Source of the DNA: Klenkia brasiliensis
GTDB lineage: Bacteria > Actinomycetota > Actinomycetes > Mycobacteriales > Geodermatophilaceae
DNA length: 64,000 bases
Direction of reading: 5' to 3'
NCBI RefSeq assembly: GCF_900100695.1
Contig: NZ_FNCF01000003.1
Span: 496,001 to 560,000, forward strand
Part shown: positions 1-64,000 of the stretch, in pieces
Layout: each line of letters begins with the position of its first letter
Numbering within the stretch: position 1 is the stretch's first letter
Made by a program: the position numbers and the translations under genes
The notes under the pieces: generated by a model
What the model saw: the letters and a program-made list of their open reading frames with translations, nothing else
What the model was told of the DNA's origin: nothing
The model's database searches: none

Positions 1-2038
1 GCGCGATCACCTCGTCGTCGGTCAGCTCGCGGCCCCCGCCGCCGGCCAGGGCGCCGTCGACCACCGCGCGGGCGGCGGCCTCGTCGACGTCCAGCTCCGG
101 CACCTCGCCGACCGGGCGCCGGCGCCAGTCGGCGTGCTCGGCGACCCGGGCCAGGGCGATGACCGCCCGCTCGGGCGTGGAGAACGACGGCACCGACCCG
201 CGGGCGGGCATGCCGTCCTCGCCGCGGACCACGAGGACGTCGGGGATGCCGTCGGTGGACAGGAAGTTGGCCACCACCGGCTTGGTCGCGCCGACCGAGA
301 TCTCGCGCAGCACCCGGCCGAAGGGCTCCGCGTCGTGCGCCAGCGCGGGCAGGTACACGGCCACGACGGCGTCCACCCGGTCGTCGTCGAGCGCGGCCTG
401 CAGGGCCGCGCGGAACTCCTCGGGCGGTGCACCGGTGCCGATGTCGACCGGCCGCTCGTGCGCCAGCTCCAGGCCGAGCTCGAGGACGGCGTCGGCGACC
501 AGCACGCCCACCGCGGTGGAGTTGCCGACGATCGCCACCCGGCGCCCGGCGGGCAGGGGCTGGTGCGCCAGCAGCGTGCCCACGTCGAACAGCTCGGCCA
601 GCGTCTGCACCCGGATCACCCCGGCGGAGGCGAACAGCGCCGCGACCGACTGCTCGGGCACGCTCACGCTGGTGCCGGCCAGCCCCGCGGTCATCCCGAC
701 GTGCCGGCCGCTCTTCACCGCGACCACCGGCTTGTCGCGGCCGACCCGGCGGGCCAGGCGGGCGAACTTGCGCGGGTTGCCGAAGCTCTCCAGGTGCAGC
801 AGCACGACCTCGGTGCCGGGGTCGGTGGCCCAGTACTGCAGCATGTCGTTGCCGCTGACGTCGGCCCGGTTGCCGGCCGACACGAAGCTGGACAGCCCGA
901 TCCCCCGGTTGCTGGCCCGCTCCAGCAGCATCACGCCCAGCGCGCCGGACTGCGCGAAGAACCCCATCCGGCCCCGGCCGGGCACGCGGGGGGCGAGGCT
1001 GGCGTTCAGGCTGACCGCGGGGTCGGTGTTGACCAGGCCCAGGCAGTTCGGCCCCACGACCCGCATGCCCGAGGCCCGGGCGGCGGCGACGAACTCCCGC
1101 TCGGCGGCGCGGCCCTCGGGCCCGGTCTCGCCGAAGCCGCCGGAGATGACCACCAGGCCCTTGACCCGCTTGCGCCGGCAGGCCTCCACCACGCCGGGCA
1201 CCTCGGCGGCGGGCACGGCCAGGACGGCGAGGTCGACGTCGTCGGGGATGTCCTCGATCGAGGCGTGCGCGGGCACCCCGGCGACGTGCCGCACGGCGGG
1301 GTTGACCGGGTAGATCGGCCCCGCGAACCCGGCGTCGAGCAGGTTGCGCAGCACCGCGTGGCCGATCTTGGTGGTGTCGTTGCTGGCGCCGACCACGGCC
1401 ACCGACTGCGGGGTGAGCAGCCGGCCGATGGAGCGGGACTCGCTGCGCTGCTCGCGCTCGTAGGTGACGGCGAGGGCCTGCTCGGTGGGCGCGATCGGGA
1501 AGGTCAGGTGGACGACGCCGTCCTCGTAGGAGCGGCGGGCCTCGTAGCCGGCGTCGAGGAAGACCCGCACCATGCCGGTGTTCTGGCTGAGCACCTCGGC
1601 GACGAACCGGGTGATCCCGCGTTCGCGGGCGGCCGCGGCCAGGTGCTCGAGCAGCACCGAGCCCAGCCCGCGGCGCTGGTGGGCGTCCTCGACCAGGAAC
1701 GCGACCTCGGCGTCGTCGGTGCCCGGGTAGCGGTCGTAGCGGCCCACCCCGATGAGCTCGTCGCCCAGCAGCACGACGAAGGCCACCCGGTTGTCGTGGT
1801 CGACGTGGGTGAACCGGTGCAGGTCCTTGTCGCTCAACCGCTTCATCGGGCCGAAGAACCGGTAGTAGCGGGTCTGGTCGGAGCTGCGCTCCATGAGGCC
1901 CTGGATGCCGTCGGCGTCCTCGGGGGTGATCGCGCGCAGGTGCACGGTGCCGCCGTCGGCGGCCACGACGTCGGCCTCCCACCCCGGCGGGGGTGTCGGG
2001 TCGTCGGGGACCGCGGGGTCGGCGGCGGGCTCAGTCAC
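1..2038 (-). CDS. Pat-type GNAT / acyl-CoA synthetase-like protein acetyltransferase (partial)
   Basis: About 679 residues are visible; the C-terminus lies beyond base 1. The first ~190 residues form a GNAT domain with the acetyl-CoA loop QRRGLG near residue 122. It is followed by a CoA-binding and ligase part of the NDP-forming acyl-CoA synthetase family, with GPNCLG near residue 329. This GNAT-first order is that of the Streptomyces lividans Pat enzyme, which acetylates AMP-forming acyl-CoA synthetases (family knowledge). Where active NDP-forming synthetases carry the phospho-His in an SHTG motif, this protein reads AGLAGTS near residue 449, so the ligase half is probably sensory rather than catalytic. 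The GTG start overlaps the stop of the acuC-like deacetylase gene by 8 nt. I infer that the two act on the same acetylated targets. The domain call is firm; the targets are inferred. Confidence 0.88.
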   Translation of the reverse strand, partial: MTEPAADPAVPDDPTPPPGWEADVVAADGGTVHLRAITPEDADGIQGLMERSSDQTRYYRFFGPMKRLSDKDLHRFTHVDHDNRVAFVVLLGDELIGVGRYDRYPGTDDAEVAFLVEDAHQRRGLGSVLLEHLAAAARERGITRFVAEVLSQNTGMVRVFLDAGYEARRSYEDGVVHLTFPIAPTEQALAVTYEREQRSESRSIGRLLTPQSVAVVGASNDTTKIGHAVLRNLLDAGFAGPIYPVNPAVRHVAGVPAHASIEDIPDDVDLAVLAVPAAEVPGVVEACRRKRVKGLVVISGGFGETGPEGRAAEREFVAAARASGMRVVGPNCLGLVNTDPAVSLNASLAPRVPGRGRMGFFAQSGALGVMLLERASNRGIGLSSFVSAGNRADVSGNDMLQYWATDPGTEVVLLHLESFGNPRKFARLARRVGRDKPVVAVKSGRHVGMTAGLAGTSVSVPEQSVAALFASAGVIRVQTLAELFDVGTLLAHQPLPAGRRVAIVGNSTAVGVLVADAVLELGLELAHERPVDIGTGAPPEEFRAALQAALDDDRVDAVVAVYLPALAHDAEPFGRVLREISVGATKPVVANFLSTDGIPDVLVVRGEDGMPARGSVPSFSTPERAVIALARVAEHADWRRRPVGEVPELDVDEAAARAVVDGALAGGGGRELTDDEVIA

Positions 2039-3215
2039 GGGGGTCGTCCGGGTCCAGGCCGAACAGCGGGTAGGCCGCGGTGCGGGCGCGGGTGACGGCG
2101 CGGTCGACCCGGTTCTCGGTGAAGGGGTCCCAGCGCGCGAAACCGGTCCAGCCGCCCTCGGTCATCGAGCCCGGCGGCTCGATGCGCAGGCCCTTGGCGA
2201 GCACGTCGCGGGCCCAGGAGTCGGGGATGGCGGTGCCCGGGGCCAGCGGGTGGCCCGACGCCTCGGCGATCAGGTGGGTCCAGGCGCGCGGCACGCAGCG
2301 GACCAGGCCGTACCCGCCGCCGCCGAGCGCCAGCCACTTGCCGTCGCAGACCTCGTGGGAGAGCTGGTGCACCGCGGCGTAGGAGGCGCGCTGGCCGTCG
2401 ACGGTGAGGCCGAGGTCGGCGAGGGGGTCCTCGTGGTGGGTGTCGCAGCCGCACTGGGTGACCAGGATCTGCGGCGCGAAGGCCTTCACCACGCCCGGGA
2501 CGACGGCGTGGAAGGCGCGCAGCCAGCCGGAGTCGTCGGTGCCGTTGGGCAGCGCCAGGTTGACCGCCGTCCCCGGGGCCCTGTCCGGGTCGCCGGTCTC
2601 CTCGGGGTAGCCGGTGCCCGGGAACAGGGTGAGCGGGGTCTGGTGGATGCTCACCGTGAGCACCCGCGGGTCGCTCCAGAACGCGGCCTGCACGCCGTCG
2701 CCGTGGTGCACGTCGAGGTCGACGTAGGCGATCCGCTCGTAGCCCTGCCCGAGCAGCCAGGCGATCGCGATCGCCGCGTCGTTGAACACGCAGAACCCGC
2801 TGGCGTAGCCGCGCATCGCGTGGTGCATGCCGCCGGCGATGTTGACCGCGTGCTGCGCCCTGCCCTCGTGGATCAGCCTCGCCGCGGTGACCGAGCCACC
2901 GGCGATGAGCGCGGCGGACTCGTAGATGCCGTCGAACACCGGGTTGTCCGAGCCGCCGAGGCCGTGCCCGACGCCGGCGGGGTCCGCGGGCGCCCGGCGC
3001 ACGGCGTCCAGGTACTCGGCGTCGTGCACCAGGGTGAGCAGGTCCTCCCCGGCGGTCTCCGGGCGCACGACGTCGACCCGGTCGCCGGCCAGCACGCCGA
3101 GGGTGTCGGCCAGCCGCATCGTGAGGTCCAGCCGGACCGGGTGCATCGGGTGGTCCCCGCCCCAGGTGTAGCCCAGGTAGGCGTCGTCCCAGACGACGCT
3201 CACCGCGTCGCTCAC
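2031..3215 (-). CDS. acuC: AcuC-type histone-deacetylase-family protein deacetylase
   Basis: This 394-residue class I HDAC-like amidohydrolase probably removes acetyl groups from lysines of metabolic enzymes such as acetyl-CoA synthetase in the cytoplasm, the role of AcuC in Bacillus. The visible active-site signatures are the His-His dyad in GGMHHAMRG near residue 130, the metal-binding DLDVHHGDG near 167, the second metal aspartate in CGCDTHHEDPL, and the GGGGYG loop near the substrate tunnel. Length is typical for AcuC. The GTG start gives an N-terminus (MSDAVSVVWDD) that runs directly into the fold. It is the first gene of a two-gene minus-strand unit with the Pat-type acetyltransferase, which overlaps it by 8 nt. 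It is divergent from ideR with a 143-nt gap. A polyamine or acetoin deacetylase role is the main alternative. Confidence 0.9.
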   Translation of the reverse strand: MSDAVSVVWDDAYLGYTWGGDHPMHPVRLDLTMRLADTLGVLAGDRVDVVRPETAGEDLLTLVHDAEYLDAVRRAPADPAGVGHGLGGSDNPVFDGIYESAALIAGGSVTAARLIHEGRAQHAVNIAGGMHHAMRGYASGFCVFNDAAIAIAWLLGQGYERIAYVDLDVHHGDGVQAAFWSDPRVLTVSIHQTPLTLFPGTGYPEETGDPDRAPGTAVNLALPNGTDDSGWLRAFHAVVPGVVKAFAPQILVTQCGCDTHHEDPLADLGLTVDGQRASYAAVHQLSHEVCDGKWLALGGGGYGLVRCVPRAWTHLIAEASGHPLAPGTAIPDSWARDVLAKGLRIEPPGSMTEGGWTGFARWDPFTENRVDRAVTRARTAAYPLFGLDPDDPRD

Positions 3216-3320
3216 CGCGTGCTCTCCCGGCTCCGTCGCCTGATCACGCCGGCGACGCTACCGCCCGGGCGCACCCGTCGCGCCCCGTCCGCGCTGCCCG
3301 GGGTGGTGGCGCGCCCCCCG

Positions 3321-3352
3321 TACCCTGGGCGGCAGACCCCTGCACCGAGGAG
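3321..3352 (+). promoter_or_regulatory. ideR -10 element and ribosome binding site
   Basis: TACCCT at 3321-3326 fits a TAnnnT -10 hexamer, and GAGGAG at 3347-3352 sits 6 nt before the GTG at 3359. No clear -35 is visible. This is inferred from position and spacing only. Confidence 0.45.
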
Positions 3353-3358
3353 CCTGGC

Positions 3359-4048
3359 GTGAACGACCTCATCGACACCACCGAGATGTACCTGCGGACC
3401 ATCTTCGAGCTCGAGGAGGAGGGCATCACGCCGCTGCGGGCCCGGATCGCCGAGCGGCTGCACCAGAGCGGTCCGACGGTCAGCCAGACGGTGGCCCGGA
3501 TGGAGCGCGACGGCCTGCTCTCCGTCGAGGGCGACCGGCACCTCGCGCTGTCGGAGGAGGGCCGGGCACTGGCCACCGCGGTCATGCGCAAGCACCGGCT
3601 GGCCGAGTGCCTGCTCGTCGACGTCATCGGCCTGGACTACGCCGACGTGCACGAGGAGGCCTGCCGCTGGGAGCACGTGATGAGCGAGGCCGTGGAGCGC
3701 AAGCTGCTCACCCTGCTGGGCAACCCCCAGGTCTCCCCCTTCGGCAACCCCATCCCCGGCCTGGCCGCGCTCGGTGCCGACCCGGTCGCCCAGCAGGAGT
3801 CGCTCACGCTGCTGTCCACCTCGGCCACGCCCGAGGGCGCGCCGGTCGTGGTGCGCCGGATCAGCGAGCAGCTGCAGGAGGACCAGGTGCTGCTGCGGTC
3901 GCTGGCCGACCAGGGCGTGCGGCCGGGCTCCACGGTGCGGGCGGTGCTGGCGAACGGGTCGGTGAGCATCGACGGCGCCGTCCTGCCGCCGGGGGTGGCC
4001 CAGCACGTGTTCGTCTCCCCCGCCGAGGACCCCGTCCCCGCGCACTGA
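3359..4048 (+). CDS. ideR: IdeR: iron-dependent DtxR-family repressor
   Basis: This 229-residue cytoplasmic Fe(II)-sensing repressor opens with MNDLIDTTEMYLR and has the recognition segment QSGPTVSQTV. It is close to mycobacterial IdeR along its N-terminal two domains. All classical metal ligands are present at IdeR numbering: Met10, Cys102, Glu105, His106 for one site and His79, Glu83, His98 for the other. The C-terminal ~75 residues correspond to the SH3-like domain. The GTG start is preceded by GAGGAG at 3347-3352 (6-nt spacing). A TACCCT -10 candidate at 3321-3326 implies a short leader, unlike the many leaderless genes here. It normally controls siderophore and iron-storage genes; no such genes are in this window. 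MntR is unlikely given the ligand pattern. Confidence 0.95.
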   Translation: MNDLIDTTEMYLRTIFELEEEGITPLRARIAERLHQSGPTVSQTVARMERDGLLSVEGDRHLALSEEGRALATAVMRKHRLAECLLVDVIGLDYADVHEEACRWEHVMSEAVERKLLTLLGNPQVSPFGNPIPGLAALGADPVAQQESLTLLSTSATPEGAPVVVRRISEQLQEDQVLLRSLADQGVRPGSTVRAVLANGSVSIDGAVLPPGVAQHVFVSPAEDPVPAH

Positions 4049-4083
4049 GCACAAGTCGTTCGCCCGGCTCACGATCTGCGCAC

Positions 4084-4089
4084 TAGGCT
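4084..4089 (+). promoter_or_regulatory. -10 hexamer TAGGCT, leaderless S9 peptidase transcript
   Basis: TAGGCT ends 7 nt before the GTG at 4097, so transcription would begin at or within a base or two of the start codon. No Shine-Dalgarno sequence is visible, which agrees with a leaderless mRNA. This also supports the choice of the GTG start. Confidence 0.5.
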
Positions 4090-4096
4090 GGCGCAG

Positions 4097-6184
4097 GTGA
4101 CGACGCCCGCGCACGACGCACCGGTCCACCTCGTCGACGAGGTCGCCGACCAGCCGCTGGACAGCGGCACCACCCCCTTCTCGCGGCTGGCCGACGTGAT
4201 GGCGCTGCCCCGGCTCTCCGGGCTGGCGCTGTCGGCCGACGGCTCCCGGCTGGTCACCTCGGTGGCCACGCTGTCGCCGGACCGGACCAGCTGGCGGACC
4301 GCCCTGTGGGAGATCGACCCGGCCGGGGAGCGGGATGCCCGCCGCCTGACCCGGAGCTCCCCGGGTGAGTCCTCGCCGGTGTTCGCCCCCGACGGCACCC
4401 TGCTGTTCACCTCGTCCCGGCCCGACCCGGACGCGGACAAGGACGCCGGCGAGCCGAAGGCGTCGCTGTGGGCCCTGGCCGCCGACGGCGGCGAGGCCCG
4501 CCGGGTGCTCGGCCGCCGCAACGGCATCAGCGGGGTGTCGGTGGCCGCCGGCACCGGCGACGTCGTGGTGCTCGCCGCGGCGACCCCGGGCACCGACGAC
4601 GACCAGGCCGACGACGCCCGGCGCAAGGCCCGCGCCGACGCCGGGGTGACCGCGATCCTGCACGAGAGCTACCCCGTGCGGTTCTGGGACCACGACCTGG
4701 GGCCGGCCGTGCCGCGGGCGTTCTTCGTCGGGCAGGTCACCGCCGAGGGCACGCAGCCGACCTGGCGCGACCTCACCCCCGGCGCGGTGCCGCCCAACGG
4801 CGCCGGCTCGGACGTGGCGCTGTCCCCCGACGGACGCTGGCTCGCCCGCGCCGAGGAGGTCCCCGAGGGCCGCGCCTCCTGGCGCAACCGGCTGGTGGTC
4901 ACCGACACCGCCACCGGGGAGACCCGGGTGCTGGTCGACGACGAGGACGCCGACGTCGGCTCGCCGGCCTGGTCGCCCGACTCCACCCGGCTCGTGGCCA
5001 CCCGTGAGTCGCAGACCACCCAGGCCGAACCGCCGAACTACACCCTGCTGCTGGTCGACGTGGCCGCCGGCACGAGCTCGGACCTCACCGCCGGCTTCGA
5101 CCGCTGGCCCTCGGCGCCGCAGTTCGACGCGGCCGGCGAGGCCGTCTACTTCCTGGCCGACGACGACGGCCGGCACGCGGTGTTCCGGGTGGTCCCCGGC
5201 GAGCAGCCGGTGCGGCTGACCCGGGACGGCGCGTACTCCGACCTGCAGGTGGCCCGCGACGGGTCGGCGCTGTACGCGCTGCGCTCGGCGTTCGACCACC
5301 CGGCGGCCCCGGTGCGCCTGGACCCGACGGCCACCGACCAGCAGCCCGACCCGCTGCCGAACCCCGGCACGGTCGCCGCCCTGCCCGGCACGCTGCGCGA
5401 GCTGCGGGCGACCGCCGCCGACGGGGTCGAGGTGCAGTCCTGGCTGGTGCTGCCCGAGGGCGCCTCGGCGGAGCAGCCGGCACCGTTGCTGCTGTGGATC
5501 CACGGCGGCCCGCTGATGAGCTGGAACGGCTGGTCGTGGCGCTGGCTGCCGTGGGTGATGGCCGCGCAGGGCTACGCGGTGCTGCTGCCCAACCCGGCGC
5601 TGTCGCAGGGGTTCGGGCAGGACTTCGTCCGCCGCGGCTGGGGCAGCTGGGGCGGGGCGCCCTACACCGACCTGATGGCCGCCACCGACGCCGCGGTCGA
5701 GCTGCCGGAGATCGACGGCACCCGCACCGCGGCGATGGGCGGTTCGTTCGGCGGCTACATGGCCAACTGGGTGGCCACGCAGACCGACCGCTTCGACGCG
5801 ATCGTGACCCACGCCAGCCTGTGGCACCTGGACGGCTTCATCGGCGCCACCGACGCGGCCTTCTACTGGGAGAAGGAGTTCGGCGACCCGCTCACCGAGC
5901 CGGCGCGCTACGAGCAGAACTCGCCGCACCGCTACGCCGACGCGATCACCACCCCGGTGCTGGTCATCCACGGCGACAAGGACTACCGGGTGCCGATCGG
6001 CGAGGGTCTGCGGCTCTGGTACGACCTGCAGAAGCGCGGGGTGCCCTCGAAGTTCCTGTACTTCCCGGACGAGAACCACTGGGTGCTGACGCCGGGGAAC
6101 TCGACCGTCTGGTACTCCACGGTGCTGGCGTTCCTGGCCGAGCACGTCCTGGGCGAGGCCTGGTCACGCCCCGAGCTCCTCTGA
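4097..6184 (+). CDS. S9-family prolyl oligopeptidase / acylaminoacyl peptidase
   Basis: This 695-residue serine peptidase consists of an N-terminal beta-propeller (roughly residues 25-410, with several SPD and DG-type blade repeats) and a C-terminal alpha/beta-hydrolase domain. The catalytic serine lies in GGSFGGYM near residue 549, the aspartate in HGDKDYRVP near 626, and the histidine in DENHWV near 660. The oxyanion region WIHGGP precedes the nucleophile by about 80 residues. There is no signal peptide, so it probably trims short peptides in the cytoplasm. It is monocistronic with its own leaderless promoter, and its end overlaps the convergent DUF4192 gene by 21 nt. Dipeptidyl or acylaminoacyl specificity cannot be decided from sequence. 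Confidence 0.92.
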   Translation: MTTPAHDAPVHLVDEVADQPLDSGTTPFSRLADVMALPRLSGLALSADGSRLVTSVATLSPDRTSWRTALWEIDPAGERDARRLTRSSPGESSPVFAPDGTLLFTSSRPDPDADKDAGEPKASLWALAADGGEARRVLGRRNGISGVSVAAGTGDVVVLAAATPGTDDDQADDARRKARADAGVTAILHESYPVRFWDHDLGPAVPRAFFVGQVTAEGTQPTWRDLTPGAVPPNGAGSDVALSPDGRWLARAEEVPEGRASWRNRLVVTDTATGETRVLVDDEDADVGSPAWSPDSTRLVATRESQTTQAEPPNYTLLLVDVAAGTSSDLTAGFDRWPSAPQFDAAGEAVYFLADDDGRHAVFRVVPGEQPVRLTRDGAYSDLQVARDGSALYALRSAFDHPAAPVRLDPTATDQQPDPLPNPGTVAALPGTLRELRATAADGVEVQSWLVLPEGASAEQPAPLLLWIHGGPLMSWNGWSWRWLPWVMAAQGYAVLLPNPALSQGFGQDFVRRGWGSWGGAPYTDLMAATDAAVELPEIDGTRTAAMGGSFGGYMANWVATQTDRFDAIVTHASLWHLDGFIGATDAAFYWEKEFGDPLTEPARYEQNSPHRYADAITTPVLVIHGDKDYRVPIGEGLRLWYDLQKRGVPSKFLYFPDENHWVLTPGNSTVWYSTVLAFLAEHVLGEAWSRPELL

Positions 6185-7330
6185 GACCGGCCGGGACGCC
6201 GCCGCGGTGAGCCACTCGCGGACCACCGACGGCGGCAGCCCGGCGTCCAGCCCGTCGGCCAGCAGCAGGGCGAGGGAGTAGGCCGGCTGGCTGGCCAGCG
6301 CGCGGTCCAGTGCCGTGCGGGCGGTGGTGCCGTCGCCGCGCGCCCACGCGGCGGCCGCCAGCAGGGTCGCCGGCGGCGCGTCCAGCGGGGCGGGCAGCCG
6401 GCGGGTCAGCTCGGTCCACAGCGCGGCCGCGGCGCAGGCGTCGGGGCCGACCGCGAGCACCGCCGACCGGTCGCGGACCTCGAGGTCGGTCAGTGCCCAG
6501 CCCAGCCGGGCGACCTGGTCGTCGGTCAGCGCCGCGGTGCGGCCGGGCCGGTGGGCGTCCACGCCGTCGAGCACCTGGCGCCAGGACCGCTCCACGAGCC
6601 GGGCCCACCCCAGCTCGGCCAGCGCGGCGGCGTGCTCGGCCCCGATGACCGTGCAGGCCCGGCGCACCGCCAGCGCCGCCGGGCCGGTGACCGGGGCCAG
6701 CCGAGCGACCAGCTCGGCGCGGTCGGTGGCCACCACGCGGCCCTCGGCCACCGCGGCCGCGGCCAGCGCCGGGGTGCCCGTCGGCAGCGGCTGACCGGCA
6801 CCGGGGTCGCAGCAGGCGGCGGTGCAGTCGTAGTCGAAGCACCGGCCGTCGCGGACCAGCAACGCCTCCAGCAGCGGCACCCCACGCTCGGCGAGCACCC
6901 GGGCGACGGCGTGCACGACCCCCCGGCCGGGCAGGTCGGGCACCTCCCCGGCGGCGTCCCGCGTGCGGAGCAGGCGCAGCCCGACCGGGTCGAGTGCTGC
7001 CACGGGCACGTCGAGCAGGTCGGCCGGGTCGAGCCGCACCGCCTCGTCGAGCGCCTCGGTGACCACCACCGCGACGACCGCGGCCGGGGGTTCGTGGCCC
7101 AGCCGGCGCACCGCGTCACGGGCCAGGTCGTCGGCGAGGTCGTCGGCGAGGTCCTCGGCGCCGACCGGGCCCGGCAGGTCCACCCGCAGCGTCACCCCCA
7201 CGCGGCGGGCGCGGTCGCCGGTCAGCGCGACCAGGACCAGGGACTCCTGCGGGTGGAAGCCGAGCAGGTGCGGCAGCGCGGCGGCGAGCTCGGCACCGGT
7301 GCCGAGGTGGACGGGGTCGTCAGGGCTCAT
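6164..7330 (-). CDS. DUF4192 domain protein
   Basis: This 388-residue protein belongs to an actinobacterial family of unknown function. The family hallmark is near the N-terminus, in LLGFHPQESLVLVAL, after a short MSPDDPVHLGT lead. The rest is alanine/arginine-rich with an acidic N-terminal half and a helical C-terminal half that reads like repeat helices (residues ~270-370). A longer open frame begins at 7375, but ATG 7330 is preferred: it has GAGG about 9 nt upstream and gives the usual family N-terminus. No enzyme motif, signal peptide or membrane segment is visible. It is convergent with the S9 peptidase. No function can be assigned. Confidence 0.85.
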   Translation of the reverse strand: MSPDDPVHLGTGAELAAALPHLLGFHPQESLVLVALTGDRARRVGVTLRVDLPGPVGAEDLADDLADDLARDAVRRLGHEPPAAVVAVVVTEALDEAVRLDPADLLDVPVAALDPVGLRLLRTRDAAGEVPDLPGRGVVHAVARVLAERGVPLLEALLVRDGRCFDYDCTAACCDPGAGQPLPTGTPALAAAAVAEGRVVATDRAELVARLAPVTGPAALAVRRACTVIGAEHAAALAELGWARLVERSWRQVLDGVDAHRPGRTAALTDDQVARLGWALTDLEVRDRSAVLAVGPDACAAAALWTELTRRLPAPLDAPPATLLAAAAWARGDGTTARTALDRALASQPAYSLALLLADGLDAGLPPSVVREWLTAAASRPVSEELGA

Positions 7331-7442
7331 GCCCGCAACCCTCGTGCCCGGCGGCGAGCCCACAGCTGCGGTCACCGGATCTGTGGACGGCGGTCCCCGG
7401 TGTGGACGACGGCCGACTCCGCCGCCGGCGTCCTGCTAGGGC

Positions 7443-8180
7443 TCAGTCGAGCTGCTCGGCCTGGTACTCGTAGGCCTGCTGCACCAGGGCGGTGAACGCG
7501 GCCTGGTCGACCGAGCCGCCGATGCTGGTGCTGATCATCGACAGCAGCCGGTCGCCGTCGACCACGACGGCGTACAGCGCGGGGACGGCGATCTGCGAGC
7601 CGTCGGGCGCGGTGACGGTGGTGGTGTAGGCCAGCCCGGCCGCGCCGTCGCCCAGCGGGGGCACCTGCAGCGCCGACAGCGTGATGGTCGCCGTGCCGAT
7701 CTGCGGGGACGTGATGGTGGCCTGCGGGCAGGCCGTGGCCGCGCCGGCCAGCTCGGCCACCGGGTCACCCGGCGTGCCGGTGCTGAGCAGCTGGGCGACG
7801 ACCGTGGTGCCCGAGGTGGCGGTCTGCGCGGCCACCCCGGTCAGGTCGGCGACCGACGGCTGGCTCTCGGCGATGGCCTGGGCGCAGCTCTCCGGGGTGA
7901 TGGTCGCGCCCTCGAGGTCCGCGCCGAGGGCGGCACCGGCCTCCAGGTCGCTCTGGCTCACCGGGGCCACGACCGCGCCGGCCCCGAAGGCGTCCTCGGG
8001 CAGCAGCCCGGCGGTCAGGTCGTCCCCGCCGCCCGGGGCCGGGTCACTGGAGGACGGCGCCGACGAGCTCGGGGAACCGGTGGTGGGCGCCGGCGACGCG
8101 GTCCCCTCGACGGTGCTGCTGCACCCGGCGACGGCGAGGGCGGCGGCCAGGACGAGCAGGGGGCGGCGTGGGCTCAGCAC
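7443..8180 (-). CDS. Putative lipoprotein, paralogue of the next upstream gene
   Basis: This 245-residue exported protein has a signal peptide ending in the lipobox LAVAGC (Cys at about residue 20). A Ser/Pro/Thr-rich linker follows, then a globular domain from about residue 53. The domain contains GLLPEDAFG, PESCAQAI and TACPQAT, giving two cysteines that could form a disulfide. The same layout, including the two cysteines, appears in the neighbouring lipoprotein, so the pair is a tandem duplication. The overall pattern recalls the extracellular sensor domains of the mycobacterial PknH type, but the resemblance is loose. It probably sits on the outer face of the membrane. The GTG start directly precedes the positively charged signal-peptide n-region. 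The ligand is unknown. Confidence 0.8.
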   Translation of the reverse strand: MLSPRRPLLVLAAALAVAGCSSTVEGTASPAPTTGSPSSSAPSSSDPAPGGGDDLTAGLLPEDAFGAGAVVAPVSQSDLEAGAALGADLEGATITPESCAQAIAESQPSVADLTGVAAQTATSGTTVVAQLLSTGTPGDPVAELAGAATACPQATITSPQIGTATITLSALQVPPLGDGAAGLAYTTTVTAPDGSQIAVPALYAVVVDGDRLLSMISTSIGGSVDQAAFTALVQQAYEYQAEQLD

Positions 8181-8214
8181 CTGCCCATCCGACCACGGAT
8201 GCGCAGGTCGCGCC

Positions 8215-8940
8215 TCACCCCAGCGTGTCGGCGGCGTGCTGCGCGGCGTCGGCGAGCAGGGTGTCGAAGGCCGCCGCGTCGGGCGCCGTCCCCAGGCCGC
8301 CGGTGGCCAGGCCGAGCACCCGGTCGCCGTCGGAGACCAGGCCGAGCAGCGCCGAGCCGGTCATGGTCGGGCCCTGCTCCCGGGTGAGCGAGACGGTCAC
8401 CGGCACGACGGCGGCGGCGTCGCCGAGGTCGGGGGTGGTGACGGCGCCGAAGGTGACGACGGCCTGGCCCATCGGCGTGGCGACGGTGGCGGTCGGGCAG
8501 GCGGCGACCGCGTCGGTGAGCGTGCCGACGACGGTCGCGGCGGGCCCGCCGGTGGCCAGCACCTCGGCGGTGCCGGTGAACCCGGTGCGGGTGTACTGGC
8601 CGGCCACGTCGACGACGGCGGACGGGTCGCCCAGCGCGGTGCGGGCGGCCGCCAGCGCGTCGACGCAGGCCTGCGGCGTGACGGTGACGTCGGCCGGTGC
8701 CCCGTGGTGGTCGCCCAGCAGCCCGGCGAACTCGTCGCCGGTGACTTGGGTGACCGTGCCGCCGGGGGCGAACCGGTCGGCCGGGAGCAGCCCGTCGGCC
8801 AGCGCGGGGGCGTCCTCGGTGGCCGCGGCGGGGGCGACCTGGGCGGCGTCCTGGGCCGCGACGGTGCTGGACGCACCGCACCCGGCGAGGAGCAGCGAGG
8901 CGGAGGACGCGGCGGCGAGCAGGAGCGGGGTACGGCGCAT
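8215..8940 (-). CDS. Putative lipoprotein (tandem paralogue)
   Basis: This 241-residue lipoprotein carries an n-region MRRT, a hydrophobic core and the lipobox LLLAGC. A domain beginning GLLPADRFAPGGTV follows, matching the GLLPEDAFGAGAVV segment of the downstream gene, with equivalent cysteines in PQACVDAL and AACPTAT. ATG 8940 is chosen over the in-frame GTG at 8943 because a TACCGT -10 hexamer on the minus strand (8952-8947) places transcription start at about 8940, again leaderless. The downstream paralogue follows after 34 nt, so the two are likely cotranscribed. It is divergent from the glycosyltransferase operon. No catalytic residues are recognisable; a surface sensor or binding role is the best guess. 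Confidence 0.8.
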   Translation of the reverse strand: MRRTPLLLAAASSASLLLAGCGASSTVAAQDAAQVAPAAATEDAPALADGLLPADRFAPGGTVTQVTGDEFAGLLGDHHGAPADVTVTPQACVDALAAARTALGDPSAVVDVAGQYTRTGFTGTAEVLATGGPAATVVGTLTDAVAACPTATVATPMGQAVVTFGAVTTPDLGDAAAVVPVTVSLTREQGPTMTGSALLGLVSDGDRVLGLATGGLGTAPDAAAFDTLLADAAQHAADTLG

Positions 8941-8984
8941 CACCCCACGGTAGGCGCTCGCACGGGCCCGTCACACCCGCTGGC

Positions 8985-8990
8985 TACAGT
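8985..8990 (+). promoter_or_regulatory. -10 hexamer TACAGT for the glycosyltransferase operon
   Basis: TACAGT ends 7 nt before ATG 8998, which would give a leaderless transcript. On the opposite strand TACCGT (8952-8947) serves the lipoprotein gene, so the 57-nt gap contains two divergent promoters. Confidence 0.5.
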
Positions 8991-8997
8991 CCGCGGC

Positions 8998-10233
8998 ATG
9001 GGACGGTCGCTGCGCATCGCACTGCTGTCCTACCGCTCCAAGCCGCACAGCGGCGGGCAGGGCGTCTACGTCCGGGCGCTGTCCCGGGAGCTGCGCGAGC
9101 TGGGCCACCGGGTCGAGGTGGTCAGCGGCCAGCCCTACCCGGAGCTGGACGACGGCGTGCCGCTCACCCGGCTGCCCAGCCTGGACCTCTACCGCGAGCC
9201 CGACCCCTTCCGCCGCCCGCACCTGCGGGAGTTCCGCGACTGGGTCGACGTCCTGGAGTACGGGCAGATGTGCACCGCGGCGTTCCCCGAGCCGCTGACC
9301 TTCTCCCTGCGCGCCGCGCGGCTGCTGCGGGCCCGGCGGGGCGACTTCGACCTGGTGCACGACAACCAGTGCCTGGGCTGGGGCCTGCTGCGCACCGGGC
9401 TGCCGACCGTCGCGACGGTCCACCACCCGGTCGCCGTGGACCGCGACCTCGAGCTGGCCCACGCGTCCTTCCGCCGGTCGCTGACGCTGCGGCGCTGGTA
9501 CGCCTTCACCGGCATGCAGGCCCGGGTCGCCCGGCGGCTGCCCGCGCTCACCACGGTCTCGGAGAGCTCGCGGGGCGACATCCAGCGGCTGATGGGTGTG
9601 CCGGCGCAGCGGGTCGAGGTGGTCCCGGTGGGCATCGACCCGGCGGTGTTCACCCCCGCCGATGGTCCCCGCGACGCCGACCACGTCGTCGTCACCACCT
9701 CGGCCGACGTCCCGCTCAAGGGGCTGGTGCCGCTGCTGGAGGCGGTGGCCAAGCTGCGCACCGAGCGCGAGGTGCGGCTGACCGTCGTCGGCTCGGCGCG
9801 CCCCGGCGGCCCCGCGGCGGCGGCGGTGGAGCGGCTGTCGCTGGCCGGGGCGGTCCGGTTCACCGGCCCGCTGCCCCAGGCCGACCTGGTCGGGTTGCTG
9901 CAGCGGGCGACGGTCGCCGTCGTCCCCTCCCTCTACGAGGGGTTCTCGCTGCCGGCGGTCGAGGCGATGGCCTGCGCGACCCCGCTGGTGACCACGGACG
10001 CCGGCGCGCTCCCCGAGGTGGTCGGCCCGCACGCCGCGGTGCAGGTGCCGGCCGGGGACGTCGACCGGCTGGCCGGTGCGCTGGCGCAGGTGCTGGACCA
10101 CCGCGGCCTGCAGGAGCAGCTGGGCCGCGCCGGGCGGGCGCGGGTGCTGGAGCACTTCACCTGGCGCTCGACCGCCGAGCGCACCGCCGCCTGGTACGAG
10201 CAGGTGCTGGCGGGGGTGCCGGCGCCGTGCTGA
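8998..10233 (+). CDS. GT4-family glycosyltransferase
   Basis: This 411-residue retaining glycosyltransferase of GT-B fold has an N-terminal acceptor domain with the glycine-rich HSGGQGVYVRAL near residue 17. Its C-terminal donor domain carries TSADVPLKGL and the GT4 E-x7-E signature in EGFSLPAVE near residues 313-321. There is no signal peptide, so it would work at the cytoplasmic face using a nucleotide sugar. It is the first gene of a four-gene coupled unit; the following methyltransferase GTG begins 7 nt inside this frame. ATG 8998 is chosen because it has a TACAGT -10 element 7 nt upstream and begins the Rossmann strand (RIALLSYR). The longer open frame upstream is antisense to the lipoproteins. 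Donor and acceptor are unknown. Confidence 0.92.
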   Translation: MGRSLRIALLSYRSKPHSGGQGVYVRALSRELRELGHRVEVVSGQPYPELDDGVPLTRLPSLDLYREPDPFRRPHLREFRDWVDVLEYGQMCTAAFPEPLTFSLRAARLLRARRGDFDLVHDNQCLGWGLLRTGLPTVATVHHPVAVDRDLELAHASFRRSLTLRRWYAFTGMQARVARRLPALTTVSESSRGDIQRLMGVPAQRVEVVPVGIDPAVFTPADGPRDADHVVVTTSADVPLKGLVPLLEAVAKLRTEREVRLTVVGSARPGGPAAAAVERLSLAGAVRFTGPLPQADLVGLLQRATVAVVPSLYEGFSLPAVEAMACATPLVTTDAGALPEVVGPHAAVQVPAGDVDRLAGALAQVLDHRGLQEQLGRAGRARVLEHFTWRSTAERTAAWYEQVLAGVPAPC

Positions 10234-10937
10234 CCGTCGACTACGACCGGCTCGACGTCCGGGCCGGGCAGACCCTGCTGGACCTGGGCTGCGGCGAGGG
10301 CCGGCACGCCTTCGAGGCCTACCGGCGGGGCGCCGCCGTCGTCGCCCTGGACTGGGGCACGGACGAGGTGGTCACCACCCAGCAGTGGCTGGGCGCCATC
10401 GCCGAGGCCGGCGAGGCGCCGGTCGGGGCGTCGGCCACCGCGGTGCGCGGGGACCTGCTGCACCTGCCGGTGCCCGACGCGTCGGTCGACCGGGTGATCG
10501 CCTCCGAGGTCCTCGAGCACGTCCCCGACGACCTGACCGCCTTCGCCGAGATCGCCCGGGTGCTCAAGCCCGGTGGGCGGGTCGCGGTGACGGTGCCCCG
10601 GTACGGGCCGGAGCGGGTGTGCTGGGCGCTGTCGGACGCCTACCACGCCAACGAGGGCGGGCACATCCGCATCTACCGGGAGGCCGAGGTCCGGTCGCGG
10701 CTGGCCCAGGTCGGCCTGCTGCCCGGCTCCAGCCACCACGCGCACGCGCTGCACGCGCCCTACTGGTGGCTCAAGTGCGCGGTCGGCGTCGACCGCTCCC
10801 CCGCCCCGGTGCGGGCCTACCACCGGCTGCTGGTGTGGGACCTGACCACGCGGCCGTGGGTGACCCGGGCGGCGGAGAAGGTGCTCGACCCGGTGATCGG
10901 CAAGAGCCTGGTCGTCTACGCCACGAAGCCCTGGTGA
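10227..10937 (+). CDS. SAM-dependent methyltransferase, class I
   Basis: This 236-residue Rossmann methyltransferase has motif I LDLGCGEGRHAFE near residues 18-30, an acidic residue ending strand 2 (VVALDWG), motif II-like DRVIASEVLEHVPDD, and LKPGGRVAVTVP after it. The C-terminal third has no obvious specificity motif beyond a YWWLK segment. It overlaps the glycosyltransferase by 7 nt and the next gene by 4 nt (GTGA), so all are translationally coupled. In this context it probably methylates a sugar or lipid-linked intermediate made by the glycosyltransferase. The GTG start is fixed by the overlap and by the distance to motif I. Confidence 0.9.
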   Translation: MLTVDYDRLDVRAGQTLLDLGCGEGRHAFEAYRRGAAVVALDWGTDEVVTTQQWLGAIAEAGEAPVGASATAVRGDLLHLPVPDASVDRVIASEVLEHVPDDLTAFAEIARVLKPGGRVAVTVPRYGPERVCWALSDAYHANEGGHIRIYREAEVRSRLAQVGLLPGSSHHAHALHAPYWWLKCAVGVDRSPAPVRAYHRLLVWDLTTRPWVTRAAEKVLDPVIGKSLVVYATKPW

Positions 10938-11962
10938 CCCTGCTGCCCGAGGTCCCCGGCGTGCTGGGGGCCGAGGACGTCGCGGCGACGGTGGCCGCGG
11001 TCGCCGCCGAGCAGGCCGCCGACGGCATGCTGCCGTGGTGGCGGGGCGGTGCCCTGGACGCCTGGGACTCCGTCGAGGCCGCGATGGCGCTGACCGTCGG
11101 CGGGCTGGTCGACGAGGCGGCCGCGGCGCTGGACTGGCTGGCCGCGCGCCAGCTGCCCTCCGGCGGTTTCCCGTCGGAGTGGCGGGACGGCGCGGTCACC
11201 GCGCCCGGCGTGGAGGCGGCCCACGCCGGCTACCTCGCCGTCGGCGCCCTGCACCACGCCTTGGTCACCGGCTCGCCCGGCACCCGCTGGTGGGCCGCGG
11301 TGACTCGGGCGCTGGACCTGGTCTGCCGGATGCAGCTGCCCTCCGGCGCGGTCGGCTGGGCCCTGCGTCCCGACGGCGCGCCGGACACCACCGCCCTGCT
11401 CACCGGGTCGTCGTCCCTGCTGCAGTCGCTGCGCTGCGGGCTCGCGCTGGCCGACCGGGTCGGCGAGACCCGGCCGCACTGGGCGGCGGCGGCCGACCGG
11501 CTGCGGGCCGCCCTGGTCGGGGACCCCGGCGCCTTCGACGACCGGTCGCGGTTCTCGATGGACTGGTACTACCCGGTGCTCGGCGGGGCGCTGACCGGCG
11601 CCGCGGCCGAGGACCGGCTGGCCGCCTCCTGGGACTCGTTCGTCGTCCCGGGCCTGGGCGCGCGGTGCGTCGCCGACCGGCCGTGGGTGACCGGGGCGGA
11701 GACCTGCGAGCTGTCCATGGCCCTGGCCGCGGCCGGCCAGGTCGACGCCGCGACCGAGCAGCTGGCCGCGATGCAGCACCTGCGGCACGAGGACGGCGGC
11801 TACTGGACCGGCTACGTCTTCGCCGACGACGCCGTGTGGCCCGTGGAGCGCACCACCTGGACGGCGGCCGCGGTGGTGCTCGCCGCGGACGCGCTGAGCG
11901 GGGCGACGCCGGGCGCGGCGCTGTTCACCGACCCGGCGTTCCTGGCCGCCGAGCCGCGATGA
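10934..11962 (+). CDS. Alpha/alpha-toroid protein (prenyltransferase/squalene-cyclase-like repeats)
   Basis: This 342-residue helical protein has spaced repeats typical of alpha/alpha barrels: QLPSGGFPSEW, QLPSGAVGWAL, LRHEDGGYWTGYVF. Such proteins are often labelled prenyltransferases because of the QW-like repeats. No DDxxD or DxDD catalytic motif of prenyltransferases or terpene cyclases is visible. Conserved-looking acidic and aromatic stretches (SMDWYYPVL, WPVERTTWTAAA) would also suit a carbohydrate-active toroid. It overlaps the genes on both sides by 4 nt, tying it to the glycosyltransferase and methyltransferase. There is no signal peptide. The fold is moderately certain; the reaction is unknown. 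Confidence 0.8.
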   Translation: MTLLPEVPGVLGAEDVAATVAAVAAEQAADGMLPWWRGGALDAWDSVEAAMALTVGGLVDEAAAALDWLAARQLPSGGFPSEWRDGAVTAPGVEAAHAGYLAVGALHHALVTGSPGTRWWAAVTRALDLVCRMQLPSGAVGWALRPDGAPDTTALLTGSSSLLQSLRCGLALADRVGETRPHWAAAADRLRAALVGDPGAFDDRSRFSMDWYYPVLGGALTGAAAEDRLAASWDSFVVPGLGARCVADRPWVTGAETCELSMALAAAGQVDAATEQLAAMQHLRHEDGGYWTGYVFADDAVWPVERTTWTAAAVVLAADALSGATPGAALFTDPAFLAAEPR

Positions 11963-12237
11963 AGGGTGCGCTGGACTGGCTGCTGGCCGACCGCACCCGA
12001 TCCGACCGGCACTGGACCGTCGCGCAGTGGCCCAACGCCGCAGCCTGGGTGTTCCTGGCGCTGACGCTGCTGCGGCAGGTGGTCGACGGCGGGCCGTGGG
12101 GCACCGCGGTGTTCGTGGGCACCCGGGTCGCGCTGGTGTGGTGGGCCGGGGACGAGCTGCTCCGCGGGGTCAACCCGTTCCGGCGGGCGCTCGGCGGCGC
12201 CGTGCTCGCCTGGACGGCGGTCGGGCTGCTCAGCTGA
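11959..12237 (+). CDS. Small membrane protein closing the glycosyltransferase operon
   Basis: This 92-residue protein has three hydrophobic stretches (about residues 28-44, 50-66 and 76-92) and a charged N-terminus with DWLLADRTRSDRHW. Its ATG overlaps the stop of the alpha/alpha-barrel gene (ATGA), and its reading frame ends in an 8-bp palindrome shared with the convergent GNAT gene. The tight coupling suggests it partners the upstream enzymes, perhaps as a membrane anchor. I do not recognise the family. Confidence 0.72.
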   Translation: MKGALDWLLADRTRSDRHWTVAQWPNAAAWVFLALTLLRQVVDGGPWGTAVFVGTRVALVWWAGDELLRGVNPFRRALGGAVLAWTAVGLLS

Positions 12238-13081
12238 CCTCGACCAGGTGCAGCGGGTCCTCCCCTGCCCGCGGAAGCCGCTGCAGCAGGGGGTGCAGGT
12301 GCGGGTCGGTGACGTGGCCGTCGAACTCCACCAACTCGACGCCGGCCTGCGCGCAGGCGGTCAACGCGCGGTGGACCGCGGCCTCCAGGTGCCGGTCGCC
12401 GTCCAGCTGGTGCTCGTCCACGGTCTCGGCCAGCAGCGCGAGGTGCGGAGCGCCGGGGAACGCGACGGCGAGGGCGGCCGGCCGGCCGCCGGCCCAGGAG
12501 ACGGCGGACAGGTCGGACAGGACGTCGGCGGCCAGCGCCCCGCCCAGCCAGCCGGCCATGCCCTCGTCCAGCGGGGACCAGGCCGCGTGCACCCACCGGT
12601 ACTGCGCGCTGAGCAGCGCGCCGAGGTCGGGCACCGGCCGCTCGGTCAGCGTCAGCGCGGTCGAGGCCCGCGCCTCCGGGCGGACCTGTGCGCACTCGCA
12701 GTGCTGGTAGGTCCGTGCTCCCGCGGCCCGGGCGAACGCCCCGCCGGCGCGGTGTGGCCGGACCTTCGCGCTCAACGGCCGGTCGTCGGGCCGCAGCTCC
12801 CGTGCCAGGTCGAGCAACAGCGTGCCCAGCCCGCGCCGACGACGGGCCGGGGCGACCTCGATGCTCACGATCCAGCGACCGGGGTGCACCCGGTTCCGGG
12901 CCACGGTCACGGCCCCGACCGGCTCGCCGTCCTCGACCGCGACGAGGGTGCGCCGCCAGCGGTCCCCGTCCCGGTCCTCCCCGTGCAGCGCGTGGCCCTG
13001 GGCCACCCACAGCGGATCGGCACCGGCGCCGAGCAGTCCGTCGAGGTCGTCCCCCGGCTGCCACGGCCTGACCTCGGTCAC
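12230..13081 (-). CDS. GNAT-family N-acetyltransferase
   Basis: This 283-residue protein has an N-terminal GNAT domain: VEDGEPVGAVTVARN, then IEVAPARRRRGLGTLLLD with the acetyl-CoA pyrophosphate loop RRRGLG near residue 82. A C-terminal extension of about 140 residues resembles a second, degenerate GNAT fold. Its GTG start overlaps the stop of the DksA/TraR-like gene by 4 nt, so it is the second gene of that unit. Its stop overlaps the small membrane protein stop within the shared TCAGCTGA. The substrate is unknown; small amines or N-terminal residues are typical for such two-lobed members. Confidence 0.85.
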   Translation of the reverse strand: MTEVRPWQPGDDLDGLLGAGADPLWVAQGHALHGEDRDGDRWRRTLVAVEDGEPVGAVTVARNRVHPGRWIVSIEVAPARRRRGLGTLLLDLARELRPDDRPLSAKVRPHRAGGAFARAAGARTYQHCECAQVRPEARASTALTLTERPVPDLGALLSAQYRWVHAAWSPLDEGMAGWLGGALAADVLSDLSAVSWAGGRPAALAVAFPGAPHLALLAETVDEHQLDGDRHLEAAVHRALTACAQAGVELVEFDGHVTDPHLHPLLQRLPRAGEDPLHLVEVS

Positions 13082-13410
13082 GCGTGCCCGATGCAGGTGC
13101 GGGCGGCGGGGCGGGCCTCCAGGCGGGCCTCGCCGATCGGGGCGCCGCAGACCTCGCAGCGGCCGTAGCTGCCGTCGGCCACCCGGGCGACCGCGGCGTC
13201 GAGCTCGGCCAGCCGGGCGCGCGCCTGGTCCAGGACCGACCCGAGCTGGGCCCTCTCGAAGCCGATCGTCTGGCCCTCGGGGTCGTGCTCGTCGTCGGCG
13301 TTGGACCCCTTCGAGGCCTCGACCACCGCCGCGTAGTCCGCGGTCAGCGCGGCGATCTGCGCCCGGGTCTCGGTGCGGGCCCGGCACAGCTGCTCCTCGG
13401 GTGCGCTCAC
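13078..13410 (-). CDS. TraR/DksA-family zinc-finger protein
   Basis: This 110-residue protein has a helical N-terminal coiled-coil region (residues ~5-75) and a C-terminal zinc-finger segment CEVCGAPIGEAR followed by a single further cysteine in RTCIGHA. The fourth classical cysteine is absent, and the terminal histidine may substitute. Family members bind the RNA polymerase secondary channel, although many actinobacterial ones resemble RbpA- or CarD-independent regulators of uncertain role. The GTG start is the only one that covers the helical domain. It is coupled to the downstream GNAT and is divergent from the ABC exporter with a 95-nt gap. Confidence 0.87.
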   Translation of the reverse strand: MSAPEEQLCRARTETRAQIAALTADYAAVVEASKGSNADDEHDPEGQTIGFERAQLGSVLDQARARLAELDAAVARVADGSYGRCEVCGAPIGEARLEARPAARTCIGHA

Positions 13411-13505
13411 CGCCCCATCGTGCCCTGACCACCGACGGCCGGGACCGTCAGCGGGCGTCAGCGCGACGTCACCACCGCGTCAGCGGCCCGGCGCACGGTG
13501 CTCCC

Positions 13506-14474
13506 ATGACCACCGACTCCCCCGTCATCGAGGCCACCGGCCTCGGTCTGAGCTACGGCACCACCCGCGCCCTCGACGGCGTTGACCTCACGGTCCCCGC
13601 CGGCACCGTCCTCGGCGTCCTCGGCCCCAACGGCGCCGGCAAGACGACCGCCGTCCGCGTCCTGTCCACCCTGCTGCGCCCCGACACCGGCACCGCCCGG
13701 GTCGCCGGCCACGACATCCGCACCGACCCCCAGGCCGTCCGCCGGGCCATCGGCCTCACCGGCCAGTACGCCTCGGTCGACGAGGACCTGACCGGCACCC
13801 AGAACCTGACCATGATCGGCCGGCTCCTCGGCCTGCCCCGCGCCGCGGCCCGCGCCCGGGCCGCCGACCTGCTGGCCGGCTTCAGCCTCACCGACGCCGC
13901 CGACCGGTCGGCCGGCACCTACTCCGGCGGCATGCGCCGGCGCCTGGACCTGGCCGCCAGCCTCGTCGGCCGCCCGCAGGTGCTCTTCCTCGACGAGCCC
14001 ACCACCGGCCTGGACCCGCGCAGCCGCACCGAGGTCTGGGACGTCGTCCGCCGGCTGGTCGACGAGGGCACGAGCGTGCTGCTGACCACGCAGTACCTGG
14101 AGGAGGCCGACGAGCTCGCCGACGACATCGTCGTCTTCGACGCCGGCCGGGTCGTCGCCCACGGCACCAGCGACGAGCTCAAGCACCGGGCCGGCGCGCA
14201 GACCCTCGCCGTCCGTCCGCGCGAGCGGTCCGACCTGCCCGTCGTGCTGCAGGTCCTCGAGCAGGTCACCGGCGCCGCCCCGGCCGTCGACGGCCAGGGC
14301 ACCGCCTCGGTCCCCGTCCGGGGCGAGGCCGTCCTCGGCACCGTGCTGGACCTGCTCACCACCCGGGGCGTCGGGCTCTCCGAGCTCGGCGTCCGCCTGC
14401 CCAGCCTCGACGAGGTGTTCTTCGCCCTCACCGGTTCCCCGACCGCCGTCCCCGAGAAGGAGGCCGTGGCATGA
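13506..14474 (+). CDS. DrrA-type ABC exporter ATP-binding protein
   Basis: This 322-residue nucleotide-binding subunit has Walker A GPNGAGKTTAV near residue 41, signature YSGGMRRRLDLA, Walker B VLFLDEPTTGLDP, and a switch-region residue near STQYLEEAD that reads TTQYLEEADE. The C-terminal ~90 residues match the regulatory tail seen in daunorubicin-resistance (DrrA) proteins. It would power export by the permease encoded immediately downstream, whose ATG overlaps its stop by 4 nt. Start ATG 13506 gives MTTDSPVIEATGL directly before the ATPase core. The exported compound is unknown; no biosynthetic genes lie next to it. Confidence 0.93.
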   Translation: MTTDSPVIEATGLGLSYGTTRALDGVDLTVPAGTVLGVLGPNGAGKTTAVRVLSTLLRPDTGTARVAGHDIRTDPQAVRRAIGLTGQYASVDEDLTGTQNLTMIGRLLGLPRAAARARAADLLAGFSLTDAADRSAGTYSGGMRRRLDLAASLVGRPQVLFLDEPTTGLDPRSRTEVWDVVRRLVDEGTSVLLTTQYLEEADELADDIVVFDAGRVVAHGTSDELKHRAGAQTLAVRPRERSDLPVVLQVLEQVTGAAPAVDGQGTASVPVRGEAVLGTVLDLLTTRGVGLSELGVRLPSLDEVFFALTGSPTAVPEKEAVA

Positions 14475-15277
14475 CCACCGCCGTGCTCACCCCGCCCCCC
14501 GCCGTCCCCACCACCCCGACGCTGCCGGCCGTGCAGCAGGCGCTGACCCTCGCCTGGCGCAACGTCGTCAAGATCCGCAAGCAGCCCGAGGCGCTGATGG
14601 ACGTCAGCCTGCAGCCGATCATCTTCACGGTGCTGTTCGTGTTCGTCTTCGGCGGCGCGATCGCCGGCGACTGGCGCGACTACCTGACCTACCTGGTCCC
14701 CGGCATCCTGGTGCAGACCCTGATGTTCGCCACCCAGGGCATCGGGGTCGCGCTGAACAACGACATCGCCAAGGGCGTGTTCGACCGCTTCCGCAGCCTG
14801 CCCATCGCCCGGTCGGCACCGCTGGTCGGTGCCGTGCTGTCCGACGTCGTCCGGTACGTCACCTCGATGACCGTGCTGCTGGCCTTCGCCGTCGCGCTGG
14901 GCTTCCGCACCACGCAGGGCCTGCCGGCCGCCGCGCTCGCCGTGCTGGTGGCCCTGGCCTTCGCGATGTGCCTGTCCTGGGTCTTCGTCTGGATCGGGCT
15001 CACCGTCCGCTCGGCCGGGGCCGTGCAGGGCGTGGGCTTCCTGGCCACCTTCCCGCTCACCTTCGGCAGCACCGCGCTGGTCCAGGCCGACACCCTGCCC
15101 GGCTGGCTGCAGGCCTTCACCCGCAACAACCCGGTCACCCACCTGATCGACACGGTGCGCGGGCTGCTGCTGGGCGGTCCGGTCGCCGAGCCGCTGGCCT
15201 GGACGGCCGGCTGGGCGGCCCTGCTGCTGGCGGTCTTCGTGCCGCTGGCGATGCGCGCCTACCGCCGGCGGGTCTGA
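14471..15277 (+). CDS. ABC-2 type exporter permease (DrrB-like)
   Basis: This 268-residue integral membrane protein has six predicted transmembrane segments, an N-terminal cytoplasmic lead ending in RKQPEALMD, and a first TM starting near FTVLFVFVFGG. The ABC-2 signature region is around YLVPGILVQTLMF. It pairs with the overlapping ATPase to make a DrrAB-type exporter, usually for drugs or lipids. Its last 19 bp overlap the convergent BTAD regulator gene. The substrate cannot be inferred. Confidence 0.92.
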   Translation: MTTAVLTPPPAVPTTPTLPAVQQALTLAWRNVVKIRKQPEALMDVSLQPIIFTVLFVFVFGGAIAGDWRDYLTYLVPGILVQTLMFATQGIGVALNNDIAKGVFDRFRSLPIARSAPLVGAVLSDVVRYVTSMTVLLAFAVALGFRTTQGLPAAALAVLVALAFAMCLSWVFVWIGLTVRSAGAVQGVGFLATFPLTFGSTALVQADTLPGWLQAFTRNNPVTHLIDTVRGLLLGGPVAEPLAWTAGWAALLLAVFVPLAMRAYRRRV

Positions 15278-18200
15278 GGCCCCAGCTCGGCCAGCGCCGC
15301 CGCCCGACCGACCGCCGCCCCCGCGGCCACCGCCCCCTCGAGGGCGGCGGACCCGAGGGCGGCGGTCAACCGCGCGCGCAGCCCGCGCGCGAACGCGTCA
15401 CCCAGGTCGGGCCGGCCGCGCACCGCCTCGGACATGCCGAGCAGGCGGGCCGCCCCCGCCGGGTCGCCGGCGGCCTCGGCCACCAGCGCCCGGCCCACCA
15501 CCACCGTCGCCGCCGCCGGCATGTCCCGGGGTGCGTCGCCGGAGCCCAGGGCCAGGTCGAGCTCCGTGGTGGCCGCCGCCACGTCCCCGCGCCCGGCCAG
15601 GACGGCGGCCCGCACGGTGCGCACGAACCAGGCCAGCTGGTCGACGACCCCGGGGGCGCCCCCGGTCAGGTGGGTCACCGCGGCGGCGCTCCACCGCTCG
15701 GCGAGGTCGGGCTCGCCCGCGAGGACCGCGACGACCGCCCGGCCGGCCTCGGCGAACGGCAGCACCGGGCCGGCGGGCGGCCCCAGCTCGGCGACCACCG
15801 CGTCCAGCTCCGCACCGGCGGGACCCGGCTCGCCGGCGGTCGCCCGCAGCAGCGCCAGCCGGGTGCGCAGCATCGGGGAGTCGTCGGAGGTGCCGAGCGC
15901 GTCCGAGCACTCCAGCGCCTCGCGGACAAGCGCGGCCGCCCCCGCCAGGTCGCCGTCCAGGGCGGCCAGCTGCGCCAGCGAGGACGCCGTCAGCGAGCGG
16001 CCCCACCGGTCGCCGAGCGCGCCGAAGGCCTCCCGGGCGGCCCGCACCTCGGTGCCCAGGGTCGCGTAGTCGCCCTCGTTCTCCGCCGCCAGCGCCCGGC
16101 CGGCCCGCACGAAGGCCCGGACCCACGGGTCGGGGTGGTCGTCGAGCGCGACCAGCCGGTCGCCCCGGCCGACGAACACCGCGGACAGGGCCCAGCAGAC
16201 GACGACGACCGGCTCCTGCGCCGCCGGGCCCAGCTCGGCCGGGACGTCGACCACCGCGGACAGCGCGGTCATCGCGCCCGCCCACCCGGTCTCCTCGGTG
16301 CCGGCGAGCGCGGCGAAGGTCAGGCACGCGGTGCGCAGCGGCGTCGCCCGGGCGGGCAGCTGCGCGACCTCGGCCAGCAGCCGGCCCGCGGTCACCTGCT
16401 GGCCGGTGAGCAGCCAGAACCAGGCCAGCCGCCCGGCCAGGTGCACCGCGTCGTCGCCCCGGCCGGCGTCGAGGTCCCGGCGCAGCGCGGCGACCAGGCC
16501 GTCCTGCTCGGCGCGCAGCTCGGCCAGCGCGGCCAGCTGGCCGGGGCCGCGCAGCAGCGGGTCCAGCCGGTCCACCAGGGCCCGGCACCACGCGGCGTGG
16601 GCGGCCTCGGTCGCGGCCCGCTCGCCGGCGGCGTCCAGCTGCTCGGCGCCGTAGGCCCGCACCGTCTCCAGCATCCGGAACCGCACGCCGTCGCCCTCGG
16701 GCACCGCGGCCAGCAGCGACTTGTTGACCAGCGAGGCGACCGGGTCCACGACGTCGGGCACCCCGCAGACCGCCTCGGCCGACTCGACGGTCGCGCCGCC
16801 GACCAGCACCGACAGCCGCCGGGCGACGGCCTGCTCGACCGGGGACAGCGCCTCCCAGCTCCACTCGACCACCGCGCGCAGCGTCTGGTGCCGGGGCAGC
16901 GCGACCCGGCTGCCGCCGGTCAGCAGCGCGAACCGGTCGTCGAGCCGGGCGACGACCTGGGCCAGGGACAGCGTGCGCAGCCGGGCGGCGGCCAGCTCCA
17001 GCGCCAGCGGCATGCCGTCCAGCCGCCGGACCAGGTCACCGACCAGGCCGTCGTCGAGGACCAGCCCCGGCCGGGCGGCGGCGGCGCGGTCGGCGACCAG
17101 CCGGGCGGCGTCCTCGGCGGGCAGCGGGCCGACCGGGACCAGCGCCTCCCCCGGGATGCCGAGCGCCTCGCGGCTGGTCGTCAGCACCGACAGCCCGGGG
17201 CAGGCGCCCAGCAGGTCGTCGGCCAGCCGGGCGGCGGCGTCCACGAGGTGCTCGCAGTTGTCCAGCACCAGCAGGGCCCGGCGGCCGGCGAAGACCTCCC
17301 GCAGCCGCTCCCCCGCCTCGGGCGCGGTCGGCACGCGGTCCAGCAGGCCGGTCTCCCGCCGCCCCACCGCGGCGAGGACCGCCCCGGGCAGCTGCCGGGC
17401 CTCGGTGACCGGCGCCAGCTCCACCCACCACACGCCGTCGGGCAGCTGGCCCTCGCGCCGGCGGGCGGATTCCAGCGCCAGCCGCGTCTTGCCGGCACCG
17501 CCGGGCCCGATCAGGGTCACCAGCCGGCCGCCGGTCAGCCGGTCGGAGACCAGGTCCAGCTCGGCATCCCGGCCGCGGAAGCTGGTCAGCGGGGTGCGCA
17601 GCACCGGCCGCTCGGGGGCCGGGGGGGCCTCGTCGCGCAGCACCGCCAGGTGCGCCTCCCGCAGCGCCGGCCCCGGGTCCAGGCCCAGCTCGTCGGCCAG
17701 CCGGGCGCGGGCGGCCGCGTAGGCGGCCAGCGCGTCCGCGGTGCGCCCGGCCCGGTGCAGGGCCCGCACCCGGACGGCGGCCAGCGTCTCCCGCAGCGGG
17801 TGCGCCGCGACCAGCCGGTCCAGCTCGGGCAGCCCGTCCGCGCCGGTGCCGGCCAGCCGCCGCTCGGCCGCGGCCAGCTGCAGCTCCGACCACCGCGCGG
17901 CCGGTGCCTCGGTGAACCCCAGGTCGCGCAGGTCGGCGAGCGGTTCACCGGCCGACCCGGGGTCGGCGCCGTCCTCGAGCAGGCAGGCGTCGACGGCGTC
18001 CCGCGGCAGGTCGAGCAGGTAGCCCGGCGGCTGCGAGCGCACCGGCAGGGCGGGGACGGCGCGGCGCAGCCGCGACACCACGGCCTGCAGCGCGTTGGCC
18101 GGGGCCGCGGGCGGGTCGGTCTCCCACAGCGCGTCGACCAGCGCGTCGACCGGGACCACCCGGCCGGGGTCCAGCGCGAGCCGGGCGACCAGCGCCCGGG

Positions 18201-18279
18201 CCCGCTGCCCGCCCAGCTCCACCGGCCGGCCGTCGACGAGGACGGCGACCGGGCCCAGGAGCTGGACGGCGACGGTCAC
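15259..18279 (-). CDS. BTAD-domain transcriptional regulator with AfsR-like ATPase and TPR-type tail
   Basis: This 1006-residue regulator has an N-terminal OmpR/PhoB-type winged helix (residues 1-90, VQLLGPVAVLVDG), a bacterial transcriptional activation domain (about 95-235), and an NB-ARC-type ATPase with Walker A GPGGAGKTRL near residue 256 and Walker B ALLVLDNCEH. A long helical C-terminal sensor of about 450 residues follows. This is the large SARP/AfsR-type architecture, which often activates secondary metabolism or stress genes (family knowledge). The GTG start overlaps the upstream methyltransferase stop by 4 nt. Longer open reading upstream is antisense or out of context. Its targets may include its own operon or the facing ABC exporter. 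No signal or DNA site can be named. Confidence 0.9.
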   Translation of the reverse strand: MTVAVQLLGPVAVLVDGRPVELGGQRARALVARLALDPGRVVPVDALVDALWETDPPAAPANALQAVVSRLRRAVPALPVRSQPPGYLLDLPRDAVDACLLEDGADPGSAGEPLADLRDLGFTEAPAARWSELQLAAAERRLAGTGADGLPELDRLVAAHPLRETLAAVRVRALHRAGRTADALAAYAAARARLADELGLDPGPALREAHLAVLRDEAPPAPERPVLRTPLTSFRGRDAELDLVSDRLTGGRLVTLIGPGGAGKTRLALESARRREGQLPDGVWWVELAPVTEARQLPGAVLAAVGRRETGLLDRVPTAPEAGERLREVFAGRRALLVLDNCEHLVDAAARLADDLLGACPGLSVLTTSREALGIPGEALVPVGPLPAEDAARLVADRAAAARPGLVLDDGLVGDLVRRLDGMPLALELAAARLRTLSLAQVVARLDDRFALLTGGSRVALPRHQTLRAVVEWSWEALSPVEQAVARRLSVLVGGATVESAEAVCGVPDVVDPVASLVNKSLLAAVPEGDGVRFRMLETVRAYGAEQLDAAGERAATEAAHAAWCRALVDRLDPLLRGPGQLAALAELRAEQDGLVAALRRDLDAGRGDDAVHLAGRLAWFWLLTGQQVTAGRLLAEVAQLPARATPLRTACLTFAALAGTEETGWAGAMTALSAVVDVPAELGPAAQEPVVVVCWALSAVFVGRGDRLVALDDHPDPWVRAFVRAGRALAAENEGDYATLGTEVRAAREAFGALGDRWGRSLTASSLAQLAALDGDLAGAAALVREALECSDALGTSDDSPMLRTRLALLRATAGEPGPAGAELDAVVAELGPPAGPVLPFAEAGRAVVAVLAGEPDLAERWSAAAVTHLTGGAPGVVDQLAWFVRTVRAAVLAGRGDVAAATTELDLALGSGDAPRDMPAAATVVVGRALVAEAAGDPAGAARLLGMSEAVRGRPDLGDAFARGLRARLTAALGSAALEGAVAAGAAVGRAAALAELGPQTRRR

Positions 18280-18896
18280 CGGTCGCGCCGCAGCAGCCGC
18301 AGCGAGCCGGTGCCGGGGAGCTCGGTGAACTCCCCCGACGCCAGCACCCGGGTGTAGACGCCGAAGGGGGCCTGACCGCCGTCGGCGGGGTCGGGGAAGA
18401 CGTCGTGCACGGCCAGCGTGCCGCCGACGGCGAGCTTCCCGACCCAGGCATCCTGGTCCCGCCGCGCGGACTCCTCGGTGTGCGAGCCGTCCAGGAACAG
18501 CAGCGCCGGCGGGGTGGCCCACAGCGGCGCCAGCACCTCGGACCGGCCGACGACGGCGACCACCAGGTCCTCGGCCGGGTGCACGGTGCGCCGGAGCGAG
18601 GGCAGGGTGTCCAGCAGCCCGGTGGCGGGGTCGACGAGCTCGGGCTGGTGGTACTCCCAGCCGGGCTGGTGCTCCTCGGACCCCCGGTGGTGGTCGACGG
18701 TGACGACCACCCGGCCGGTCGCCGCGGCGGCCGCGGCCAGGTAGAGGGCGGACTTGCCCATCCAGCTGCCGATCTCCAGCAGCGGGCCCTCGACGGCCAC
18801 GGCCCGGGCCGCCTCGTACAGCGCCCGGCCCTCGTCGGCGGGCATGAAGCCCGCCGCCGCCGCGGCCGCGGCCAGCAGCTCCTCGGTGCGGGTCAC
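18276..18896 (-). CDS. Class I SAM-dependent methyltransferase (CmcI/macrocin-O-methyltransferase-like)
   Basis: This 206-residue protein contains LLEIGSWMGKSALYLAAAA as motif I (residues ~37-55), VVVTVDHHRGSEEHQPG after strand 2, ALLFLDGSHTEES as the acidic metal/SAM-binding motif, and GGTLAVHDVF near 165. This set is typical of methyltransferases of the class-I-like SAM-binding family 24. It overlaps YibE/F upstream and the BTAD regulator downstream by 4 nt each. The substrate is unknown. GTG 18896 is fixed by the overlap with the YibE/F stop. Confidence 0.82.
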   Translation of the reverse strand: MTRTEELLAAAAAAAGFMPADEGRALYEAARAVAVEGPLLEIGSWMGKSALYLAAAAAATGRVVVTVDHHRGSEEHQPGWEYHQPELVDPATGLLDTLPSLRRTVHPAEDLVVAVVGRSEVLAPLWATPPALLFLDGSHTEESARRDQDAWVGKLAVGGTLAVHDVFPDPADGGQAPFGVYTRVLASGEFTELPGTGSLRLLRRDR

Positions 18897-20146
18897 CGGC
18901 CGAACCGGGCCAGCAGCCGCGGCGCCGGCTTGTCGCCCGCCGCCGTGGCGAAGAAGGCACCGGCCGCCGTCGTCACGGGGACGGCGAGGACCAGCGCGAT
19001 GGCGCCGACCAGCGTGCGGATGACCTCCTCGCCGACCTGGGTGCCGGTGAGCACGGTCCACAGCGGCCGGTCGTAGATCTCGACCAGCAGCAGCACCGGC
19101 AGCGAGGCGCCGGCGTAGGCGAAGACGATCGTGTAGATGGTCGAGGCGATGTGGTCCCGGCCCACCGTCATCCCGCGGGCGAACAGCTGCCGGGCGCTCA
19201 TCGACGGGTCGACCTCGTGCAGCTGCCAGATCGCGGACGCCTGGGTGATGGTCACGTCGTTGAGCACGCCGAGCCCGGCCACGGTGATGCCGGCCAGCAC
19301 CAGCCCGGAGAAGTCCAGCGTGGGGTCGTAGGTCTGCAGCTGGATGGTCTCCTCGCTGGAGAACCCGGTCAGCCGGGCCGCCGACACCGCCAGCGCACCC
19401 AGCACGGCGACCAGGACCAGGCCGAACAGCGTGCCGATGAGCGCCGTCGTCGTCCGGGCACTGAACCCGTGCGCCAGGTAGAGGACGACGAACATGATCG
19501 CCGCGCTGCCGGTCAGGGTCACCAGCGTCGGGGAGGACTCGGTGAGGATGCCGGGCAGGATGAACTGCAGCAGGACGACGAAGGCGAACCCCAGCCCCAC
19601 GAGCGCCGCGATCCCCCGCAGCCGGGCGACCGCGGCCACCACCAGCACGAACGCCAGCGCCAGGGTGATGATCGGCGTGCTGCGCTGGAAGTCGGAGAAC
19701 GCGTAGCTGGGGTCCCCGGTCGAGGGGTCGACCGCGCGGGTGAGCACGAACCCGTCGCCGACGTCCACCCCGACGCCGACGACCTCGGGCGGCAGCTCGA
19801 TGGACACGAAGTCCCCGGCGCCCTCCCCGTCGGTCACCTCGACCACGGCGGTCCCGCAGGTCAGCTGCTGACCCGACGCCGACCCGTCGGAGCAGTCCAC
19901 CGTCTGCAGCGACTGCACGGTCGCGTCGGGGTAGGTGGTGCCCGGCGGCTGGAAGGACTCCGCCGCCTGCTGGGCGCGGGAGGCGTCGCCGGAGGGCCAG
20001 AGCGCGACCAGCCCGACCACCGTGGCCAGCGCGACGGGCACCAGCACCAGCAGCATCAGCCAGGTCGCCCGCCTCCGACGGGTGGCCACCTCCGGCGTCG
20101 GCGGTGGTTCGTCGGCGTGGGCGTGCGAGTGGGAGTGGGCCGGCAC
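18893..20146 (-). CDS. YibE/F-family multi-pass membrane protein
   Basis: This 417-residue protein begins with a His-rich cytoplasmic tail (PAHSHSHAHAD), followed by one transmembrane helix (about 28-50), a ~120-residue extracytoplasmic domain with two cysteines, and then seven or eight membrane helices. The YibE/F core includes LNDVTITQASAIWQL and GRDHIASTIYT. The family's function is unknown, with transport suspected. The His-rich tail could bind metal, but that is an inference. GTG 20146 lies 6 nt after a TAGCCT hexamer, consistent with a leaderless transcript starting the operon YibE/F, methyltransferase, BTAD regulator. That hexamer overlaps the stop codon of the M20 gene upstream. Confidence 0.88.
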   Translation of the reverse strand: MPAHSHSHAHADEPPPTPEVATRRRRATWLMLLVLVPVALATVVGLVALWPSGDASRAQQAAESFQPPGTTYPDATVQSLQTVDCSDGSASGQQLTCGTAVVEVTDGEGAGDFVSIELPPEVVGVGVDVGDGFVLTRAVDPSTGDPSYAFSDFQRSTPIITLALAFVLVVAAVARLRGIAALVGLGFAFVVLLQFILPGILTESSPTLVTLTGSAAIMFVVLYLAHGFSARTTTALIGTLFGLVLVAVLGALAVSAARLTGFSSEETIQLQTYDPTLDFSGLVLAGITVAGLGVLNDVTITQASAIWQLHEVDPSMSARQLFARGMTVGRDHIASTIYTIVFAYAGASLPVLLLVEIYDRPLWTVLTGTQVGEEVIRTLVGAIALVLAVPVTTAAGAFFATAAGDKPAPRLLARFGR

Positions 20147-20152
20147 GAGGGA

Positions 20153-20158
20153 AGGCTA
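20153..20158 (-). promoter_or_regulatory. -10 hexamer TAGCCT for the YibE/F-BTAD operon
   Basis: On the minus strand TAGCCT ends 6 nt before GTG 20146. Its first three bases are also the TAG stop of the M20 hydrolase, so promoter and stop codon are fused. The operon could still receive read-through from upstream. Confidence 0.45.
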
Positions 20159-21349
20159 GGTGGCCAGCAGGCCGGCGCCCGCGAGGTACCCGGCCAGCAG
20201 CGCCGCGGCCACCTGGCCGACGGTCTCGTCGCCGGGCAGGAACCGGGGCGCGTGCAGGCCCGGCCGGCGGCCGCGGTCGTCGGCCGGCCCGCCGTCGACG
20301 CCGAGGAAGAGCATCAGCCCGCGCGCGTCGGCGCAGTAGTGGCTGAAGTCGTCGGCGCCGAAGGAGCGCCAGGTATCGTCGACCTCCACCCCCGCGCGCT
20401 CGAGCCACGGCAGCGCGGCCCGGGCGAGCTCGGGGTCGTTGGCCAGCACCGGCTCGTTGCTCTCGCTGTGCACCTCGGCGGTGCAGCCGTGGGCGGCGGC
20501 GGTGTGCTCGGCGACCTCGGTGAGCGCGGTGAGCAGCGCGCTGCGGTCGCTCTCCCGCATGACCCGCAGGCCGCCGCGGGCGCGGGCGGTGTCGGGGACG
20601 ACGTTGAAGCTGCTGCCCGCGTCGAGCTGGGTGACCGCGAGGACGGCGCCCACCGTCGGGTCGACCCGGCGGCTGACCAGCTGCTGCAGGTTGACCACCA
20701 CCGCGGCCAGCGCCAGCACCGGGTCGTGCGTGGTGTGCGGGTAGCCGCCGTGGCCGCCGTGCCCGGTGACGGTGATGGTGAACTCGTCGGTGGCGGCGTT
20801 GACCGGCCCGGGCGTGGCGTTGACGACCCCCGCGGTCAGCTGCGGCTGCACGTGCGCGGCGACGACGGCGACCACCTGCTCGTCGGCCAGCAGGCCCGAC
20901 TGCGCGATGTCCCGGGCGCCCGACGGCGCCGACTCCTCCCGCGGCTGCAGCAGGGCCAGCAGCGGCGCCGGCCCGCCCACCCGGGCGACGGCGCGGCAGA
21001 CCGCGACCAGCCCGGCCAGGTGCGCGTCGTGGCCGCAGGCGTGCATGACCCCGTCGGTGGCGGCCCAGTCGACGCCGGTCAGCTCCTGCACGGCCAGCCC
21101 GTCGAGCTCGGCGCGCAGGGCGACGGTCGGGCCGGTCGCGGTCCCGATGCGGACCAGCCGGCCGGTGCCGGCCACCTCGCGGCCCTCCCCCTGCCCGAGC
21201 GCGGCGACGACGGCGGCCGCGGTGTCGCCCTCGTCGCCGGAGCGGCGGGGGTCGGCGTGCAGGGCGTGCCGCAGCTCGACGGCGGCCGGCAGCTCCTCGG
21301 CGACGGCGGCGTGCAGCCGGTCGTACCAGCTGTCCAGGTCGGTGCTCAC
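20156..21349 (-). CDS. M20-family amidohydrolase / peptidase
   Basis: This 397-residue zinc hydrolase of the M20D type has ACGHDAHLAG with the first metal ligands near residue 100, LQPREESAPSGA with the catalytic Glu pair, HVQPQLTAG, the dimerisation-domain motif GHGGHGGYPHTTHDP, and SFGADDFSHY near the C-terminus. Relatives remove acyl groups from N-acyl amino acids, IAA conjugates or hippurate. There is no signal peptide, so it is cytoplasmic. It lies 34 nt downstream of the amidohydrolase gene on the same strand, so cotranscription is likely. The exact substrate is unknown. Confidence 0.9.
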   Translation of the reverse strand: MSTDLDSWYDRLHAAVAEELPAAVELRHALHADPRRSGDEGDTAAAVVAALGQGEGREVAGTGRLVRIGTATGPTVALRAELDGLAVQELTGVDWAATDGVMHACGHDAHLAGLVAVCRAVARVGGPAPLLALLQPREESAPSGARDIAQSGLLADEQVVAVVAAHVQPQLTAGVVNATPGPVNAATDEFTITVTGHGGHGGYPHTTHDPVLALAAVVVNLQQLVSRRVDPTVGAVLAVTQLDAGSSFNVVPDTARARGGLRVMRESDRSALLTALTEVAEHTAAAHGCTAEVHSESNEPVLANDPELARAALPWLERAGVEVDDTWRSFGADDFSHYCADARGLMLFLGVDGGPADDRGRRPGLHAPRFLPGDETVGQVAAALLAGYLAGAGLLAT

Positions 21350-21383
21350 CCGGCCATGGTGCCGGTGCCCCGTTGCCGGGATG

Positions 21384-22484
21384 TCACAGCCGGTAGGCCC
21401 GCCGGGCGTTGTCGGCCCCGATCATCGCGGCGACCCGGTGCGCGTCGGCCGCCGTCCAGGCGCCGTCGTCGATCCCCTCCTGCAGGTGGGCGGCCAGCCC
21501 GCGGCGGAACAGCACGGTGCCCAGCAGGTACAGCTCGGCCAGGCCGAACGCGTCGGAGGAGAACAGCACCTTGCCGAACGGGGCCAGCTCGAGCAGCTCC
21601 GGGATCAGCGCCGACGACCGGGCCCCGAGGTTGTGCGTGGCCAGCCCGACGTCGGCGAACACGTGGCCGAAGACCTGGGCCAGGAAGCCGGCGTTGCGGT
21701 GGAACGGGTAGGTGTGCAGCAGCATGATCGGGACGCCGTGCGGCTCGGTGGCCCGCAGCAGGTCGGTCATCAGCAGCGGGTCGCCGCGGTGCAGGTCGGT
21801 GTCGGCGTCGCCGTAGCCGACGTGGAACTGCACCGGCATGCCCAGGTCGATGCCCGACCAGACGAGGAACTCGTGCAGCACGGGGTCGGCCACCCGGGTG
21901 CTGCCGGTCTGCAGCAGCCGGTCGGCGGCGGCGGTGACGGCCAGGTCGGTCGGCCGCCGGCCGCCCAGGGCCAGCCCGGCGCGGTAGGCCGCGATGGACT
22001 TCACGCCCACGGCGGTGGCGCAGCGGCGGGCGAGCTCGGTGCGGAAGGCCTCCGGGAACCCGCCGGCGCCGGACCGCTCCAGCACCTGCGCGGCGACCAG
22101 CTCCAGCCGCACGATCTCCCGCCCGGTGCCCCCGGTCAGCGCGGCCAGCTCGTCGGGGGTGGTGATCGGCTCGGGCAGGTAGCCGGTGTCGACCAGGAAG
22201 GTCTGCGTGCCGGTCGCGGCCAGCATCCGCCGGTTGACCTCGGCAGCACCGAGCTCGGCGCGGCGGTCGAGGTAGGTGTCGGGGTCCGCGTGCGGCTCCA
22301 GGTCGAGCACGGGCGAGCAGAACCGGCGCAGCGCGAACCCGATCTGGGAGTCGAACAGCGTGCCGCCCAGGGCGCTGGGCGCGGCGGCCTCGGTGAGCAT
22401 CGACTCGAACTCGGGTCGGTCGAGGTCCCGGGTGATCAGCCCGTGGCAGTGGTGGTCGACGAGGTCGAGCTCGGAGAGGTCCAC
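21384..22484 (-). CDS. Amidohydrolase-2-family TIM-barrel enzyme (FluG N-terminal-like)
   Basis: This 366-residue metal-dependent hydrolase has HHCHGL near residue 11 (HxH metal motif), PVQFHVGYGDAD, a metal His in MLLHTYPFHRNAG, and the catalytic aspartate in VLFSSDAFGLAE. The last segment resembles amidohydrolases that occur beside glutamine-synthetase-like ligases and are fused to one in fungal FluG. Here the nearest such ligase is about 15 kb away. The GTG start places the HxH where the family has it; open reading upstream of it is antisense to the SDR gene. It is cytoplasmic and the first gene of a unit with the M20 hydrolase. Its activity (hydrolase or decarboxylase) is not determined. 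Confidence 0.85.
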   Translation of the reverse strand: MDLSELDLVDHHCHGLITRDLDRPEFESMLTEAAAPSALGGTLFDSQIGFALRRFCSPVLDLEPHADPDTYLDRRAELGAAEVNRRMLAATGTQTFLVDTGYLPEPITTPDELAALTGGTGREIVRLELVAAQVLERSGAGGFPEAFRTELARRCATAVGVKSIAAYRAGLALGGRRPTDLAVTAAADRLLQTGSTRVADPVLHEFLVWSGIDLGMPVQFHVGYGDADTDLHRGDPLLMTDLLRATEPHGVPIMLLHTYPFHRNAGFLAQVFGHVFADVGLATHNLGARSSALIPELLELAPFGKVLFSSDAFGLAELYLLGTVLFRRGLAAHLQEGIDDGAWTAADAHRVAAMIGADNARRAYRL

Positions 22485-22499
22485 GGGCGCCAGTCTGCC

Positions 22500-22505
22500 T
22501 AGCCT
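22500..22505 (+). promoter_or_regulatory. -10 hexamer TAGCCT, leaderless SDR transcript
   Basis: TAGCCT ends 6 nt before GTG 22512, predicting transcription from the start codon itself. Confidence 0.48.
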
Positions 22506-22511
22506 GGGCCG

Positions 22512-23384
22512 GTGAGCACACCGTGGACCGTCGCCGACATCCCCTCGCAGCGGGGGCGCACCGCCGTCGTCACCGGGGCGAACTCCGGGCTGGGCCTGGC
22601 CACCGCCCGGGCGTTGGCCGACGCCGGCGCGCACGTGGTGCTCGCGGTCCGCGACACCGGCCGCGGCGAGGCCGCCGCCCGCACGGTCCCGGGGGACGTC
22701 GAGGTGCGCCGGCTGGACCTGGCGGACCTGTCCTCGGTGCGGGAATTCGCCGGCGCCTGGACCGGTGACCTCGACGTCCTGGTCAACAACGCCGGGATCA
22801 TGATGGTGCCGCAGGGCCGCACCGCCGACGGCTTCGAGCTGCAGTTCGGCACCAACCACCTCGGCCACTTCGCGCTGACGGTCCTGCTGCTGCCGCACAT
22901 CACCGACCGGGTGGTCACCGTGTCCTCCGGCCTGCACCGCAGCGGGGAGGTCGTGCTCGACGACCTGGGCTGGGAGCGCCGGACGTACTCCCCAACCGGC
23001 GCCTACGGGGCGTCCAAGCTGGCCAACCTGCTCTTCGCCCTGGAGCTGCAGCGCCGGCTCACCGCGGCCGGCTCCACGGTCAGGTCGATGGCGGCGCACC
23101 CCGGCTACGCGGCGACCAACCTGCAGTCGCACACCGGCGACCGGCTCAAGGACCTGGTGTTGAAGCTGGGCAACCGGTTCATCGCGCAGTCCGACACCGA
23201 CGGCGCCCTGCCCACGTTGTTCGCCGCGACGGCCGACCTGCCCGGCGGCAGCTACGCCGGGCCGTCGGGGTTCCAGGAGGGCCGCGGTGCCCCGACGCTG
23301 GTCGGCCGGTCGCAGGCGGCGTCCGACGTCCAGCTCGCGCAGGACCTCTGGACGGCGTCCGAGCGGCTCACCGGGGTCAGCTGA
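22512..23384 (+). CDS. Short-chain dehydrogenase/reductase
   Basis: This 290-residue NAD(P)-dependent oxidoreductase carries the cofactor motif TGANSGLGLATA near residue 20, NNAGIM near 91, a catalytic serine in TVSSGLH, and YGASK near 163 with the Tyr and Lys. The length and C-terminus are those of retinol-dehydrogenase-like bacterial SDRs. It is monocistronic and starts at GTG behind a TAGCCT -10 element. Its stop sits in the palindrome GGTCAGCTGACC shared with the convergent monooxygenase. The substrate is unknown. Confidence 0.9.
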   Translation: MSTPWTVADIPSQRGRTAVVTGANSGLGLATARALADAGAHVVLAVRDTGRGEAAARTVPGDVEVRRLDLADLSSVREFAGAWTGDLDVLVNNAGIMMVPQGRTADGFELQFGTNHLGHFALTVLLLPHITDRVVTVSSGLHRSGEVVLDDLGWERRTYSPTGAYGASKLANLLFALELQRRLTAAGSTVRSMAAHPGYAATNLQSHTGDRLKDLVLKLGNRFIAQSDTDGALPTLFAATADLPGGSYAGPSGFQEGRGAPTLVGRSQAASDVQLAQDLWTASERLTGVS

Positions 23385-24642
23385 CCGCGGCGGTGTAGCC
23401 GTCCGGGCGGACCAGCAGGCCGGCGCCGCCGTCGGTGCGGTCGGTCGCCGGCAGCTGCACGAACCCGGCGTCCCGTTGCCGCTCGGCCAGCCGGGGTCCG
23501 CGCAGCGGGACGCCGGCCGCGCGGGTGCCCACCGGACCCGGTCCCGGGTAGCGGATGGCGATGCCGGAGAACATCCCGGCACCGCGGTGCGCCACCGGCG
23601 GCAGCCGCAGCAGCCCGCGCAGCGCGACCGCCCGCGCCAGGCGGCCCCGCCGGCCGGCCAGCGTCATGAGCCGGATGGTGGCGCCGCTGGACCGCAGCAC
23701 CGTGCGGCCCACCGGGTGCCGCTCGCGCTCGTAGCCGTCCAGGTCGCCGGTGGCCAGCCGCCAGCCCAGGTTGAAGGCGTCCTGGATGCCGGTGTTCATG
23801 CCCTGCCCACCCGCCGGTGAGTGCACGTGCGCGGCGTCGCCGGCCAGCAGCACGCGGCCGGCGCGGTAGGTCGGCGCCTGCCGCTCGTCGCAGGCGAAGC
23901 GCGAGGTCCACCGGGTCGGCCCCGCCGGCAGGCCGAGCACCCGCGCCAGCAGGCCGGCCACCTCGCCGTCGTCGACCGGGACGTCGGTGCCGACCTGCCG
24001 GCGCCGGTCCCAGCCGATCAGCCGGAACCAGCCGTCGCCGAACGGGGCGAGGAACGCGAAGCCGTGCTCGTCGACGTCGACCCGCAGGTCGTCGGGGGCG
24101 AGGTCGAGCCGGACGTCGGCCAGCACCACCGAGCTGAGCACCGCCCGCCCGGGGAAGCCGATGCCGGCCAGCTGCCGCACGGTGCTGTGCACGCCGTCGG
24201 CACCCACCACGTACCGGGCGCGCCAGCTGCGGTCGCCGGCGGTCACGGTCACGCCGTCCTCGTGCTGGACCAGGCCGTCGACCCGGACGCCGCGTTCGAC
24301 CCGGGCGCCGCAGTCGCGGGCGTGGCGCTCAAGCAGCCGGTCGACGTGCACCTGCGGGGTCATCAGCACGAACGGGAACCGGGTCGGCAGGCGGGAGAGG
24401 TCGATGCCGGCCCGGCCGACGAGCCGCAGGTGGTCGACCGGGGTGCCGGTGGCGACGAGCTCGTCGGCCAGGCCGCGGCTGTCGAGCTGCTCGAGGGTGC
24501 GGGCGTGCACGCCGAAGGCGCGCGACAGCGGGCTGGGTGCCTCGTGCCGGTCGAGCACGGTCACCCGGCCGCCGGCGCGGGCGACCTCCGCGGCGACCGT
24601 GCAGCCGGTCGGACCGGCCCCCACCACCAGGACGTCGTTCAC
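23377..24642 (-). CDS. FAD-dependent aromatic-ring monooxygenase, TetR-controlled
   Basis: This 421-residue class A flavin monooxygenase has the N-terminal Rossmann motif VVGAGPTGCTVA, the DG motif VVGADGVHSTVR near residue 157, and the GD motif LLAGDAAHVHSPAGGQG near 272. It resembles polyketide and phenol hydroxylases using NAD(P)H and O2. GTG 24642 has a perfect AGGAGG 6 nt upstream; reading further upstream would run through the operators. A TTGACA -35 (24693-24688) and TGTCAT -10 (24671-24666) with a 16-nt spacer lie upstream, each covered by a palindromic operator. Expression is therefore probably repressed by the divergent TetR protein and induced by its ligand, possibly an aromatic antibiotic or phenol. 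Confidence 0.9.
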   Translation of the reverse strand: MNDVLVVGAGPTGCTVAAEVARAGGRVTVLDRHEAPSPLSRAFGVHARTLEQLDSRGLADELVATGTPVDHLRLVGRAGIDLSRLPTRFPFVLMTPQVHVDRLLERHARDCGARVERGVRVDGLVQHEDGVTVTAGDRSWRARYVVGADGVHSTVRQLAGIGFPGRAVLSSVVLADVRLDLAPDDLRVDVDEHGFAFLAPFGDGWFRLIGWDRRRQVGTDVPVDDGEVAGLLARVLGLPAGPTRWTSRFACDERQAPTYRAGRVLLAGDAAHVHSPAGGQGMNTGIQDAFNLGWRLATGDLDGYERERHPVGRTVLRSSGATIRLMTLAGRRGRLARAVALRGLLRLPPVAHRGAGMFSGIAIRYPGPGPVGTRAAGVPLRGPRLAERQRDAGFVQLPATDRTDGGAGLLVRPDGYTAAVS

Positions 24643-24653
24643 GGCCCGCCTCC

Positions 24654-24737
24654 TGTCATCGGGTGATGACATGCACGGTAGGCCAGCTGTCAACAGTCGA
24701 TGACATAGGCTGCCGACCGTGTCCACGACTGATGACA
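24654..24737. promoter_or_regulatory. Three phased TetR operators between monooxygenase and tetR
   Basis: Three 7-4-7 inverted repeats are visible. The first is TGTCATC-GGGT-GATGACA at 24654-24671 (perfect), the second TGTCAAC-AGTC-GATGACA at 24688-24705 (one mismatch), the third TGTCCAC-GACT-GATGACA at 24720-24737 (two mismatches). Centres are 34 and 32 bp apart, close to three helical turns. Sites one and two cover the -10 and -35 of the monooxygenase promoter. Sites two and three bracket the TAGGCT -10 and the start codon of the tetR gene. This arrangement would give joint repression and autoregulation. Binding is inferred from position and symmetry. Confidence 0.8.
24706..24711 (+). promoter_or_regulatory. 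-10 hexamer TAGGCT of the tetR gene
   Basis: TAGGCT directly follows operator two and ends 7 nt before GTG 24719, which predicts a leaderless transcript whose start is covered by operator three. Confidence 0.5.
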
Positions 24738-25285
24738 TGCCTGGTCGGGCGCGCGACGCCGACGCGACCCGCGACGACCTGCTGGCCGCCGCCCGCCGCC
24801 GGTTCGCCGCCGAGGGCTACGAGCGGACGACGATCCGGGCGGTCGCCGGCGACGTCGGCGTCGACGCCGCGCTGGTCATCCGGTACTTCGGCAGCAAGGA
24901 GGGGTTGTTCACCCGGGCGGCCGACCTCGACCTGCAGCTCCCCGACCTGACCGGCGTGCGGGCCGGCGAGCTGGCGAAGGTGCTCGTCGACCGGTTCTTC
25001 GCGGTGTGGGAGGACGACGACCGGTTCCTCGCCCTGCTGCGGGCAGCCGCGACGAGCGAGGTGGCCGCCGAGGCGATGCGGACCGTCTTCGCGACCCAGG
25101 TCGCACCTGCCCTGGCCGCGGTCACCGACGACCGTGCGCCCGAGCGGGCCGCGCTGGTGGGCGCGACCGTGCTCGGCTTCGCGCTGGGCCGCTACGTGCT
25201 GCGCGTGCCGCCCCTGGTCGACATGACCCGCGACCAGGCCCAGGCCTGGCTCGGCCCCGCCCTGCGCCACTACCTGCTGGACTGA
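24719..25285 (+). CDS. TetR-family transcriptional regulator
   Basis: This 188-residue repressor has an N-terminal helix-turn-helix (residues ~20-65, with YERTTIRAVAGDVGVDAALV and IRYFGSKEGLF) and a helical ligand-binding C-terminal domain resembling the TetR_C_17 group. It is divergent from the flavin monooxygenase and shares with it a region holding three matching palindromes, so it probably represses both genes. GTG 24719 is chosen from the -10 spacing. Operator three extends across its first codons. A small open frame and a hairpin follow it. Confidence 0.92.
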   Translation: MSTTDDMPGRARDADATRDDLLAAARRRFAAEGYERTTIRAVAGDVGVDAALVIRYFGSKEGLFTRAADLDLQLPDLTGVRAGELAKVLVDRFFAVWEDDDRFLALLRAAATSEVAAEAMRTVFATQVAPALAAVTDDRAPERAALVGATVLGFALGRYVLRVPPLVDMTRDQAQAWLGPALRHYLLD

Positions 25286-25290
25286 TCCTC

Positions 25291-25428
25291 GTGACGACCG
25301 GCTCCCAGCCCGCGCGGCCGACGTGGGTCATCACGATCTCGGACCCGGAGTCCGGAGGTCGGCTGACCGAGATCGGGCTCGGTGAGGACGGGCTTTGGCG
25401 TCCGGTGGTGGCCGACCGCCTGCTGTGA
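25291..25428 (+). CDS. Possible 45-residue hypothetical protein
   Basis: A GTG at 25291, 5 nt after the tetR stop, opens a 45-residue frame (MTTGSQPARPTWVITISDP...) that ends just before a hairpin. The composition is not the Arg/Ala-rich bias typical of spurious frames here, and its position suggests cotranscription with tetR. No family is recognised, and the frame may be untranslated. Confidence 0.35.
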   Translation: MTTGSQPARPTWVITISDPESGGRLTEIGLGEDGLWRPVVADRLL

Positions 25429-25430
25429 GT

Positions 25431-25477
25431 GCACGACTGCGGTGGTCAGACCGGCCGGGAAACCACCGCAGCAGTGC
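25431..25477 (+). terminator. Hairpin after the tetR unit
   Basis: CTGCGGTGGT (25437-25446) pairs perfectly with ACCACCGCAG (25462-25471), extended by GCAC/GTGC across a 2x2 internal loop. It begins 2 nt after the small frame's stop. No U-tract follows, as is common for actinobacterial terminators. Confidence 0.5.
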
Positions 25478-25544
25478 TCTCGATGCATGCACGTGCCTGG
25501 TCGGGCGCCCGGAGCGGTGGCGGCGCCCGGCACGTGCTGCGGCG

Positions 25545-25596
25545 AGTGACAGCTGGGGGGCGTCCGCAGCTCGTCGGTGCCCCCTCAGCTGTCACT
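25545..25596. terminator. Long intergenic hairpin, AGTGACAGCTG type
   Basis: AGTGACAGCTGGGGGGC (25545-25561) pairs with the arm at 25579-25596 with a single bulged T, giving a 17-bp stem and a 17-nt loop. It lies between the tetR unit and the convergent epoxide hydrolase. A related but degenerate copy lies at 55457-55509 between another convergent pair. It may act as a bidirectional terminator or be a dispersed repeat. Confidence 0.6.
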
Positions 25597-25613
25597 CGGT
25601 GACGGACCGGGGG

Positions 25614-26714
25614 TCAGCGGGCGGAGAGGTCCTCGTGGACGAAGCGGCGGAGCTCGGCGACGAGCAGGTCGGGCACCTCGATGCCCGGGAAGTGGCCGCC
25701 GCGGGGTAGCTCGGTCCACGACACCAGGTCCACCGCGGGCTCCACGGCCGAGCGCACCGGCAACCGCAGGTCGTGCGGCAGCACGCAGACCGCGGTCGGC
25801 ACCGTGCGGGACCACTCGTCGTCGGGGTGCACCCGCCGCTCCCAGTACAGCTGGGACGACGACCCCGCCGTGCGGGTGAACCAGTAGACGCCCGCGTTGG
25901 CCAGCACCAGGTCCACCGTCGCCGGGCCGAAGACGTCCGACGCCGGGTCGGTCCAGTCCCGGAACCGCTCCGCGATCCAGGCCAGCTGGCCGACCGGGGA
26001 GTCGGTGAGCCCATAGGCCAGCGACAGCGGCTTGGTGGCCTGCGTCTTCATGTAGCCCGACAGCTCCTGGGCCTGCCGCTTCGCCCGCGCCGCCGCCCGC
26101 TCGTCCCCGCCGTCCGCCGGCTCCAGGCCGTTGGTCATGGTCACGTGGATCCCGGCGACGTGGTCGGGGGCGGCGACGGCGAGGTCGCGCGCCACCCGGG
26201 CTCCCCAGTCGCCGCCGTGCACGACGTAGCGGTCGTGCCCGAGCCGGGCCAGCAGCTCGGCCACCGCGCGGGCCATGCGCTGCGACGTCCAGCCGCCGTC
26301 GGGCGTCGGCCCGGAGAAGCCGTAGCCGGGCAGCGACGGCACGACGACGTGCATGGTCTCGGCCAGCGGCTCGACCACCCGCTGGAACTCCACGACCGAC
26401 CCGGGCCAGCCGTGCAGCAGCACCAGCACGGGTGCGGCCGGGTCCGCGGCGCGGACGTGCAGGGCGTGCACGCGGGTGCCGTCGATCGTCGTCGTCACCT
26501 GGTCGAAGCGGTTGAGCGCGGCCTCGTGCTCGCGCCAGTCCCACGCCCCGCCCCACCGCTCCGCCAGCCGGCGGACCAGCTCGGGCTGGATGCCGCGGTC
26601 GCCGTCGAGGTCCTGCTCGGGCGCCCAGCGGGTGCGGGCCAGCCGGTCACGCAGCTCGTCGACCTCGGCCTGGGGCACCTCGACGCGGAACGGGACGACG
26701 GCGGTGTCGGTCAT
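25614..26714 (-). CDS. Epoxide hydrolase family protein
   Basis: This 366-residue alpha/beta hydrolase has the N-terminal epoxide-hydrolase lid segment (VPFRVEVPQAEVDELRDRL). The HGWPGS oxyanion motif is near residue 99, and the nucleophile aspartate lies in HGGDWGARV near 164. The catalytic histidine is in GGHFPGIEVP near the C-terminus. Members open epoxides of juvenile-hormone-like, limonene or xenobiotic substrates; some have other activities. ATG 26714 begins MTDTAVVPF, the usual family N-terminus, whereas the longer frame adds unrelated residues. It is divergent from a small hypothetical gene. It may act with the nearby monooxygenase, but nothing shows this. Confidence 0.9.
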   Translation of the reverse strand: MTDTAVVPFRVEVPQAEVDELRDRLARTRWAPEQDLDGDRGIQPELVRRLAERWGGAWDWREHEAALNRFDQVTTTIDGTRVHALHVRAADPAAPVLVLLHGWPGSVVEFQRVVEPLAETMHVVVPSLPGYGFSGPTPDGGWTSQRMARAVAELLARLGHDRYVVHGGDWGARVARDLAVAAPDHVAGIHVTMTNGLEPADGGDERAAARAKRQAQELSGYMKTQATKPLSLAYGLTDSPVGQLAWIAERFRDWTDPASDVFGPATVDLVLANAGVYWFTRTAGSSSQLYWERRVHPDDEWSRTVPTAVCVLPHDLRLPVRSAVEPAVDLVSWTELPRGGHFPGIEVPDLLVAELRRFVHEDLSAR

Positions 26715-26766
26715 GCCCCGACCTAACCGGCTCGACGCCCGGTGAGCCACCGGGCAGGCTGCCGCC

Positions 26767-27216
26767 GTGACCGGGAGCAGGCGGTGGTGGGACCTGCGCC
26801 CGGGGCGCCGAGCGCAGTGGCGGGTTCAGCGGGAGGAGCGGCTGGCCGTCAGCAGCGGTCCGGTCGACCTGGCGGGGATCCGCCGGGTCATCCAGGACGT
26901 GCTGGCCGGTCGACCACCTGGCGCCGTGACGGTGTCCGAGCGCGCGGTCCCGGCATCGACGCACCCAGGCGACCGCGACGAGGTGGAGATGGAGCTGCGT
27001 CCGCGGGTCCCCGGCGCATGCACGGTCGTCATCATCGCCAGCGAGCCGGGGTGCATCTGGATCTTCGCGGGCGACGACGAGCGCCCCGAGGAACTCACCG
27101 CGCCGATGAACGTCAACGCCATCCCCGAACGGTTGGCCCTCGACATCATCCGGGAACGACTCCTCGAGTTCGCGGAGGGCGAGGTCTACAGGGAGCGGTT
27201 CGACCCGTGGGACTGA
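26767..27216 (+). CDS. Hypothetical protein, 149 residues
   Basis: This small protein has a basic N-terminus (WWDLRPGRRAQWRVQREERL) and an acidic C-terminal half containing CTVVIIASEPGCIWIFAG and LALDIIRERLLEFAEGEVY. The composition and codon usage look genuine. No known domain, signal peptide or membrane helix was recognised. Its GTG start lies 52 nt from the divergent epoxide hydrolase start. Its end is followed by a perfect 19-bp-arm hairpin. It reads like a small soluble helper or immunity-type protein, but the function is unknown. Confidence 0.65.
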   Translation: MTGSRRWWDLRPGRRAQWRVQREERLAVSSGPVDLAGIRRVIQDVLAGRPPGAVTVSERAVPASTHPGDRDEVEMELRPRVPGACTVVIIASEPGCIWIFAGDDERPEELTAPMNVNAIPERLALDIIRERLLEFAEGEVYRERFDPWD

Positions 27217-27229
27217 GTCCCCCGCCCGG

Positions 27230-27268
27230 GCTCGTGCAGTGAGTCGCCTGGCGACTCACTGCACGAGC
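27230..27268. terminator. Perfect 19-bp-arm hairpin between convergent genes
   Basis: The arms 27230-27248 (GCTCGTGCAGTGAGTCGCC) and 27250-27268 are perfect reverse complements around one base. It starts 14 nt after the hypothetical gene's stop and ends 35 nt before the APC transporter stop. It could terminate both transcripts, although there is no U-tract. Such symmetry may also mark a mobile palindrome. Confidence 0.65.
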
Positions 27269-27302
27269 TCCGCCCGGAGACCGTTGGCGGCGGCGGCCGG
27301 CG

Positions 27303-28811
27303 TCACCGCTCGACCGTCGTCGCCTCCCGGCTGCCCAGCTCGGCGGCCATGAGCGCCTCGCCGGCCCGGCGGGCCAGGGCCGGCGCGGCGAGGACGGCGA
27401 CCAGCCCGGCCAGCAGCCACACCCCCGCCACCACCGGGAACCAGAACGGCGCCCCGTCGGCGTAGGCCGGGTAGGGGAAGACGTTGCGGATGATGGTGTA
27501 GCCGAGCACCACGAGGGCCGCGACCGGGATGACGACCTGCCACATCGGCACGCCGGGCAGCTTCTTCTGCACGAACACCAGCCGGATCGCCCCGATCGTG
27601 GTCAGCACGTAGGCGACCAGCAGGATCAGCGTGCCGATGGTCCCCGACCACAGGAACGTGTCCTCGGCCTGCGCCCCGAAGAACAGCGCGCAGACCAGCA
27701 CGATCACCGCCATCACGACAGTCGAGGCCAGCGCGGCGCGGGCCGGCACGCCCTCGCGGTTCACCGACGCCAGGCCCGAGGCGGAGCGCTCCGCGGGCGC
27801 GGTGTCCCGGGCGAAGGCGAACACCAGCCGGGACGCCCCGACCACGCAGGCCAGGCAGCAGCCGAACGCGCTGATCGCCGCGCCGAGGGTGATGGCGTCA
27901 CCGATCCAGGACCCGATGTAGGCGGTCCCGATGTCGCCGAGCAACGAGGACGACGAGGTGAACGCAGCCACCCCGGCGTCGTCGGTGCCGAAGGCCATCA
28001 TCTCCACCGCGGTGACGACGACGAAGTACACGCCGCCGAAGACCGCCGTCCCCAGGATCGCGCGGGGGATGTCCCGGCGCGGGTTGCGGGCCTCCTCCCC
28101 CAGCGTCGCCGCGGCCTCGAACCCGGCGAAGGACAGGAAGCCGAACACCACGCCCAGGAACACCGCCGAGGCGTCGGTGCCGGGGGCGACGCTGAACACG
28201 TCGAGGGTGAAGGAGCGGTCGGCGAACGTGCCCGTGGACGGCGTCGAGCCGCCGAGCAGCCGCACCAGCACGACCGCCACGATCACCAGGATCAGCGCCA
28301 CGGTGACGCCCTCGACGGTGAGCAGCACGCTGGTGCCGCGCTTGGCCGGCACCACGGTCAGCAGGTAGGCCGCCACCAGCGCGACCGCGACCAGCACGAA
28401 GGGTCCCCAGGCGGGCGGTGAGGGCCAGATGCCGACCTGCTGCAGGAACGCCGTCCCGAAGATGCCGGTCGCCGAGGAGGTGACCACCCCGTAGAAGCAG
28501 TAGGTGCCCAGCAGCCCGAAGCCGGAGAACAGCCCGGCGCGCGGGCCGAGGGTGGCGCCGACGAAGGCGTAGACGGACCCGGCGTGCTGGAAGTGCTGGC
28601 AAAGCCGGACGAACCCGTACGCGACCAGCAGCACGCCCACCGCGGCGAGCAGGAACGCCAGCGGCACGGCCCGGCCGACGGTCCCCGCCGTCCCCTGCGG
28701 GTTGATGTTGGCCGCCATCGAGGGCGCCATGAGCGCCACGGACAGGCCGATGGCCTGCCAGACCGACAACGAGCGGCGCAGGCCGCCCTTGGACTCCACC
28801 GGAACGGCCAC
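27303..28811 (-). CDS. APC-superfamily amino acid permease
   Basis: This 502-residue membrane transporter of about 12 helices has the family consensus in helix 1 (QAIGLSVALMAPSMAANI) and the helix 6-8 region SFAGFEAAATLGEEARNPRRDIPRA. GTG 28811 is chosen over the upstream TTG because AGGAG lies 8 nt before it and the protein then opens directly with a short basic tail. It follows the 2-keto acid decarboxylase gene by 109 nt on the same strand. I infer uptake of an amino acid, possibly aromatic or branched, that is then transaminated and decarboxylated. The substrate is not known. Confidence 0.88.
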   Translation of the reverse strand: MAVPVESKGGLRRSLSVWQAIGLSVALMAPSMAANINPQGTAGTVGRAVPLAFLLAAVGVLLVAYGFVRLCQHFQHAGSVYAFVGATLGPRAGLFSGFGLLGTYCFYGVVTSSATGIFGTAFLQQVGIWPSPPAWGPFVLVAVALVAAYLLTVVPAKRGTSVLLTVEGVTVALILVIVAVVLVRLLGGSTPSTGTFADRSFTLDVFSVAPGTDASAVFLGVVFGFLSFAGFEAAATLGEEARNPRRDIPRAILGTAVFGGVYFVVVTAVEMMAFGTDDAGVAAFTSSSSLLGDIGTAYIGSWIGDAITLGAAISAFGCCLACVVGASRLVFAFARDTAPAERSASGLASVNREGVPARAALASTVVMAVIVLVCALFFGAQAEDTFLWSGTIGTLILLVAYVLTTIGAIRLVFVQKKLPGVPMWQVVIPVAALVVLGYTIIRNVFPYPAYADGAPFWFPVVAGVWLLAGLVAVLAAPALARRAGEALMAAELGSREATTVER

Positions 28812-28920
28812 TCGCCACACTCCTCGCAAGACGTTGCACCAGGCAACGGGGAGTGTGCGGCCGGGTCGGGCTCCGGGGAAGAGCTGCGCGCACCCGCCGC
28901 GCAGTCGTTACACGGCGGAC

Positions 28921-30609
28921 TCAGCCCTTGGCGGCGGTGGCGAGCGCAGCGAGGGTGTCGATCAGCGGCGGGGTGTCGTCGGCGTCCAGCACCGCCCGGA
29001 CGACGTGCATCCGCCCGGTGTCGGCGAACGCCGCAGCCAGCGCGCCGGCCAGCGAGGTGTCGTCGGTGGCCTCGGCGTAGCCGGCCCGGCCGCCGGTGAA
29101 GCCGGCGACGAGCAGGCCCCAGTCCCAGGTGGCGACGTCGTTGTAGGCCGCGCGCGGGGACTGCAGGGCCCGCTCGATGGTGTAGCCGGCGTTGTCCAGC
29201 AGCAGGACGACGGGGGTCAGCCCCGCGGCGGCGATGGTGGACAGCTCCTGCACGGTCATCTGGGCCGCGCCGTCGCCGATGACCAGCACCGGGCGGCGGT
29301 CGCGGTCGGCCAGGCCCTGCCCGAGGACGGCGGGCAGCGCGTAGCCGATGGAGCTCCAGATCGGCTGGCCGCCGAAGACGGTGTCGGCCGGCAGCGGCAT
29401 GCCCAGCGCGCCCCAGTAGGCGGTGCCGGTGTCGGCCAGCAGCGCGGTGCCGGCGGGCAGCGCGCCGCCGAGGGTGTGCCACAGCTGGGCCTGGGTCAGC
29501 GGGCCGCCGGCGGCGGGGACGGCGGGGGCCTCCTGCGCGGGCGCGGTGAACCGGGGGCCGACCCGGCCGGCCAGCGCGCGGTCCAGCGCGGCGAGGGCGT
29601 CGGGCAGCAGCACCCGGCCGGTGGCCTGGTCGCCGAACCCGGCCCGGTCGGCGGCCAGGAACGGGGTGGCGGCCCCGGGGCGCCGGTGCGAGCCGAAGCC
29701 GGTCAGCTCGCTGGTCAGCACGGTGCCCACGTGCACCACGACGTCGGCCTCCTCGACCACCGCGCGGGCGCCGGGGTCGAGCATGGAACCGGCGTAGGAC
29801 CCGGCCAGCGACGGGTGACCGGGCTCGAGGACGCCGCGGGCCGACAGCTGGGTGACCACCGCGACGCCGTGCCGGGTGGCGAGGTCGGCGAGCTCGCGGT
29901 CCAGGCCGAACCGCGGCACCAGCTGACCGACGAGCAGCACCGGTCGCTGCGCACCGTGCAGCTGCTCGGCCAGCCCGTTCTCGAACGAGACCAGCGCCGA
30001 GGAGTCGGATCGGGCGACCAGCCGCTGCGCCAGCGGGGCGGCGTCGACCTCGGCCAGCGCGAGGTCCTGCGGGACGGCGAGGTAGCCGGGCTTGCGGGCG
30101 GTGACCGCGGCCAGCAGCACCCTGTCGATCTGCTCGCCCGCGCGGTCGGCGGTCAGCGTCTCGGCGGCGACGGTGACCTCGGCGGCGGCGCGCGCGAAGT
30201 GCCCGAAGTCGCCGTCGGCCAGGGTGTGGTGCACCAGCGCACCGGCCTCGACCGCGGCCCGGCGGGGCGCGCCGACGACCTGCACCAGCGGGACGTCCTC
30301 CGCGTAGGCACCGGCCAGGGCGTTGATGGCCGACAGCTCGCCGACGCCGTAGGTGGTGACGACGACGCCCAGGCCGCGCGAGCGGGCGTAGGCGTCGGCG
30401 GCGTACCCGGCGCCCAGCTCGTTCGGCGAGCCGACCCAGGTGGGCCCGCCGACGGCGAGACCGTCCAGCAGGTCGAGGTTGAAGTCGCCCGGGACGCCGA
30501 ACAGGTGGCCGACGCCCAGCTGCTGCAGCCGGGTGCCGAGGTAGGCGGCGACGGTCACCGTGGTGGTGGCGCGGCCGTCGGTGGCGGGTCGCTCGTCCAG
30601 GGCGGTCAT
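28921..30609 (-). CDS. ThDP-dependent 2-keto acid decarboxylase (indole-/phenyl-pyruvate type)
   Basis: This 562-residue enzyme of the pyruvate/indolepyruvate decarboxylase family has VGHLFGVPGDFNLDLLD with the N-terminal ThDP-site region and the catalytic Glu in GSPNELGAGYAADAYAR. It also has the dyad HH in GALVHHTLADG and the ThDP/Mg motif GDGAAQMTVQELS through LLLDNAGYTIE. It converts a 2-keto acid to an aldehyde and CO2. ATG 30609 is used because it gives the normal family N-terminus. It is divergent from an Lrp/AsnC regulator across a region with a 12-bp palindrome, and upstream of an amino acid permease. Near a homogentisate operon, phenylpyruvate or 4-hydroxyphenylpyruvate is a plausible substrate; this is inference. 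Confidence 0.9.
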   Translation of the reverse strand: MTALDERPATDGRATTTVTVAAYLGTRLQQLGVGHLFGVPGDFNLDLLDGLAVGGPTWVGSPNELGAGYAADAYARSRGLGVVVTTYGVGELSAINALAGAYAEDVPLVQVVGAPRRAAVEAGALVHHTLADGDFGHFARAAAEVTVAAETLTADRAGEQIDRVLLAAVTARKPGYLAVPQDLALAEVDAAPLAQRLVARSDSSALVSFENGLAEQLHGAQRPVLLVGQLVPRFGLDRELADLATRHGVAVVTQLSARGVLEPGHPSLAGSYAGSMLDPGARAVVEEADVVVHVGTVLTSELTGFGSHRRPGAATPFLAADRAGFGDQATGRVLLPDALAALDRALAGRVGPRFTAPAQEAPAVPAAGGPLTQAQLWHTLGGALPAGTALLADTGTAYWGALGMPLPADTVFGGQPIWSSIGYALPAVLGQGLADRDRRPVLVIGDGAAQMTVQELSTIAAAGLTPVVLLLDNAGYTIERALQSPRAAYNDVATWDWGLLVAGFTGGRAGYAEATDDTSLAGALAAAFADTGRMHVVRAVLDADDTPPLIDTLAALATAAKG

Positions 30610-30630
30610 GGCCACCACGGTGGACCGCAC

Positions 30631-30642
30631 CGCACATGTGCG
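30631..30642. promoter_or_regulatory. Palindrome CGCACATGTGCG, candidate Lrp/AsnC site
   Basis: This perfect 12-bp palindrome lies 22 nt upstream of the decarboxylase ATG and 70 nt upstream of the divergent regulator's GTG. It is the clearest symmetric element in the gap. Lrp-family regulators usually bind several such sites near their divergent target. Confidence 0.5.
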
Positions 30643-30711
30643 CAACCATCACGAGCAACGCTGAGCGATCTGCCCAATGACCCACCCGACGAGACCGGAG
30701 CGCTGCGCACC

Positions 30712-31182
30712 GTGCCCACCATCGACGCCACCGACGCCCGCATCCTGCTCGCCCTCGACGAGGACCCGCAGGCCTCGACCATGGCGCTCGCCACCCGGCT
30801 GGGCCTGGCGCGCAACACCGTGCACGCCCGGCTGCGGCGACTGGAGGACGACGGCGCGCTGCGCGCGCACAGCCGCCGGGTGGACACCACCGCCCTGGGC
30901 CGCAACCTGCTGGCGTTCATGACGCTGTCGGTCAGCCAGCGGGAGTCCCCCGCCGACACCGCCGCGGCGCTGGCCGCGATCCCCGAGGTGGTGGAGGTGC
31001 TGGCCACCACGGGCGACGCCGACCTGCTGGCCCGCGTGGTGGCCGTCGACACCGCCGACCTCTACCGGATCACCGAGCTCGTGCTCGCCGCACCCGGGGT
31101 GCAGCGGGCCAGCACGTCGATCGCGCTCGCCGACGTCGTGCCGCTGCGGGTGGCGCCACTGCTGCGGGAGCGCGCCGGCTGA
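30712..31182 (+). CDS. Lrp/AsnC-family transcriptional regulator
   Basis: This 156-residue protein has an N-terminal winged helix (DATDARILLALDEDPQAS, then LATRLGLARNTVHARLRRLEDDG) and a C-terminal RAM domain with VVEVLATTGDADLLARVV. Lrp-type proteins respond to amino acids and often regulate a divergent transport or catabolic gene. Here that is the decarboxylase and permease. GTG 30712 gives the typical length; in-frame upstream reading lacks a suitable start with a ribosome site. It ends 82 nt before the homogentisate operon and could also act there. Confidence 0.9.
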   Translation: MPTIDATDARILLALDEDPQASTMALATRLGLARNTVHARLRRLEDDGALRAHSRRVDTTALGRNLLAFMTLSVSQRESPADTAAALAAIPEVVEVLATTGDADLLARVVAVDTADLYRITELVLAAPGVQRASTSIALADVVPLRVAPLLRERAG

Positions 31183-31185
31183 CGG

Positions 31186-31260
31186 TTGTGGCCCGGGTCA
31201 CCCACCGGCTACCGTCCTGCTCAACAGGCGAGCACGCTGCTCGCATAGAGAACAGGGAGG
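31186..31260 (+). promoter_or_regulatory. Homogentisate operon promoter with leader inverted repeat
   Basis: TTGTGG (31186-31191) and TACCGT (31210-31215) form a -35/-10 pair with an 18-nt spacer. Just downstream, GCGAGCA-CGC-TGCTCGC (31228-31244) is a perfect inverted repeat. A half-site TGCTC at 31218-31222 lies 20 bp before its partner. AGGGAGG at 31254-31260 is the ribosome site for GTG 31265. The repeat sits where a repressor would block elongation or initiation, and the IclR protein at the end of the operon is the obvious candidate. Confidence 0.55.
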
Positions 31261-31264
31261 CAGT

Positions 31265-32224
31265 GTGGCCAAGCCGTTCGCATCGTCGGCCGACCTCGCG
31301 GCGAAGGAGCAGACGCTGGAGGTGCTCGCCGACGGCGTCTACGCGCTGACCGCCGAGGGCGACCCCAACCTCGGCGCGGTCGAGGGCGAGGACTTCCTGG
31401 TCTGCTTCGAGGCGCTGGCCACCCCGGTCGCCGCCCGCCGCTGGCTCTCCCGGCTGCGCGAGCACACCGACAAGCCGGTGCGCTACCTGGTGCTCAGCCA
31501 CTACCACGCCGTCCGGGTGCTGGGCGCCTCCGCGTTCGACGCGGAGGTCATCGTCAGCTCGGAGCAGACCCGCGGCCTGATCGCCGAGCGCGGCCAGCAG
31601 GACTGGGAGAGCGAGTACGGCCGGATGCCCCGGCTGTTCGAGGAGCCCGAGTCCATCCCCGGCCTGACCTGGCCCACCCTGACCTTCCGCGACAAGCTGA
31701 CCATCGAGCTGGGCGGTGACCGGGGTGAACTGGTGCTCGAGCACGTCGGCCGCGGCCACACCGAGGGCGACATCGTGGCCTGGGTGCCCAAGCACGGGAT
31801 CCTCTTCGCCGGCGACCTGGTCGAGAGCCAGGCCGCGCTCTACACCGGCGACGCGTTCCACTTCGACTGGGCCGCCGGCACCCTGGACCGGGTCAAGGCC
31901 TTCGGCGCCCAGCAGCTGATCGGCGGCCGCGGCGCCATCGCGCGCGGCCGCGTGGAGGTCGACGCCGCGGTCGAGCAGACCCGCGCCTTCCTCACCACCA
32001 TGCACGACACGGTCGGCACGGCGCACCGTTCCGGCGGCACGCTCAAGGACGCCTTCGACGCCACGCACGCAGCGCTCGCGCCGAAGTTCGGGCACTGGCC
32101 GATCTTCGAGCACTGCCTGCCCTTCGACGTCTCCCGGCTGTGGGACGAGTTCGACGGCATCGAGCGCCCCGTCATCTGGACCGCCGAGCGCGACCGCCAG
32201 GTGTGGGACCAGCTGCAGTCATGA
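31265..32224 (+). CDS. MBL-fold protein with altered metal motif, first gene of homogentisate operon
   Basis: This 319-residue metallo-beta-lactamase-fold protein retains GHTEGDIVAW and LFAGDLVE from the family. The canonical HxHxDH metal motif instead reads HYHAVRVLG near residue 79, with Asp and the third His lost. One metal site is therefore probably missing or rebuilt. The C-terminal ~100 residues (WPIFEHCLPFDVSRLWDE) are an extension not seen in small hydrolases. It starts a chain of six genes with 4-nt overlaps (one 1-nt gap) leading to hmgA. A role in handling an intermediate or detoxifying a quinone is possible but not shown. Confidence 0.85.
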   Translation: MAKPFASSADLAAKEQTLEVLADGVYALTAEGDPNLGAVEGEDFLVCFEALATPVAARRWLSRLREHTDKPVRYLVLSHYHAVRVLGASAFDAEVIVSSEQTRGLIAERGQQDWESEYGRMPRLFEEPESIPGLTWPTLTFRDKLTIELGGDRGELVLEHVGRGHTEGDIVAWVPKHGILFAGDLVESQAALYTGDAFHFDWAAGTLDRVKAFGAQQLIGGRGAIARGRVEVDAAVEQTRAFLTTMHDTVGTAHRSGGTLKDAFDATHAALAPKFGHWPIFEHCLPFDVSRLWDEFDGIERPVIWTAERDRQVWDQLQS

Positions 32225-33786
32225 CCGCGCCCGTGCTCGTGGTGGGCGCCGGCCCGGTCGGCCAGACCACCGCGCTGCTGCTGGCCCGCTGGGGCCTGCC
32301 GGTCGTGGTGCTCGACGCCCGGCCGGGGCGCGACCTGGTGGGGTCCAAGGCGATCTGCCAGCAGCGCGACGTGCTCGACGTCTGGGACTCCGTCGGCGTG
32401 CAGGTCGCCCCGCACGGGGTCACCTGGACCACTGCGCGCACCTTCCACCGCGACCGCGAGCTGTTCAGCTTCGAGTTCGTGGACCGGGGGCGCTCGCCGT
32501 TCCCGCCGTTCGTCAACGTCAGCCAGTGCCGCACCGAGGAGCTGCTGGACGAGGCGATCGCCGGCCAGCCCCTGGTCCAGGTCCGCTGGGGCGCCCGGGT
32601 GGAGGGCATCGACCAGGACGAGGACGGCGTGGTGCTGCGCTGCGCCGACGGCGGCCAGCACCGCGGCAGCCACGCCGTCGTCTGCGGGGGCGCGCGGGCC
32701 GACCTGCTGCGCCGCGAGCTGGGCCTGTCCTTCGAGGGCCGCACGTTCGGCGACCAGTTCCTCATCTGCGACATCCGCACCGAGCTGCCCGGCTGGGAGA
32801 CCGAGCGGAGGTTCTGGTTCGACCCGGTCTGGAACCCCGGCCGGCAGGTGCTCATCCACCCCTGCCCGGACTCCACCTTCCGCATCGACTGGCAGGTGCC
32901 GCCCGACTTCGACCTGGCCACCGAGGAGGCGTCGGGGGGCCTGGACGCGCGGATCCGGCAGGTCGTCGGCGACCGGCCCTACGAGGTGGTCTGGAGGTCG
33001 GTCTACCGCTTCTCCTCCCGGGTGGTCGACCGGATGCGGGTCGGCCGGGTGCTGGTGGCCGGCGACGCCGCCCACCTGGTCTCCCCGTTCGGTGCCCGGG
33101 GACTGAACTCCGGGGTGCTGGACGCCGAGAACGCGGCCTGGAAGATCGCCTTCGTCCGCCGCGGCTGGGCGGGCGACGAGCTGCTGGACAGCTACTCCGC
33201 CGAACGGCACGCCGCGGCGGTGGAGAACCTCGACATCACCGGCGCCACCATGCGGTTCCTGGTGCCGGGCAGCCCGGAGGAGTCCGCGCACCGGCTCGAC
33301 GTGCTGGAGCGCGCGGCCACCGACCCGGCCGCCCGCGCCCAGGTCGACAGCGGCCGCCTGGCCGAGCCGTTCTGGTATACCGGCTCGCCGCTGACCACGC
33401 CCGACCCACGGCGCCCGCCGGCGGGGCGGCCCGCCCGCGGGGACGTGCCCGAGCCCGCCCCCGGCGTGCTGGCCCCCGACGTCCCCGTGGTCGTGGCAGG
33501 CCGGCCGGACCTGACCCGGCTGCGGTCGCTGGCCCGGGAAGGCCTGACCGTGCTGCTGGCCGCCGAGGCCCCCGACGTGCCCGCCCCGGACGCCGACGGC
33601 CCGGTGGCGGTGCACCGGATCGACGACCTGGACCCCTCCGGGCTGCTGGCCGGCGCACTCGGGGCCTGCGCCGACGAGATCTGGGTGCTGCGGCCCGACG
33701 CGCACGTCGCCGCCGTCCTCACCGACCCGGCCGACCTCCCGGCCGCCCTCGCCCGCATCACGAACCCCACGATGGAGCTTGTCTGA
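32221..33786 (+). CDS. FAD-dependent aromatic hydroxylase
   Basis: This 521-residue class A flavin monooxygenase has VVGAGPVGQTTALLLARWG at the N-terminus, a GSKAICQQRDVLD segment typical of 3-(3-hydroxyphenyl)propionate-hydroxylase-like enzymes, and the GD motif VLVAGDAAHLVSPFGARG near residue 281. A C-terminal thioredoxin-like tail follows. Situated directly before hmgA (1-nt gap), it probably hydroxylates 3- or 4-hydroxyphenylacetate, or a relative, to homogentisate. That assignment rests on context. The ATG overlaps the MBL gene stop by 4 nt. Confidence 0.88.
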   Translation: MTAPVLVVGAGPVGQTTALLLARWGLPVVVLDARPGRDLVGSKAICQQRDVLDVWDSVGVQVAPHGVTWTTARTFHRDRELFSFEFVDRGRSPFPPFVNVSQCRTEELLDEAIAGQPLVQVRWGARVEGIDQDEDGVVLRCADGGQHRGSHAVVCGGARADLLRRELGLSFEGRTFGDQFLICDIRTELPGWETERRFWFDPVWNPGRQVLIHPCPDSTFRIDWQVPPDFDLATEEASGGLDARIRQVVGDRPYEVVWRSVYRFSSRVVDRMRVGRVLVAGDAAHLVSPFGARGLNSGVLDAENAAWKIAFVRRGWAGDELLDSYSAERHAAAVENLDITGATMRFLVPGSPEESAHRLDVLERAATDPAARAQVDSGRLAEPFWYTGSPLTTPDPRRPPAGRPARGDVPEPAPGVLAPDVPVVVAGRPDLTRLRSLAREGLTVLLAAEAPDVPAPDADGPVAVHRIDDLDPSGLLAGALGACADEIWVLRPDAHVAAVLTDPADLPAALARITNPTMELV

Positions 33787-33787
33787 G

Positions 33788-34972
33788 ATGGCCTTCTACC
33801 GGCAGGTGGGCGACGTCCCGCCGAAGCGGCACACGCAGCACCGCACCCCCTCCGGCGCATTGTACCGGGAGGAGCTCATGGGCGAGGAGGGCTTCTCCTC
33901 GGACTCCTCGCTGCTCTACCACGCAGGCGTCCCCAGCTCGCTGGTCGACGCCCGGCCCTGGCAGCTGCCCGACCAGTCGCTCACGCCCAACGCGCCGCTG
34001 CTCCCCCGGCACCTGAAGCTGCACGACCTGGCCTTCGCGCCCGACGCCGACCCGGTGCTGGGCCGGCGGCTGGTGCTGGGCAACGCCGACGTCCGCATCT
34101 CCTACTCCGTGGCCACGCAGGCCAGCCCGCACTACCGCAACGCCACCGGCGACGAGTGCGTCTACGTCGAGCGCGGGTCGGCCGTGGTCGAGACGGTGTT
34201 CGGTGCGCTGGCCGTCGGCACCGGCGACTACGTCGTCATCCCCCGGGCGACCACGCACCGCTGGGTCCCGGACGGCGAGCTGCGCACCTACGCGATCGAG
34301 GCCAACTCCCACATCGCCCCGCCCAAGCGGTACCTGTCCAGGTACGGCCAGCTGCTGGAGCACGCGCCCTACTGCGAGCGCGACCTGCGCGGGCCGACCG
34401 AGCCGCTGCTGGTCGAGGGCACCGACGTCGAGGTCCACGTCAAGCACCGTGGTGGCGGCGGGCTCACCGGCACCGTGCACGTCGTCCCCGAGCACCCCTT
34501 CGACGTGGTCGGCTGGGACGGCTGCCTCTACCCCTACGCGTTCAACATCAGCGACTTCGAGCCGATCACCGGCCGGGTCCACCAGCCGCCGCCGGTGCAC
34601 CAGGTGTTCGAGGGCGCCGGCTTCGTCATCTGCAACTTCGTGCCGCGGAAGGTCGACTACCACCCGCTGGCGATCCCGGTGCCCTACTACCACTCCAACG
34701 TCGACTCCGACGAGGTCATGTTCTACGTCGACGGCGACTACGAGGCCCGCAAGGGCTCGGGCATCGGCAAGGGCTCGATCTCCCTGCACCCCGGCGGGCA
34801 CAGCCACGGCCCGCAGCCCTCGGCCATCGAGGGCTCGCTGGGCGCGGAGTCCTTCGACGAGCTGGCGGTCATGGTCGACACGTTCGCGCCGCTGTCGCTG
34901 GGCGAGGCCGGGACCGCGTCGGACGACGGCCGGTACGCCTGGACCTGGTCCGGGCGCGGCCCCGCCTCGTGA
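33788..34972 (+). CDS. hmgA: Homogentisate 1,2-dioxygenase
   Basis: This 394-residue non-haem Fe(II) ring-cleavage dioxygenase converts homogentisate to maleylacetoacetate. The cupin-like core shows PHYRNATGDECVYVE and DYVVIPRATTHRW. The iron-ligand region appears in YYHSNVDSDEVMFYVDGDYEARKG and LHPGGHSHGP. ATG 33788, one base after the hydroxylase stop, gives the usual MAFYRQVGDVPPKRH start; a TTG at 33779 is a weaker alternative. The following fumarylacetoacetase overlaps by 4 nt. Confidence 0.95.
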   Translation: MAFYRQVGDVPPKRHTQHRTPSGALYREELMGEEGFSSDSSLLYHAGVPSSLVDARPWQLPDQSLTPNAPLLPRHLKLHDLAFAPDADPVLGRRLVLGNADVRISYSVATQASPHYRNATGDECVYVERGSAVVETVFGALAVGTGDYVVIPRATTHRWVPDGELRTYAIEANSHIAPPKRYLSRYGQLLEHAPYCERDLRGPTEPLLVEGTDVEVHVKHRGGGGLTGTVHVVPEHPFDVVGWDGCLYPYAFNISDFEPITGRVHQPPPVHQVFEGAGFVICNFVPRKVDYHPLAIPVPYYHSNVDSDEVMFYVDGDYEARKGSGIGKGSISLHPGGHSHGPQPSAIEGSLGAESFDELAVMVDTFAPLSLGEAGTASDDGRYAWTWSGRGPAS

Positions 34973-36102
34973 CCGCGTTCCCCCACGGCGTCTTCTCCAC
35001 CCCCGGCGCCGGCCGGCGCACCGGGGTGCTGGTCGGCGACGAGGTGCTCGACCTGGCCGCGGCGTCCGGCGACCCGGTGCACGCCACCGGCAGCCTGGAC
35101 GCGTTCCTGGCGCAGGGGCCGGCCGCCTGGGCGGCGGTGCGGGAGCAGCTGCCGCGCTGGGCCGACGGGCCGCACCGGGTGCCGCTGGCCGAGGTCGAGC
35201 TGCACCTGCCCTTCACCGTCGCGGACTACGTCGACTTCTACAGCTCCCGGCACCACGCGGAGAACGTCGGGCGCATCTTCCGGCCGGGCTCGCCGCCGCT
35301 GACCCCGAACTGGGAGCACCTGCCCATCGGCTACCACGGCCGTGCGGGGACGGTGGCGGTGTCGGGCACCGACGTCGTCCGGCCCTGCGGGCAGCGGCTG
35401 GACGGCGACCGGCCGACCTTCGGGCCCAGCCGGCGGCTGGACGTCGAGGCCGAGGTCGGGTTCGTCGTCGGCGTCCCCGCACCGGGCCCCGTGCCGGTGG
35501 GGGCGTTCGCCGACCACGTGTTCGGCGTCTGCCTGGTCAACGACTGGTCGGCGCGGGACCTGCAGGCCTGGGAGTACGTGCCGCTGGGGCCCTTCCTCGG
35601 CAAGAGCTTCCTGACGTCGGTCTCGCCGTGGGTGGTGCCGCTGGCCGCGCTCGAGCACGCCCGGGTCGACCCACCGCCGCGGGGCACCGCCGTCCTGCCC
35701 TACCTGGACGACGCCGGCCTGCGCTGGGGGCTGGAGCTCACCCTGGAGGTCCGGCTCAACGGCCACGTCGTGTCCCGGCCGCCGTTCGCCGCGATGCACT
35801 GGACGGCGCCCCAGCAGCTGGCCCACCTCACCGTCAACGGGGCCACCGTGCGCACCGGGGACCTGTTCGCCTCCGGCACCGTCTCCGGGCCCGGGCGCGA
35901 CCAGCGCGGCTCGCTGCTGGAGCTGTCCTGGGGCGGCACGGAACCGCTGACCCTGCCCGACGGCACCACCCGGACGTTCCTCGAGGACGGCGACACCGTG
36001 ACCATCAGCGCCACCGCCCCGGGCGCGGACGGCACCGTCATCGGGTTGGGTGCGGTCACCGGCACCGTCCGACCCGCCCGCACCGACTGGAGCACCCCGT
36101 GA
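34969..36102 (+). CDS. fahA: Fumarylacetoacetase
   Basis: This 377-residue enzyme hydrolyses fumarylacetoacetate to fumarate and acetoacetate, the last step of the homogentisate pathway. It has the N-terminal SH3-like domain (TAFPHGVFSTPG), then DYVDFYSSRHHAENVGRIFRPG with catalytic His, the metal site across DVEAEVGFVVG and CLVNDWSARDLQAWEY, and GPFLGKSFLTSVSPWVV. It is slightly shorter than the ~420-residue norm because the N-terminal domain is compact. GTG 34969 overlaps the hmgA stop. No isomerase for the intermediate step is visible nearby. Confidence 0.94.
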   Translation: MTAFPHGVFSTPGAGRRTGVLVGDEVLDLAAASGDPVHATGSLDAFLAQGPAAWAAVREQLPRWADGPHRVPLAEVELHLPFTVADYVDFYSSRHHAENVGRIFRPGSPPLTPNWEHLPIGYHGRAGTVAVSGTDVVRPCGQRLDGDRPTFGPSRRLDVEAEVGFVVGVPAPGPVPVGAFADHVFGVCLVNDWSARDLQAWEYVPLGPFLGKSFLTSVSPWVVPLAALEHARVDPPPRGTAVLPYLDDAGLRWGLELTLEVRLNGHVVSRPPFAAMHWTAPQQLAHLTVNGATVRTGDLFASGTVSGPGRDQRGSLLELSWGGTEPLTLPDGTTRTFLEDGDTVTISATAPGADGTVIGLGAVTGTVRPARTDWSTP

Positions 36103-36680
36103 CCGACGACCTCGCCCGCACCGCCCGCCTCGACGTCCTGGTGGAGGGCTACGCACGCCTGCCGCACGTCGCCGGCACCGTGGTGCTGGTGCGCGACGCC
36201 GGCCGGGTGATCGTGGTCGACCCCGGGATGGTGGCCGACCGGGAGCTGATCCTGCAGCCGCTGGAGGACCTCGGCGTCGCACCCGTCGACGTGACCGACG
36301 TGGTCGTCAGCCACCACCACCTCGACCACACCGTCAACATCGCGCTCTTCCCACAGGTGCCGGTGCACGACGTCGCCTCGGTCATCACCGGCGACCACCT
36401 CGAGCGCCGCCCCGCCGACGGCGTGCACCTCACCCCGTCGGTCCGGCTGCTGGCCACCCCCGGCCACACGCCGCAGGACATCACCACCCTGGTCGGCACC
36501 GCCGACGACGTCGTCGCCCTCACCCACCTGTGGTGGACCGCCGAGGGCCCCGCCGACGACCCGTACACGCCCGACCGGGACCAGCTGCGCGAGCAGCGCG
36601 AGCGGGTCCTGGCCCTGGCCACCCTCGTGGTGCCCGGCCACGGCCCGGCGTTCCGGCCCGGGCCCGGCACCCCGCGGTGA
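36099..36680 (+). CDS. MBL-fold metallo-hydrolase with intact metal motif
   Basis: This 193-residue compact metallo-beta-lactamase-fold hydrolase has the full motif VVSHHHLDHTVN near residue 69, LLATPGHTPQDI near 127, and ALTHLWWTAEG plus VPGHGP near the end. It resembles human MBLAC1-type hydrolases. It overlaps fumarylacetoacetase and the IclR gene by 4 nt each. Its place in the operon suggests a thioester- or ester-hydrolysing housekeeping step, unproven. It should not be confused with the larger MBL protein that opens the operon and has lost the motif. Confidence 0.88.
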   Translation: MTDDLARTARLDVLVEGYARLPHVAGTVVLVRDAGRVIVVDPGMVADRELILQPLEDLGVAPVDVTDVVVSHHHLDHTVNIALFPQVPVHDVASVITGDHLERRPADGVHLTPSVRLLATPGHTPQDITTLVGTADDVVALTHLWWTAEGPADDPYTPDRDQLREQRERVLALATLVVPGHGPAFRPGPGTPR

Positions 36681-37351
36681 CCGCGCCGCAGTCGCAGACC
36701 CTGGACCGGGGGCTGCGGATCCTCGAGCACCTCGCGGCCGCCGGTTCGCCCCGGCCGGTCATGGAGATCGCCACCGCGGTCGACCTGCACCGCTCCATCG
36801 CCTACCGGTTGCTGCGCACCCTGGAGGACCGCGGCTTCGTCGAGCGCGACGACGCCGGCCGCTTCGGGCTCGGGCTGACGGTGTCGCTGCTGGCCCGCGG
36901 CGTGCGCACCAGCCTGCAGGCCGCGGCCACCGCCCGGCTGACCCCGGTGGTGGAGCGGTTCGGCTGCACCGGGTTCCTCGTCGTCCGGGCCGGGGACGAC
37001 GCGGTCACGCTCACCAGCGTCGAGCCGCGCGACGTGCCCAGCCACGTCACCCGGCGGCCGGGCACCCGGCACCCGGTCGGGCGCGGCGCGCCCGGCCTGG
37101 CGCTGCTGATGCCCGACCCGCCCGGCGCGGGCGACCGACCCGAGCTGGTCACCGCCCGGGCCACCGGCTGGGCGGTCAGCGAGGGCGAGGTCATCCCCGG
37201 CGTCCGGTCGGTGTCCGCGCCCGTGCTCGGGCCCGACGGCACCGCCCGGGCCGCGGTGGCGGTGGTGCACACCGGCATCCCGCACGAGGTCGCCGAGGTC
37301 GGGGCCGCCCTGGTCGCCGCGGCGGCCGCCATCGCCGCCGACTCGCCCTGA
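36677..37351 (+). CDS. IclR-family regulator ending the homogentisate operon
   Basis: This 224-residue regulator has an N-terminal winged helix (TLDRGLRILEHLAAAGSP, then EIATAVDLHRSIAYRLLRTLEDRGFVERDD) and a C-terminal effector domain that is shorter than the usual IclR ligand domain. Homologues control aromatic catabolism, and HmgR regulators of homogentisate genes belong to this family or to TetR. Being the last gene of the operon, it would be autoregulated. The inverted repeat at 31228-31244 is a candidate operator. GTG 36677 overlaps the MBL stop. Confidence 0.88.
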   Translation: MTAPQSQTLDRGLRILEHLAAAGSPRPVMEIATAVDLHRSIAYRLLRTLEDRGFVERDDAGRFGLGLTVSLLARGVRTSLQAAATARLTPVVERFGCTGFLVVRAGDDAVTLTSVEPRDVPSHVTRRPGTRHPVGRGAPGLALLMPDPPGAGDRPELVTARATGWAVSEGEVIPGVRSVSAPVLGPDGTARAAVAVVHTGIPHEVAEVGAALVAAAAAIAADSP

Positions 37352-37354
37352 GTG

Positions 37355-37360
37355 CATGAT
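37355..37360 (+). promoter_or_regulatory. -10-like CATGAT before the glutamine-synthetase-like gene
   Basis: CATGAT ends 7 nt before ATG 37368, the same spacing as other leaderless starts in the window. It contains the alternative ATG at 37356, which argues for the downstream start. Support is weak. Confidence 0.35.
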
Positions 37361-37367
37361 CCCCGGC

Positions 37368-38780
37368 ATGACCGTGGACAGGGAGCAGTTGGAGCACACC
37401 GACCGCGAGGACCGGCGGGCCGCCGCCGAGGCGCTGCTGCCGGAGCTGGAGGACGCCGGGGTCACCGCCGTCGCCCTGCCCTGGGTGGACACCTCCGGCA
37501 TCACCCGGGTGAAGACCGTGCCGCTGGCCAAGCTGCCCTCGGCCGCGGCCTGGGGCGTCGGGATGAGCCCGGTCTTCGACGGCTTCCTGCTCGACGACTC
37601 GATCGTCGCCGGCCGGTTCGCCGGCTCCGCGGTCGGCGACCTGCGGCTGCACCCGGACCTGTCCCGGCTCGTCGTGCTCGCCGGCCAGCCGGGCTGGGCG
37701 TGGGCGCCGGTCGACCGGTTCACCCAGGCCGGCCAGCCGCACGTGCAGTGCTCCCGCTCCCTGCTGCGCCGCCAGGTCGCCGAGCTCGCCGACGCCGGGT
37801 TCACCGTCAGGGCGGCGTTCGAGGTCGAGTGGGTGGTCGCCCGCCCCGACGGCCTGCCCGACGACCCGGACGCCTTCGTGCCGGCGCTGTCCGGTCCGGC
37901 CTACGGCATGACCCGGCTGGCCGAGGTCAGCGACTACGCCCGCGACCTGATGGACGCCCTCGCCGAGCAGGGCGTCGTGGTCGACCAGTTCCACCCGGAG
38001 TACGCCGGCGGCCAGCTGGAGATCTCCGTCGGCGCGCTGGACCCGGTCGGGGCGGCCGACACCGCGCTGCTGGTCCGCAACACCATCACCGCGGTCTCGG
38101 CGCAGCACGGCCTGCGGGTGTCCTTCTCCCCCAAGGTCACCGCCGACGGGGTCGGCAACGGCGGGCACGTCCACCTCTCGCTCTGGCGGGACGACGAGAA
38201 CCTGATGAGCGGCGGGGACGGCACCTTCGGGCTCACCGCCGACGGCGAGGCGTTCACCGCTGGGCTGCTGGCCCACCTGCCCGGGCTGCTGGCCGTGGGC
38301 GCCCCCTCGGTCGCCTCCTACCTGCGGCTGGTGCCCTCGCACTGGGCCGGCGCGTTCGCCGCGTGGGGCCTGGAGAACCGCGAGGCCGCGCTGCGCTTCG
38401 TCACCGGCCCGGACGGCAACCGGCAGTCCAGCGCCAACGTCGAGGTCAAGAGCTTCGACCTGGCCGCCAACCCCTACCTGCTGATGGCCGGCTGCCTGGC
38501 CGCGGGGCTCGCCGGGGTGCGGGCGGGGTCCACGCTCCCCGACCCGGTCGGCGTCGACCCGGCCTCGCTGTCGGACGAGGGGCGGCGGGAGGCCGGCATC
38601 CGGGCGCTGCCGGCGACGCTGGCCGAGGCGGTGGCAGCGTTCGAGTCCGACGAGGTGCTGGCCGCGGCGTTCGGCGAGGAGCTGGCCGCCACCGTCGTCG
38701 ACGTCCGCAACGGGGAGATCGCGCTGTTCGAGGGCACCTCGCCCGAGGGCATCTGCCGCGCCGTCCGCTGGAAGCACTGA
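37368..38780 (+). CDS. Glutamine-synthetase-family ligase (gamma-glutamyl-amine ligase type)
   Basis: This 470-residue enzyme has the glutamine synthetase fold: WVDTSGITRVKTVPL near the N-terminus, FEVEWVV with active-site Glu, QFHPEYAGGQLEISVG, KVTADGVGNGGHVHLSLW (ATP/metal), and ENREAALRFV with SANVEVKSFDLAANPYL. The adenylylation-type Tyr loop NLYDLP of GSI is absent. The length and motifs match GlnA3/GlnA4-like ligases of actinobacteria that join glutamate to polyamines or ethanolamine rather than ammonia. An ethanolamine operon lies 18 kb away and a FluG-like amidohydrolase 15 kb away. ATG 37368 is favoured over 37356. The substrate is inferred. Confidence 0.88.
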   Translation: MTVDREQLEHTDREDRRAAAEALLPELEDAGVTAVALPWVDTSGITRVKTVPLAKLPSAAAWGVGMSPVFDGFLLDDSIVAGRFAGSAVGDLRLHPDLSRLVVLAGQPGWAWAPVDRFTQAGQPHVQCSRSLLRRQVAELADAGFTVRAAFEVEWVVARPDGLPDDPDAFVPALSGPAYGMTRLAEVSDYARDLMDALAEQGVVVDQFHPEYAGGQLEISVGALDPVGAADTALLVRNTITAVSAQHGLRVSFSPKVTADGVGNGGHVHLSLWRDDENLMSGGDGTFGLTADGEAFTAGLLAHLPGLLAVGAPSVASYLRLVPSHWAGAFAAWGLENREAALRFVTGPDGNRQSSANVEVKSFDLAANPYLLMAGCLAAGLAGVRAGSTLPDPVGVDPASLSDEGRREAGIRALPATLAEAVAAFESDEVLAAAFGEELAATVVDVRNGEIALFEGTSPEGICRAVRWKH

Positions 38781-38787
38781 GTCGATG

Positions 38788-38842
38788 TTTACGCGACCGA
38801 AGGAGCGAGGTAATCTCTAGTCGCCGCTGGAGGTTCAGCGGC
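38788..38842 (+). promoter_or_regulatory. hsp20 promoter and leader inverted repeat
   Basis: TTTACG (38788-38793) and TAATCT (38811-38816) form a -35/-10 pair with a 17-nt spacer. At the expected transcription start lies GCCGCTG-GAGGTT-CAGCGGC (38823-38842), a perfect 7-6-7 inverted repeat. It could be an operator for the MerR regulator or an RNA hairpin at the 5' end. GGAGG at 38861-38865 is the ribosome site. Confidence 0.55.
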
Positions 38843-38875
38843 CACGACCACAGCTCACACGGAGGTGTTCACCCC

Positions 38876-39355
38876 ATGCTCACCGCATACGACCCCTTCG
38901 GCTCCGCCAGCCCCTTCGCCTCGGCCTTCCGCGCGCTCGACCAGCTCGCCGGCCGCGGGGGCACCACCACCGCCCGCGCCCTGGCCGGGATGCCAATGGA
39001 CGCCTACCGGGTCGGCGACCAGTTCGTCGCGCACTTCGACCTGCCCGGTGTCGACCCCGGCTCGATCGACCTGTCCATCGAGGGCACCACGCTGACCATC
39101 AGCGCCGAGCGGTCGGTGCCCCAGCTCGAGGGCGCCGAGTGGGCGGTCGCCGAGCGACCGTTCGGCAGCTACACCCGCCAGCTCGTCCTGGGCCGCAGCC
39201 TGGACACCGAGCGACTGGAGGCCAGCTACCACGACGGCGTGCTGACCGTCAGCATCCCGGTGGCCGAGAAGGCCAAGGCCCGCAAGATCACCGTCAGCCG
39301 CACGGACACCCCCTCGACCATCGAGGGCTCCCAGCACCAGGCCGTGGAGAACTGA
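38876..39355 (+). CDS. Hsp20/alpha-crystallin small heat-shock chaperone
   Basis: This 159-residue small heat-shock protein has an alpha-crystallin domain from about residue 40 to 140, including DQFVAHFDLPGVDPGSIDLSIEG split over beta-strands 2-4. Later come YTRQLVLGRSLD and the closing HDGVLTVSIPVAE with the conserved GVL. A C-terminal tail follows; the IxI-type motif is weak (KITVSR). It forms oligomers holding unfolded proteins in the cytoplasm. The gene has its own promoter and a MerR regulator 2 nt downstream, a usual arrangement for heat-inducible hsp18-type genes. ATG 38876 has GGAGG 10 nt upstream. Confidence 0.94.
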   Translation: MLTAYDPFGSASPFASAFRALDQLAGRGGTTTARALAGMPMDAYRVGDQFVAHFDLPGVDPGSIDLSIEGTTLTISAERSVPQLEGAEWAVAERPFGSYTRQLVLGRSLDTERLEASYHDGVLTVSIPVAEKAKARKITVSRTDTPSTIEGSQHQAVEN

Positions 39356-39357
39356 CC

Positions 39358-39699
39358 GTGGCCCAGCCGGAGGGGCGGGGTCGCCCCGCCCCTCCGGCCC
39401 CGTCGGGCACCGACCCGCTGGACCGGCTCGACGACCCCGACCGCCCCACCTACACGATCGGCCAGGCCGCCGAGCTGCTCGGCGTGCAGGTCGCGTTCCT
39501 GCGCAGCCTGGACAGCTCGGGCGTGGTCGAGCCGGCCCGCTCGTCCGGCGGTCACCGGCGGTGGTCCCGGGCGCAGCTCCGCGTCGCCGCGCGGGTGCGG
39601 GTGCTGCTCGACGACGGCCACCCACTCGGCTCCGCCGAGGTCATCATCGGCCTGCAGGACGACGTCGCCGCACTGCAGGACCGCCTGGACCGTTCCTGA
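39358..39699 (+). CDS. MerR-family regulator of the hsp20 operon
   Basis: This 113-residue HspR-like regulator has a DNA-binding domain TYTIGQAAELLGVQVAFLRSLD followed by the wing SGGHRRWSRAQLRVAARV and a short helical tail with ALQDRLD. HspR-type MerR proteins repress chaperone genes. The HAIR consensus (CTTGAGT-N7-ACTCAAG) is not found upstream of hsp20, so the 38823-38842 repeat may be its site instead. GTG 39358 lies 2 nt after the hsp20 stop, so the pair is cotranscribed and probably autoregulated. Confidence 0.86.
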   Translation: MAQPEGRGRPAPPAPSGTDPLDRLDDPDRPTYTIGQAAELLGVQVAFLRSLDSSGVVEPARSSGGHRRWSRAQLRVAARVRVLLDDGHPLGSAEVIIGLQDDVAALQDRLDRS

Positions 39700-39741
39700 C
39701 CTGCACGTACCCGTTCCGCTCGGTAAACCCCGATTGCGCTG

Positions 39742-39747
39742 TATAGG
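39742..39747 (+). promoter_or_regulatory. -10 element TATAGG for the sugar ABC operon
   Basis: TATAGG (39742-39747) lies 52 nt before GTG 39799, in a locally AT-rich stretch. A convincing -35 is not visible. GGAG at 39789-39793 is the probable ribosome site. Confidence 0.4.
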
Positions 39748-39798
39748 GTGACCCGGCCGTGCGCAGGACGACCTGTGCCCCGGACCTGTGGAGCCTCC

Positions 39799-41106
39799 GT
39801 GCAGCTGTCCCGTCGCGCCTTCCTCGCCGCCACCGGTGCCGTCGCCGCCCCCCTCCTGCTGCCCGGTTGCGGGTTCGTCGGGGGTTCTGGCGGCAGCGGG
39901 GGCGGTACCGGCGCCGAGGGCACGCTGACCTTCACCACCTGGGGCACCGACGCCGAGCTGGCCGGGTTCCGCAGTGCCATCGAGGCGTTCCAGCAAGCCA
40001 ACGAGGGCGCGACGGTGGAGCTCAACGCCGTCCCGTACGAGCAGATGTTCACCAACATCGACGCGCAGCTGCAGGCGGGGAACCCGCCGGACATCTTCCG
40101 GGTGCCCTATTACACCTTCGGCGCCTACGCCGGGGCCGGCCAGCTGCTGGACCTGAGCTCACACCTGTCCGACGGGGTGCAGGACCAGTTCACCGAGACC
40201 GCCTGGGCCGCGGTGCAGAACGGCGGCTCCCCGTTCGGCCTCCCGCACCACACCGACACCTCGGCGATCCTCTACAACAAGACGCTGCTGGACGCCGCCG
40301 GCGTCACCGACGTCCCCACGTCCGTCGACGACGCCTGGAGCTGGGACGAGCTCGGCCTGGTCGCCGACCGCCTCAAGGCCGGGCTGCCCTCGGGCACCTA
40401 CCCCTTCGCCTACAACTGGCAGGGCAACGGCGTCACCCGCTGGCTGAGCCTGCTCTTCCAGGCCGACGGCGCCTTCCTCGACACCGACCAGCGGACGCCC
40501 CTGATCGACTCCGACGCCGGGCGCTCGGCGGTGGAGTTCTCCAGCTCGTTCTTCCGCAACGGCTGGGTGCCCGACACCGACACCACCACCTCCTCCACCT
40601 ACGCCGCCGACACCTGGTTCTCCGGCACGGTCGCGATGGTCTGGTCCGGCGCCTTCCAGATCCCGGACGCCGACTCCACCGCCGACTTCGAGTGGGGCGT
40701 CACCTACGCGCCGGTCGGCGTGCGCGGCGGCGGCGACTTCGGCGGCAACGCGCTGGTCGCCACGCAGGCCACCGGCCAGCCCGAGCTGGCGGCGTCCTTC
40801 CTGGAGTTCGTCACCGCCCGGGAGCAGATGCAGGGGTTCTGCCAGGCGGCGTCGCTGCTGCCCACCCGGCCCGACCTGCTCGACGGGTCGCTGTCCTTCG
40901 ACGTCCGGCCCGAGACCACCGACGTGTTCGTCGGCCAGGCCGGCCAGGTCCAGCCGCAGGACGCCGCCCAGGTCGCCTCGCCGTCGATGTCGGGCATCAT
41001 CCCGGTGCTCAAGACGCAGCTGGACGCCGCGTTCCTGGGCAGCCAGGACGCCGCGGCGACGGTGACGGCCATGGCGCAGGGGATCGCGGACGCCACCGGT
41101 GCGTGA
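39799..41106 (+). CDS. Sugar ABC transporter substrate-binding lipoprotein
   Basis: This 435-residue extracellular solute-binding protein of family 1 has a signal peptide combining a twin-arginine-like SRRAFLAATG with lipobox LLLPGC, so it is probably a Tat-exported lipoprotein. The mature part has LTFTTWGTDAELAGF and GNPPDIFRVPYYTF. The signature region AMVWSGAFQIPDAD and a Trp-rich C-lobe are typical of CUT1 binding proteins. GTG 39799 places a GGAG 6 nt upstream and the Arg pair at residues 5-6; longer reading would bury the signal peptide. It is followed by two overlapping permeases. The sugar bound is unknown. Confidence 0.92.
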   Translation: MQLSRRAFLAATGAVAAPLLLPGCGFVGGSGGSGGGTGAEGTLTFTTWGTDAELAGFRSAIEAFQQANEGATVELNAVPYEQMFTNIDAQLQAGNPPDIFRVPYYTFGAYAGAGQLLDLSSHLSDGVQDQFTETAWAAVQNGGSPFGLPHHTDTSAILYNKTLLDAAGVTDVPTSVDDAWSWDELGLVADRLKAGLPSGTYPFAYNWQGNGVTRWLSLLFQADGAFLDTDQRTPLIDSDAGRSAVEFSSSFFRNGWVPDTDTTTSSTYAADTWFSGTVAMVWSGAFQIPDADSTADFEWGVTYAPVGVRGGGDFGGNALVATQATGQPELAASFLEFVTAREQMQGFCQAASLLPTRPDLLDGSLSFDVRPETTDVFVGQAGQVQPQDAAQVASPSMSGIIPVLKTQLDAAFLGSQDAAATVTAMAQGIADATGA

Positions 41107-41986
41107 GGTGCCGCGCCGCCCCCGGGGCGAGTCGCTGGCCGCCTACGGGTTCATCGCGCCGAACTACGCCCTGCTCGGGGTGTTCGTGCTCGTCCCGCTG
41201 GTCGGGGCGTTCGTGGTCAGCCTGCAGCGCACCGACGGGTTCGGCGACGGCGAGTTCGTCGGCGCGGCCAACTACGCCCGGCTGGTCACCGACCCGGTCT
41301 TCTGGCGGGCGCTGGCCACCACGGCCGGGTTCACCGTCGTGGTCACCGCGGCGTCGATGGCGCTGGGCCTGGCGACGGCGGTGCTGCTGAACTCGGTGCT
41401 GCCCGCCCGCGGGCTCTTCCGCTCGGTCCTCATCCTGCCGATGGCCGTCTCGGGGGTGGCCACCGCGCTGATCGGCGTCCTGGTGTTCGACCAGAACAAC
41501 GGGATCCTGGACAAGCTGCTCGGGGCGGTGGGGCTGCCGGAGGTGAACTGGCAGTCCGAGCCGGTCCCGGCCTTCGCCACGATCGTGCTGGTCACGATCT
41601 GGTGGCGGACCGGGTTCAACATGCTCATCTACCTGGCCGGGCTGCAGGGCATCGGCCCCGACCTGCACGAGGCCGCCCGGCTGGACGGCGCCAACAGCTG
41701 GCAGCGCTTCCGCAACGTGACCGTGCCGCTGCTGGGCCCGTCGTCCTACTTCCTGGTGGTCCTCAACGTCATCTACTCGTTCCAGGTCTTCGACATCGTG
41801 TTCGTGCTGACCGGCGGCGGCCCGCAGGGCGCGACGAACGTGCTGGTCACCTACGCCTACGACACCGGCTTCGTCACCCGCGACCAGGGCTACGCCGCCG
41901 CGATCGGGATGGTCCTGCTGCTGCTGGCCGTCGTGTTCGCCGTCGTGCAGTGGCGGGCGAGCCGGACCAGGGACCTGGTCGAGTGA
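41099..41986 (+). CDS. Sugar ABC transporter permease 1 (MalF-like)
   Basis: This 295-residue membrane permease has six helices and the EAA loop EAARLDGANSWQRFRNVTVP, which docks the ATPase. The N-terminus is short, as in actinobacterial CUT1 systems. It overlaps the binding-protein gene by 8 nt and the second permease by 4 nt. The locus encodes no ATPase. Confidence 0.92.
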   Translation: MREVPRRPRGESLAAYGFIAPNYALLGVFVLVPLVGAFVVSLQRTDGFGDGEFVGAANYARLVTDPVFWRALATTAGFTVVVTAASMALGLATAVLLNSVLPARGLFRSVLILPMAVSGVATALIGVLVFDQNNGILDKLLGAVGLPEVNWQSEPVPAFATIVLVTIWWRTGFNMLIYLAGLQGIGPDLHEAARLDGANSWQRFRNVTVPLLGPSSYFLVVLNVIYSFQVFDIVFVLTGGGPQGATNVLVTYAYDTGFVTRDQGYAAAIGMVLLLLAVVFAVVQWRASRTRDLVE

Positions 41987-42789
41987 GCCGCGTCCTGCGC
42001 ACCGGGGCCGCGCTGCTGGCCGCCCTGGTGATCATCGCGCCGCTGTACTGGATGGTCGTCGTCGCCTTCTCCAGCCGGCGCGAGCTGCTCGGCGGGGACC
42101 TGCGGGTGTGGCCGCGGCAGTTCACCCTGGAGAACGTCGAGCGGGTGTTCTCCTCGTTCCCCGTGGTGGCCTGGTTCGGCAACTCGCTGGCCATCTCCCT
42201 GGTCGTCGCGCTGCTGTCGGTGACCACCAGCCTGCTGGCCGGCTACGCCTTCGCCCACCTGCGCTTCCGCGGCTCGGACGCGCTGTTCTTCATCGCGCTG
42301 GGCACCCTGGTGCTGCCCATCCAGGTGATCATGGTGTCGCTGTTCCGGCTCGTCACCGGGCTCGGCCTCTACGGCACCTACTGGGCGGTCATCCTGCCCA
42401 CCGCGGCGTCGGCGTTCGGGCTGTTCCTGGCCCGGCAGTTCCTGCTCGGCATCCCGCGCGAGCTCATCGAGGCCGCCCGGCTGGACGGCGCCGGCCACCT
42501 GCGGGTGTTCCGGTCGGTGGTGCTGCCGCTGTCCAAGCCGCTCATCGCCGTCCTGTTCTTCATGAGCCTGCTGCAGAGCTGGAACGACTTCGCCTGGCCG
42601 CTGATCGCGCTGCGGGACAACGCGCTGTACACGCTGCCGATCGGGTTGCTGTACCTGCAGGGCCAGTTCGGCAGCGACTACGGCGCCACCATGGCCTTCG
42701 CGCTGGTGAACGTGCTCCCGATGGTGGTCGTCTTCCTGGTCTTCCAGCGCTACTTCGTCGCCGGCCTGACGAGGAGCGGCATCCGGTAG
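41983..42789 (+). CDS. Sugar ABC transporter permease 2 (MalG-like)
   Basis: This 268-residue permease has six helices, a periplasmic loop typical of MalG-type partners, and the EAA loop EAARLDGAGHLRVFRSVVLP. It forms the channel with the preceding permease. GTG 41983 overlaps that gene's stop by 4 nt. It is the last gene of the operon; a palindromic repeat begins 13 nt after its stop and may also end the transcript. Confidence 0.92.
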   Translation: MSRVLRTGAALLAALVIIAPLYWMVVVAFSSRRELLGGDLRVWPRQFTLENVERVFSSFPVVAWFGNSLAISLVVALLSVTTSLLAGYAFAHLRFRGSDALFFIALGTLVLPIQVIMVSLFRLVTGLGLYGTYWAVILPTAASAFGLFLARQFLLGIPRELIEAARLDGAGHLRVFRSVVLPLSKPLIAVLFFMSLLQSWNDFAWPLIALRDNALYTLPIGLLYLQGQFGSDYGATMAFALVNVLPMVVVFLVFQRYFVAGLTRSGIR

Positions 42790-43007
42790 GGCGACCAACC
42801 CCCGGTGATCATGGGGTTGTTGCCGGGCGCCCCGCCGTCCACCGCGTGGCGGACGGCAACAGCCCCATGATCACCGGCAGGCAACGGTGGCCGGCGGATG
42901 TAGCACGATGGGGCGGGCGGTGGGCCCGGGTGTGCACATCCCGGGCGGCCCTCCACAGATGGCGCCGCGCCGCGGTCGGTCGGGTCCGGCCGGCCGACGC
43001 TCCTGGG
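42790..43007. repeat. Palindromic repeat copy 1 and upstream region of the Vsr-like gene
   Basis: Arms 42802-42825 (begins CCGGTGATCATGGGG) and 42854-42877 are 24 nt long and complementary with one mismatch, around a 28-nt loop. The right arm and flank CCCCATGATCACCGGCAGG (42863-42881) are identical to bases 43944-43962 of copy 2. The remaining ~125 nt before ATG 43008 hold no further gene; a TAGCAC near 42899 is a weak promoter candidate. The element looks like a REP- or MITE-type repeat. Confidence 0.75.
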
Positions 43008-43889
43008 ATGACGGAGTTCCCCGGTACCTACACCTGGTCGGGCGCCCGCGCGGCCGGTCTGACCCGGCGGCAGATCGAGGCCGACGGCGTGCGGCTGGGC
43101 CGAGGTGTCTACCTGTCCCGCGCCGAGGACGACGACCTGCGCACCCGGTGCCGCGCCTGGGCCGAGGTGCTGCCCGACGGCGCCGCCTTCGCGCTGGGCA
43201 CCGCCGCCCACCTGCTCGGGGCCCCCGTGGACGCACCCGAGGTGGTGCACGCCGTGGTGCCGCCCGACCGCCTCGTCCCCCACCGGCGCGGCTTGGTCGT
43301 GCTGCACCGCGACCTGCGCCCCGAGGACGTCGTCGACCTCGGGGGCCTGCCGGTGACGTCCGGCGCGCAGACGTTCCTGGACATGGCACGGTGCACCCGT
43401 CCCGATGAGCTGGTGGCGGTGGGCGATGCGCTCTACCGGCTGGACCACCTGGACCCGGACCGGGTGCAGGCGAGGCTGGAGCGGGCGGACGGGCTGCGCG
43501 GGGTGGTGCGGGCCAGGGCGGCCGCTCCCCGGCTCACGCCCCTGGCGATGTCGCGGCCGGAGAGCCTGGTCCGCTGCTGGATCCTCGACAGCCCGCTCCC
43601 GGACCCCGTGCCGCAGATGCCGGTGGTGAACCGGTTCGGCGTGGTCGTGACCCACGGCGACCTGGGCTTCGAGGAGTGGCGGATGATCATGGAGTACGAG
43701 GGCGCCGGCCACGCCACGCTGGAGAAGCTGCACACCGACGTCGACCGGCATTCCCTCGCTGCGGCCGACGGCTACCTCGTCCAGCGCTTCAGCGGCCGCC
43801 ACCTCGCCCGCCCCCGGCTGCTGCTGGGCAGGGTGGAGTCCGCCCTCCGGAGCCTCGGCTGGCGCCCACCTCCCGCCGCACCCTGTTGA
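43008..43889 (+). CDS. AbiEi-type winged-helix plus Vsr/DUF559-like nuclease protein, orphan
   Basis: This 293-residue protein opens with a winged-helix domain like that of AbiEi antitoxins (TYTWSGARAAGLTRRQIEADG, VRLGRGVYLSRA). It ends in a segment resembling a Vsr/DUF559 endonuclease core: EEWRMIMEYEGAGHATLEKLHTDVDRH then GYLVQRFSGRHL. No AbiEii toxin partner is adjacent. Its TGA stop (43887-43889) belongs to the left arm of the second palindromic repeat, and copy 1 lies upstream, so the gene sits inside a repeat-bounded cassette. Proteins of this type are common in actinobacteria without a proven role. Defence is a guess. Confidence 0.75.
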   Translation: MTEFPGTYTWSGARAAGLTRRQIEADGVRLGRGVYLSRAEDDDLRTRCRAWAEVLPDGAAFALGTAAHLLGAPVDAPEVVHAVVPPDRLVPHRRGLVVLHRDLRPEDVVDLGGLPVTSGAQTFLDMARCTRPDELVAVGDALYRLDHLDPDRVQARLERADGLRGVVRARAAAPRLTPLAMSRPESLVRCWILDSPLPDPVPQMPVVNRFGVVVTHGDLGFEEWRMIMEYEGAGHATLEKLHTDVDRHSLAAADGYLVQRFSGRHLARPRLLLGRVESALRSLGWRPPPAAPC

Positions 43890-43962
43890 TCATGGGGTTC
43901 TTACCGCCGGACACGCCGCCATCGGCATGTCGAGCGGGCACAACCCCATGATCACCGGCAGG
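43887..43962. repeat. Palindromic repeat copy 2, supplies the Vsr-like gene stop codon
   Basis: TGATCATGGGGTT (43887-43899) pairs perfectly with AACCCCATGATCA (43942-43954) around a 42-nt loop. The final 19 nt match copy 1 at 42863-42881. It fills the whole gap between the Vsr-like gene and the convergent M56 gene, and its first bases are the TGA stop of the former. Confidence 0.75.
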
Positions 43963-43964
43963 AG

Positions 43965-44909
43965 CTACACCAGGGCGGGGGCGAGCAGGAGGAGGGTGGG
44001 GGCCAGGACCAGGGTCACCGCGGCGCCGACGGCCAGCGGTCGCGCCCACCGCGGCAGGGGCTCGGGCGGGTCGAGCAGCCTCGTCACCCGGGCGGTCAGC
44101 ACTCCCCCGCCCGCGGCCAGCGCACCGGTCGGCGCCCCGCCCTCGGCGGCGGCCACGATCGCCCGGGCCAGCACGCGCCGGGGGCCAGGTCCGGGGACCG
44201 AGCGCAGGGCGACGTCGTCGGCCCGCATCTCCACCAGGTCACGGACGGCGTCGTGCGCCCGGTCGGCGGCCGGCAGCACGGGCAGCGCCTCCCGCCACGC
44301 CACGAACGGCAGCAGCAGCAGGTGGTGCCGCTCGGCCAGGTGCGCCCGCTCGTGCGCCACGACGGCGGCCAGCTCGTCGGCGGCGAACTCCTCGACCATG
44401 CCCGAGGAGAGCACCAGCAGGGGGCGGGCGCCGGGGATGCAGAACGCGGCGGGCACCGGGGAGTCCAGCACCCGGGCCTCGACGCCGGGCACCTCGTCGA
44501 CTCCACGGTGCACCAGCAGCTCGAGCAGGGCGCGGTGCCGGGCCCGGGTGCGGGCGGTGCGCACCAGCGCGAGGGCCAGCACGCCGAGCAGCTCCAGCGC
44601 CAGGACGGCGGCCAGGGTCTGGGCGACCCAGTGGTCGCCGCGCACCGGCTGGGCGGGCAGCTCGCCGGTGAACCAGTGCTGCGCCCACGCCCACCAGGCC
44701 TCCGGCAGCGACCCGCCCCACGGCGACAACCCGTGCACCAGCAGCGCGCCGATGATCGACAGGCCACCGGCCAGGCCGATCGCCTGCCAGCAGACCAGCG
44801 CGGCCACCGGATCGCGCCGCGGCCACCGCGCCCGCGAGAGCACGGCGGGCACCGGCCACGCCAGCGCGAGCGCCAGCAGGCCGAGCAGCAGCGCGCTCAG
44901 CGGCAGCAC
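43965..44909 (-). CDS. M56-family (BlaR1-like) membrane metalloprotease
   Basis: This 314-residue protein has transmembrane helices near residues 3-24, 36-60 and 95-117 plus one at the C-terminus, and a cytoplasmic zinc-protease motif AHERAHLAERHH with HExxH at 186-190. Unlike staphylococcal BlaR1 it has no penicillin-binding sensor domain, so the signal is not clearly a beta-lactam. It overlaps no gene but lies 10 nt after the BlaI-like repressor on the same strand, a standard pair in which the protease inactivates the repressor. The pair is divergent from cytochrome bd genes. GTG 44909 starts at a hydrophobic helix. Confidence 0.88.
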   Translation of the reverse strand: MLPLSALLLGLLALALAWPVPAVLSRARWPRRDPVAALVCWQAIGLAGGLSIIGALLVHGLSPWGGSLPEAWWAWAQHWFTGELPAQPVRGDHWVAQTLAAVLALELLGVLALALVRTARTRARHRALLELLVHRGVDEVPGVEARVLDSPVPAAFCIPGARPLLVLSSGMVEEFAADELAAVVAHERAHLAERHHLLLLPFVAWREALPVLPAADRAHDAVRDLVEMRADDVALRSVPGPGPRRVLARAIVAAAEGGAPTGALAAGGGVLTARVTRLLDPPEPLPRWARPLAVGAAVTLVLAPTLLLLAPALV

Positions 44910-44919
44910 GGGTGCGCGC

Positions 44920-45267
44920 CTAGGGCGTGTCGGCCAGCAGGGCGCGCAGCATCTCGGTCTCGCCCGGCGTGGCCGACCCGATGAACCGGGCCAGCACGGC
45001 CTGCCGGTCGGCGGCCTGGCCGAGCACCTCGTGCATCAGCTCGGCGGCGTGGTCCTCGCGGCTGGCGACGGCGGCGAACCGGCGCGGGCGCGCGTCGTCG
45101 TGCCGCACGAAGCCCTTGCCCTCGAGCCGGGTCAGCACCGTGTGCACGGTGGTCAGCGCCAGCCCCCGGTCGGCCAGCGCGTCCCGCAGCTCCGCCGCCG
45201 ACAACGGCACGGCGCGGGACCACAGCTGGTCCATCACCGACCGCTCCAGCTCCCCCAGCGACTCCAC
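44920..45267 (-). CDS. BlaI/MecI/CopY-family repressor
   Basis: This 115-residue winged-helix repressor contains LGELERSVMDQLWSRAVPLS, LALTTVHTVLTRLEGKGFVRHDD (recognition helix) and a dimerisation tail. GTG 45267 is chosen over ATG 45288 because AGGAGG sits 4 nt upstream and family members start just before LGELE. In the divergent region lie three matching 6-5-6 palindromes, probably its operators, controlling both its own unit and cydA. Mycobacterial BlaI is known to regulate respiration-linked genes (established knowledge), which fits. Confidence 0.92.
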   Translation of the reverse strand: MESLGELERSVMDQLWSRAVPLSAAELRDALADRGLALTTVHTVLTRLEGKGFVRHDDARPRRFAAVASREDHAAELMHEVLGQAADRQAVLARFIGSATPGETEMLRALLADTP

Positions 45268-45300
45268 GGCCCCTCCTGTCTCCGACATCACCGGCAAGAC

Positions 45301-45361
45301 TTCTACCGGTTGTAGAAATCGACTTCTACGTGGCGTAGAAAGAAGTCGACCGATCGTAGAC
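45301..45361. promoter_or_regulatory. Three BlaI-type operators between blaI and cydA
   Basis: TTCTAC-CGGTT-GTAGAA (45301-45317) and TTCTAC-GTGGC-GTAGAA (45324-45340) are perfect 6-5-6 inverted repeats with identical arms. A third, GTCGAC-CGATC-GTAGAC (45345-45361), has one mismatch. Centres are 23 and 21 bp apart, about two helical turns, so dimers would bind one face of the DNA. GGAGG for cydA follows at 45368-45372. Binding by BlaI is inferred. Confidence 0.78.
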
Positions 45362-45380
45362 CAGGCTGGAGGCGGCCGCG

Positions 45381-46937
45381 GTGGACGTGCTCGACATCGC
45401 TCGTTGGCAGTTCGGAATCACGACCGTCTACCACTTCCTGATGGTCCCGCTGACCATCGGCCTGGGGCTGCTGGTCGCCGTCATGCACACCCTCTGGGTG
45501 CGCACCGGCCGGGCCGAGTGGCTGCGGATGACCCGGTTCTGGGGCCGGATCTTCCTCATCAACTTCGTCCTGGGCGTGGCCACCGGGCTGGTGCAGGAGT
45601 TCCAGTTCGGCCTGGCATGGAGCGAGTACTCCCGCTTCGTCGGCGACGTGTTCGGCTCGATCCTGGCGCTGGAGGCCCTGCTGGCCTTCTTCCTGGAGTC
45701 CACGTTCCTGGGCCTGTGGATCTTCGGCTGGGGCCGGATCCCGAAGAAGCTGCACCTGGCCACCATCTGGGCCGCCGTCGTCGGCTCGACGATCAGCGCG
45801 TACTTCATCATCGCGGCGAACTCCTGGATGCAGCACCCGGTCGGCGTCGTCATGGACGAGGCCACCGGCCGGCCGCGGCAGGTCGACTTCCTCGCCGTCC
45901 TCACCAACAACACCGCACTGGCCGCGTTCAGCCACGCGATCGTCGCCTCGCTGATGGTCGCCGGCGGCCTGCTGGTCGGCATCGGGCTGTGGCACCTGCG
46001 CAGGCGGAAGCTGGCCGGCCGGAGCACCGAGGACGTCGACCACGCGGTGTGGCGCCGCTCCGTCCGCCTCGGCGGCTACGTCAGCCTGGCCGCCTTCCTG
46101 CTGGTGGCGCTCACCGGCGACTGGCAGGGCAAGCTGATGTACCAGCAGCAGCCGCTGAAGATGAGCTCGGCCGAGGCGCTGTGCAACACCGAGGCGCCCG
46201 CGTCGTTCTCGATCTTCGCCTTCAACAAGCTGGGCAGCAACGAGTGCGACGACGTGCACTCCTTCACCATCCCCTACATCCTCAGCTTCCTGGCCCACAG
46301 CGACTTCTCCTCCCCCGTCCCCGGGGTGAACCAGCTGCAGGAGCAGTACGCCGACGCCTACGGCGCCACCTACCCCGACGACCCGAGCTTCGGCGACAAG
46401 GCCGGCGAGCCGATCGACTACACGCCGGTCCTCGCGGTCACCTACTGGGGCTTCCGGCTGATGATCGGGATGGGCATGGTGTCGGCCGCGGTCGCCGCCT
46501 ACGCCCTCTGGTCGACCAGGAAGGGCAGGGTGCCGACGTCCCGGATCGGGGTGTACGGCTCGCTGCTGGCCGTCGGCGCCCCGTTCGTCGGCAACGCCGC
46601 CGGCTGGATCTTCACCGAGATGGGCCGGCAACCCTTCGTCGTCGTCCCCAACCCCGACGTCCCGCGCGCCGAGCAGATCTACTTCTTCACCGCCCAGGCC
46701 GTCTCCCCCGGGGTCACCGCCGCCGAGGTCTGGACCTCGTTGATCAGCCTCGCCGTGCTCTACGCCGCGCTCGCGGTGGTCGAGTTCGGGCTGATCGTCA
46801 GGTTCGTCCGGGCCGGCATCACCGAGGGCGACACCACCCCGACGCCGGGCATCGGCGGCGGGCCGAGCAGGGACGACGACGAATCCACCCGACCGGACGA
46901 CGACGCCAGCGACGACGTCCTGCAGTTCGCGTACTGA
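45381..46937 (+). CDS. cydA: Cytochrome bd oxidase subunit I
   Basis: This 518-residue membrane quinol oxidase subunit reduces O2 to water at high affinity. It has haem-ligand His18 in TTVYHFLMVPLTIG, the helix with EFQFGLAWSEYSRFVG, a second haem His in AFSHAIVASLMVAGG, and the GRQPF motif (MGRQPFVVVP) near residue 416. The Q-loop is short, as in actinobacteria. The last ~40 residues are an acidic tail. GTG 45381 has GGAGG 8 nt upstream. It is divergent from the BlaI/M56 pair and 11 nt before cydB. Confidence 0.96.
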   Translation: MDVLDIARWQFGITTVYHFLMVPLTIGLGLLVAVMHTLWVRTGRAEWLRMTRFWGRIFLINFVLGVATGLVQEFQFGLAWSEYSRFVGDVFGSILALEALLAFFLESTFLGLWIFGWGRIPKKLHLATIWAAVVGSTISAYFIIAANSWMQHPVGVVMDEATGRPRQVDFLAVLTNNTALAAFSHAIVASLMVAGGLLVGIGLWHLRRRKLAGRSTEDVDHAVWRRSVRLGGYVSLAAFLLVALTGDWQGKLMYQQQPLKMSSAEALCNTEAPASFSIFAFNKLGSNECDDVHSFTIPYILSFLAHSDFSSPVPGVNQLQEQYADAYGATYPDDPSFGDKAGEPIDYTPVLAVTYWGFRLMIGMGMVSAAVAAYALWSTRKGRVPTSRIGVYGSLLAVGAPFVGNAAGWIFTEMGRQPFVVVPNPDVPRAEQIYFFTAQAVSPGVTAAEVWTSLISLAVLYAALAVVEFGLIVRFVRAGITEGDTTPTPGIGGGPSRDDDESTRPDDDASDDVLQFAY

Positions 46938-46948
46938 GGAGCACCGCC

Positions 46949-47971
46949 ATGGACCTGCAGACCCTGTGGTTCGCCGCCGTCGCGGTGCTGTGGACCGGCT
47001 TCCTGCTGCTCGAGGGCTTCGACTTCGGCGTCGCCGCGCTGCTGCCGGTGCTGTCGAGGGGCGACGCCGCGCAGCGGCGGGCAGACAAGAACCTGATGCT
47101 GCGCACCATCGGCCCGGTCTGGGACGGCAACGAGGTGTGGCTGGTCACCGCCGTCGGCGCGGTGTTCGCCGCCTTCCCCGGCTGGTACGCCACCTGGCTG
47201 CCGGCGATGTACCTGCCCTTCGTGCTGCTCCTGCTCGCCCTCATCGTGCGGGCCGTGGCCTTCGAGTGGCGGCACCAGCGGCACGACGCGGCCTGGGACG
47301 CCACCTGGACCCGGGTCATCACCGGCGGCTCGGTGGTGGCCGCGCTCGCCATCGGCGGGGCCCTCGGCGCGACCACGCTGGGCCTGCCGATCGCCGCGGA
47401 CGGCACCCGGGTGGGCGGTGCCTTCTCCTGGGTGGGCTGGCCGGTGGCCCTCGGCGCGGTCGCGGTGCTGGCCTACTCGCTCGTGCACGGCGCGGTGTTC
47501 CTGGCGCTGAAGACCGAGGGCCCGGTGCGCGAGCGGGCCCGGGCGTTCGCGCTGCGCTGGTCGCCGCTGGCCGCGCTGCCGCTGCTGGCCTGGGCCGGGC
47601 TGGTGGTGCTCCGCTCGGGCGGGCTGGTCTCCACCGTGCTGTGGCTGGTCGCCGCGCTCGCCGTCGTCGGCACCTGGACCCGGCTGAAGGTGGACCGCGA
47701 GGGCCAGGCCTTCCTCGGCTGGGCGCTGGTGCTGCTGGCCTCGGCCGCCGCCGTGTTCGGCGCCGGGTACCCCACCGTCGTGGCCTCCACCGTGGACCCT
47801 GCGTTCGACGTGGTGGTGGGCGGCGCGTCGGTCAGCGACTACACGCTCACCGTGATGACCTGGGTCGCCGGGGTCGGCCTGCCGGTCGTGCTGGGCTACC
47901 AGGCCTGGACCTACTGGGTGTTCCGGAAGCGGCTGACCGCCGAGCCCGAGCACGAGGCCGCGCACGCATGA
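46949..47971 (+). CDS. cydB: Cytochrome bd oxidase subunit II
   Basis: This 340-residue partner of CydA has about eight or nine transmembrane helices, the N-terminal LLEGFDFGVAALLPVLS with conserved Gly/Asp, and WDGNEVWLVTAVGAVFAAFPGWYA. ATG 46949 follows the cydA stop by 11 nt with GAGGAG between. Its stop overlaps the start of the fused cydDC gene by 4 nt. Confidence 0.96.
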   Translation: MDLQTLWFAAVAVLWTGFLLLEGFDFGVAALLPVLSRGDAAQRRADKNLMLRTIGPVWDGNEVWLVTAVGAVFAAFPGWYATWLPAMYLPFVLLLLALIVRAVAFEWRHQRHDAAWDATWTRVITGGSVVAALAIGGALGATTLGLPIAADGTRVGGAFSWVGWPVALGAVAVLAYSLVHGAVFLALKTEGPVRERARAFALRWSPLAALPLLAWAGLVVLRSGGLVSTVLWLVAALAVVGTWTRLKVDREGQAFLGWALVLLASAAAVFGAGYPTVVASTVDPAFDVVVGGASVSDYTLTVMTWVAGVGLPVVLGYQAWTYWVFRKRLTAEPEHEAAHA

Positions 47972-50900
47972 ACCGTGGCCCGCTCGCCCCGCTGGACGGC
48001 GTCCCCGGCGTCACCGGGTCCGTCGTCCGGGCCGGCCTGGTCGCCCTGGTGCAGACCCTCGGCATGGTGGGCCTCGCCCTGGGCCTGGCGCACGGCCTGG
48101 CCGCCGCCGTCGACGGCCGGTCCCCGCTGGCCGCCCTGGCGCTGGCCGCCGCCGGCGCGCTGGTCCGGGCCGGCGCCGGTGCGGTCGGCGCCCGCTGGGC
48201 CAACCGGGACGCCCGGCGCAGCGAGGACGCGCTGCGCGACCGGCTGCTGGACCGGCTGACCCGTTCCCCCGCCGCGGTCGACGCCGCGGGCGGCACCGGA
48301 CCCGCCGCGGTGCTGGTCACCACCCGGCTGCACGACCTGGCCCCCGCGCTCGCCGGCTACCTGCCCGCGTTCGCGCAGACCCTCGTCGTCCCGCCGGTGC
48401 TGCTGGTCGTGCTGGCCGGCACCGACCTGCTCTCGGCCGTGCTGGTCGCGCTCACCCTGCCGCTGGTGCCGGTGTTCATGGTGCTGGTCGGGAAGTACAC
48501 CGCCGACCGCACCGCCGACGCCGCGCGGGCGCTGGACCGGATCGCCGCCCACGTCGCCGAGCTGGTCCGCGGACTGCCGGTGCTCACCGGGCTCGGCCGG
48601 GCGGCCGAGCAGACCGCCGCCCTCGCCGAGCTCGGCGACCGCCACCGCCGGACGACGACGGCGACGCTCCGGCTGGCCTTCCTCTCGGCACTGGTGCTCG
48701 AGCTCATCGCCACGCTGTCCGTGGCCCTGGTCGCGGTCACCGTCGGGCTGCGGCTGGTCGAAGGGCACCTCGGCCTGGCCACCGGGCTGACCGCGCTGCT
48801 GCTGGCCCCCGAGGCGTTCGCGCCGCTGCGGGCCCTGGGCGCGGCCTACCACGCCAACGCCGATGCGGGGCAGGCCGCGGCCGAGGCCCGCGCCGTGCTG
48901 GCCGCCCCCGACCACGCCCCGGCACCGGGCGCCCCGGCCGACGACCCGCGCGGCGCCGCCGTCGTCGTCGCCGACCTCGCGGTGCGCCACCCCGGCCGCG
49001 CGGTGCCCGCGCTCGCGCCCACCGCGCTCGTCGTCCGGCCCGGCGAGGTGGTCGCGCTGACCGGCCCCTCCGGGTCGGGCAAGTCCACCCTGCTCGCCGC
49101 GCTCGCCGGCACGCTGCCCACCACCGCGCAGGTCACCGGGACGACCACCGGGCTGCCCGACCGGGTCGCCGTCGCCCCGCAGCACCCGCGCACCACCGCC
49201 GACACCGTCGCCGACGAGCTGCGGCTGCACGCCGGCATCGACGACACCGACCCCCTGGACGCCGTGGTGGCCGAGGGCCTGGTCGTCGACGCGCTCGCCC
49301 GGGTGGGCGCCACCGACCTGGCCGGACGCCGGTGCACCACCCTGTCGCCGGGCGAGCTCCAGCGGGTGGCGCTGGCCCGCGCGCTGGTCCGGGTGCGCCG
49401 GGGTGCGGCGCTGCTGCTGCTCGACGAGCCCACCGCCCACCTCGACGAGGCCACCACCGCCCGGGTGGGCGCCGTCCTGGCCGACCTGCGGGGCTCGGTC
49501 ACCGTCGTGCTGGTCACCCACGACCCGGCGCTGGCCGCCCTGGCCGACCGCGCGGTGGCCCTCGCGTCCCCGCCCACCCCGGGTATCGGAAGCTCCACCC
49601 CCGCCCACCGGCCCGCGGCCACGGGTGGAGCTTCCGATACCCCGGCGCGGGCGGCTAGCGTGGAGACCGGCTGGCCCCGCGCGGCCCTCGCCCGGGCCGT
49701 CGCGGCGGGCACCGTCACCTCGGTGGCCGGGGTCGCGCTGACCGGCCTGTCGGGCTGGCTGGTGCTGCGCGCCGCCGAGATGCCCCCGGTGCTCACCCTG
49801 CTCGTCGCCATCGTCGGGGTGCGCGGGTTCGGCCTGCTGCGGGCCATCGCCCGGTGGGCCGAGCGGCTGGCCGCGCACGACGCCGCGCTGCGGCTGGCCG
49901 CCGGCACCCGGGTGCGGGTGTGGCGGGCCCTGGCCCGGCAGGGTCTGGCCGCCGACCGGACGCCCGGCGCGGCGCTCGCCCGCGCGGTCGGCGACGTCGG
50001 CCTGCTGCAGGACCTCTCGGTGCGGGTGCTCACCCCGCCGGCGGTGGCCGCCGCGACCGCGCTGCTCGGCTGCGGCCTGCTGGCCCTGCTCTCCCCGCCC
50101 GCCGCGGGGGGCGTGCTGGTCGTGCTGCTGCTCACCGCCGCGGTGGTGGCGGTGCTGCACCGGAGGGTGGACGCCGAGGCCGCCCGCACCGAGGCCGACC
50201 TGCGGGTGCGGGCGCTGCAGGAGGCGGCCGCCGTCCTCGAGGGTGCGGTCGACCTGCGGGCGCACGGCCTGGCGACCACCGCCGGTTCGCGGGTGCAGGC
50301 ACTGGCGGCAGCGCAGCGCACCGCGGCGGCCGGCGCCGTTCGGGCGGCCGCGCTGGCCGAGGGTGCGGTGGTGGCCGGGACCGGCCTGGCCGCCGTGGCG
50401 GCCGCCGCGCTGGGCTGGGCGTCCGGGGTGTCCGGGCCGGTCCTGGCCGTGCTGGCCCTCGCGCCGCTGGCCTTCGCCGAGCCGCTGACCGCCTGGGTCG
50501 GGTCACTGCAACGACGCGGCGCGTGGGACGCCGTCCGCGGCCGGTTGGACGCCGTGGTCGACGCCCCGGTGGCGGCCGACCCGGCCGAGCCCGTCGCCGT
50601 CCCCACCCCGGTGGACCGGCTGGCCGCGGCCGGCCTCGGAGCCGGCTGGCCCGGCGGCCCCGACGTGCTGCGGGACGTCGACCTGGCCGCCGACCGGGAC
50701 GGCTGGCTGGTGGTGCGCGGGCCGTCCGGGGCGGGCAAGTCCACGCTGCTGGCGGTGCTCATGGCGTCGCTGCGGCCGCGCGCCGGCCGCTACGACCTGG
50801 CCGGGGTGCCGGCCGGGCAGCTGACCGGGGACGACGTCCGCTCGGCCATCGCGTGGCTGCCGCAGGAGGCGCACGTGTTCGCGTCCTCGATCCGGGCCAA

Positions 50901-51279
50901 CCTGGCCCTGGCCGGCGCCCGGGGCGAGATCGGCGAGGACGCGATGCTCGCCGCGCTCACGGCCTGCGGCCTCGGCCCGCTGCTGGCCGGGCTGCCCGAC
51001 GGTCTGGACACCCCGGTCGGGGCCGGGGGCACGGCGCTGTCCGGCGGGGAGCGCCGGCGGCTGGCGGCGGCCCGGGCGCTGCTGGCCGGCCGGGACGTCG
51101 TCCTGCTCGACGAGCCGACCGCGCACCTGGACCGGCCGACCGCGCAGCGGCTGGTCACCGACCTGCGCACCGCCCTCGCCGGGCGGGTGGTGGTCTGCGT
51201 GACGCACGACGACCGGGTCGCCGGCCCGGACGACACGACCCTCACCCTCGATGCGAGGGTGAGGGTCGCGGCGGGCTGA
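47968..51279 (+). CDS. cydDC: Fused CydDC ABC exporter needed for cytochrome bd assembly
   Basis: This 1103-residue protein joins the CydD and CydC half-transporters. The first half has transmembrane helices (about 15-290), Walker A GPSGSGKST near residue 366, an unusual signature LSPGELQRVA, and Walker B LLLLDEPTAHLD. The second half has TM helices (about 580-840), Walker A GPSGAGKST near 918, signature LSGGERRRLA, and VLLDEPTAHLD. The family exports glutathione/cysteine-type reductants (mycothiol in actinobacteria is an inference) or haem for bd assembly. The linker at residues ~538-558 is encoded by a palindrome with 20-nt arms, and the last codons form another hairpin. Fused cydDC is known in other actinobacteria. 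Confidence 0.93.
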   Translation: MNRGPLAPLDGVPGVTGSVVRAGLVALVQTLGMVGLALGLAHGLAAAVDGRSPLAALALAAAGALVRAGAGAVGARWANRDARRSEDALRDRLLDRLTRSPAAVDAAGGTGPAAVLVTTRLHDLAPALAGYLPAFAQTLVVPPVLLVVLAGTDLLSAVLVALTLPLVPVFMVLVGKYTADRTADAARALDRIAAHVAELVRGLPVLTGLGRAAEQTAALAELGDRHRRTTTATLRLAFLSALVLELIATLSVALVAVTVGLRLVEGHLGLATGLTALLLAPEAFAPLRALGAAYHANADAGQAAAEARAVLAAPDHAPAPGAPADDPRGAAVVVADLAVRHPGRAVPALAPTALVVRPGEVVALTGPSGSGKSTLLAALAGTLPTTAQVTGTTTGLPDRVAVAPQHPRTTADTVADELRLHAGIDDTDPLDAVVAEGLVVDALARVGATDLAGRRCTTLSPGELQRVALARALVRVRRGAALLLLDEPTAHLDEATTARVGAVLADLRGSVTVVLVTHDPALAALADRAVALASPPTPGIGSSTPAHRPAATGGASDTPARAASVETGWPRAALARAVAAGTVTSVAGVALTGLSGWLVLRAAEMPPVLTLLVAIVGVRGFGLLRAIARWAERLAAHDAALRLAAGTRVRVWRALARQGLAADRTPGAALARAVGDVGLLQDLSVRVLTPPAVAAATALLGCGLLALLSPPAAGGVLVVLLLTAAVVAVLHRRVDAEAARTEADLRVRALQEAAAVLEGAVDLRAHGLATTAGSRVQALAAAQRTAAAGAVRAAALAEGAVVAGTGLAAVAAAALGWASGVSGPVLAVLALAPLAFAEPLTAWVGSLQRRGAWDAVRGRLDAVVDAPVAADPAEPVAVPTPVDRLAAAGLGAGWPGGPDVLRDVDLAADRDGWLVVRGPSGAGKSTLLAVLMASLRPRAGRYDLAGVPAGQLTGDDVRSAIAWLPQEAHVFASSIRANLALAGARGEIGEDAMLAALTACGLGPLLAGLPDGLDTPVGAGGTALSGGERRRLAAARALLAGRDVVLLDEPTAHLDRPTAQRLVTDLRTALAGRVVVCVTHDDRVAGPDDTTLTLDARVRVAAG
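49581..49642. repeat. Palindromic element inside cydDC linker
   Basis: The left arm GGGTATCGGAAGCTCCACCC (49581-49600) and the right arm (49623-49642) are perfect 20-nt reverse complements around a 22-nt loop. The frame stays open across it and encodes PGIGSSTPAHRPAATGGASD between the two ABC halves. It looks like an inserted intragenic repeat. Confidence 0.75.
51236..51268. terminator. Hairpin in the last codons of cydDC
   Basis: CGACCCTCACCCTCG (51236-51250) and its exact reverse complement (51254-51268) flank a 3-nt loop, inside the coding sequence 11 nt before the stop. It may work with the hairpin that follows. Confidence 0.5.
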
Positions 51280-51283
51280 GCCA

Positions 51284-51317
51284 CCGGCACCGGGGGGTGG
51301 GGAGCACCCGGTGCCGG
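51284..51317. terminator. Terminator-like hairpin after cydDC
   Basis: CCGGCACCGGG (51284-51294) pairs perfectly with CCCGGTGCCGG (51307-51317) around a 12-nt loop. It lies just past the cydDC stop and 47 nt before the convergent GGDEF-like gene's stop. No U-tract follows. Confidence 0.55.
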
Positions 51318-51363
51318 CGGGGTCTCGCGGACGCCCGGCGGGGTCAGGGCCGGGCGCGCCGGG

Positions 51364-51846
51364 TCAGCGGGTGCCGGCGTAGTGCACGACGGCGTTGGCG
51401 CCGCGGTGCCGGGCGGCGTCCAGGCACAGGACGGCGCGGCGCTCGACCTCGTGGGCGGTCAGCCCGGGCTCGAGGGTGGCGACGCCGGCGCAGGCGATGA
51501 GGCCGGTGACCGCGCCGGTGACCACGCCGGCCATGCGGGCGGCGACGGTGTCGGCGGCGGCCGGGGTGCCCTCGACGAGCACGCCGAACTCGGTGTGGTC
51601 CTCCCGGGCCAGCCAGTCCTCGCCCCGGAGGGCGCCGGCCAGCAGCGCGGTGACGGTGGTGAGCGCGCCGGAGGACAGCGGCCAGCCGGTGTCCTTGCGC
51701 AGCAGGCCGATGACCACCAGCGAGGCGGGGTGCTCAGCGGCGGTGACCAGGCGGTCCTCGATGCGGTGGTGCAGGGCGGTGGGGCCGGGCAGCAGCGCCG
51801 CGTCGAGGGACGCGACCGGGGCCGGCGCGGTGAGCGTGGTGGTCAT
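51364..51846 (-). CDS. Degenerate GGDEF-domain protein
   Basis: This 160-residue protein has the alpha/beta layout of a GGDEF domain: LHHRIEDRLVTAAEHPASLVV split over helix and strand, LAGALRGEDWLAREDHTEFGVLV, then the C-terminal AARHRGANAVVHY. The active loop reads HTEFGV instead of GG(D/E)EF, so it should not make cyclic di-GMP and may only bind nucleotide or act as a partner. Start ATG 51846 gives MTTTLTAPAP; the frame is open further upstream but lacks support. It is convergent with cydDC. Confidence in the family is moderate. Confidence 0.68.
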   Translation of the reverse strand: MTTTLTAPAPVASLDAALLPGPTALHHRIEDRLVTAAEHPASLVVIGLLRKDTGWPLSSGALTTVTALLAGALRGEDWLAREDHTEFGVLVEGTPAAADTVAARMAGVVTGAVTGLIACAGVATLEPGLTAHEVERRAVLCLDAARHRGANAVVHYAGTR

Positions 51847-51950
51847 GCGTGCACCGTCGGCGTCGCCCCCGATCAGGTTGCGCGCAATCGGAACCGGTCC
51901 ACCCGGAAGAGGGGGAATGGTTCTGTCGGAGGTGCGTGCCACGGTGCCGC

Positions 51951-52502
51951 ATGGCATTCACCGGGCACGTGTTCCTGGGCATGAGCGTCGACGGCTACAT
52001 CTCCCGGCCCGACGACGGCCTGGACTTCCTCGACCGCACCGACGGCTCGGGCGAGCCCGGCGACGCCGGGTTCACCGACTTCGTCGGCTCGGTCGACGCC
52101 CTGCTCATGGGCCGGAGCACCTACCGGGTGATCGCCCCCGTGGCGGAGTGGCCCTACCAGGGCAAGCCGGTGCACGTGGTCAGCAGCACCCTCGACCCGG
52201 CCGCCGACCCGCGGATCACCGTGCACCGCTCCCTCGACGACGCCGTCGCCGCGCTCGACGCGGCCGGGTACGCGCGGGTCTACCTCGACGGCGGGTCGAC
52301 GGTGCGCCAGCTGCTGGCCCGCGGCCGGGTGCAGACCCTGTGCCTGTCCCGGGTGCCGGTGCTGGTCGGCGAGGGGTTCAGCCTGTTCGGCCCGCTGCCG
52401 CACGACGTCGACCTGGAGCACGTGTCCACCGAGGTGCTCGGCGGCGGCATGGTGCAGACGACCTACCGGGTGCGGGAATCCTCCCCGGCTGCGACGGCTT
52501 GA
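51951..52502 (+). CDS. Dihydrofolate-reductase-family (RibD C-terminal-like) protein
   Basis: This 183-residue protein begins GHVFLGMSVDGYISRPDDG, the usual first strand and substrate loop of RibD_C-type reductases. LLMGRSTYRVI, VHVVSSTLDP and VYLDGGSTVRQLLA follow as the nucleotide-binding parts. True biosynthetic DHFR is unlikely because the length and motifs match the general reductase group. It is followed 7 nt later by an epimerase-like gene, so cotranscription is likely. A second family member lies at 55505-56047. Confidence 0.88.
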   Translation: MAFTGHVFLGMSVDGYISRPDDGLDFLDRTDGSGEPGDAGFTDFVGSVDALLMGRSTYRVIAPVAEWPYQGKPVHVVSSTLDPAADPRITVHRSLDDAVAALDAAGYARVYLDGGSTVRQLLARGRVQTLCLSRVPVLVGEGFSLFGPLPHDVDLEHVSTEVLGGGMVQTTYRVRESSPAATA

Positions 52503-52509
52503 CGCGGGC

Positions 52510-53376
52510 ATGGACGTCTTCCTCACCGGTGGCACCGGACTCGTCGGCTCCTCCGTGCTCGCGGCCCTGGTGGCCGAGGGCCACACCGTCCGCGCCCTGG
52601 CGCGCAGCGACTCCTCCGCCGCCGCGGTCGAGGCCGCCGGCGCGACGGCCGTGCGCGGCGACCTCACCGACGCCGACCTGCTGGCCCGCGAGGCCACCGC
52701 GGCCGAGGGCATCATCCACACCGCCTCCCCCGGCGACGCCACCAGCGCCGACGTGGACGCCGCGTTCCTGGACGCGGTGCTGGGCGCGATCAGCGGCAGC
52801 GGCAAGCCCTACGTGCACACCGGCGGCGTGTGGGTGCACGGCTCGGGCACCGTCGACGAGGACACCCCGCGCGATGCGCCGGACCTGACCGCGTGGCGCG
52901 AGCCGCTGGACGCCCGGGTCACCTCCGGTGCCGACGGCGTGCGCGGTGTCCTCGTCGAGCCCGGCATCGTCTACGCCGAGCAGGACGGCCAGGTCGCCGG
53001 CATCACGGCGGCCGTGCTCGGCGGCCCGACCGACGACGACGGCGCGGTGCAGCTGCCGGGCAGCGGCGCGCAGCACTGGACGACGGTGCACGCCGCCGAC
53101 CTCGGCCGGCTCTACGTCCTGGCCCTCACCCACGGCGCGGCCGGCAGCACCTACCTGGGTGTCAACGGCGACAACCCCACGGTCGCCGAGATCGCCGAGG
53201 CGGCCGGCGTCCGGGCGGTCGGCACGACCGAGGAGTCCACCCTGGAGCGGCTGGGCGCCTTCGGCGGTGCGCTGCTGCTGGACCAGCAGGCCACCGGCGA
53301 GAAGGCCCGCCGCGAGCTGGGCTGGTCGCCCGCCGAGCCCACCCTCACCGAGCTGCTGGGCCGCCTGCGGGGCTGA
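52510..53376 (+). CDS. NAD-dependent epimerase/dehydratase-like atypical SDR
   Basis: This 288-residue protein has the N-terminal NAD(P) motif FLTGGTGLVGSSVLAAL, then ARSDSSAAAVEAAGATAVRG split over strand 2, GIIHTASPGD and the active-site region PYVHTGGVWVHG. No full YxxxK is obvious, as in many atypical SDRs (SDR family 5-like). ATG 52510 lies 7 nt after the DHFR-like stop. Its end overlaps the convergent permuted-papain gene by 32 nt. The substrate is unknown. Confidence 0.85.
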   Translation: MDVFLTGGTGLVGSSVLAALVAEGHTVRALARSDSSAAAVEAAGATAVRGDLTDADLLAREATAAEGIIHTASPGDATSADVDAAFLDAVLGAISGSGKPYVHTGGVWVHGSGTVDEDTPRDAPDLTAWREPLDARVTSGADGVRGVLVEPGIVYAEQDGQVAGITAAVLGGPTDDDGAVQLPGSGAQHWTTVHAADLGRLYVLALTHGAAGSTYLGVNGDNPTVAEIAEAAGVRAVGTTEESTLERLGAFGGALLLDQQATGEKARRELGWSPAEPTLTELLGRLRG

Positions 53377-54001
53377 ACGGGCCGGTGGCCGGCACGTCGA
53401 CGGCGACCTCGGGGCCCAGCCGGGCATCGACGAGCTCGAGCCGGTCACCGGACCAGAAGCTGCCCGGGTCGTAGGAGTTCAGCGGCCGGTCTTCGGGGAG
53501 CAGGCCCATCGCGGTGTAGGTCGCCGCGACGAGTTCGGCGCAGAAGATGGTCTCGGCGTCGGTGCGCCGGTTCACCAGCCCACTGACCCAGCCCCGGGCC
53601 AGCCGCGCCGTGGTCGGGAAGGGCCGGCCGTCGTGCCGGGCCACCGCCCGCAGCACGGCGTCCTCCATGGCCGGGGTGACCCCGCCGTCGTCGGCCGGGC
53701 CGACCAGCTGGCGCAGCCAGGCGCGCTGGCCGTACTTCTGCCGCCACACCTGCACCGCGTCTCGCAGGTCGTGCAGCTGCACGCCGCGCTGGTGGGTGCC
53801 GGTCCAGGCGTCGGGCAGGGACCTGCCCAGCTCGGCGTGCCAGAGCAGGGGCGGCAGGTCGTCGAGCACCACGGCCATGCCGACGTGGTTGACCGGGGAG
53901 TTGGTGAGCGTCTGGATGGCCCGGTCGGCGACCGAGGCGCCGCGGAACAGCCAGACGTCGCCGGTGCGGGTCAGGTCGACCGCGGCGTCGAGGGTGAGCA
54001 C
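53345..54001 (-). CDS. Permuted papain-fold (YiiX/NlpC-P60-like) hydrolase
   Basis: This 218-residue protein has the hydrolase features of circularly permuted NlpC/P60-like enzymes: His in NSPVNHVGMAVV near residue 39 before Cys in TIFCAELVAATYTAMG near 153. That order is the reverse of ordinary papain-like enzymes. There is no signal peptide. Its GTG start lies 2 nt after the stop of an XRE regulator gene, so the two form an operon. Such enzymes act on lipid or peptide amides. Toxin-like activity held by the XRE protein is a possibility but not shown. Confidence 0.78.
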   Translation of the reverse strand: MLTLDAAVDLTRTGDVWLFRGASVADRAIQTLTNSPVNHVGMAVVLDDLPPLLWHAELGRSLPDAWTGTHQRGVQLHDLRDAVQVWRQKYGQRAWLRQLVGPADDGGVTPAMEDAVLRAVARHDGRPFPTTARLARGWVSGLVNRRTDAETIFCAELVAATYTAMGLLPEDRPLNSYDPGSFWSGDRLELVDARLGPEVAVDVPATGPFSPAGGPAAR

Positions 54002-54003
54002 GG

Positions 54004-54270
54004 TCAGGAGGCCAGCGACGCGCCGGCCGGGGAGGCGACCTGCGCCCAGACCTCGTCGAGGGACAGGTCGAGCTCGGCGGCCACCGCGGCGACGGTGGTG
54101 AAGGCGGGGGTGGCCACCCGACCGGACTCGATCTTGCGCAGCGTCTCCGGGGAGATGCCGGCGGCCAGCGCGGTGTCGAGCAGGGTGCGCCCGCCGCGGG
54201 CCCGGCGCAGCAGCGCGCCCAGCCGCCGGCCGCGCTCGACGTCGTCGGGGGTGAGGGGCAACCGGACCAT
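54004..54270 (-). CDS. XRE-family helix-turn-helix regulator
   Basis: This 88-residue DNA-binding protein has an HTH region LLDTALAAGISPETLRKIESGRV, with a helix-turn-helix centre near residues 33-52 and SLDEVWAQV at the end. It is coupled to the permuted-papain gene (2-nt gap) and divergent from methionine aminopeptidase. The ATG follows TAGTAT (-10) by 7 nt, so it is leaderless. The palindrome TACTAGTA in the shared promoter is a good candidate operator for it. Confidence 0.87.
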   Translation of the reverse strand: MVRLPLTPDDVERGRRLGALLRRARGGRTLLDTALAAGISPETLRKIESGRVATPAFTTVAAVAAELDLSLDEVWAQVASPAGASLAS

Positions 54271-54277
54271 GGGCGGG

Positions 54278-54287
54278 ATACTAGTAC
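54278..54287. promoter_or_regulatory. Overlapping divergent -10 elements on palindrome TACTAGTA
   Basis: On the plus strand TAGTAC (54282-54287) precedes the map ATG 54297 by 9 nt. On the minus strand TAGTAT (54283-54278) precedes the XRE ATG 54270 by 7 nt. The two hexamers overlap inside TACTAGTA (54279-54286), so one protein bound here would block both. Confidence 0.6.
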
Positions 54288-54296
54288 CGGGATAAC

Positions 54297-55082
54297 ATGG
54301 CCGGCGTGATCGAGATCCTCTCCCCCTCCCAGGTCGCCCGCGCCCGGGAGACCGGCGCGCTGGTCGCCGACGTCCTGTACTCGCTCCGCGACCGGGCGAC
54401 CGTGGGCACCAACCTGCTCCAGATCGACGCCTGGGCGAAGGAGATGATCCTCGGCGCCGGGGCGACCTCCTGCTACGTCGACTACGCCCCCTCCTTCGGC
54501 CGCGGTCCTTTCGGCCACTACATCTGCACCTCGGTCAACGACGGCGTCCTGCACGGCCTGCCGCACGACTACGACCTGCGCGACGGCGACCTGCTCAGCC
54601 TCGACCTCGCCGTGGTGCTCGGCGGCGTCGCCGCGGACTCCGCGATCAGCTTCGTGGTCGGCGACTCCCGCCCGGCCGAGAGCGTGCGGCTGATCGAGAC
54701 CACCCAGCGCGCGCTGGCCACCGCCATCGAGACCGCCGGCCCGGGCGTGAAGCTCGGCGACGTGTCGGCCGCGATCGGCGAGGTGCTGCGCGGCGCCGGC
54801 TACTCGGTGAACACCGAGTTCGGCGGCCACGGCATCGGCACGACCATGCACCAGGACCCGCACGTGCCCAACGACGGCCGGGCCGGGCGCGGCATGAAGA
54901 TGCGCCCGGGTCAGCTGTTGGCGCTGGAGCCGTGGGTCATGGCCGACACCGACGAGCTGGTCACCGACGACGACGGCTGGACCCTGCGCAGCGCCACCGG
55001 CTGCCGCACCGCGCACAGCGAGCACACCGTGGCGATCACCGAGGACGGCGTCGAGGTGCTCACCCTCCCCAGCCGCCGCTGA
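54297..55082 (+). CDS. map: Type I methionine aminopeptidase
   Basis: This 261-residue cytoplasmic metallo-peptidase removes N-terminal methionine. The five metal ligands are recognisable: Asp in LSLDLAVVLGG, Asp in GVAADSAISF, His in FGGHGIGTTMHQDPHVPN, Glu in LALEPWVMAD and Glu in HSEHTVAI. The ATG 54297 start is set by the promoter spacing; an in-frame GTG at 54306 is the alternative. It is separate from the usual secY-map-infA cluster, so it is probably a second copy. Confidence 0.95.
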   Translation: MAGVIEILSPSQVARARETGALVADVLYSLRDRATVGTNLLQIDAWAKEMILGAGATSCYVDYAPSFGRGPFGHYICTSVNDGVLHGLPHDYDLRDGDLLSLDLAVVLGGVAADSAISFVVGDSRPAESVRLIETTQRALATAIETAGPGVKLGDVSAAIGEVLRGAGYSVNTEFGGHGIGTTMHQDPHVPNDGRAGRGMKMRPGQLLALEPWVMADTDELVTDDDGWTLRSATGCRTAHSEHTVAITEDGVEVLTLPSRR

Positions 55083-55104
55083 CCCCCGCTGCCCGCCCGG
55101 CCGC

Positions 55105-55110
55105 TACGGT
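55105..55110 (+). promoter_or_regulatory. -10 hexamer TACGGT, leaderless small membrane protein
   Basis: TACGGT ends 7 nt before ATG 55118, giving another leaderless start. Confidence 0.45.
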
Positions 55111-55117
55111 GCCGGGC

Positions 55118-55468
55118 ATGCGTGCGGGGACGGTCGGGAAGCTGCTCGGGCTCGCCGGACTGGCCGGGGTGGCGGCCACCGGGGTGGTGCTGGCCCGGGA
55201 CGAGCGGCAGCGCCGGGCCTACACGGCCGACGACGTCCGGGCCCGCCTGCACGCCCGTGCCGAGGCCGCCGCGGCCGATGACCGGGCCGTCGCGCAGGAC
55301 GAGCCCGGCTCGCCCATGGTCGAGGCCCGCGACGGGATCTCCTTCCTGCCCCGGCCCACCACCCGGCGCGGTCGGCTGGCCCAGCGGGTGCGCCGGCAGC
55401 TGCGCCACCTCCCCCACTGGGCCCAGCCGCGGGACCGCTCGACGCGTGCCCCGTCGAGTGGCAGCTGA
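55118..55468 (+). CDS. Hypothetical single-pass membrane protein
   Basis: This 116-residue protein has one N-terminal hydrophobic segment (LLGLAGLAGVAATGVVLA, residues ~8-25) and a charged cytoplasmic-like tail with AYTADDVRARLHARAEAAA and a basic region RGRLAQRVRRQLRHL. Its stop codon lies within a hairpin that separates it from a convergent DHFR-like gene. The family is not recognised. Confidence 0.68.
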   Translation: MRAGTVGKLLGLAGLAGVAATGVVLARDERQRRAYTADDVRARLHARAEAAAADDRAVAQDEPGSPMVEARDGISFLPRPTTRRGRLAQRVRRQLRHLPHWAQPRDRSTRAPSSGS

Positions 55469-55509
55469 GGGGGTGGGACCGGGGTCCGGGCGCCCGCTGA
55501 GCTGTCAGT
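55457..55509. terminator. Imperfect hairpin carrying stop codons of two convergent genes
   Basis: AGTGGCAGCTGAGGGGG (55457-55473) pairs imperfectly with the arm ending at 55509, around an inner GGACC/GGTCC stem (55476-55487). The TGA stop of the plus-strand gene (55466-55468) and that of the minus-strand gene (55505-55507) both lie in the arms. It resembles the element at 25545-25596. Confidence 0.5.
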
Positions 55510-56047
55510 CGGCGAGCCGGCGGGGGCGGTAGGTCAGCAGCAGGGAGCCGGTCGGTGTGGCCTGCGACCGCACCAGCTCCAGCCGGGTGGCCGGCACGCC
55601 GTCCAGCAGCCGCCTGCCCTTCCCGGCGACGGCGGGTGCCACCACCAGCCGGAGCTCGTCCACCAGGTCCGCGGCCAGCAGCGTCTGCACCAGCGAGATG
55701 CTGGCGTGCACCCCGATGTCCCCGCCGTCGGAGGCGCGCAGCCCGCGCACGAACGAGGCGACGTCGCCCTCGATGGCCACCGCACCCCAGCCGCCGGGCA
55801 GCGGGGTCGAGGTCGCGACGTGCTTGGGCACCGCGTTGATGAACGTGGCGAACGGCTCGACGTCGCTGGTGGGCCAGTAGTGCGCCCACTCGTCGTGGCT
55901 GCGCCGGCCGAGCACGACGTCGGTCTGCGTGCCGATGACCTCGGCCAGGTTCGCGTCCAGGACGTCGTCCCAGGTGTCGATGAACTCGTCGGGCGACTCG
56001 GCGACGCCGTCCAGGGACAGCAGCTCGTAGGCGATGACTCTGCGCAT
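55505..56047 (-). CDS. Dihydrofolate-reductase-family (RibD C-terminal-like) protein 2
   Basis: This 180-residue RibD_C-type reductase begins RRVIAYELLSLDGVAESPDEF and has TDVVLGRRSHDEWAHYWP and GDIGVHASISLVQTLLAADLVDE split over its nucleotide fold. It differs from the member at 51951-52502, so the two are not recent duplicates. ATG 56047 has GGAGG close upstream. An in-frame ATG at 56080 overlaps the eutC stop (TGATG) and would couple the gene to the eut operon, so the start is uncertain. The substrate is unknown. Confidence 0.85.
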   Translation of the reverse strand: MRRVIAYELLSLDGVAESPDEFIDTWDDVLDANLAEVIGTQTDVVLGRRSHDEWAHYWPTSDVEPFATFINAVPKHVATSTPLPGGWGAVAIEGDVASFVRGLRASDGGDIGVHASISLVQTLLAADLVDELRLVVAPAVAGKGRRLLDGVPATRLELVRSQATPTGSLLLTYRPRRLAD

Positions 56048-56079
56048 GCCCTCCAGACGGCGGGCGGGCGCGGAAGTCA

Positions 56080-56796
56080 TCACTCCAGTGCCGGCCCCTC
56101 GTCCTTGAGCACGACGCCCGAGGCGCCGAGCTCGCGCGAGGCCAGCAGCAGGCCGGCGAGGGTCTCGGCGGCCTGCGCGTAGGACAGCCCGTGCGGCGGC
56201 CGGACGTTGGAGATGCAGTTGCGCTCGCTGTCGGCCCGGCCCGTCCGCGGACCCCAGGTCAGGTAGAGCCCCAGGCTGTCCGCCGACGACAGGCCCGGCC
56301 GCTCCCCGATCACGACGACGACGATCCGGGCGCCCAGCGCCTCACCCACCGGGTCGCCGAGCGCCACTCGCGCCTGGGTGGCCACCACCAGCGGGGCCAC
56401 CGACCAGCCGGCCAGCCGCTCCAGCACCGCCGAGACCGTCCCGGCGGCGTGGTCGGCCACCGCGCGCGGCGAGAGCCCGTCGGCGACCACCAGCGCCAGG
56501 TCGTGCTCCCCGCCCGGCAGCCGCGTGCCCTCGGCCAGCTGGCGGCCGAGGTCGGGGCGCTGCAGGTAGGTGGCCCGGTCCGGCGCCGCGGAGGTCACGG
56601 TCAGCACGTCGAGCCCCGTGCCGGCGAGCTCGTCGACGAGGGCGTCGACGTCCAGGGGCGTGTGCACCGCGTCCCGGGCGGCGGCGTGCGCGGCGCGGAA
56701 CTCCAGCAGCCGGTCGGTGGGCAGCCCGTCCCCGGCCCGGCCCAGCGCCACCCGCGCCCGGGTGGCCGAGCGCAGCACGTCGAACGCGTCGCTCAC
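56080..56796 (-). CDS. eutC: Ethanolamine ammonia-lyase small subunit
   Basis: This 238-residue subunit binds adenosylcobalamin together with EutB and converts ethanolamine to acetaldehyde and ammonia. Conserved parts are LLEFRAAHAAARDAVH near residue 32, LVVADGLSPRAV, VVIGERPGLSSADSLGLYLTW and RNCISNVRPPHGL. The GTG start overlaps the eutB stop by 4 nt. No EutA reactivase or microcompartment gene is nearby. Confidence 0.95.
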   Translation of the reverse strand: MSDAFDVLRSATRARVALGRAGDGLPTDRLLEFRAAHAAARDAVHTPLDVDALVDELAGTGLDVLTVTSAAPDRATYLQRPDLGRQLAEGTRLPGGEHDLALVVADGLSPRAVADHAAGTVSAVLERLAGWSVAPLVVATQARVALGDPVGEALGARIVVVVIGERPGLSSADSLGLYLTWGPRTGRADSERNCISNVRPPHGLSYAQAAETLAGLLLASRELGASGVVLKDEGPALE

Positions 56797-58205
56797 CGGG
56801 CCGCCGCCAGCAGCGCGCGGGCCTGCGGTGCGTCGGCGGTCAGCTCGCGCACCCGGCCGGCGTCGTCGACCAGGTCCATCCGCTGCAGCCACGCCTCGAA
56901 CTCCGGCGCCGGGCGCAGGCCGAGCACCTGCCGCGCGGTGAGCACGTCCTGGAAGGACAGCGACTGGTAGTGCAGCATCACGTCGTCCGAGCCCGGGACG
57001 GCGATGACGAACGAGCAGCCGGCCGCGCCCAGCAGCAGCGTGAGGGTGTCGGTGTCGTCGGGGTCGACGTCGGTGTGGTTGGTGTAGCAGACGTCCACAC
57101 CCATGGGCAGGCCGAGCAGTTTGCCGCAGAAGTGGTCCTCCAGCCCGGCCCGGATGACCTGCTTGGCGTCGTAGAGGTACTCCGGGCCGATGAACCCGAC
57201 GACGGTGTTGACCAGCAGCGGGTCGTAGTGCCGGGCCACCCCGTAGGCGCGGCACTCCAGGGTCTGCTGGTCCACCGGCCGGCCGCCCACGCCCAGGTGC
57301 GCACCGGCCGACAGCGCCGACCCCTGCCCGGTCTCGAAGTAGGTCACGTTCGACCCCACGGTGCCCCGCCCCAGCTCGAGCGCGGCGGAGCGGGCCTCGG
57401 TGAGCAGGTCCAGGGTGACGCCGAAGCCCTCGTTGCCGCCCTGGGTGCCGGCCACCGACTGGAACACCAGGTCCACCGGCGCGCCCTTCTCCAGCGCGCG
57501 CAGCGTGGTCGTCACGTGGGCCAGCACGCACGACTGCGTGGGGATCTCGTACCGGCTGATCACCGCGTCGATGAGCTCCAGCAGCGCGATGGTCTGCGCC
57601 GGGGAGTCGGTGGCCGGGTTGATGCCGATGACCGCGTCGCCGGAGCCGTGCAGCAGCCCGTCCAGCAGCGACGCGGTGACGCCGAGCGCGTCGTCGGTGG
57701 GGTGGTTGGGCTGCAACCGCGACGCCAGCCGGCCGGGCAGCCCGATGGTCGAGCGCAGGCCGGTGATCACCCGGGCCCGGCGGCCGACGGCGACCAGGTC
57801 GGCGTTGCGCATCAGCTTCGACACCGCCGCCGCCATCTCCGGCGTCAGGCCCCGCGCCAGCCCGGTGATGGCCGGCTCGTCACCGGCGGCCGCGCGGGCG
57901 AGCAGCCACTCCCGGAAGCCCCCGACGGTCAGGGCGCGCACCGGCTCCAGGGCTGCGGCGTCCAGGGTGTCGAGCACCAGGCGGGTGACGTCGTCCTCGT
58001 CGTAGCCGACCACCTGCTCGTCGAGGAACGTGGTCAGCGGCAGGTCGGCCAGCACGGTCTGCGCGGCGACCCGTTCGGCCTCCGACGTCGCCGCGCAGCC
58101 GGCCAGCACGTCGCCCGACCGGGCCGGGGTGGCCTTGGCCATCACCTCGACCAGCGTCGGGAACTCGTAGGTGTGGCCGGCCACCGTTGCCCGGCGCGCC
58201 GTCAT
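56793..58205 (-). CDS. eutB: Ethanolamine ammonia-lyase large subunit
   Basis: This 470-residue TIM-barrel catalytic subunit has FREWLLARAAAGDEPAITGLARGL split over helices, GSGDAVIGINPATDS, FQSVAGTQGGNEGFGV, VGSNVTYFETGQGS and GVDVCYTNHTDVDPDD, matching EutB over the full length. It requires adenosylcobalamin with EutC. The ATG overlaps the ethanolamine permease stop by 4 nt, so permease, eutB and eutC are one coupled operon. Product acetaldehyde must be handled by enzymes outside the window. Confidence 0.96.
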   Translation of the reverse strand: MTARRATVAGHTYEFPTLVEVMAKATPARSGDVLAGCAATSEAERVAAQTVLADLPLTTFLDEQVVGYDEDDVTRLVLDTLDAAALEPVRALTVGGFREWLLARAAAGDEPAITGLARGLTPEMAAAVSKLMRNADLVAVGRRARVITGLRSTIGLPGRLASRLQPNHPTDDALGVTASLLDGLLHGSGDAVIGINPATDSPAQTIALLELIDAVISRYEIPTQSCVLAHVTTTLRALEKGAPVDLVFQSVAGTQGGNEGFGVTLDLLTEARSAALELGRGTVGSNVTYFETGQGSALSAGAHLGVGGRPVDQQTLECRAYGVARHYDPLLVNTVVGFIGPEYLYDAKQVIRAGLEDHFCGKLLGLPMGVDVCYTNHTDVDPDDTDTLTLLLGAAGCSFVIAVPGSDDVMLHYQSLSFQDVLTARQVLGLRPAPEFEAWLQRMDLVDDAGRVRELTADAPQARALLAAAR

Positions 58206-59608
58206 CGGACGTCGTCCTCCGCCGCGGCCAGCGCCGCGAACTCCTCCTCCGGCGCCGAGGCCACCAGGTGGTGCCGGGAGTAGAAGGCGAAGTAGGCCAT
58301 GAACAGCGCGAAGGCGAGCAGGCAGAGACCGGCGGCGAGCGGGTCGACCAGGAAGGTGGCCAGCACCGCGAGGACGGCGAGCACCAGCGCGACCGTCGTC
58401 GTCGCCGTGCCGCCCGGCGTCCGGTAGGGCCGCTCGAGGTCGGGCTCGCGGCGGCGCAGCACGATGTGGCTGGTCATCATCAGCACGTAGGACAGCGCCG
58501 CCCCGAACACGGCCATGTTGAGCAGCACCGCGCCCTGGCCGGTGAGGGTGAGCAGGAACCCGACGACGCCGGGGACGACGAGGGCCAGCACCGGGGCCTT
58601 GCGGCTGTTGGTGACCGACAGCGACTTCGGCAGGTACCCGGCGCGGGAGAGCGCGAAGGTCTGCCGGCTGTAGGCGTAGACGATGGAGAAGAAGCTGGCG
58701 ACCAGCCCGACCAGGCCCATGTAGTTCACGACCGTCTGCAGGGCACCGGGCTGCAGGCCGTCCACCGGCGGGTTGGCCGACTCGCTGATCAGCTGCGCTC
58801 CCCCGGCGCCGGTGGTGAACACCAGCATGAGGACGGCGAGCACGGCGAGCACGCCCATCGCCGCGACGATGCCGCGCGGCATCGAGCGGGCCGGGTCCTT
58901 GGCCTCCTCGGCGGCCAGCGGCACGCACTCCACGGCGAGGAAGAACCAGATGCCGAAGGGGAACGCGGCCCAGATGCCGAGCACGCCGAAGGGCAGCCAC
59001 TCCGACGCCCCGGCGGCGTCGGTGGGCGCCATGTCGGTGAGGTTGGCGGCGTCGAAGGCCGGGATCGCGCCGAGCAGGAAGAGCACCAGGCCGACGACGG
59101 CGACCGCGGCGATGGCCATCATGACCTTGAGCGCCTCGCCGACGCCCATCAGGTGGATGCCGATGAAGATCGCGTAGACGGCGAGGTAGACCCACCAGCC
59201 GTCGGTGATGCCGAACAGGCCGAGGGACTCCACGTAGCCGCCGATGAAGGTGGCGATGGCGGCCGGGGCGATGGCGTACTCGATGAGGACGGCGACGCCG
59301 GTGGCGTAGCCGCCCCAGGGCCCGAGCGCGCGCCGGGCGAAGGTGTAGCCGCCGCCCGCGGTCGGCAGCGCGGCGCCGAGCTCGGCGAGGCCGGACACCA
59401 TGGCGGTGTACATGACGCCCATGAGCACGGTGGCGATGAGCAGGCCACCGAACCCGCCCTCGGCGAGGCCGAAGTTCCAGCCGGCGTAGTCGCCGGAGAT
59501 GACGGCGGCGACGCCGAGGCCGGCCAGCAGCGGCCAGCCCGCCGTCCCGGTGCGCAGTTGCCGCTTGGCGAGGTAGTCGTTCGTCTGCGCCGGGGATTCA
59601 GTGGTCAC
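58202..59608 (-). CDS. eat: Ethanolamine permease (APC superfamily)
   Basis: This 468-residue transporter has about 12 helices, including GWPLLAGLGVAAVISGDYAG with the Eat-type SGDY and helix 6 PFGIWFFLAVECVPLAAEEAKDP. Overlap with eutB supports ethanolamine as substrate. GTG 59608 has GGAGG 7 nt upstream. It follows the YbdK-type ligase gene by 69 nt on the same strand and may share its promoter. Confidence 0.93.
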   Translation of the reverse strand: MTTESPAQTNDYLAKRQLRTGTAGWPLLAGLGVAAVISGDYAGWNFGLAEGGFGGLLIATVLMGVMYTAMVSGLAELGAALPTAGGGYTFARRALGPWGGYATGVAVLIEYAIAPAAIATFIGGYVESLGLFGITDGWWVYLAVYAIFIGIHLMGVGEALKVMMAIAAVAVVGLVLFLLGAIPAFDAANLTDMAPTDAAGASEWLPFGVLGIWAAFPFGIWFFLAVECVPLAAEEAKDPARSMPRGIVAAMGVLAVLAVLMLVFTTGAGGAQLISESANPPVDGLQPGALQTVVNYMGLVGLVASFFSIVYAYSRQTFALSRAGYLPKSLSVTNSRKAPVLALVVPGVVGFLLTLTGQGAVLLNMAVFGAALSYVLMMTSHIVLRRREPDLERPYRTPGGTATTTVALVLAVLAVLATFLVDPLAAGLCLLAFALFMAYFAFYSRHHLVASAPEEEFAALAAAEDDVR

Positions 59609-59677
59609 AGCGGGGCCTCCGGTCGTCGGGTGGCGCTCACTGTGGACCTGCTGGGTGTCGGCGGCAATGCCCCGCTG

Positions 59678-60769
59678 TTACGGCGCGGTGCCGGCCACCT
59701 GCAGCAGGTCGCGGACGACGGCGCCCGGGTCGCCGGTGCGGGCCAGCACCTGACGCTGGCGCGCCGACGATGTCCCCCGGGCCAGCAGCTGCTCGGCCAG
59801 GCCGGTCACCTCGGCGAGCTCACCGCGGCTGTCCAGGTCGGGGCCGAGCAGCTCGAGCAGGGCCCGGACGGCGGTGGACGCGGGCACCAGCTCGCCGGTC
59901 GCGGGGTCCAGCAGCTGCCCGGTGAGGCCCGCGCGGGCGGCCTTCCAGCGGGCGGCGCGGAGCAGCTCGGGCCTGGTGACGGGGGCTTCCCCGTCGTGGG
60001 CCGCGAGCACCGAGACCAGCGAGCGGCAGAGGGCGGCGTGCAGCACGACGTCGTCCAGGTCGGTGCAGACGTCGCCCATCCGGAACTCCAGCGTGGGCAC
60101 GTGGGTGGAGGGCCGCAGGTCCCAGTAGAGCTGGGAGCCGTCGGGGACCAGGCCGGCGCCGACGAGCCGCCGGACGACGTCGGCGTACCCGGCCGCGTCG
60201 CCGAGCGGCTCGGGCGGGCCGGACACCGGCCAGCGCGACCACCACACCGTGCGCCAGGACTCGTAGCCGGTGTCGGCGCGGTCGTGGAACGGGGAGCTGC
60301 CGGTCATCGCCAGCAGCACCGGCAGCCAGGGCCGGGCGCGGTCCATGACGTGCACGGCGGTGTCCAGGTCGTCGACGCCGACGTGCACGTGGGTGCCGCA
60401 GATGTCCTGGCTCTGCGCGAGGGCGGCCCAGCGCTGCACCATCACGCGGTAGCGCGGGGCGTCGGTGAGCCGGAGGTCCTCGGGGGCCGAGAACGGGTGG
60501 GTGGAGGCGGCGAGCACGGTCAGCCCGTCGGTCTGCGCGGCGGCGACGGCCTCCGCGCGGGTCTCCTCGAGCGCGGCGCGGACGTCGGCGAGGGTGCGGC
60601 AGATGCCGGTGGCGGTCTCGAGCTGGGTCGTGGAGATCTCGGGCTGCACGTGCGTGCCGGCCCGGCCGAGGACGGCGGCGTCGGCCACCTGCGAGCTGGC
60701 GGCGAGGGCCCCGGTGGCCGGGTCGACGAGGTGGAACTCCTCCTCGACACCGATGGTCGTGCCGGTCAT
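59678..60769 (-). CDS. YbdK-type carboxylate-amine ligase (glutamate-cysteine ligase 2 family)
   Basis: This 363-residue ATP-dependent ligase contains TIGVEEEFHLVDP at the N-terminus, VQPEISTTQLETATG, CGTHVHVGVDD with active-site residues, and WDLRPSTHVPTLEFRMGD. YbdK proteins have weak gamma-glutamyl-cysteine ligase activity. Just upstream of the eut operon on the same strand it may ligate ethanolamine or its products to glutamate, which is inference. It is divergent from the M18 peptidase with a 56-nt gap. ATG 60769 is the natural start. Confidence 0.9.
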   Translation of the reverse strand: MTGTTIGVEEEFHLVDPATGALAASSQVADAAVLGRAGTHVQPEISTTQLETATGICRTLADVRAALEETRAEAVAAAQTDGLTVLAASTHPFSAPEDLRLTDAPRYRVMVQRWAALAQSQDICGTHVHVGVDDLDTAVHVMDRARPWLPVLLAMTGSSPFHDRADTGYESWRTVWWSRWPVSGPPEPLGDAAGYADVVRRLVGAGLVPDGSQLYWDLRPSTHVPTLEFRMGDVCTDLDDVVLHAALCRSLVSVLAAHDGEAPVTRPELLRAARWKAARAGLTGQLLDPATGELVPASTAVRALLELLGPDLDSRGELAEVTGLAEQLLARGTSSARQRQVLARTGDPGAVVRDLLQVAGTAP

Positions 60770-60825
60770 GCGGGGTCTCCAGGGGTTCGGGGTGCGGCGC
60801 CGAACGGTACGGGAGACTCCAGGAC

Positions 60826-62085
60826 GTGGACCTCTCCCTCGGTGACGACCTCCGTTCCTTCGTCGACGCCTCGCCCTCCCCCGGGCACGCGGCCGCCGAG
60901 ATCGCGCGCCGGCTGACCACGGGCGGGTTCCGGGAGCTGGCCGAGCGCGACGTGTGGGAACTGGCCCCCGGGGACGCCGTGTTCACCGTGCGGGGGGCCA
61001 GCGTGGTCGCCGTCCGGGTGGGCTCGGACCCGGTGGCGGAGGCCGGCCTGCGGATCATCGGGGCGCACACCGACTCACCGACCTTCCGGGTGCGGCCGCG
61101 CCACGACCTGCGGCAGGCCGGTTACCGGCTGGTGGGCGTCGAGCCCTACGGCGGCGGGCTGTGGCACACCTGGCTGGACCGCGAGCTCACCGTCGCCGGC
61201 CGCCTCGCGCTGCGCGGCGGGACGACGGTGCTGGCGACGCTCCCCGGTGCGCCGCTGCGGCTGCCGTCGCTGGCGATCCACCTGGACCGGTCGGTGCGCG
61301 AGGGGCTGACCCTGGACCCGCAGCGGCACCTGCAGCCGGTGTGGGGGTCGGAGCTGTCGACCGAGCCCGGCCTGCTGGAGGCGCTGGCCTCGGCCGCCGG
61401 GGTGTCGGCCGCCGACGTGGTGGGTCACGACCTGGTGCTGGCCGACACCCAGCCCGCGGCGCGGGCCGGGGCCGACGGGTCGTGGGTGGCCGCGCCCCGG
61501 CTGGACGACCTGGCCTGCTGCCACTCGGGGCTTCTGGCTCTCCTGGCTGTTTCCGCGGAAACGCGTCACACGCAGGTGCTGGTCTGCAACGACCACGAGG
61601 AGGTCGGGTCGGGGTCGGCGTCGGGGGCGCGCGGGTCGTTCCTGGAGGACGTCGTGTCGCGGCTGGCCGACGGCCCGCAGGGGTTCGCCCGCACGATCGC
61701 GGCGTCGAAGCTGGTCAGCGCGGACATGGCGCACGCGGTGCACCCCACCCGGCCCGAGCGGCACGACCCCTCGCACCAGCCGGCGCTCGGCGGCGGGCCG
61801 GTGCTCAAGCTCAACGCCAACCAGGCCTACGCCACCGATGCGGTGAGCGGTGGTTGGTTCACCGAGCGGTGCCAGGACGCCGGGGTGCCGGTGCAGCACT
61901 TCGTGTCCCGCGCCGACCTGCCGTGCGGCTCGACCATCGGCCCGCTCACCGCCACCCGGCTGGGCCTGTCGACGGTCGACGTCGGCGCCCCGCAGCTGGC
62001 CATGCACTCGGCCCGCGAGCTGTGCAGTGCCCTCGACGTGCCGCACATGGTCGCCGCGTTCACCAGCTGCCTGCAGCACGGCTGA
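60826..62085 (+). CDS. apeB: M18-family aminopeptidase
   Basis: This 419-residue dinuclear zinc aminopeptidase has GAHTDSPTFRVRP near residue 77, APRLDDLACCHSGLLAL near 225, CNDHEEVGSGSASGARG with the catalytic Glu, and ALGGGPVLKLNANQAYAT near 325. AMHSARELCS near the C-terminus holds the last His. It releases acidic or neutral residues from peptides in the cytoplasm. The gene carries a 14-bp palindrome at 61549-61562 in a stretch with rare codons. The divergent neighbour is the YbdK-type ligase. Confidence 0.94.
   Translation: MDLSLGDDLRSFVDASPSPGHAAAEIARRLTTGGFRELAERDVWELAPGDAVFTVRGASVVAVRVGSDPVAEAGLRIIGAHTDSPTFRVRPRHDLRQAGYRLVGVEPYGGGLWHTWLDRELTVAGRLALRGGTTVLATLPGAPLRLPSLAIHLDRSVREGLTLDPQRHLQPVWGSELSTEPGLLEALASAAGVSAADVVGHDLVLADTQPAARAGADGSWVAAPRLDDLACCHSGLLALLAVSAETRHTQVLVCNDHEEVGSGSASGARGSFLEDVVSRLADGPQGFARTIAASKLVSADMAHAVHPTRPERHDPSHQPALGGGPVLKLNANQAYATDAVSGGWFTERCQDAGVPVQHFVSRADLPCGSTIGPLTATRLGLSTVDVGAPQLAMHSARELCSALDVPHMVAAFTSCLQHG
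61549..61562. promoter_or_regulatory. parS-like palindrome GTTTCCGCGGAAAC inside apeB
   Basis: This perfect 14-bp palindrome matches the ParB site core GTTTCACGTGAAAC at 12 of 14 positions. The codons around it (CTT, GCT, GTT, GAA) are unusual for this GC-rich gene, which suggests the DNA sequence itself is constrained. A function is inferred, not shown. Confidence 0.35.
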
Positions 62086-62177
62086 CCTGCCGTCCTGGCG
62101 AGATCCGCCAGGAACCGAGCCGGAAACTGGTGACCCGCCTCACAGCTTGTGCGCAGTCGAGCACTCAGGGTGGACAC

Positions 62178-63782
62178 ATGGCACCCCGGCTGACGGCACT
62201 GCGGTCCCCCGTCGCGCCCGCGACCGAGCAGGACTGGTGGCGGACCGCGGTGGTCTACCAGGTCTACCTGCGCTCCTTCGCCGACTCGAACGGCGACGGC
62301 ATCGGTGACCTGGCCGGGCTGCGCTCCCGGCTGCCGTACCTGGTGTGGCTGGGCGTCGACGCGCTGTGGATCAACCCGCACTACCCCTCCGGCGGCGCCG
62401 ACGGCGGCTACGACGTGGTGGACTACCGCGCGGTCGACCCCGACTACGGCGACGTGTCCGACCTGGAGGCACTGGTCGCCGACGCCCGCGCGCTCGGGCT
62501 GCGCGTGGTGCTCGACGTCGTCCCCAACCACACCTCCGACCAGCACCCGTGGTTCCAGGCGGCCCTGGCCGACCCCGACTCCCCCGAGGCGAAGCGCTAC
62601 CACTTCGCACCCCCGTCGGAGGAGCCGCCGAACAACTGGCGCTCGCTGTTCGGCGGCCCGGCGTGGTCGCGCACCCCCGACGGCCGCTGGTACCTGCACC
62701 TGTTCGCCCCCGAGCAGCCCGACCTCGACTGGCGCGACCCCGCCGTGGGCGACGACTTCGAGGCCACCCTGCGCTTCTGGCTCGACCGCGGTGTCTCCGG
62801 CTTCCGGGTCGACGTCGCCTACGGCCTGTTCAAGGACGCCGGCCTGCGCGACAACCCCGGCGCCTACTCCCCCACCCTGTTCGGCCACGGCCCCGAGCAG
62901 GCGATGACCTGGAACCAGCCCGAGGTGCACGACGTGTGGCGGCGCTGGCGCGCGGTCTGCGACGAGTACCCGGACACCATGCTCGTCGGCGAGGTCTGCC
63001 TGGCCGACCTGGAGCAGGTGGCGCTGTACTCCCGCCCCGACGAGATGCACCAGTCCTTCTCCTTCCGGCTGCTGAAGTCCGGGTGGGACGCCGGCGCCTT
63101 CGGCGAGGCCGTGTCCACCGCGCTGGACGCGTTCGCCTCGGTCGGCGCCCCGGTCTCCTGGGTGCTGGGCAACCACGACAAGGACCGCCAGGTCACCCGG
63201 TTCGGCGGCGGCGCGGTCGGCACCGCGCGCGCCCGGGCCGCGGCCCTGCTGCTCATGGCGCTGCCCGGGTCGCCCTACCTCTACGCCGGCGACGAGCTCG
63301 CCCTGCCGCAGGCCGTCGTCCCCGACGAGGCCAAGCGGGACCCGATCTTCCACCGCAGCGGCGGCGCCCGCGCCGGCCGCGACGGCTGCCGGGTGCCGAT
63401 GCCGTGGAACGAGTCCCCCGGCGTCGGCTTCTCCCCCGACGGCGCGGCCGACCCGTGGCTGCCCATCCCGGAGGGCTGGGACCACCACGCCGTCTCCCGG
63501 CAGAGCAGGGACGGCGGCTCCGCCCTGACCCTGCACCGCCGCGCCCTGGCCCTGCGCGCGGCCCACCCGGCGCTGGGCTCGGGGACGGCGACCGTGCAGG
63601 TCGACGGCGACGTCCTCACCGTCACCTGCACCGGGGACGGCGAGACCGTGCGCTGCGTGCTGAACATGGGCACGGCCACCGCCCTGGTCCCGGGCGGGAC
63701 CCTGCTGCTGGCCTCCTCGACCGCCGTCAAGGCCGCCGGTGTGCTGCCGCCGGACGCCGCCGTCTGGCTGCTGGAGGACTAG
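62178..63782 (+). CDS. GH13-family alpha-glucosidase / alpha-amylase-type enzyme
   Basis: This 534-residue glycoside hydrolase of family 13 (oligo-1,6-glucosidase/trehalose-related group) has VYQVYLRSFADSNGDGIGDL at the start. The four conserved regions are VVLDVVPNHTSDQH, GFRVDVAYGLFKD (nucleophile Asp), LVGEVCL (acid Glu) and WVLGNHDKDR (stabilising Asp). It lacks a signal peptide, so it degrades short oligosaccharides in the cytoplasm. It follows apeB by 92 nt with no obvious promoter and overlaps the convergent AAA gene by 4 nt. It could process sugars from the ABC importer at 39.8 kb, but nothing links them. Confidence 0.94.
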   Translation: MAPRLTALRSPVAPATEQDWWRTAVVYQVYLRSFADSNGDGIGDLAGLRSRLPYLVWLGVDALWINPHYPSGGADGGYDVVDYRAVDPDYGDVSDLEALVADARALGLRVVLDVVPNHTSDQHPWFQAALADPDSPEAKRYHFAPPSEEPPNNWRSLFGGPAWSRTPDGRWYLHLFAPEQPDLDWRDPAVGDDFEATLRFWLDRGVSGFRVDVAYGLFKDAGLRDNPGAYSPTLFGHGPEQAMTWNQPEVHDVWRRWRAVCDEYPDTMLVGEVCLADLEQVALYSRPDEMHQSFSFRLLKSGWDAGAFGEAVSTALDAFASVGAPVSWVLGNHDKDRQVTRFGGGAVGTARARAAALLLMALPGSPYLYAGDELALPQAVVPDEAKRDPIFHRSGGARAGRDGCRVPMPWNESPGVGFSPDGAADPWLPIPEGWDHHAVSRQSRDGGSALTLHRRALALRAAHPALGSGTATVQVDGDVLTVTCTGDGETVRCVLNMGTATALVPGGTLLLASSTAVKAAGVLPPDAAVWLLED

Positions 63783-64000
63783 GCGCCGAGCGTGCGGGCT
63801 GCCTCGGCGACGTCGTCGGCGGTCAGCGTGGAGACGTCGGCGCGGCTCAGCGACGCCGCGCTGCCGTCCCGGGTCAGCCGCAGCGCCTGCCGGTTGAGGG
63901 CCTGCTCGAACAGGGTGCGGGCGAAGCGCGCGTTGCCGGTGTCCTCGCCCGGCTGGATGCCGGCCAGGGTGGCGCGCAAGGTGGTCTCCGCGCCGGGCTC
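63779..64000 (-). CDS. C-terminus of an AAA+ ATPase (CbbX/EccA-like), partial
   Basis: The last 73 residues of a minus-strand gene enter from the right edge. The helical lid of AAA+ proteins such as CbbX or type VII EccA is recognisable in IQPGEDTGNARFARTLFEQA, where NARF is the sensor-2-type segment. The tail ends LTADDVAEAARTLGA. Its TAG overlaps the TAG of the convergent GH13 gene at CTAG. The rest, including the Walker motifs, is outside the window, so the function is open. Confidence 0.75.
   Translation of the reverse strand, partial: EPGAETTLRATLAGIQPGEDTGNARFARTLFEQALNRQALRLTRDGSAASLSRADVSTLTADDVAEAARTLGA

What the first reader, a model, noticed from the sequence alone, without database searches (positions are those of the whole stretch)
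45301..45361. BlaI/M56 repressor-protease pair may control cytochrome bd through three phased operators
Two perfect TTCTAC-N5-GTAGAA palindromes and a third one-mismatch site lie between a BlaI/M56 pair and divergent cydA-cydB-cydDC, with centres 23 and 21 bp apart. BlaI/BlaR pairs are best known from beta-lactam resistance, but this M56 protein lacks a penicillin-binding sensor. The layout suggests a membrane protease signal switching a terminal oxidase. Mycobacterial BlaI already has links to respiration genes; a dedicated cyd switch would extend that.
Basis: partly seen in the sequence, partly recalled or inferred. Interest (0 to 1): 0.8.

Follow-up and report, generated by a model that had tools for sequence, protein, structure and literature searches.

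The report
Repressor-protease switch for cytochrome bd
A soil bacterium carries a repressor and a membrane protease, cousins of the pair that switches on penicillin resistance in other bacteria, placed back to back with the genes for a backup respiratory enzyme, and comparison of genomes suggests that this pair is an old switch that turns the backup enzyme on, probably when normal respiration fails.

Summary
The two perfect TTCTAC-N5-GTAGAA palindromes are real and are the only perfect copies in the 4.45 Mb Klenkia genome. The third "operator" does not hold up: 3 mismatches, not conserved. In 96 family genomes, the 77 with a divergent blaI/cydA pair are exactly the 77 with perfect sites. The sites recur between blaI-protease and cydA in Brevibacterium and in unnamed families; where cydDC lies apart it has its own site. 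In mycobacterial-type genomes blaI is unlinked, yet a one-letter variant (TACTAC-N5-GT[A/C]GTA) stands before cydA in 8 of 8, before blaI in 6 and before ATP-synthase genes in at least 3. In one family, sites also precede heme, flavohaemoglobin, bc1-aa3 and isocitrate-lyase genes. Best reading: BlaI represses cydABDC and its own operon; the sensor-domain-free protease relieves repression. The signal is inferred, most likely failure of the main respiratory chain. Against: most cydA-bearing genomes of the class lack these sites, and one distant BlaI-protease locus has sites but no cyd. Publications already credit tuberculosis BlaI with binding cyd and ATP-synthase promoters, so this is a dedicated variant of a known kind, adding an operator code, a wider regulon and a testable sensor.

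The parts
45301..45317 (.). operator O1, perfect palindrome TTCTACCGGTTGTAGAA
   Evidence: two or three sites with up to 2 mismatches in each of 72 relatives (sequences)
45324..45340 (.). operator O2, perfect palindrome TTCTACGTGGCGTAGAA, cydA-proximal
   Evidence: arms 1.97 bits per position against 0.95 in the spacer and 0.54 in the flanks over 72 loci anchored on this site (anchoring allows 1 mismatch and so favours the arms)
   Evidence: 3 mismatches to the consensus; 70 of 72 relatives have 4 or more mismatches there
44920..45297 (-). blaI, BlaI/MecI-family winged-helix repressor (125 aa if TTG at 45297, 122 aa if ATG at 45288)
   Evidence: PF03965 E 6e-19; the only match of that family in the genome; best solved-structure match 2g9w
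43965..44909 (-). membrane metalloprotease (M48/M56 type, HERAH at residue 186, EMRADD at 227), 314 aa, no C-terminal sensor domain
   Evidence: PF01435 above cut-off, PF05569 below cut-off; invariant H, E, H and E, A, D, D columns in 43 sequences; model pLDDT 84.8; motifs and hydropathy
45381..46937 (+). cydA, cytochrome bd oxidase subunit I
   Evidence: PF01654 E 7e-148
46949..47971 (+). cydB, cytochrome bd oxidase subunit II
   Evidence: TIGR00203 above cut-off
47968..51279 (+). cydDC, fused CydD-CydC ABC exporter
   Evidence: TIGR02857 and TIGR02868 above cut-off in one 1103-aa frame

Best explanation
BlaI binds the two palindromes between blaI and cydA and represses both divergent operons: its own (blaI-protease) and cydA-cydB-cydDC. 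The membrane protease, which has the zinc-protease catalytic residues but no penicillin-binding sensor, is activated through its membrane part and relieves repression, by analogy with BlaR1 acting on BlaI, so cytochrome bd is made when needed. The best-supported guess for the signal is loss of electron flow through the bc1-aa3 (heme-copper) branch, for example by copper shortage, nitric oxide or inhibitors. Shown by sequence comparison: the operators, their conservation, their one-to-one tie to this BlaI lineage and to cyd in the family, and the genes that follow such sites in other actinobacteria. Inferred: that BlaI is the binder, that it represses, that the protease inactivates it, and the signal.
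For: (1) Two perfect sites, unique in the genome; only one BlaI-family match in the genome. (2) Family sample of 96 genomes: 77 have divergent blaI-cydA, the same 77 have perfect sites, 19 have neither; all 75 sites whose positions the tool listed, in 40 genomes, lie in the blaI-cydA gap. (3) Of 31 other cydA-family matches there, none has a divergent BlaI within 600 bp; 12 of the 31 were fetched and none of the stretches has a perfect site. (4) 80 named BlaI loci: 79 have cydA divergent next door (the 80th is cut by its contig end), 80 have a perfect site and 80 a protease match on the other side. (5) Other families of the class sample: site before cydA beside blaI-protease in 11 of 11 site-bearing f9 genomes and 3 of 4 site-bearing f4 genomes; cydDC lying apart from cydAB has its own site in 2 f9 genomes. 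(6) Mycobacterial-type genomes: TACTAC-N5-GT[A/C]GTA before cydA in 8 of 8, before the main blaI in 6 of 8, before atpI-atpB in 3 (not every other match was looked at). [quoted passage not shown] PMC5473688 says BlaI binds cytochrome bd and ATP-synthase promoters, citing Sala 2009 (passages). (7) Signal: genes up in Mtb when copper is short or bc1-aa3 is inhibited include cyd, ATP synthase and icl, with blaI discussed among them (PMC7924339 section 8), or cydABDC, qcrABC and ATP synthase (PMC12140626 section 6).
Against: No binding, cleavage or expression data for Klenkia. Most cydA-bearing genomes of the class sample (at least 244 of 300) have no perfect TTCTAC-N5-GTAGAA site; among f9, 9 of 20 genomes have cydA but no perfect site, and f4 genome G614 too (BlaI not sought there). 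G622 (f4) has blaI-protease and 15 sites but no cydA match; G309 (f86) has BlaI-M56 with the genome's only two sites beside DUF3105/DUF305 genes while its cydA matches lie elsewhere; G376 (f83) has BlaI and a site beside a DUF347 gene and no cydA match. In G622 and its family many sites are not at cyd. The protease scores under Pfam's M56 cut-off and Foldseek gave no significant match (BlaR1 at E 3.4-4.0). In Mtb, amoxicillin-clavulanate raised blaI-blaR and cydAB while ATP-synthase genes fell (PMC5473688), against one simple regulon. PMC7924339 cites IdeR control of blaI and SenX3/RegX3 control of cydB, so other regulators act too.
Confidence: 0.8

Rival explanations
1. The palindromes serve only autoregulation of blaI-protease; cydABDC is a bystander that happens to start on the other side.
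For: BlaI-family repressors commonly autoregulate (recalled); G622 has a site before blaI and no cydA match; some Geodermatophilus loci have an extra palindrome next to blaI.
Against: Sites stand before cydA where blaI is not adjacent (8 of 8 mycobacterial-type genomes) and before cydDC lying apart; f87 genomes have sites right before a different cydA type, in three loci without blaI in the fetched stretch (L185, L190, L196).
Confidence: 0.07
2. Another transcription factor (for example a redox regulator) binds the palindromes and BlaI is unrelated.
For: No binding data here; other regulators act on cyd in mycobacteria (PMC7924339).
Against: Exact co-occurrence of sites with this BlaI lineage in 96 genomes; the variant motif precedes blaI itself and ATP-synthase genes, a published BlaI target region; the recognition-helix region is conserved as A.TTV.TVL.RLE.KG in at least 95% of 103 BlaIs.
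Confidence: 0.05
3. It is a beta-lactam or cell-wall sensing system, as in staphylococci, and cytochrome bd is one of its outputs.
For: Family names; Mtb blaI-blaR and cydAB both rise after amoxicillin-clavulanate (PMC5473688, passages).
Against: No penicillin-binding domain in the 314-aa protease; no beta-lactamase among the window proteins put to Pfam or NCBIfam (not all window genes were searched); genes after sites in other clades are largely respiratory and heme genes.
Confidence: 0.08
4. The protease senses copper or heme status directly rather than electron flow.
For: Sites before a CopC gene (L182) and DUF3105/DUF305 genes (L200), before hemE in four f87 genomes and before HemQ-ferrochelatase in two f4 genomes; copper starvation induces cyd and ATP-synthase genes in an Mtb mutant (PMC12140626).
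Against: Q203, a QcrB inhibitor and no copper agent, gives a like response (PMC12140626 section 6); no metal-site search was made on the protease.
Confidence: 0.25

Closest known systems
Mycobacterium tuberculosis BlaI-BlaR (Rv1846c-Rv1845c)
   Same: BlaI related to 2g9w (E 4.7e-16; that 2g9w is Rv1846c is recalled); partner protease without extracellular sensor domain (PMC5473688); same AxCxPG, HERAH and EMxADD motifs in the protease beside a BlaI that matches 2g9w end to end; operator core CTAC-N5-GTAG/GTCG shared; cyd among the published targets.
   Different: Here the pair sits divergently beside cydABDC, with two operators and no other perfect site in the genome; operator TTCTAC instead of TACTAC; published mycobacterial targets also include ATP synthase, blaC and sigC.
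Staphylococcus aureus BlaI-BlaR1 / MecI-MecR1
   Same: Repressor plus membrane zinc protease gene pair; palindromic operators (staphylococcal side recalled).
   Different: No penicillin-binding sensor; target is a respiratory oxidase; no significant fold match to BlaR1 (E 3.4-4.0); profile match to BlaR1 only E 2.7.
Rex, SenX3-RegX3 and similar regulators of cyd
   Same: They control cytochrome bd in other actinobacteria (SenX3-RegX3: cited in PMC7924339; Rex: recalled).
   Different: Unrelated proteins and operators (recalled).

Membership tests
BlaI/MecI repressors (PF03965) | Penicillinase_R winged-helix domain above Pfam's cut-off | tested here: met
   68.9 bits against 22.6
BlaI/MecI repressors (PF03965) | palindromic operators at own and target promoters | tested here: met
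   (sequence evidence only; promoters not mapped)
BlaI/MecI repressors (PF03965) | binds DNA as a dimer and is inactivated by its partner protease | not testable with these tools
   needs EMSA and cleavage assays
BlaR1/MecR1 sensors | zinc-protease residues HExxH and a downstream Glu in a membrane protein | tested here: met
   HERAH and EMRADD; the H, E, H and E columns are invariant in 43 sequences
BlaR1/MecR1 sensors | Peptidase_M56 model above Pfam's cut-off | tested here: not met
   19.4 bits against 31; M48 model 37.8 against 20.3
BlaR1/MecR1 sensors | C-terminal penicillin-binding sensor domain | tested here: not met
   protein ends after the last membrane helix, 314 aa
BlaR1/MecR1 sensors | fold match to solved BlaR1 | tested here: inconclusive
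   Foldseek E 3.4-4.0; second aligner not available
Mycobacterial BlaI respiratory regulon | cyd among the targets | tested here: met
   operators at cydA; published for Mtb
Mycobacterial BlaI respiratory regulon | ATP-synthase operon among the targets | tested here: inconclusive
   no perfect TTCTAC-N5-GTAGAA site outside the blaI-cydA gap in this genome; the atp promoter was not located nor searched for diverged sites

The most novel reading that the evidence does not exclude
BlaI and its sensor-free membrane protease form an ancient actinobacterial respiratory-failure switch: the protease senses a stalled bc1-aa3 branch inside the membrane and destroys BlaI, releasing a regulon that is cytochrome bd alone in Geodermatophilaceae, cytochrome bd plus ATP synthase in mycobacteria, and heme synthesis, NO detoxification and the bc1-aa3 complex as well in an unnamed family (f4); beta-lactam sensing in firmicutes would be a different use of the same kind of device.
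Probability: 0.4. Interest if true: 0.85.

Novelty: new variant of a known kind. Interest (0 to 1): 0.7.

Why it matters
Blocking the bc1-aa3 oxidase in mycobacteria induces cytochrome bd and ATP synthase (PMC12140626 section 6), a compensation that matters for respiratory drugs. The section and passages of that paper that I read name no regulator for it. The operator code found here gives a concrete candidate, BlaI and its orphan-signal protease, and a clean model in soil bacteria, where in the genome studied the only perfect sites are those between blaI and cydA.

Tried and rejected
Third operator: rejected. Strict helical phasing: rejected as a general feature. Beta-lactam sensing: unlikely, no sensor domain. 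Fold comparison with BlaR1: no significant match; profile search of solved structures gave HtpX at E 0.0043 and BlaR1 only at E 2.7. BlaI tree of 54 rows: 35 rows group together (support 81/87, not starred), namely 33 cyd-linked BlaIs plus those of G622 and G309; the mycobacterial ones form their own group (98/98); f9 falls in two groups; several branches are long. Taken as consistent, not as proof. Sites at up to 2 mismatches are not enriched in the genome over the reversed control (60 against 88). Some f87 sites lie inside called frames or before genes without a respiratory link (L178-L180, L183, L184), and f4/f9 sites L159, L161, L167, L173, L174 have no clear reading. One or a few sites per f87 genome were looked at, not all sites of the 33 site-bearing f87 genomes. 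The single sites of three f5 genomes and one f8 genome were not examined. The cydA list of the class search was cut by the tool, so class-wide adjacency was not counted. In one search I left out 13 BlaI rows of under 24 bits and one cydA fragment of 24.3 bits, and merged two fragments of G689. For the genomes without listed site positions (37 of 77) only counts are known. cydB was first searched in a wrong frame and correctly. The phylum search and its 30 loci served only to supply some genome handles. The composition and hypergeometric figures ignore shared ancestry.

Literature: 10 searches. Among the titles they listed (not all hits were listed: 20 of 21, 10 of 36) I saw none on a BlaI-cyd switch outside mycobacteria; most listed papers were not opened, PMC4172946 (Rex, Saccharopolyspora) among them. 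Opened and read in passages: PMC12565901, PMC5473688 (12 of 27 places), PMC5874750, PMC4757040, PMC8265638, PMC10581053 (nothing on BlaI; its hits were blaIII), PMC8765290, PMC11561320, PMC8351954 (nothing on BlaI); section 8 of PMC7924339 and section 6 of PMC12140626 in full. Sala 2009, the primary source on Mtb BlaI, was not held; I know it only through the citing papers. That 2g9w is Rv1846c is recalled (the table says conserved hypothetical protein).

Full report
What is there. The window belongs to a Klenkia-like member of the Geodermatophilaceae (best BlaI match 98% in Klenkia taihuensis; taxonomy). On the minus strand lie blaI (44920-45297, PF03965) and a 314-aa membrane protease (43965-44909). 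On the plus strand lie cydA (45381-46937), cydB (46949-47971) and a fused cydDC (47968-51279). Two perfect palindromes TTCTAC-N5-GTAGAA lie between the two operons. The first begins 3 bp from the TTG or 12 bp from the ATG candidate start of blaI; the second ends 40 bp before the cydA start. A bound repressor would thus lie close to both starts; the promoters were not mapped.

More than chance. Dinucleotide shuffles of the window give 0.04 matches at up to 2 mismatches. In the 4.45 Mb genome the only two perfect copies are these, one place has 1 mismatch, and the 60 places at up to 2 mismatches are fewer than the 88 of the reversed control. blaI is the only PF03965 match in the genome.

Conservation. 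A scan with BlaI gave 119 relatives, of which the best 80 were kept. All 80 have at least one perfect palindrome, all 80 have a protease match, and 79 of 80 have cydA divergent next door; the 80th stops at a contig end. 72 are of the Geodermatophilaceae type (one, L034, is labelled Bacillus, unverified) and 8 are Brevibacterium, where BlaI is 59-67% identical to the window's but cydA only 52-54% in the 7 that have it. In 72 loci anchored on the cydA-proximal operator, the arms carry 1.97 bits per position, the 5-bp spacer 0.95 and the flanks 0.54; the anchoring (up to 1 mismatch) raises the arm value by construction, but 72 of 72 had such a site. Of these 72, 65 have two and 7 have three sites at up to 2 mismatches.

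Natural experiment in the family. In 96 genomes of the family there are 108 usable cydA-family matches and 131 usable BlaI matches. 77 cydA matches in 77 genomes have a divergent BlaI within 600 bp. Exactly those 77 genomes have a perfect palindrome; the other 19 have none. All 75 sites whose positions were listed (40 genomes) fall in the gap; for the other 37 genomes only counts were given. The 31 other cydA matches have no such BlaI; 12 of them were fetched, none of the stretches has a perfect site, and the best match in the 350 bp before cydA has 5 or 6 mismatches. The 54 other BlaI matches are not beside a cydA match. Genome G752 (one contig) has no cydA match, only BlaI matches of the other score class, and no site. 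Shared ancestry makes these counts less independent than they look.

Beyond the family. In 394 genomes of the class, 56 have a perfect site and 300 have a cydA match, so at least 244 cydA-bearing genomes have no such site: the switch is not universal. In unnamed family f9, 11 of 20 genomes have sites, and in all 11 the site stands before cydA beside blaI-protease (L147-L152, L154, L156-L158, L160); the other 9 have cydA but no perfect site, and BlaI was not sought there. In f4 it is 3 of 4 site-bearing genomes; the fourth, G622, has blaI-protease and 15 sites but no cydA match. In two f9 genomes cydDC lies apart from cydAB, on the far side of blaI-protease, and has its own site about 16 bp before its called frame (L157, L158). 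In f87, sites stand before a different cydA type in nine genomes (L132/L166, L133, L137/L185, L145, L146, L189, L190, L192, L196), with blaI in the fetched stretch in seven of them, and before hemE in four genomes (L177, L181, L187, L198). G309 (f86) is a counter-example: its two sites lie at a BlaI-M56 locus before DUF3105/DUF305 genes, and its three cydA matches are elsewhere.

Wider target set. In f4 and f9 genomes further sites lie after an Rrf2-type regulator gene and before flavohaemoglobin (L153, L176; L155 has the same flanking genes, its hmp was not put to Pfam); before a HemQ-type (chlorite-dismutase family) gene followed by ferrochelatase (L175; in L163 the HemQ gene is by Pfam, the next frame looks like ferrochelatase by eye); within a heme cluster after an amine-oxidase-family gene, probably protoporphyrinogen oxidase (L163, L172), with uroporphyrinogen decarboxylase and porphobilinogen deaminase in L172; between cytochrome oxidase subunit III and the next gene, a cytochrome c of the bc1 type (L171); before isocitrate lyase (L168); between an HTH gene (its neighbour looks like sufB by eye) and an ABC gene (L170); and before blaI itself (L169). 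Most of these are single genomes. They are respiration, heme and NO functions. Other sites (L159, L161, L167, L173, L174) have no clear reading.

Mycobacterial link. Eight genomes of family f2 in the same order were read. In one of them (G038) BlaI matches the chain of 2g9w end to end (E 6e-67), which I recall as M. tuberculosis BlaI; another (G050) matches it at E 2e-57. In 8 of 8 the region 34-79 bp before cydA carries TACTAC-N5-GT[A/C]GTA, which differs from the Klenkia operator at the second letter and, in many, by C for A in the right arm. The same pattern occurs before the main blaI in 6 of 8 (coordinates) and before atpI-atpB in 3 (L234, L223, L236; in L234 the ATP-synt_I match is 25.0 bits against a cut-off of 25.1, the ATP-synt_A match is clear). 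In G038 these three places are all the matches in the genome; in the other genomes there are further matches, at numbers not far above the reversed-pattern control, and not all were looked at. [quoted passage not shown] PMC5473688 (passages) states that BlaI binds cytochrome bd and ATP-synthase promoters, citing Sala 2009, which I could not read. The recognition-helix region reads A.TTV.TVL.RLE.KG in at least 95% of 103 cyd-type BlaIs, with H or L after TTV, and TTVMAVLQRLAKKN in 2g9w or TTVMTVLQRLARKN in G038; the M is a candidate for the change of operator letter (inference).

The protease. It has HERAH (residue 186) and EMRADD (227), whose key columns are invariant in 43 sequences, a conserved AxCxPG motif, and four strongly hydrophobic segments at residues 6-24, 35-53, 98-116 and 292-310, with two weaker ones. 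The model has mean pLDDT 84.8 and ends with a long helix at 288-312; there is no room for a sensor domain. Pfam places it nearer M48 than M56, while the mycobacterial partner (L222) passes the M56 cut-off and has the same motifs. Structural comparison with BlaR1 was not significant.

Mechanism and signal. Steps shown by sequence: operators, genes that follow them, co-occurrence. Steps inferred: BlaI binding, repression, proteolytic relief. For the signal, PMC7924339 section 8 reports cyd (rv1620-rv1624), rv1303-rv1305 and icl up in a copper-starved sigC mutant, and discusses blaI among the affected regulators; PMC8765290 (passages) reports cydAB, cydDC and ATP synthase up after clofazimine in M. 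abscessus; PMC12140626 section 6 reports cydABDC, qcrABC and ATP synthase up under copper deprivation in a chalkophore mutant, and a like pattern with Q203. The overlap with the sites found here suggests that the protease responds to a stalled bc1-aa3 branch. Against this, ATP-synthase genes fell after amoxicillin-clavulanate while blaI-blaR and cydAB rose (PMC5473688).

Verdict. The finding is real and better than stated in one way (a conserved, lineage-specific switch with an operator code and, in other lineages, a broader respiratory regulon) and weaker in another (two operators, not three). It is a dedicated variant of the known mycobacterial BlaI link to respiration.

Noticed in passing
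window 42800-42881 and 43881-43962: Two 82-nt copies (76% alike) of a long hairpin element with ends like AACCCCATGATCACCGG flank a frame (43002-43889, no Pfam match) between the sugar ABC transporter and the protease; possibly a small repeat or mobile element.
   Followed up: partly
window 47968-51279: CydD and CydC are fused into one 1103-aa protein.
   Followed up: no
L034: A contig titled Bacillus sp. AZ43 (unverified organism) carries the Geodermatophilaceae-type blaI-cyd locus; the label is probably wrong.
   Followed up: no
L200 176-1812: In G309 (f86) two palindromes stand between a BlaI-M56 pair and DUF3105/DUF305 genes, perhaps a copper-related relative of the switch.
   Followed up: partly
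L199 1139-2804: In G376 (f83) a BlaI gene with one palindrome is divergent to a DUF347 membrane protein.
   Followed up: partly
L162, L164, L165, L023-L026: Some genomes have an additional palindrome on the blaI side, away from the cydA-proximal sites, suggesting separate operators for the two promoters.
   Followed up: no
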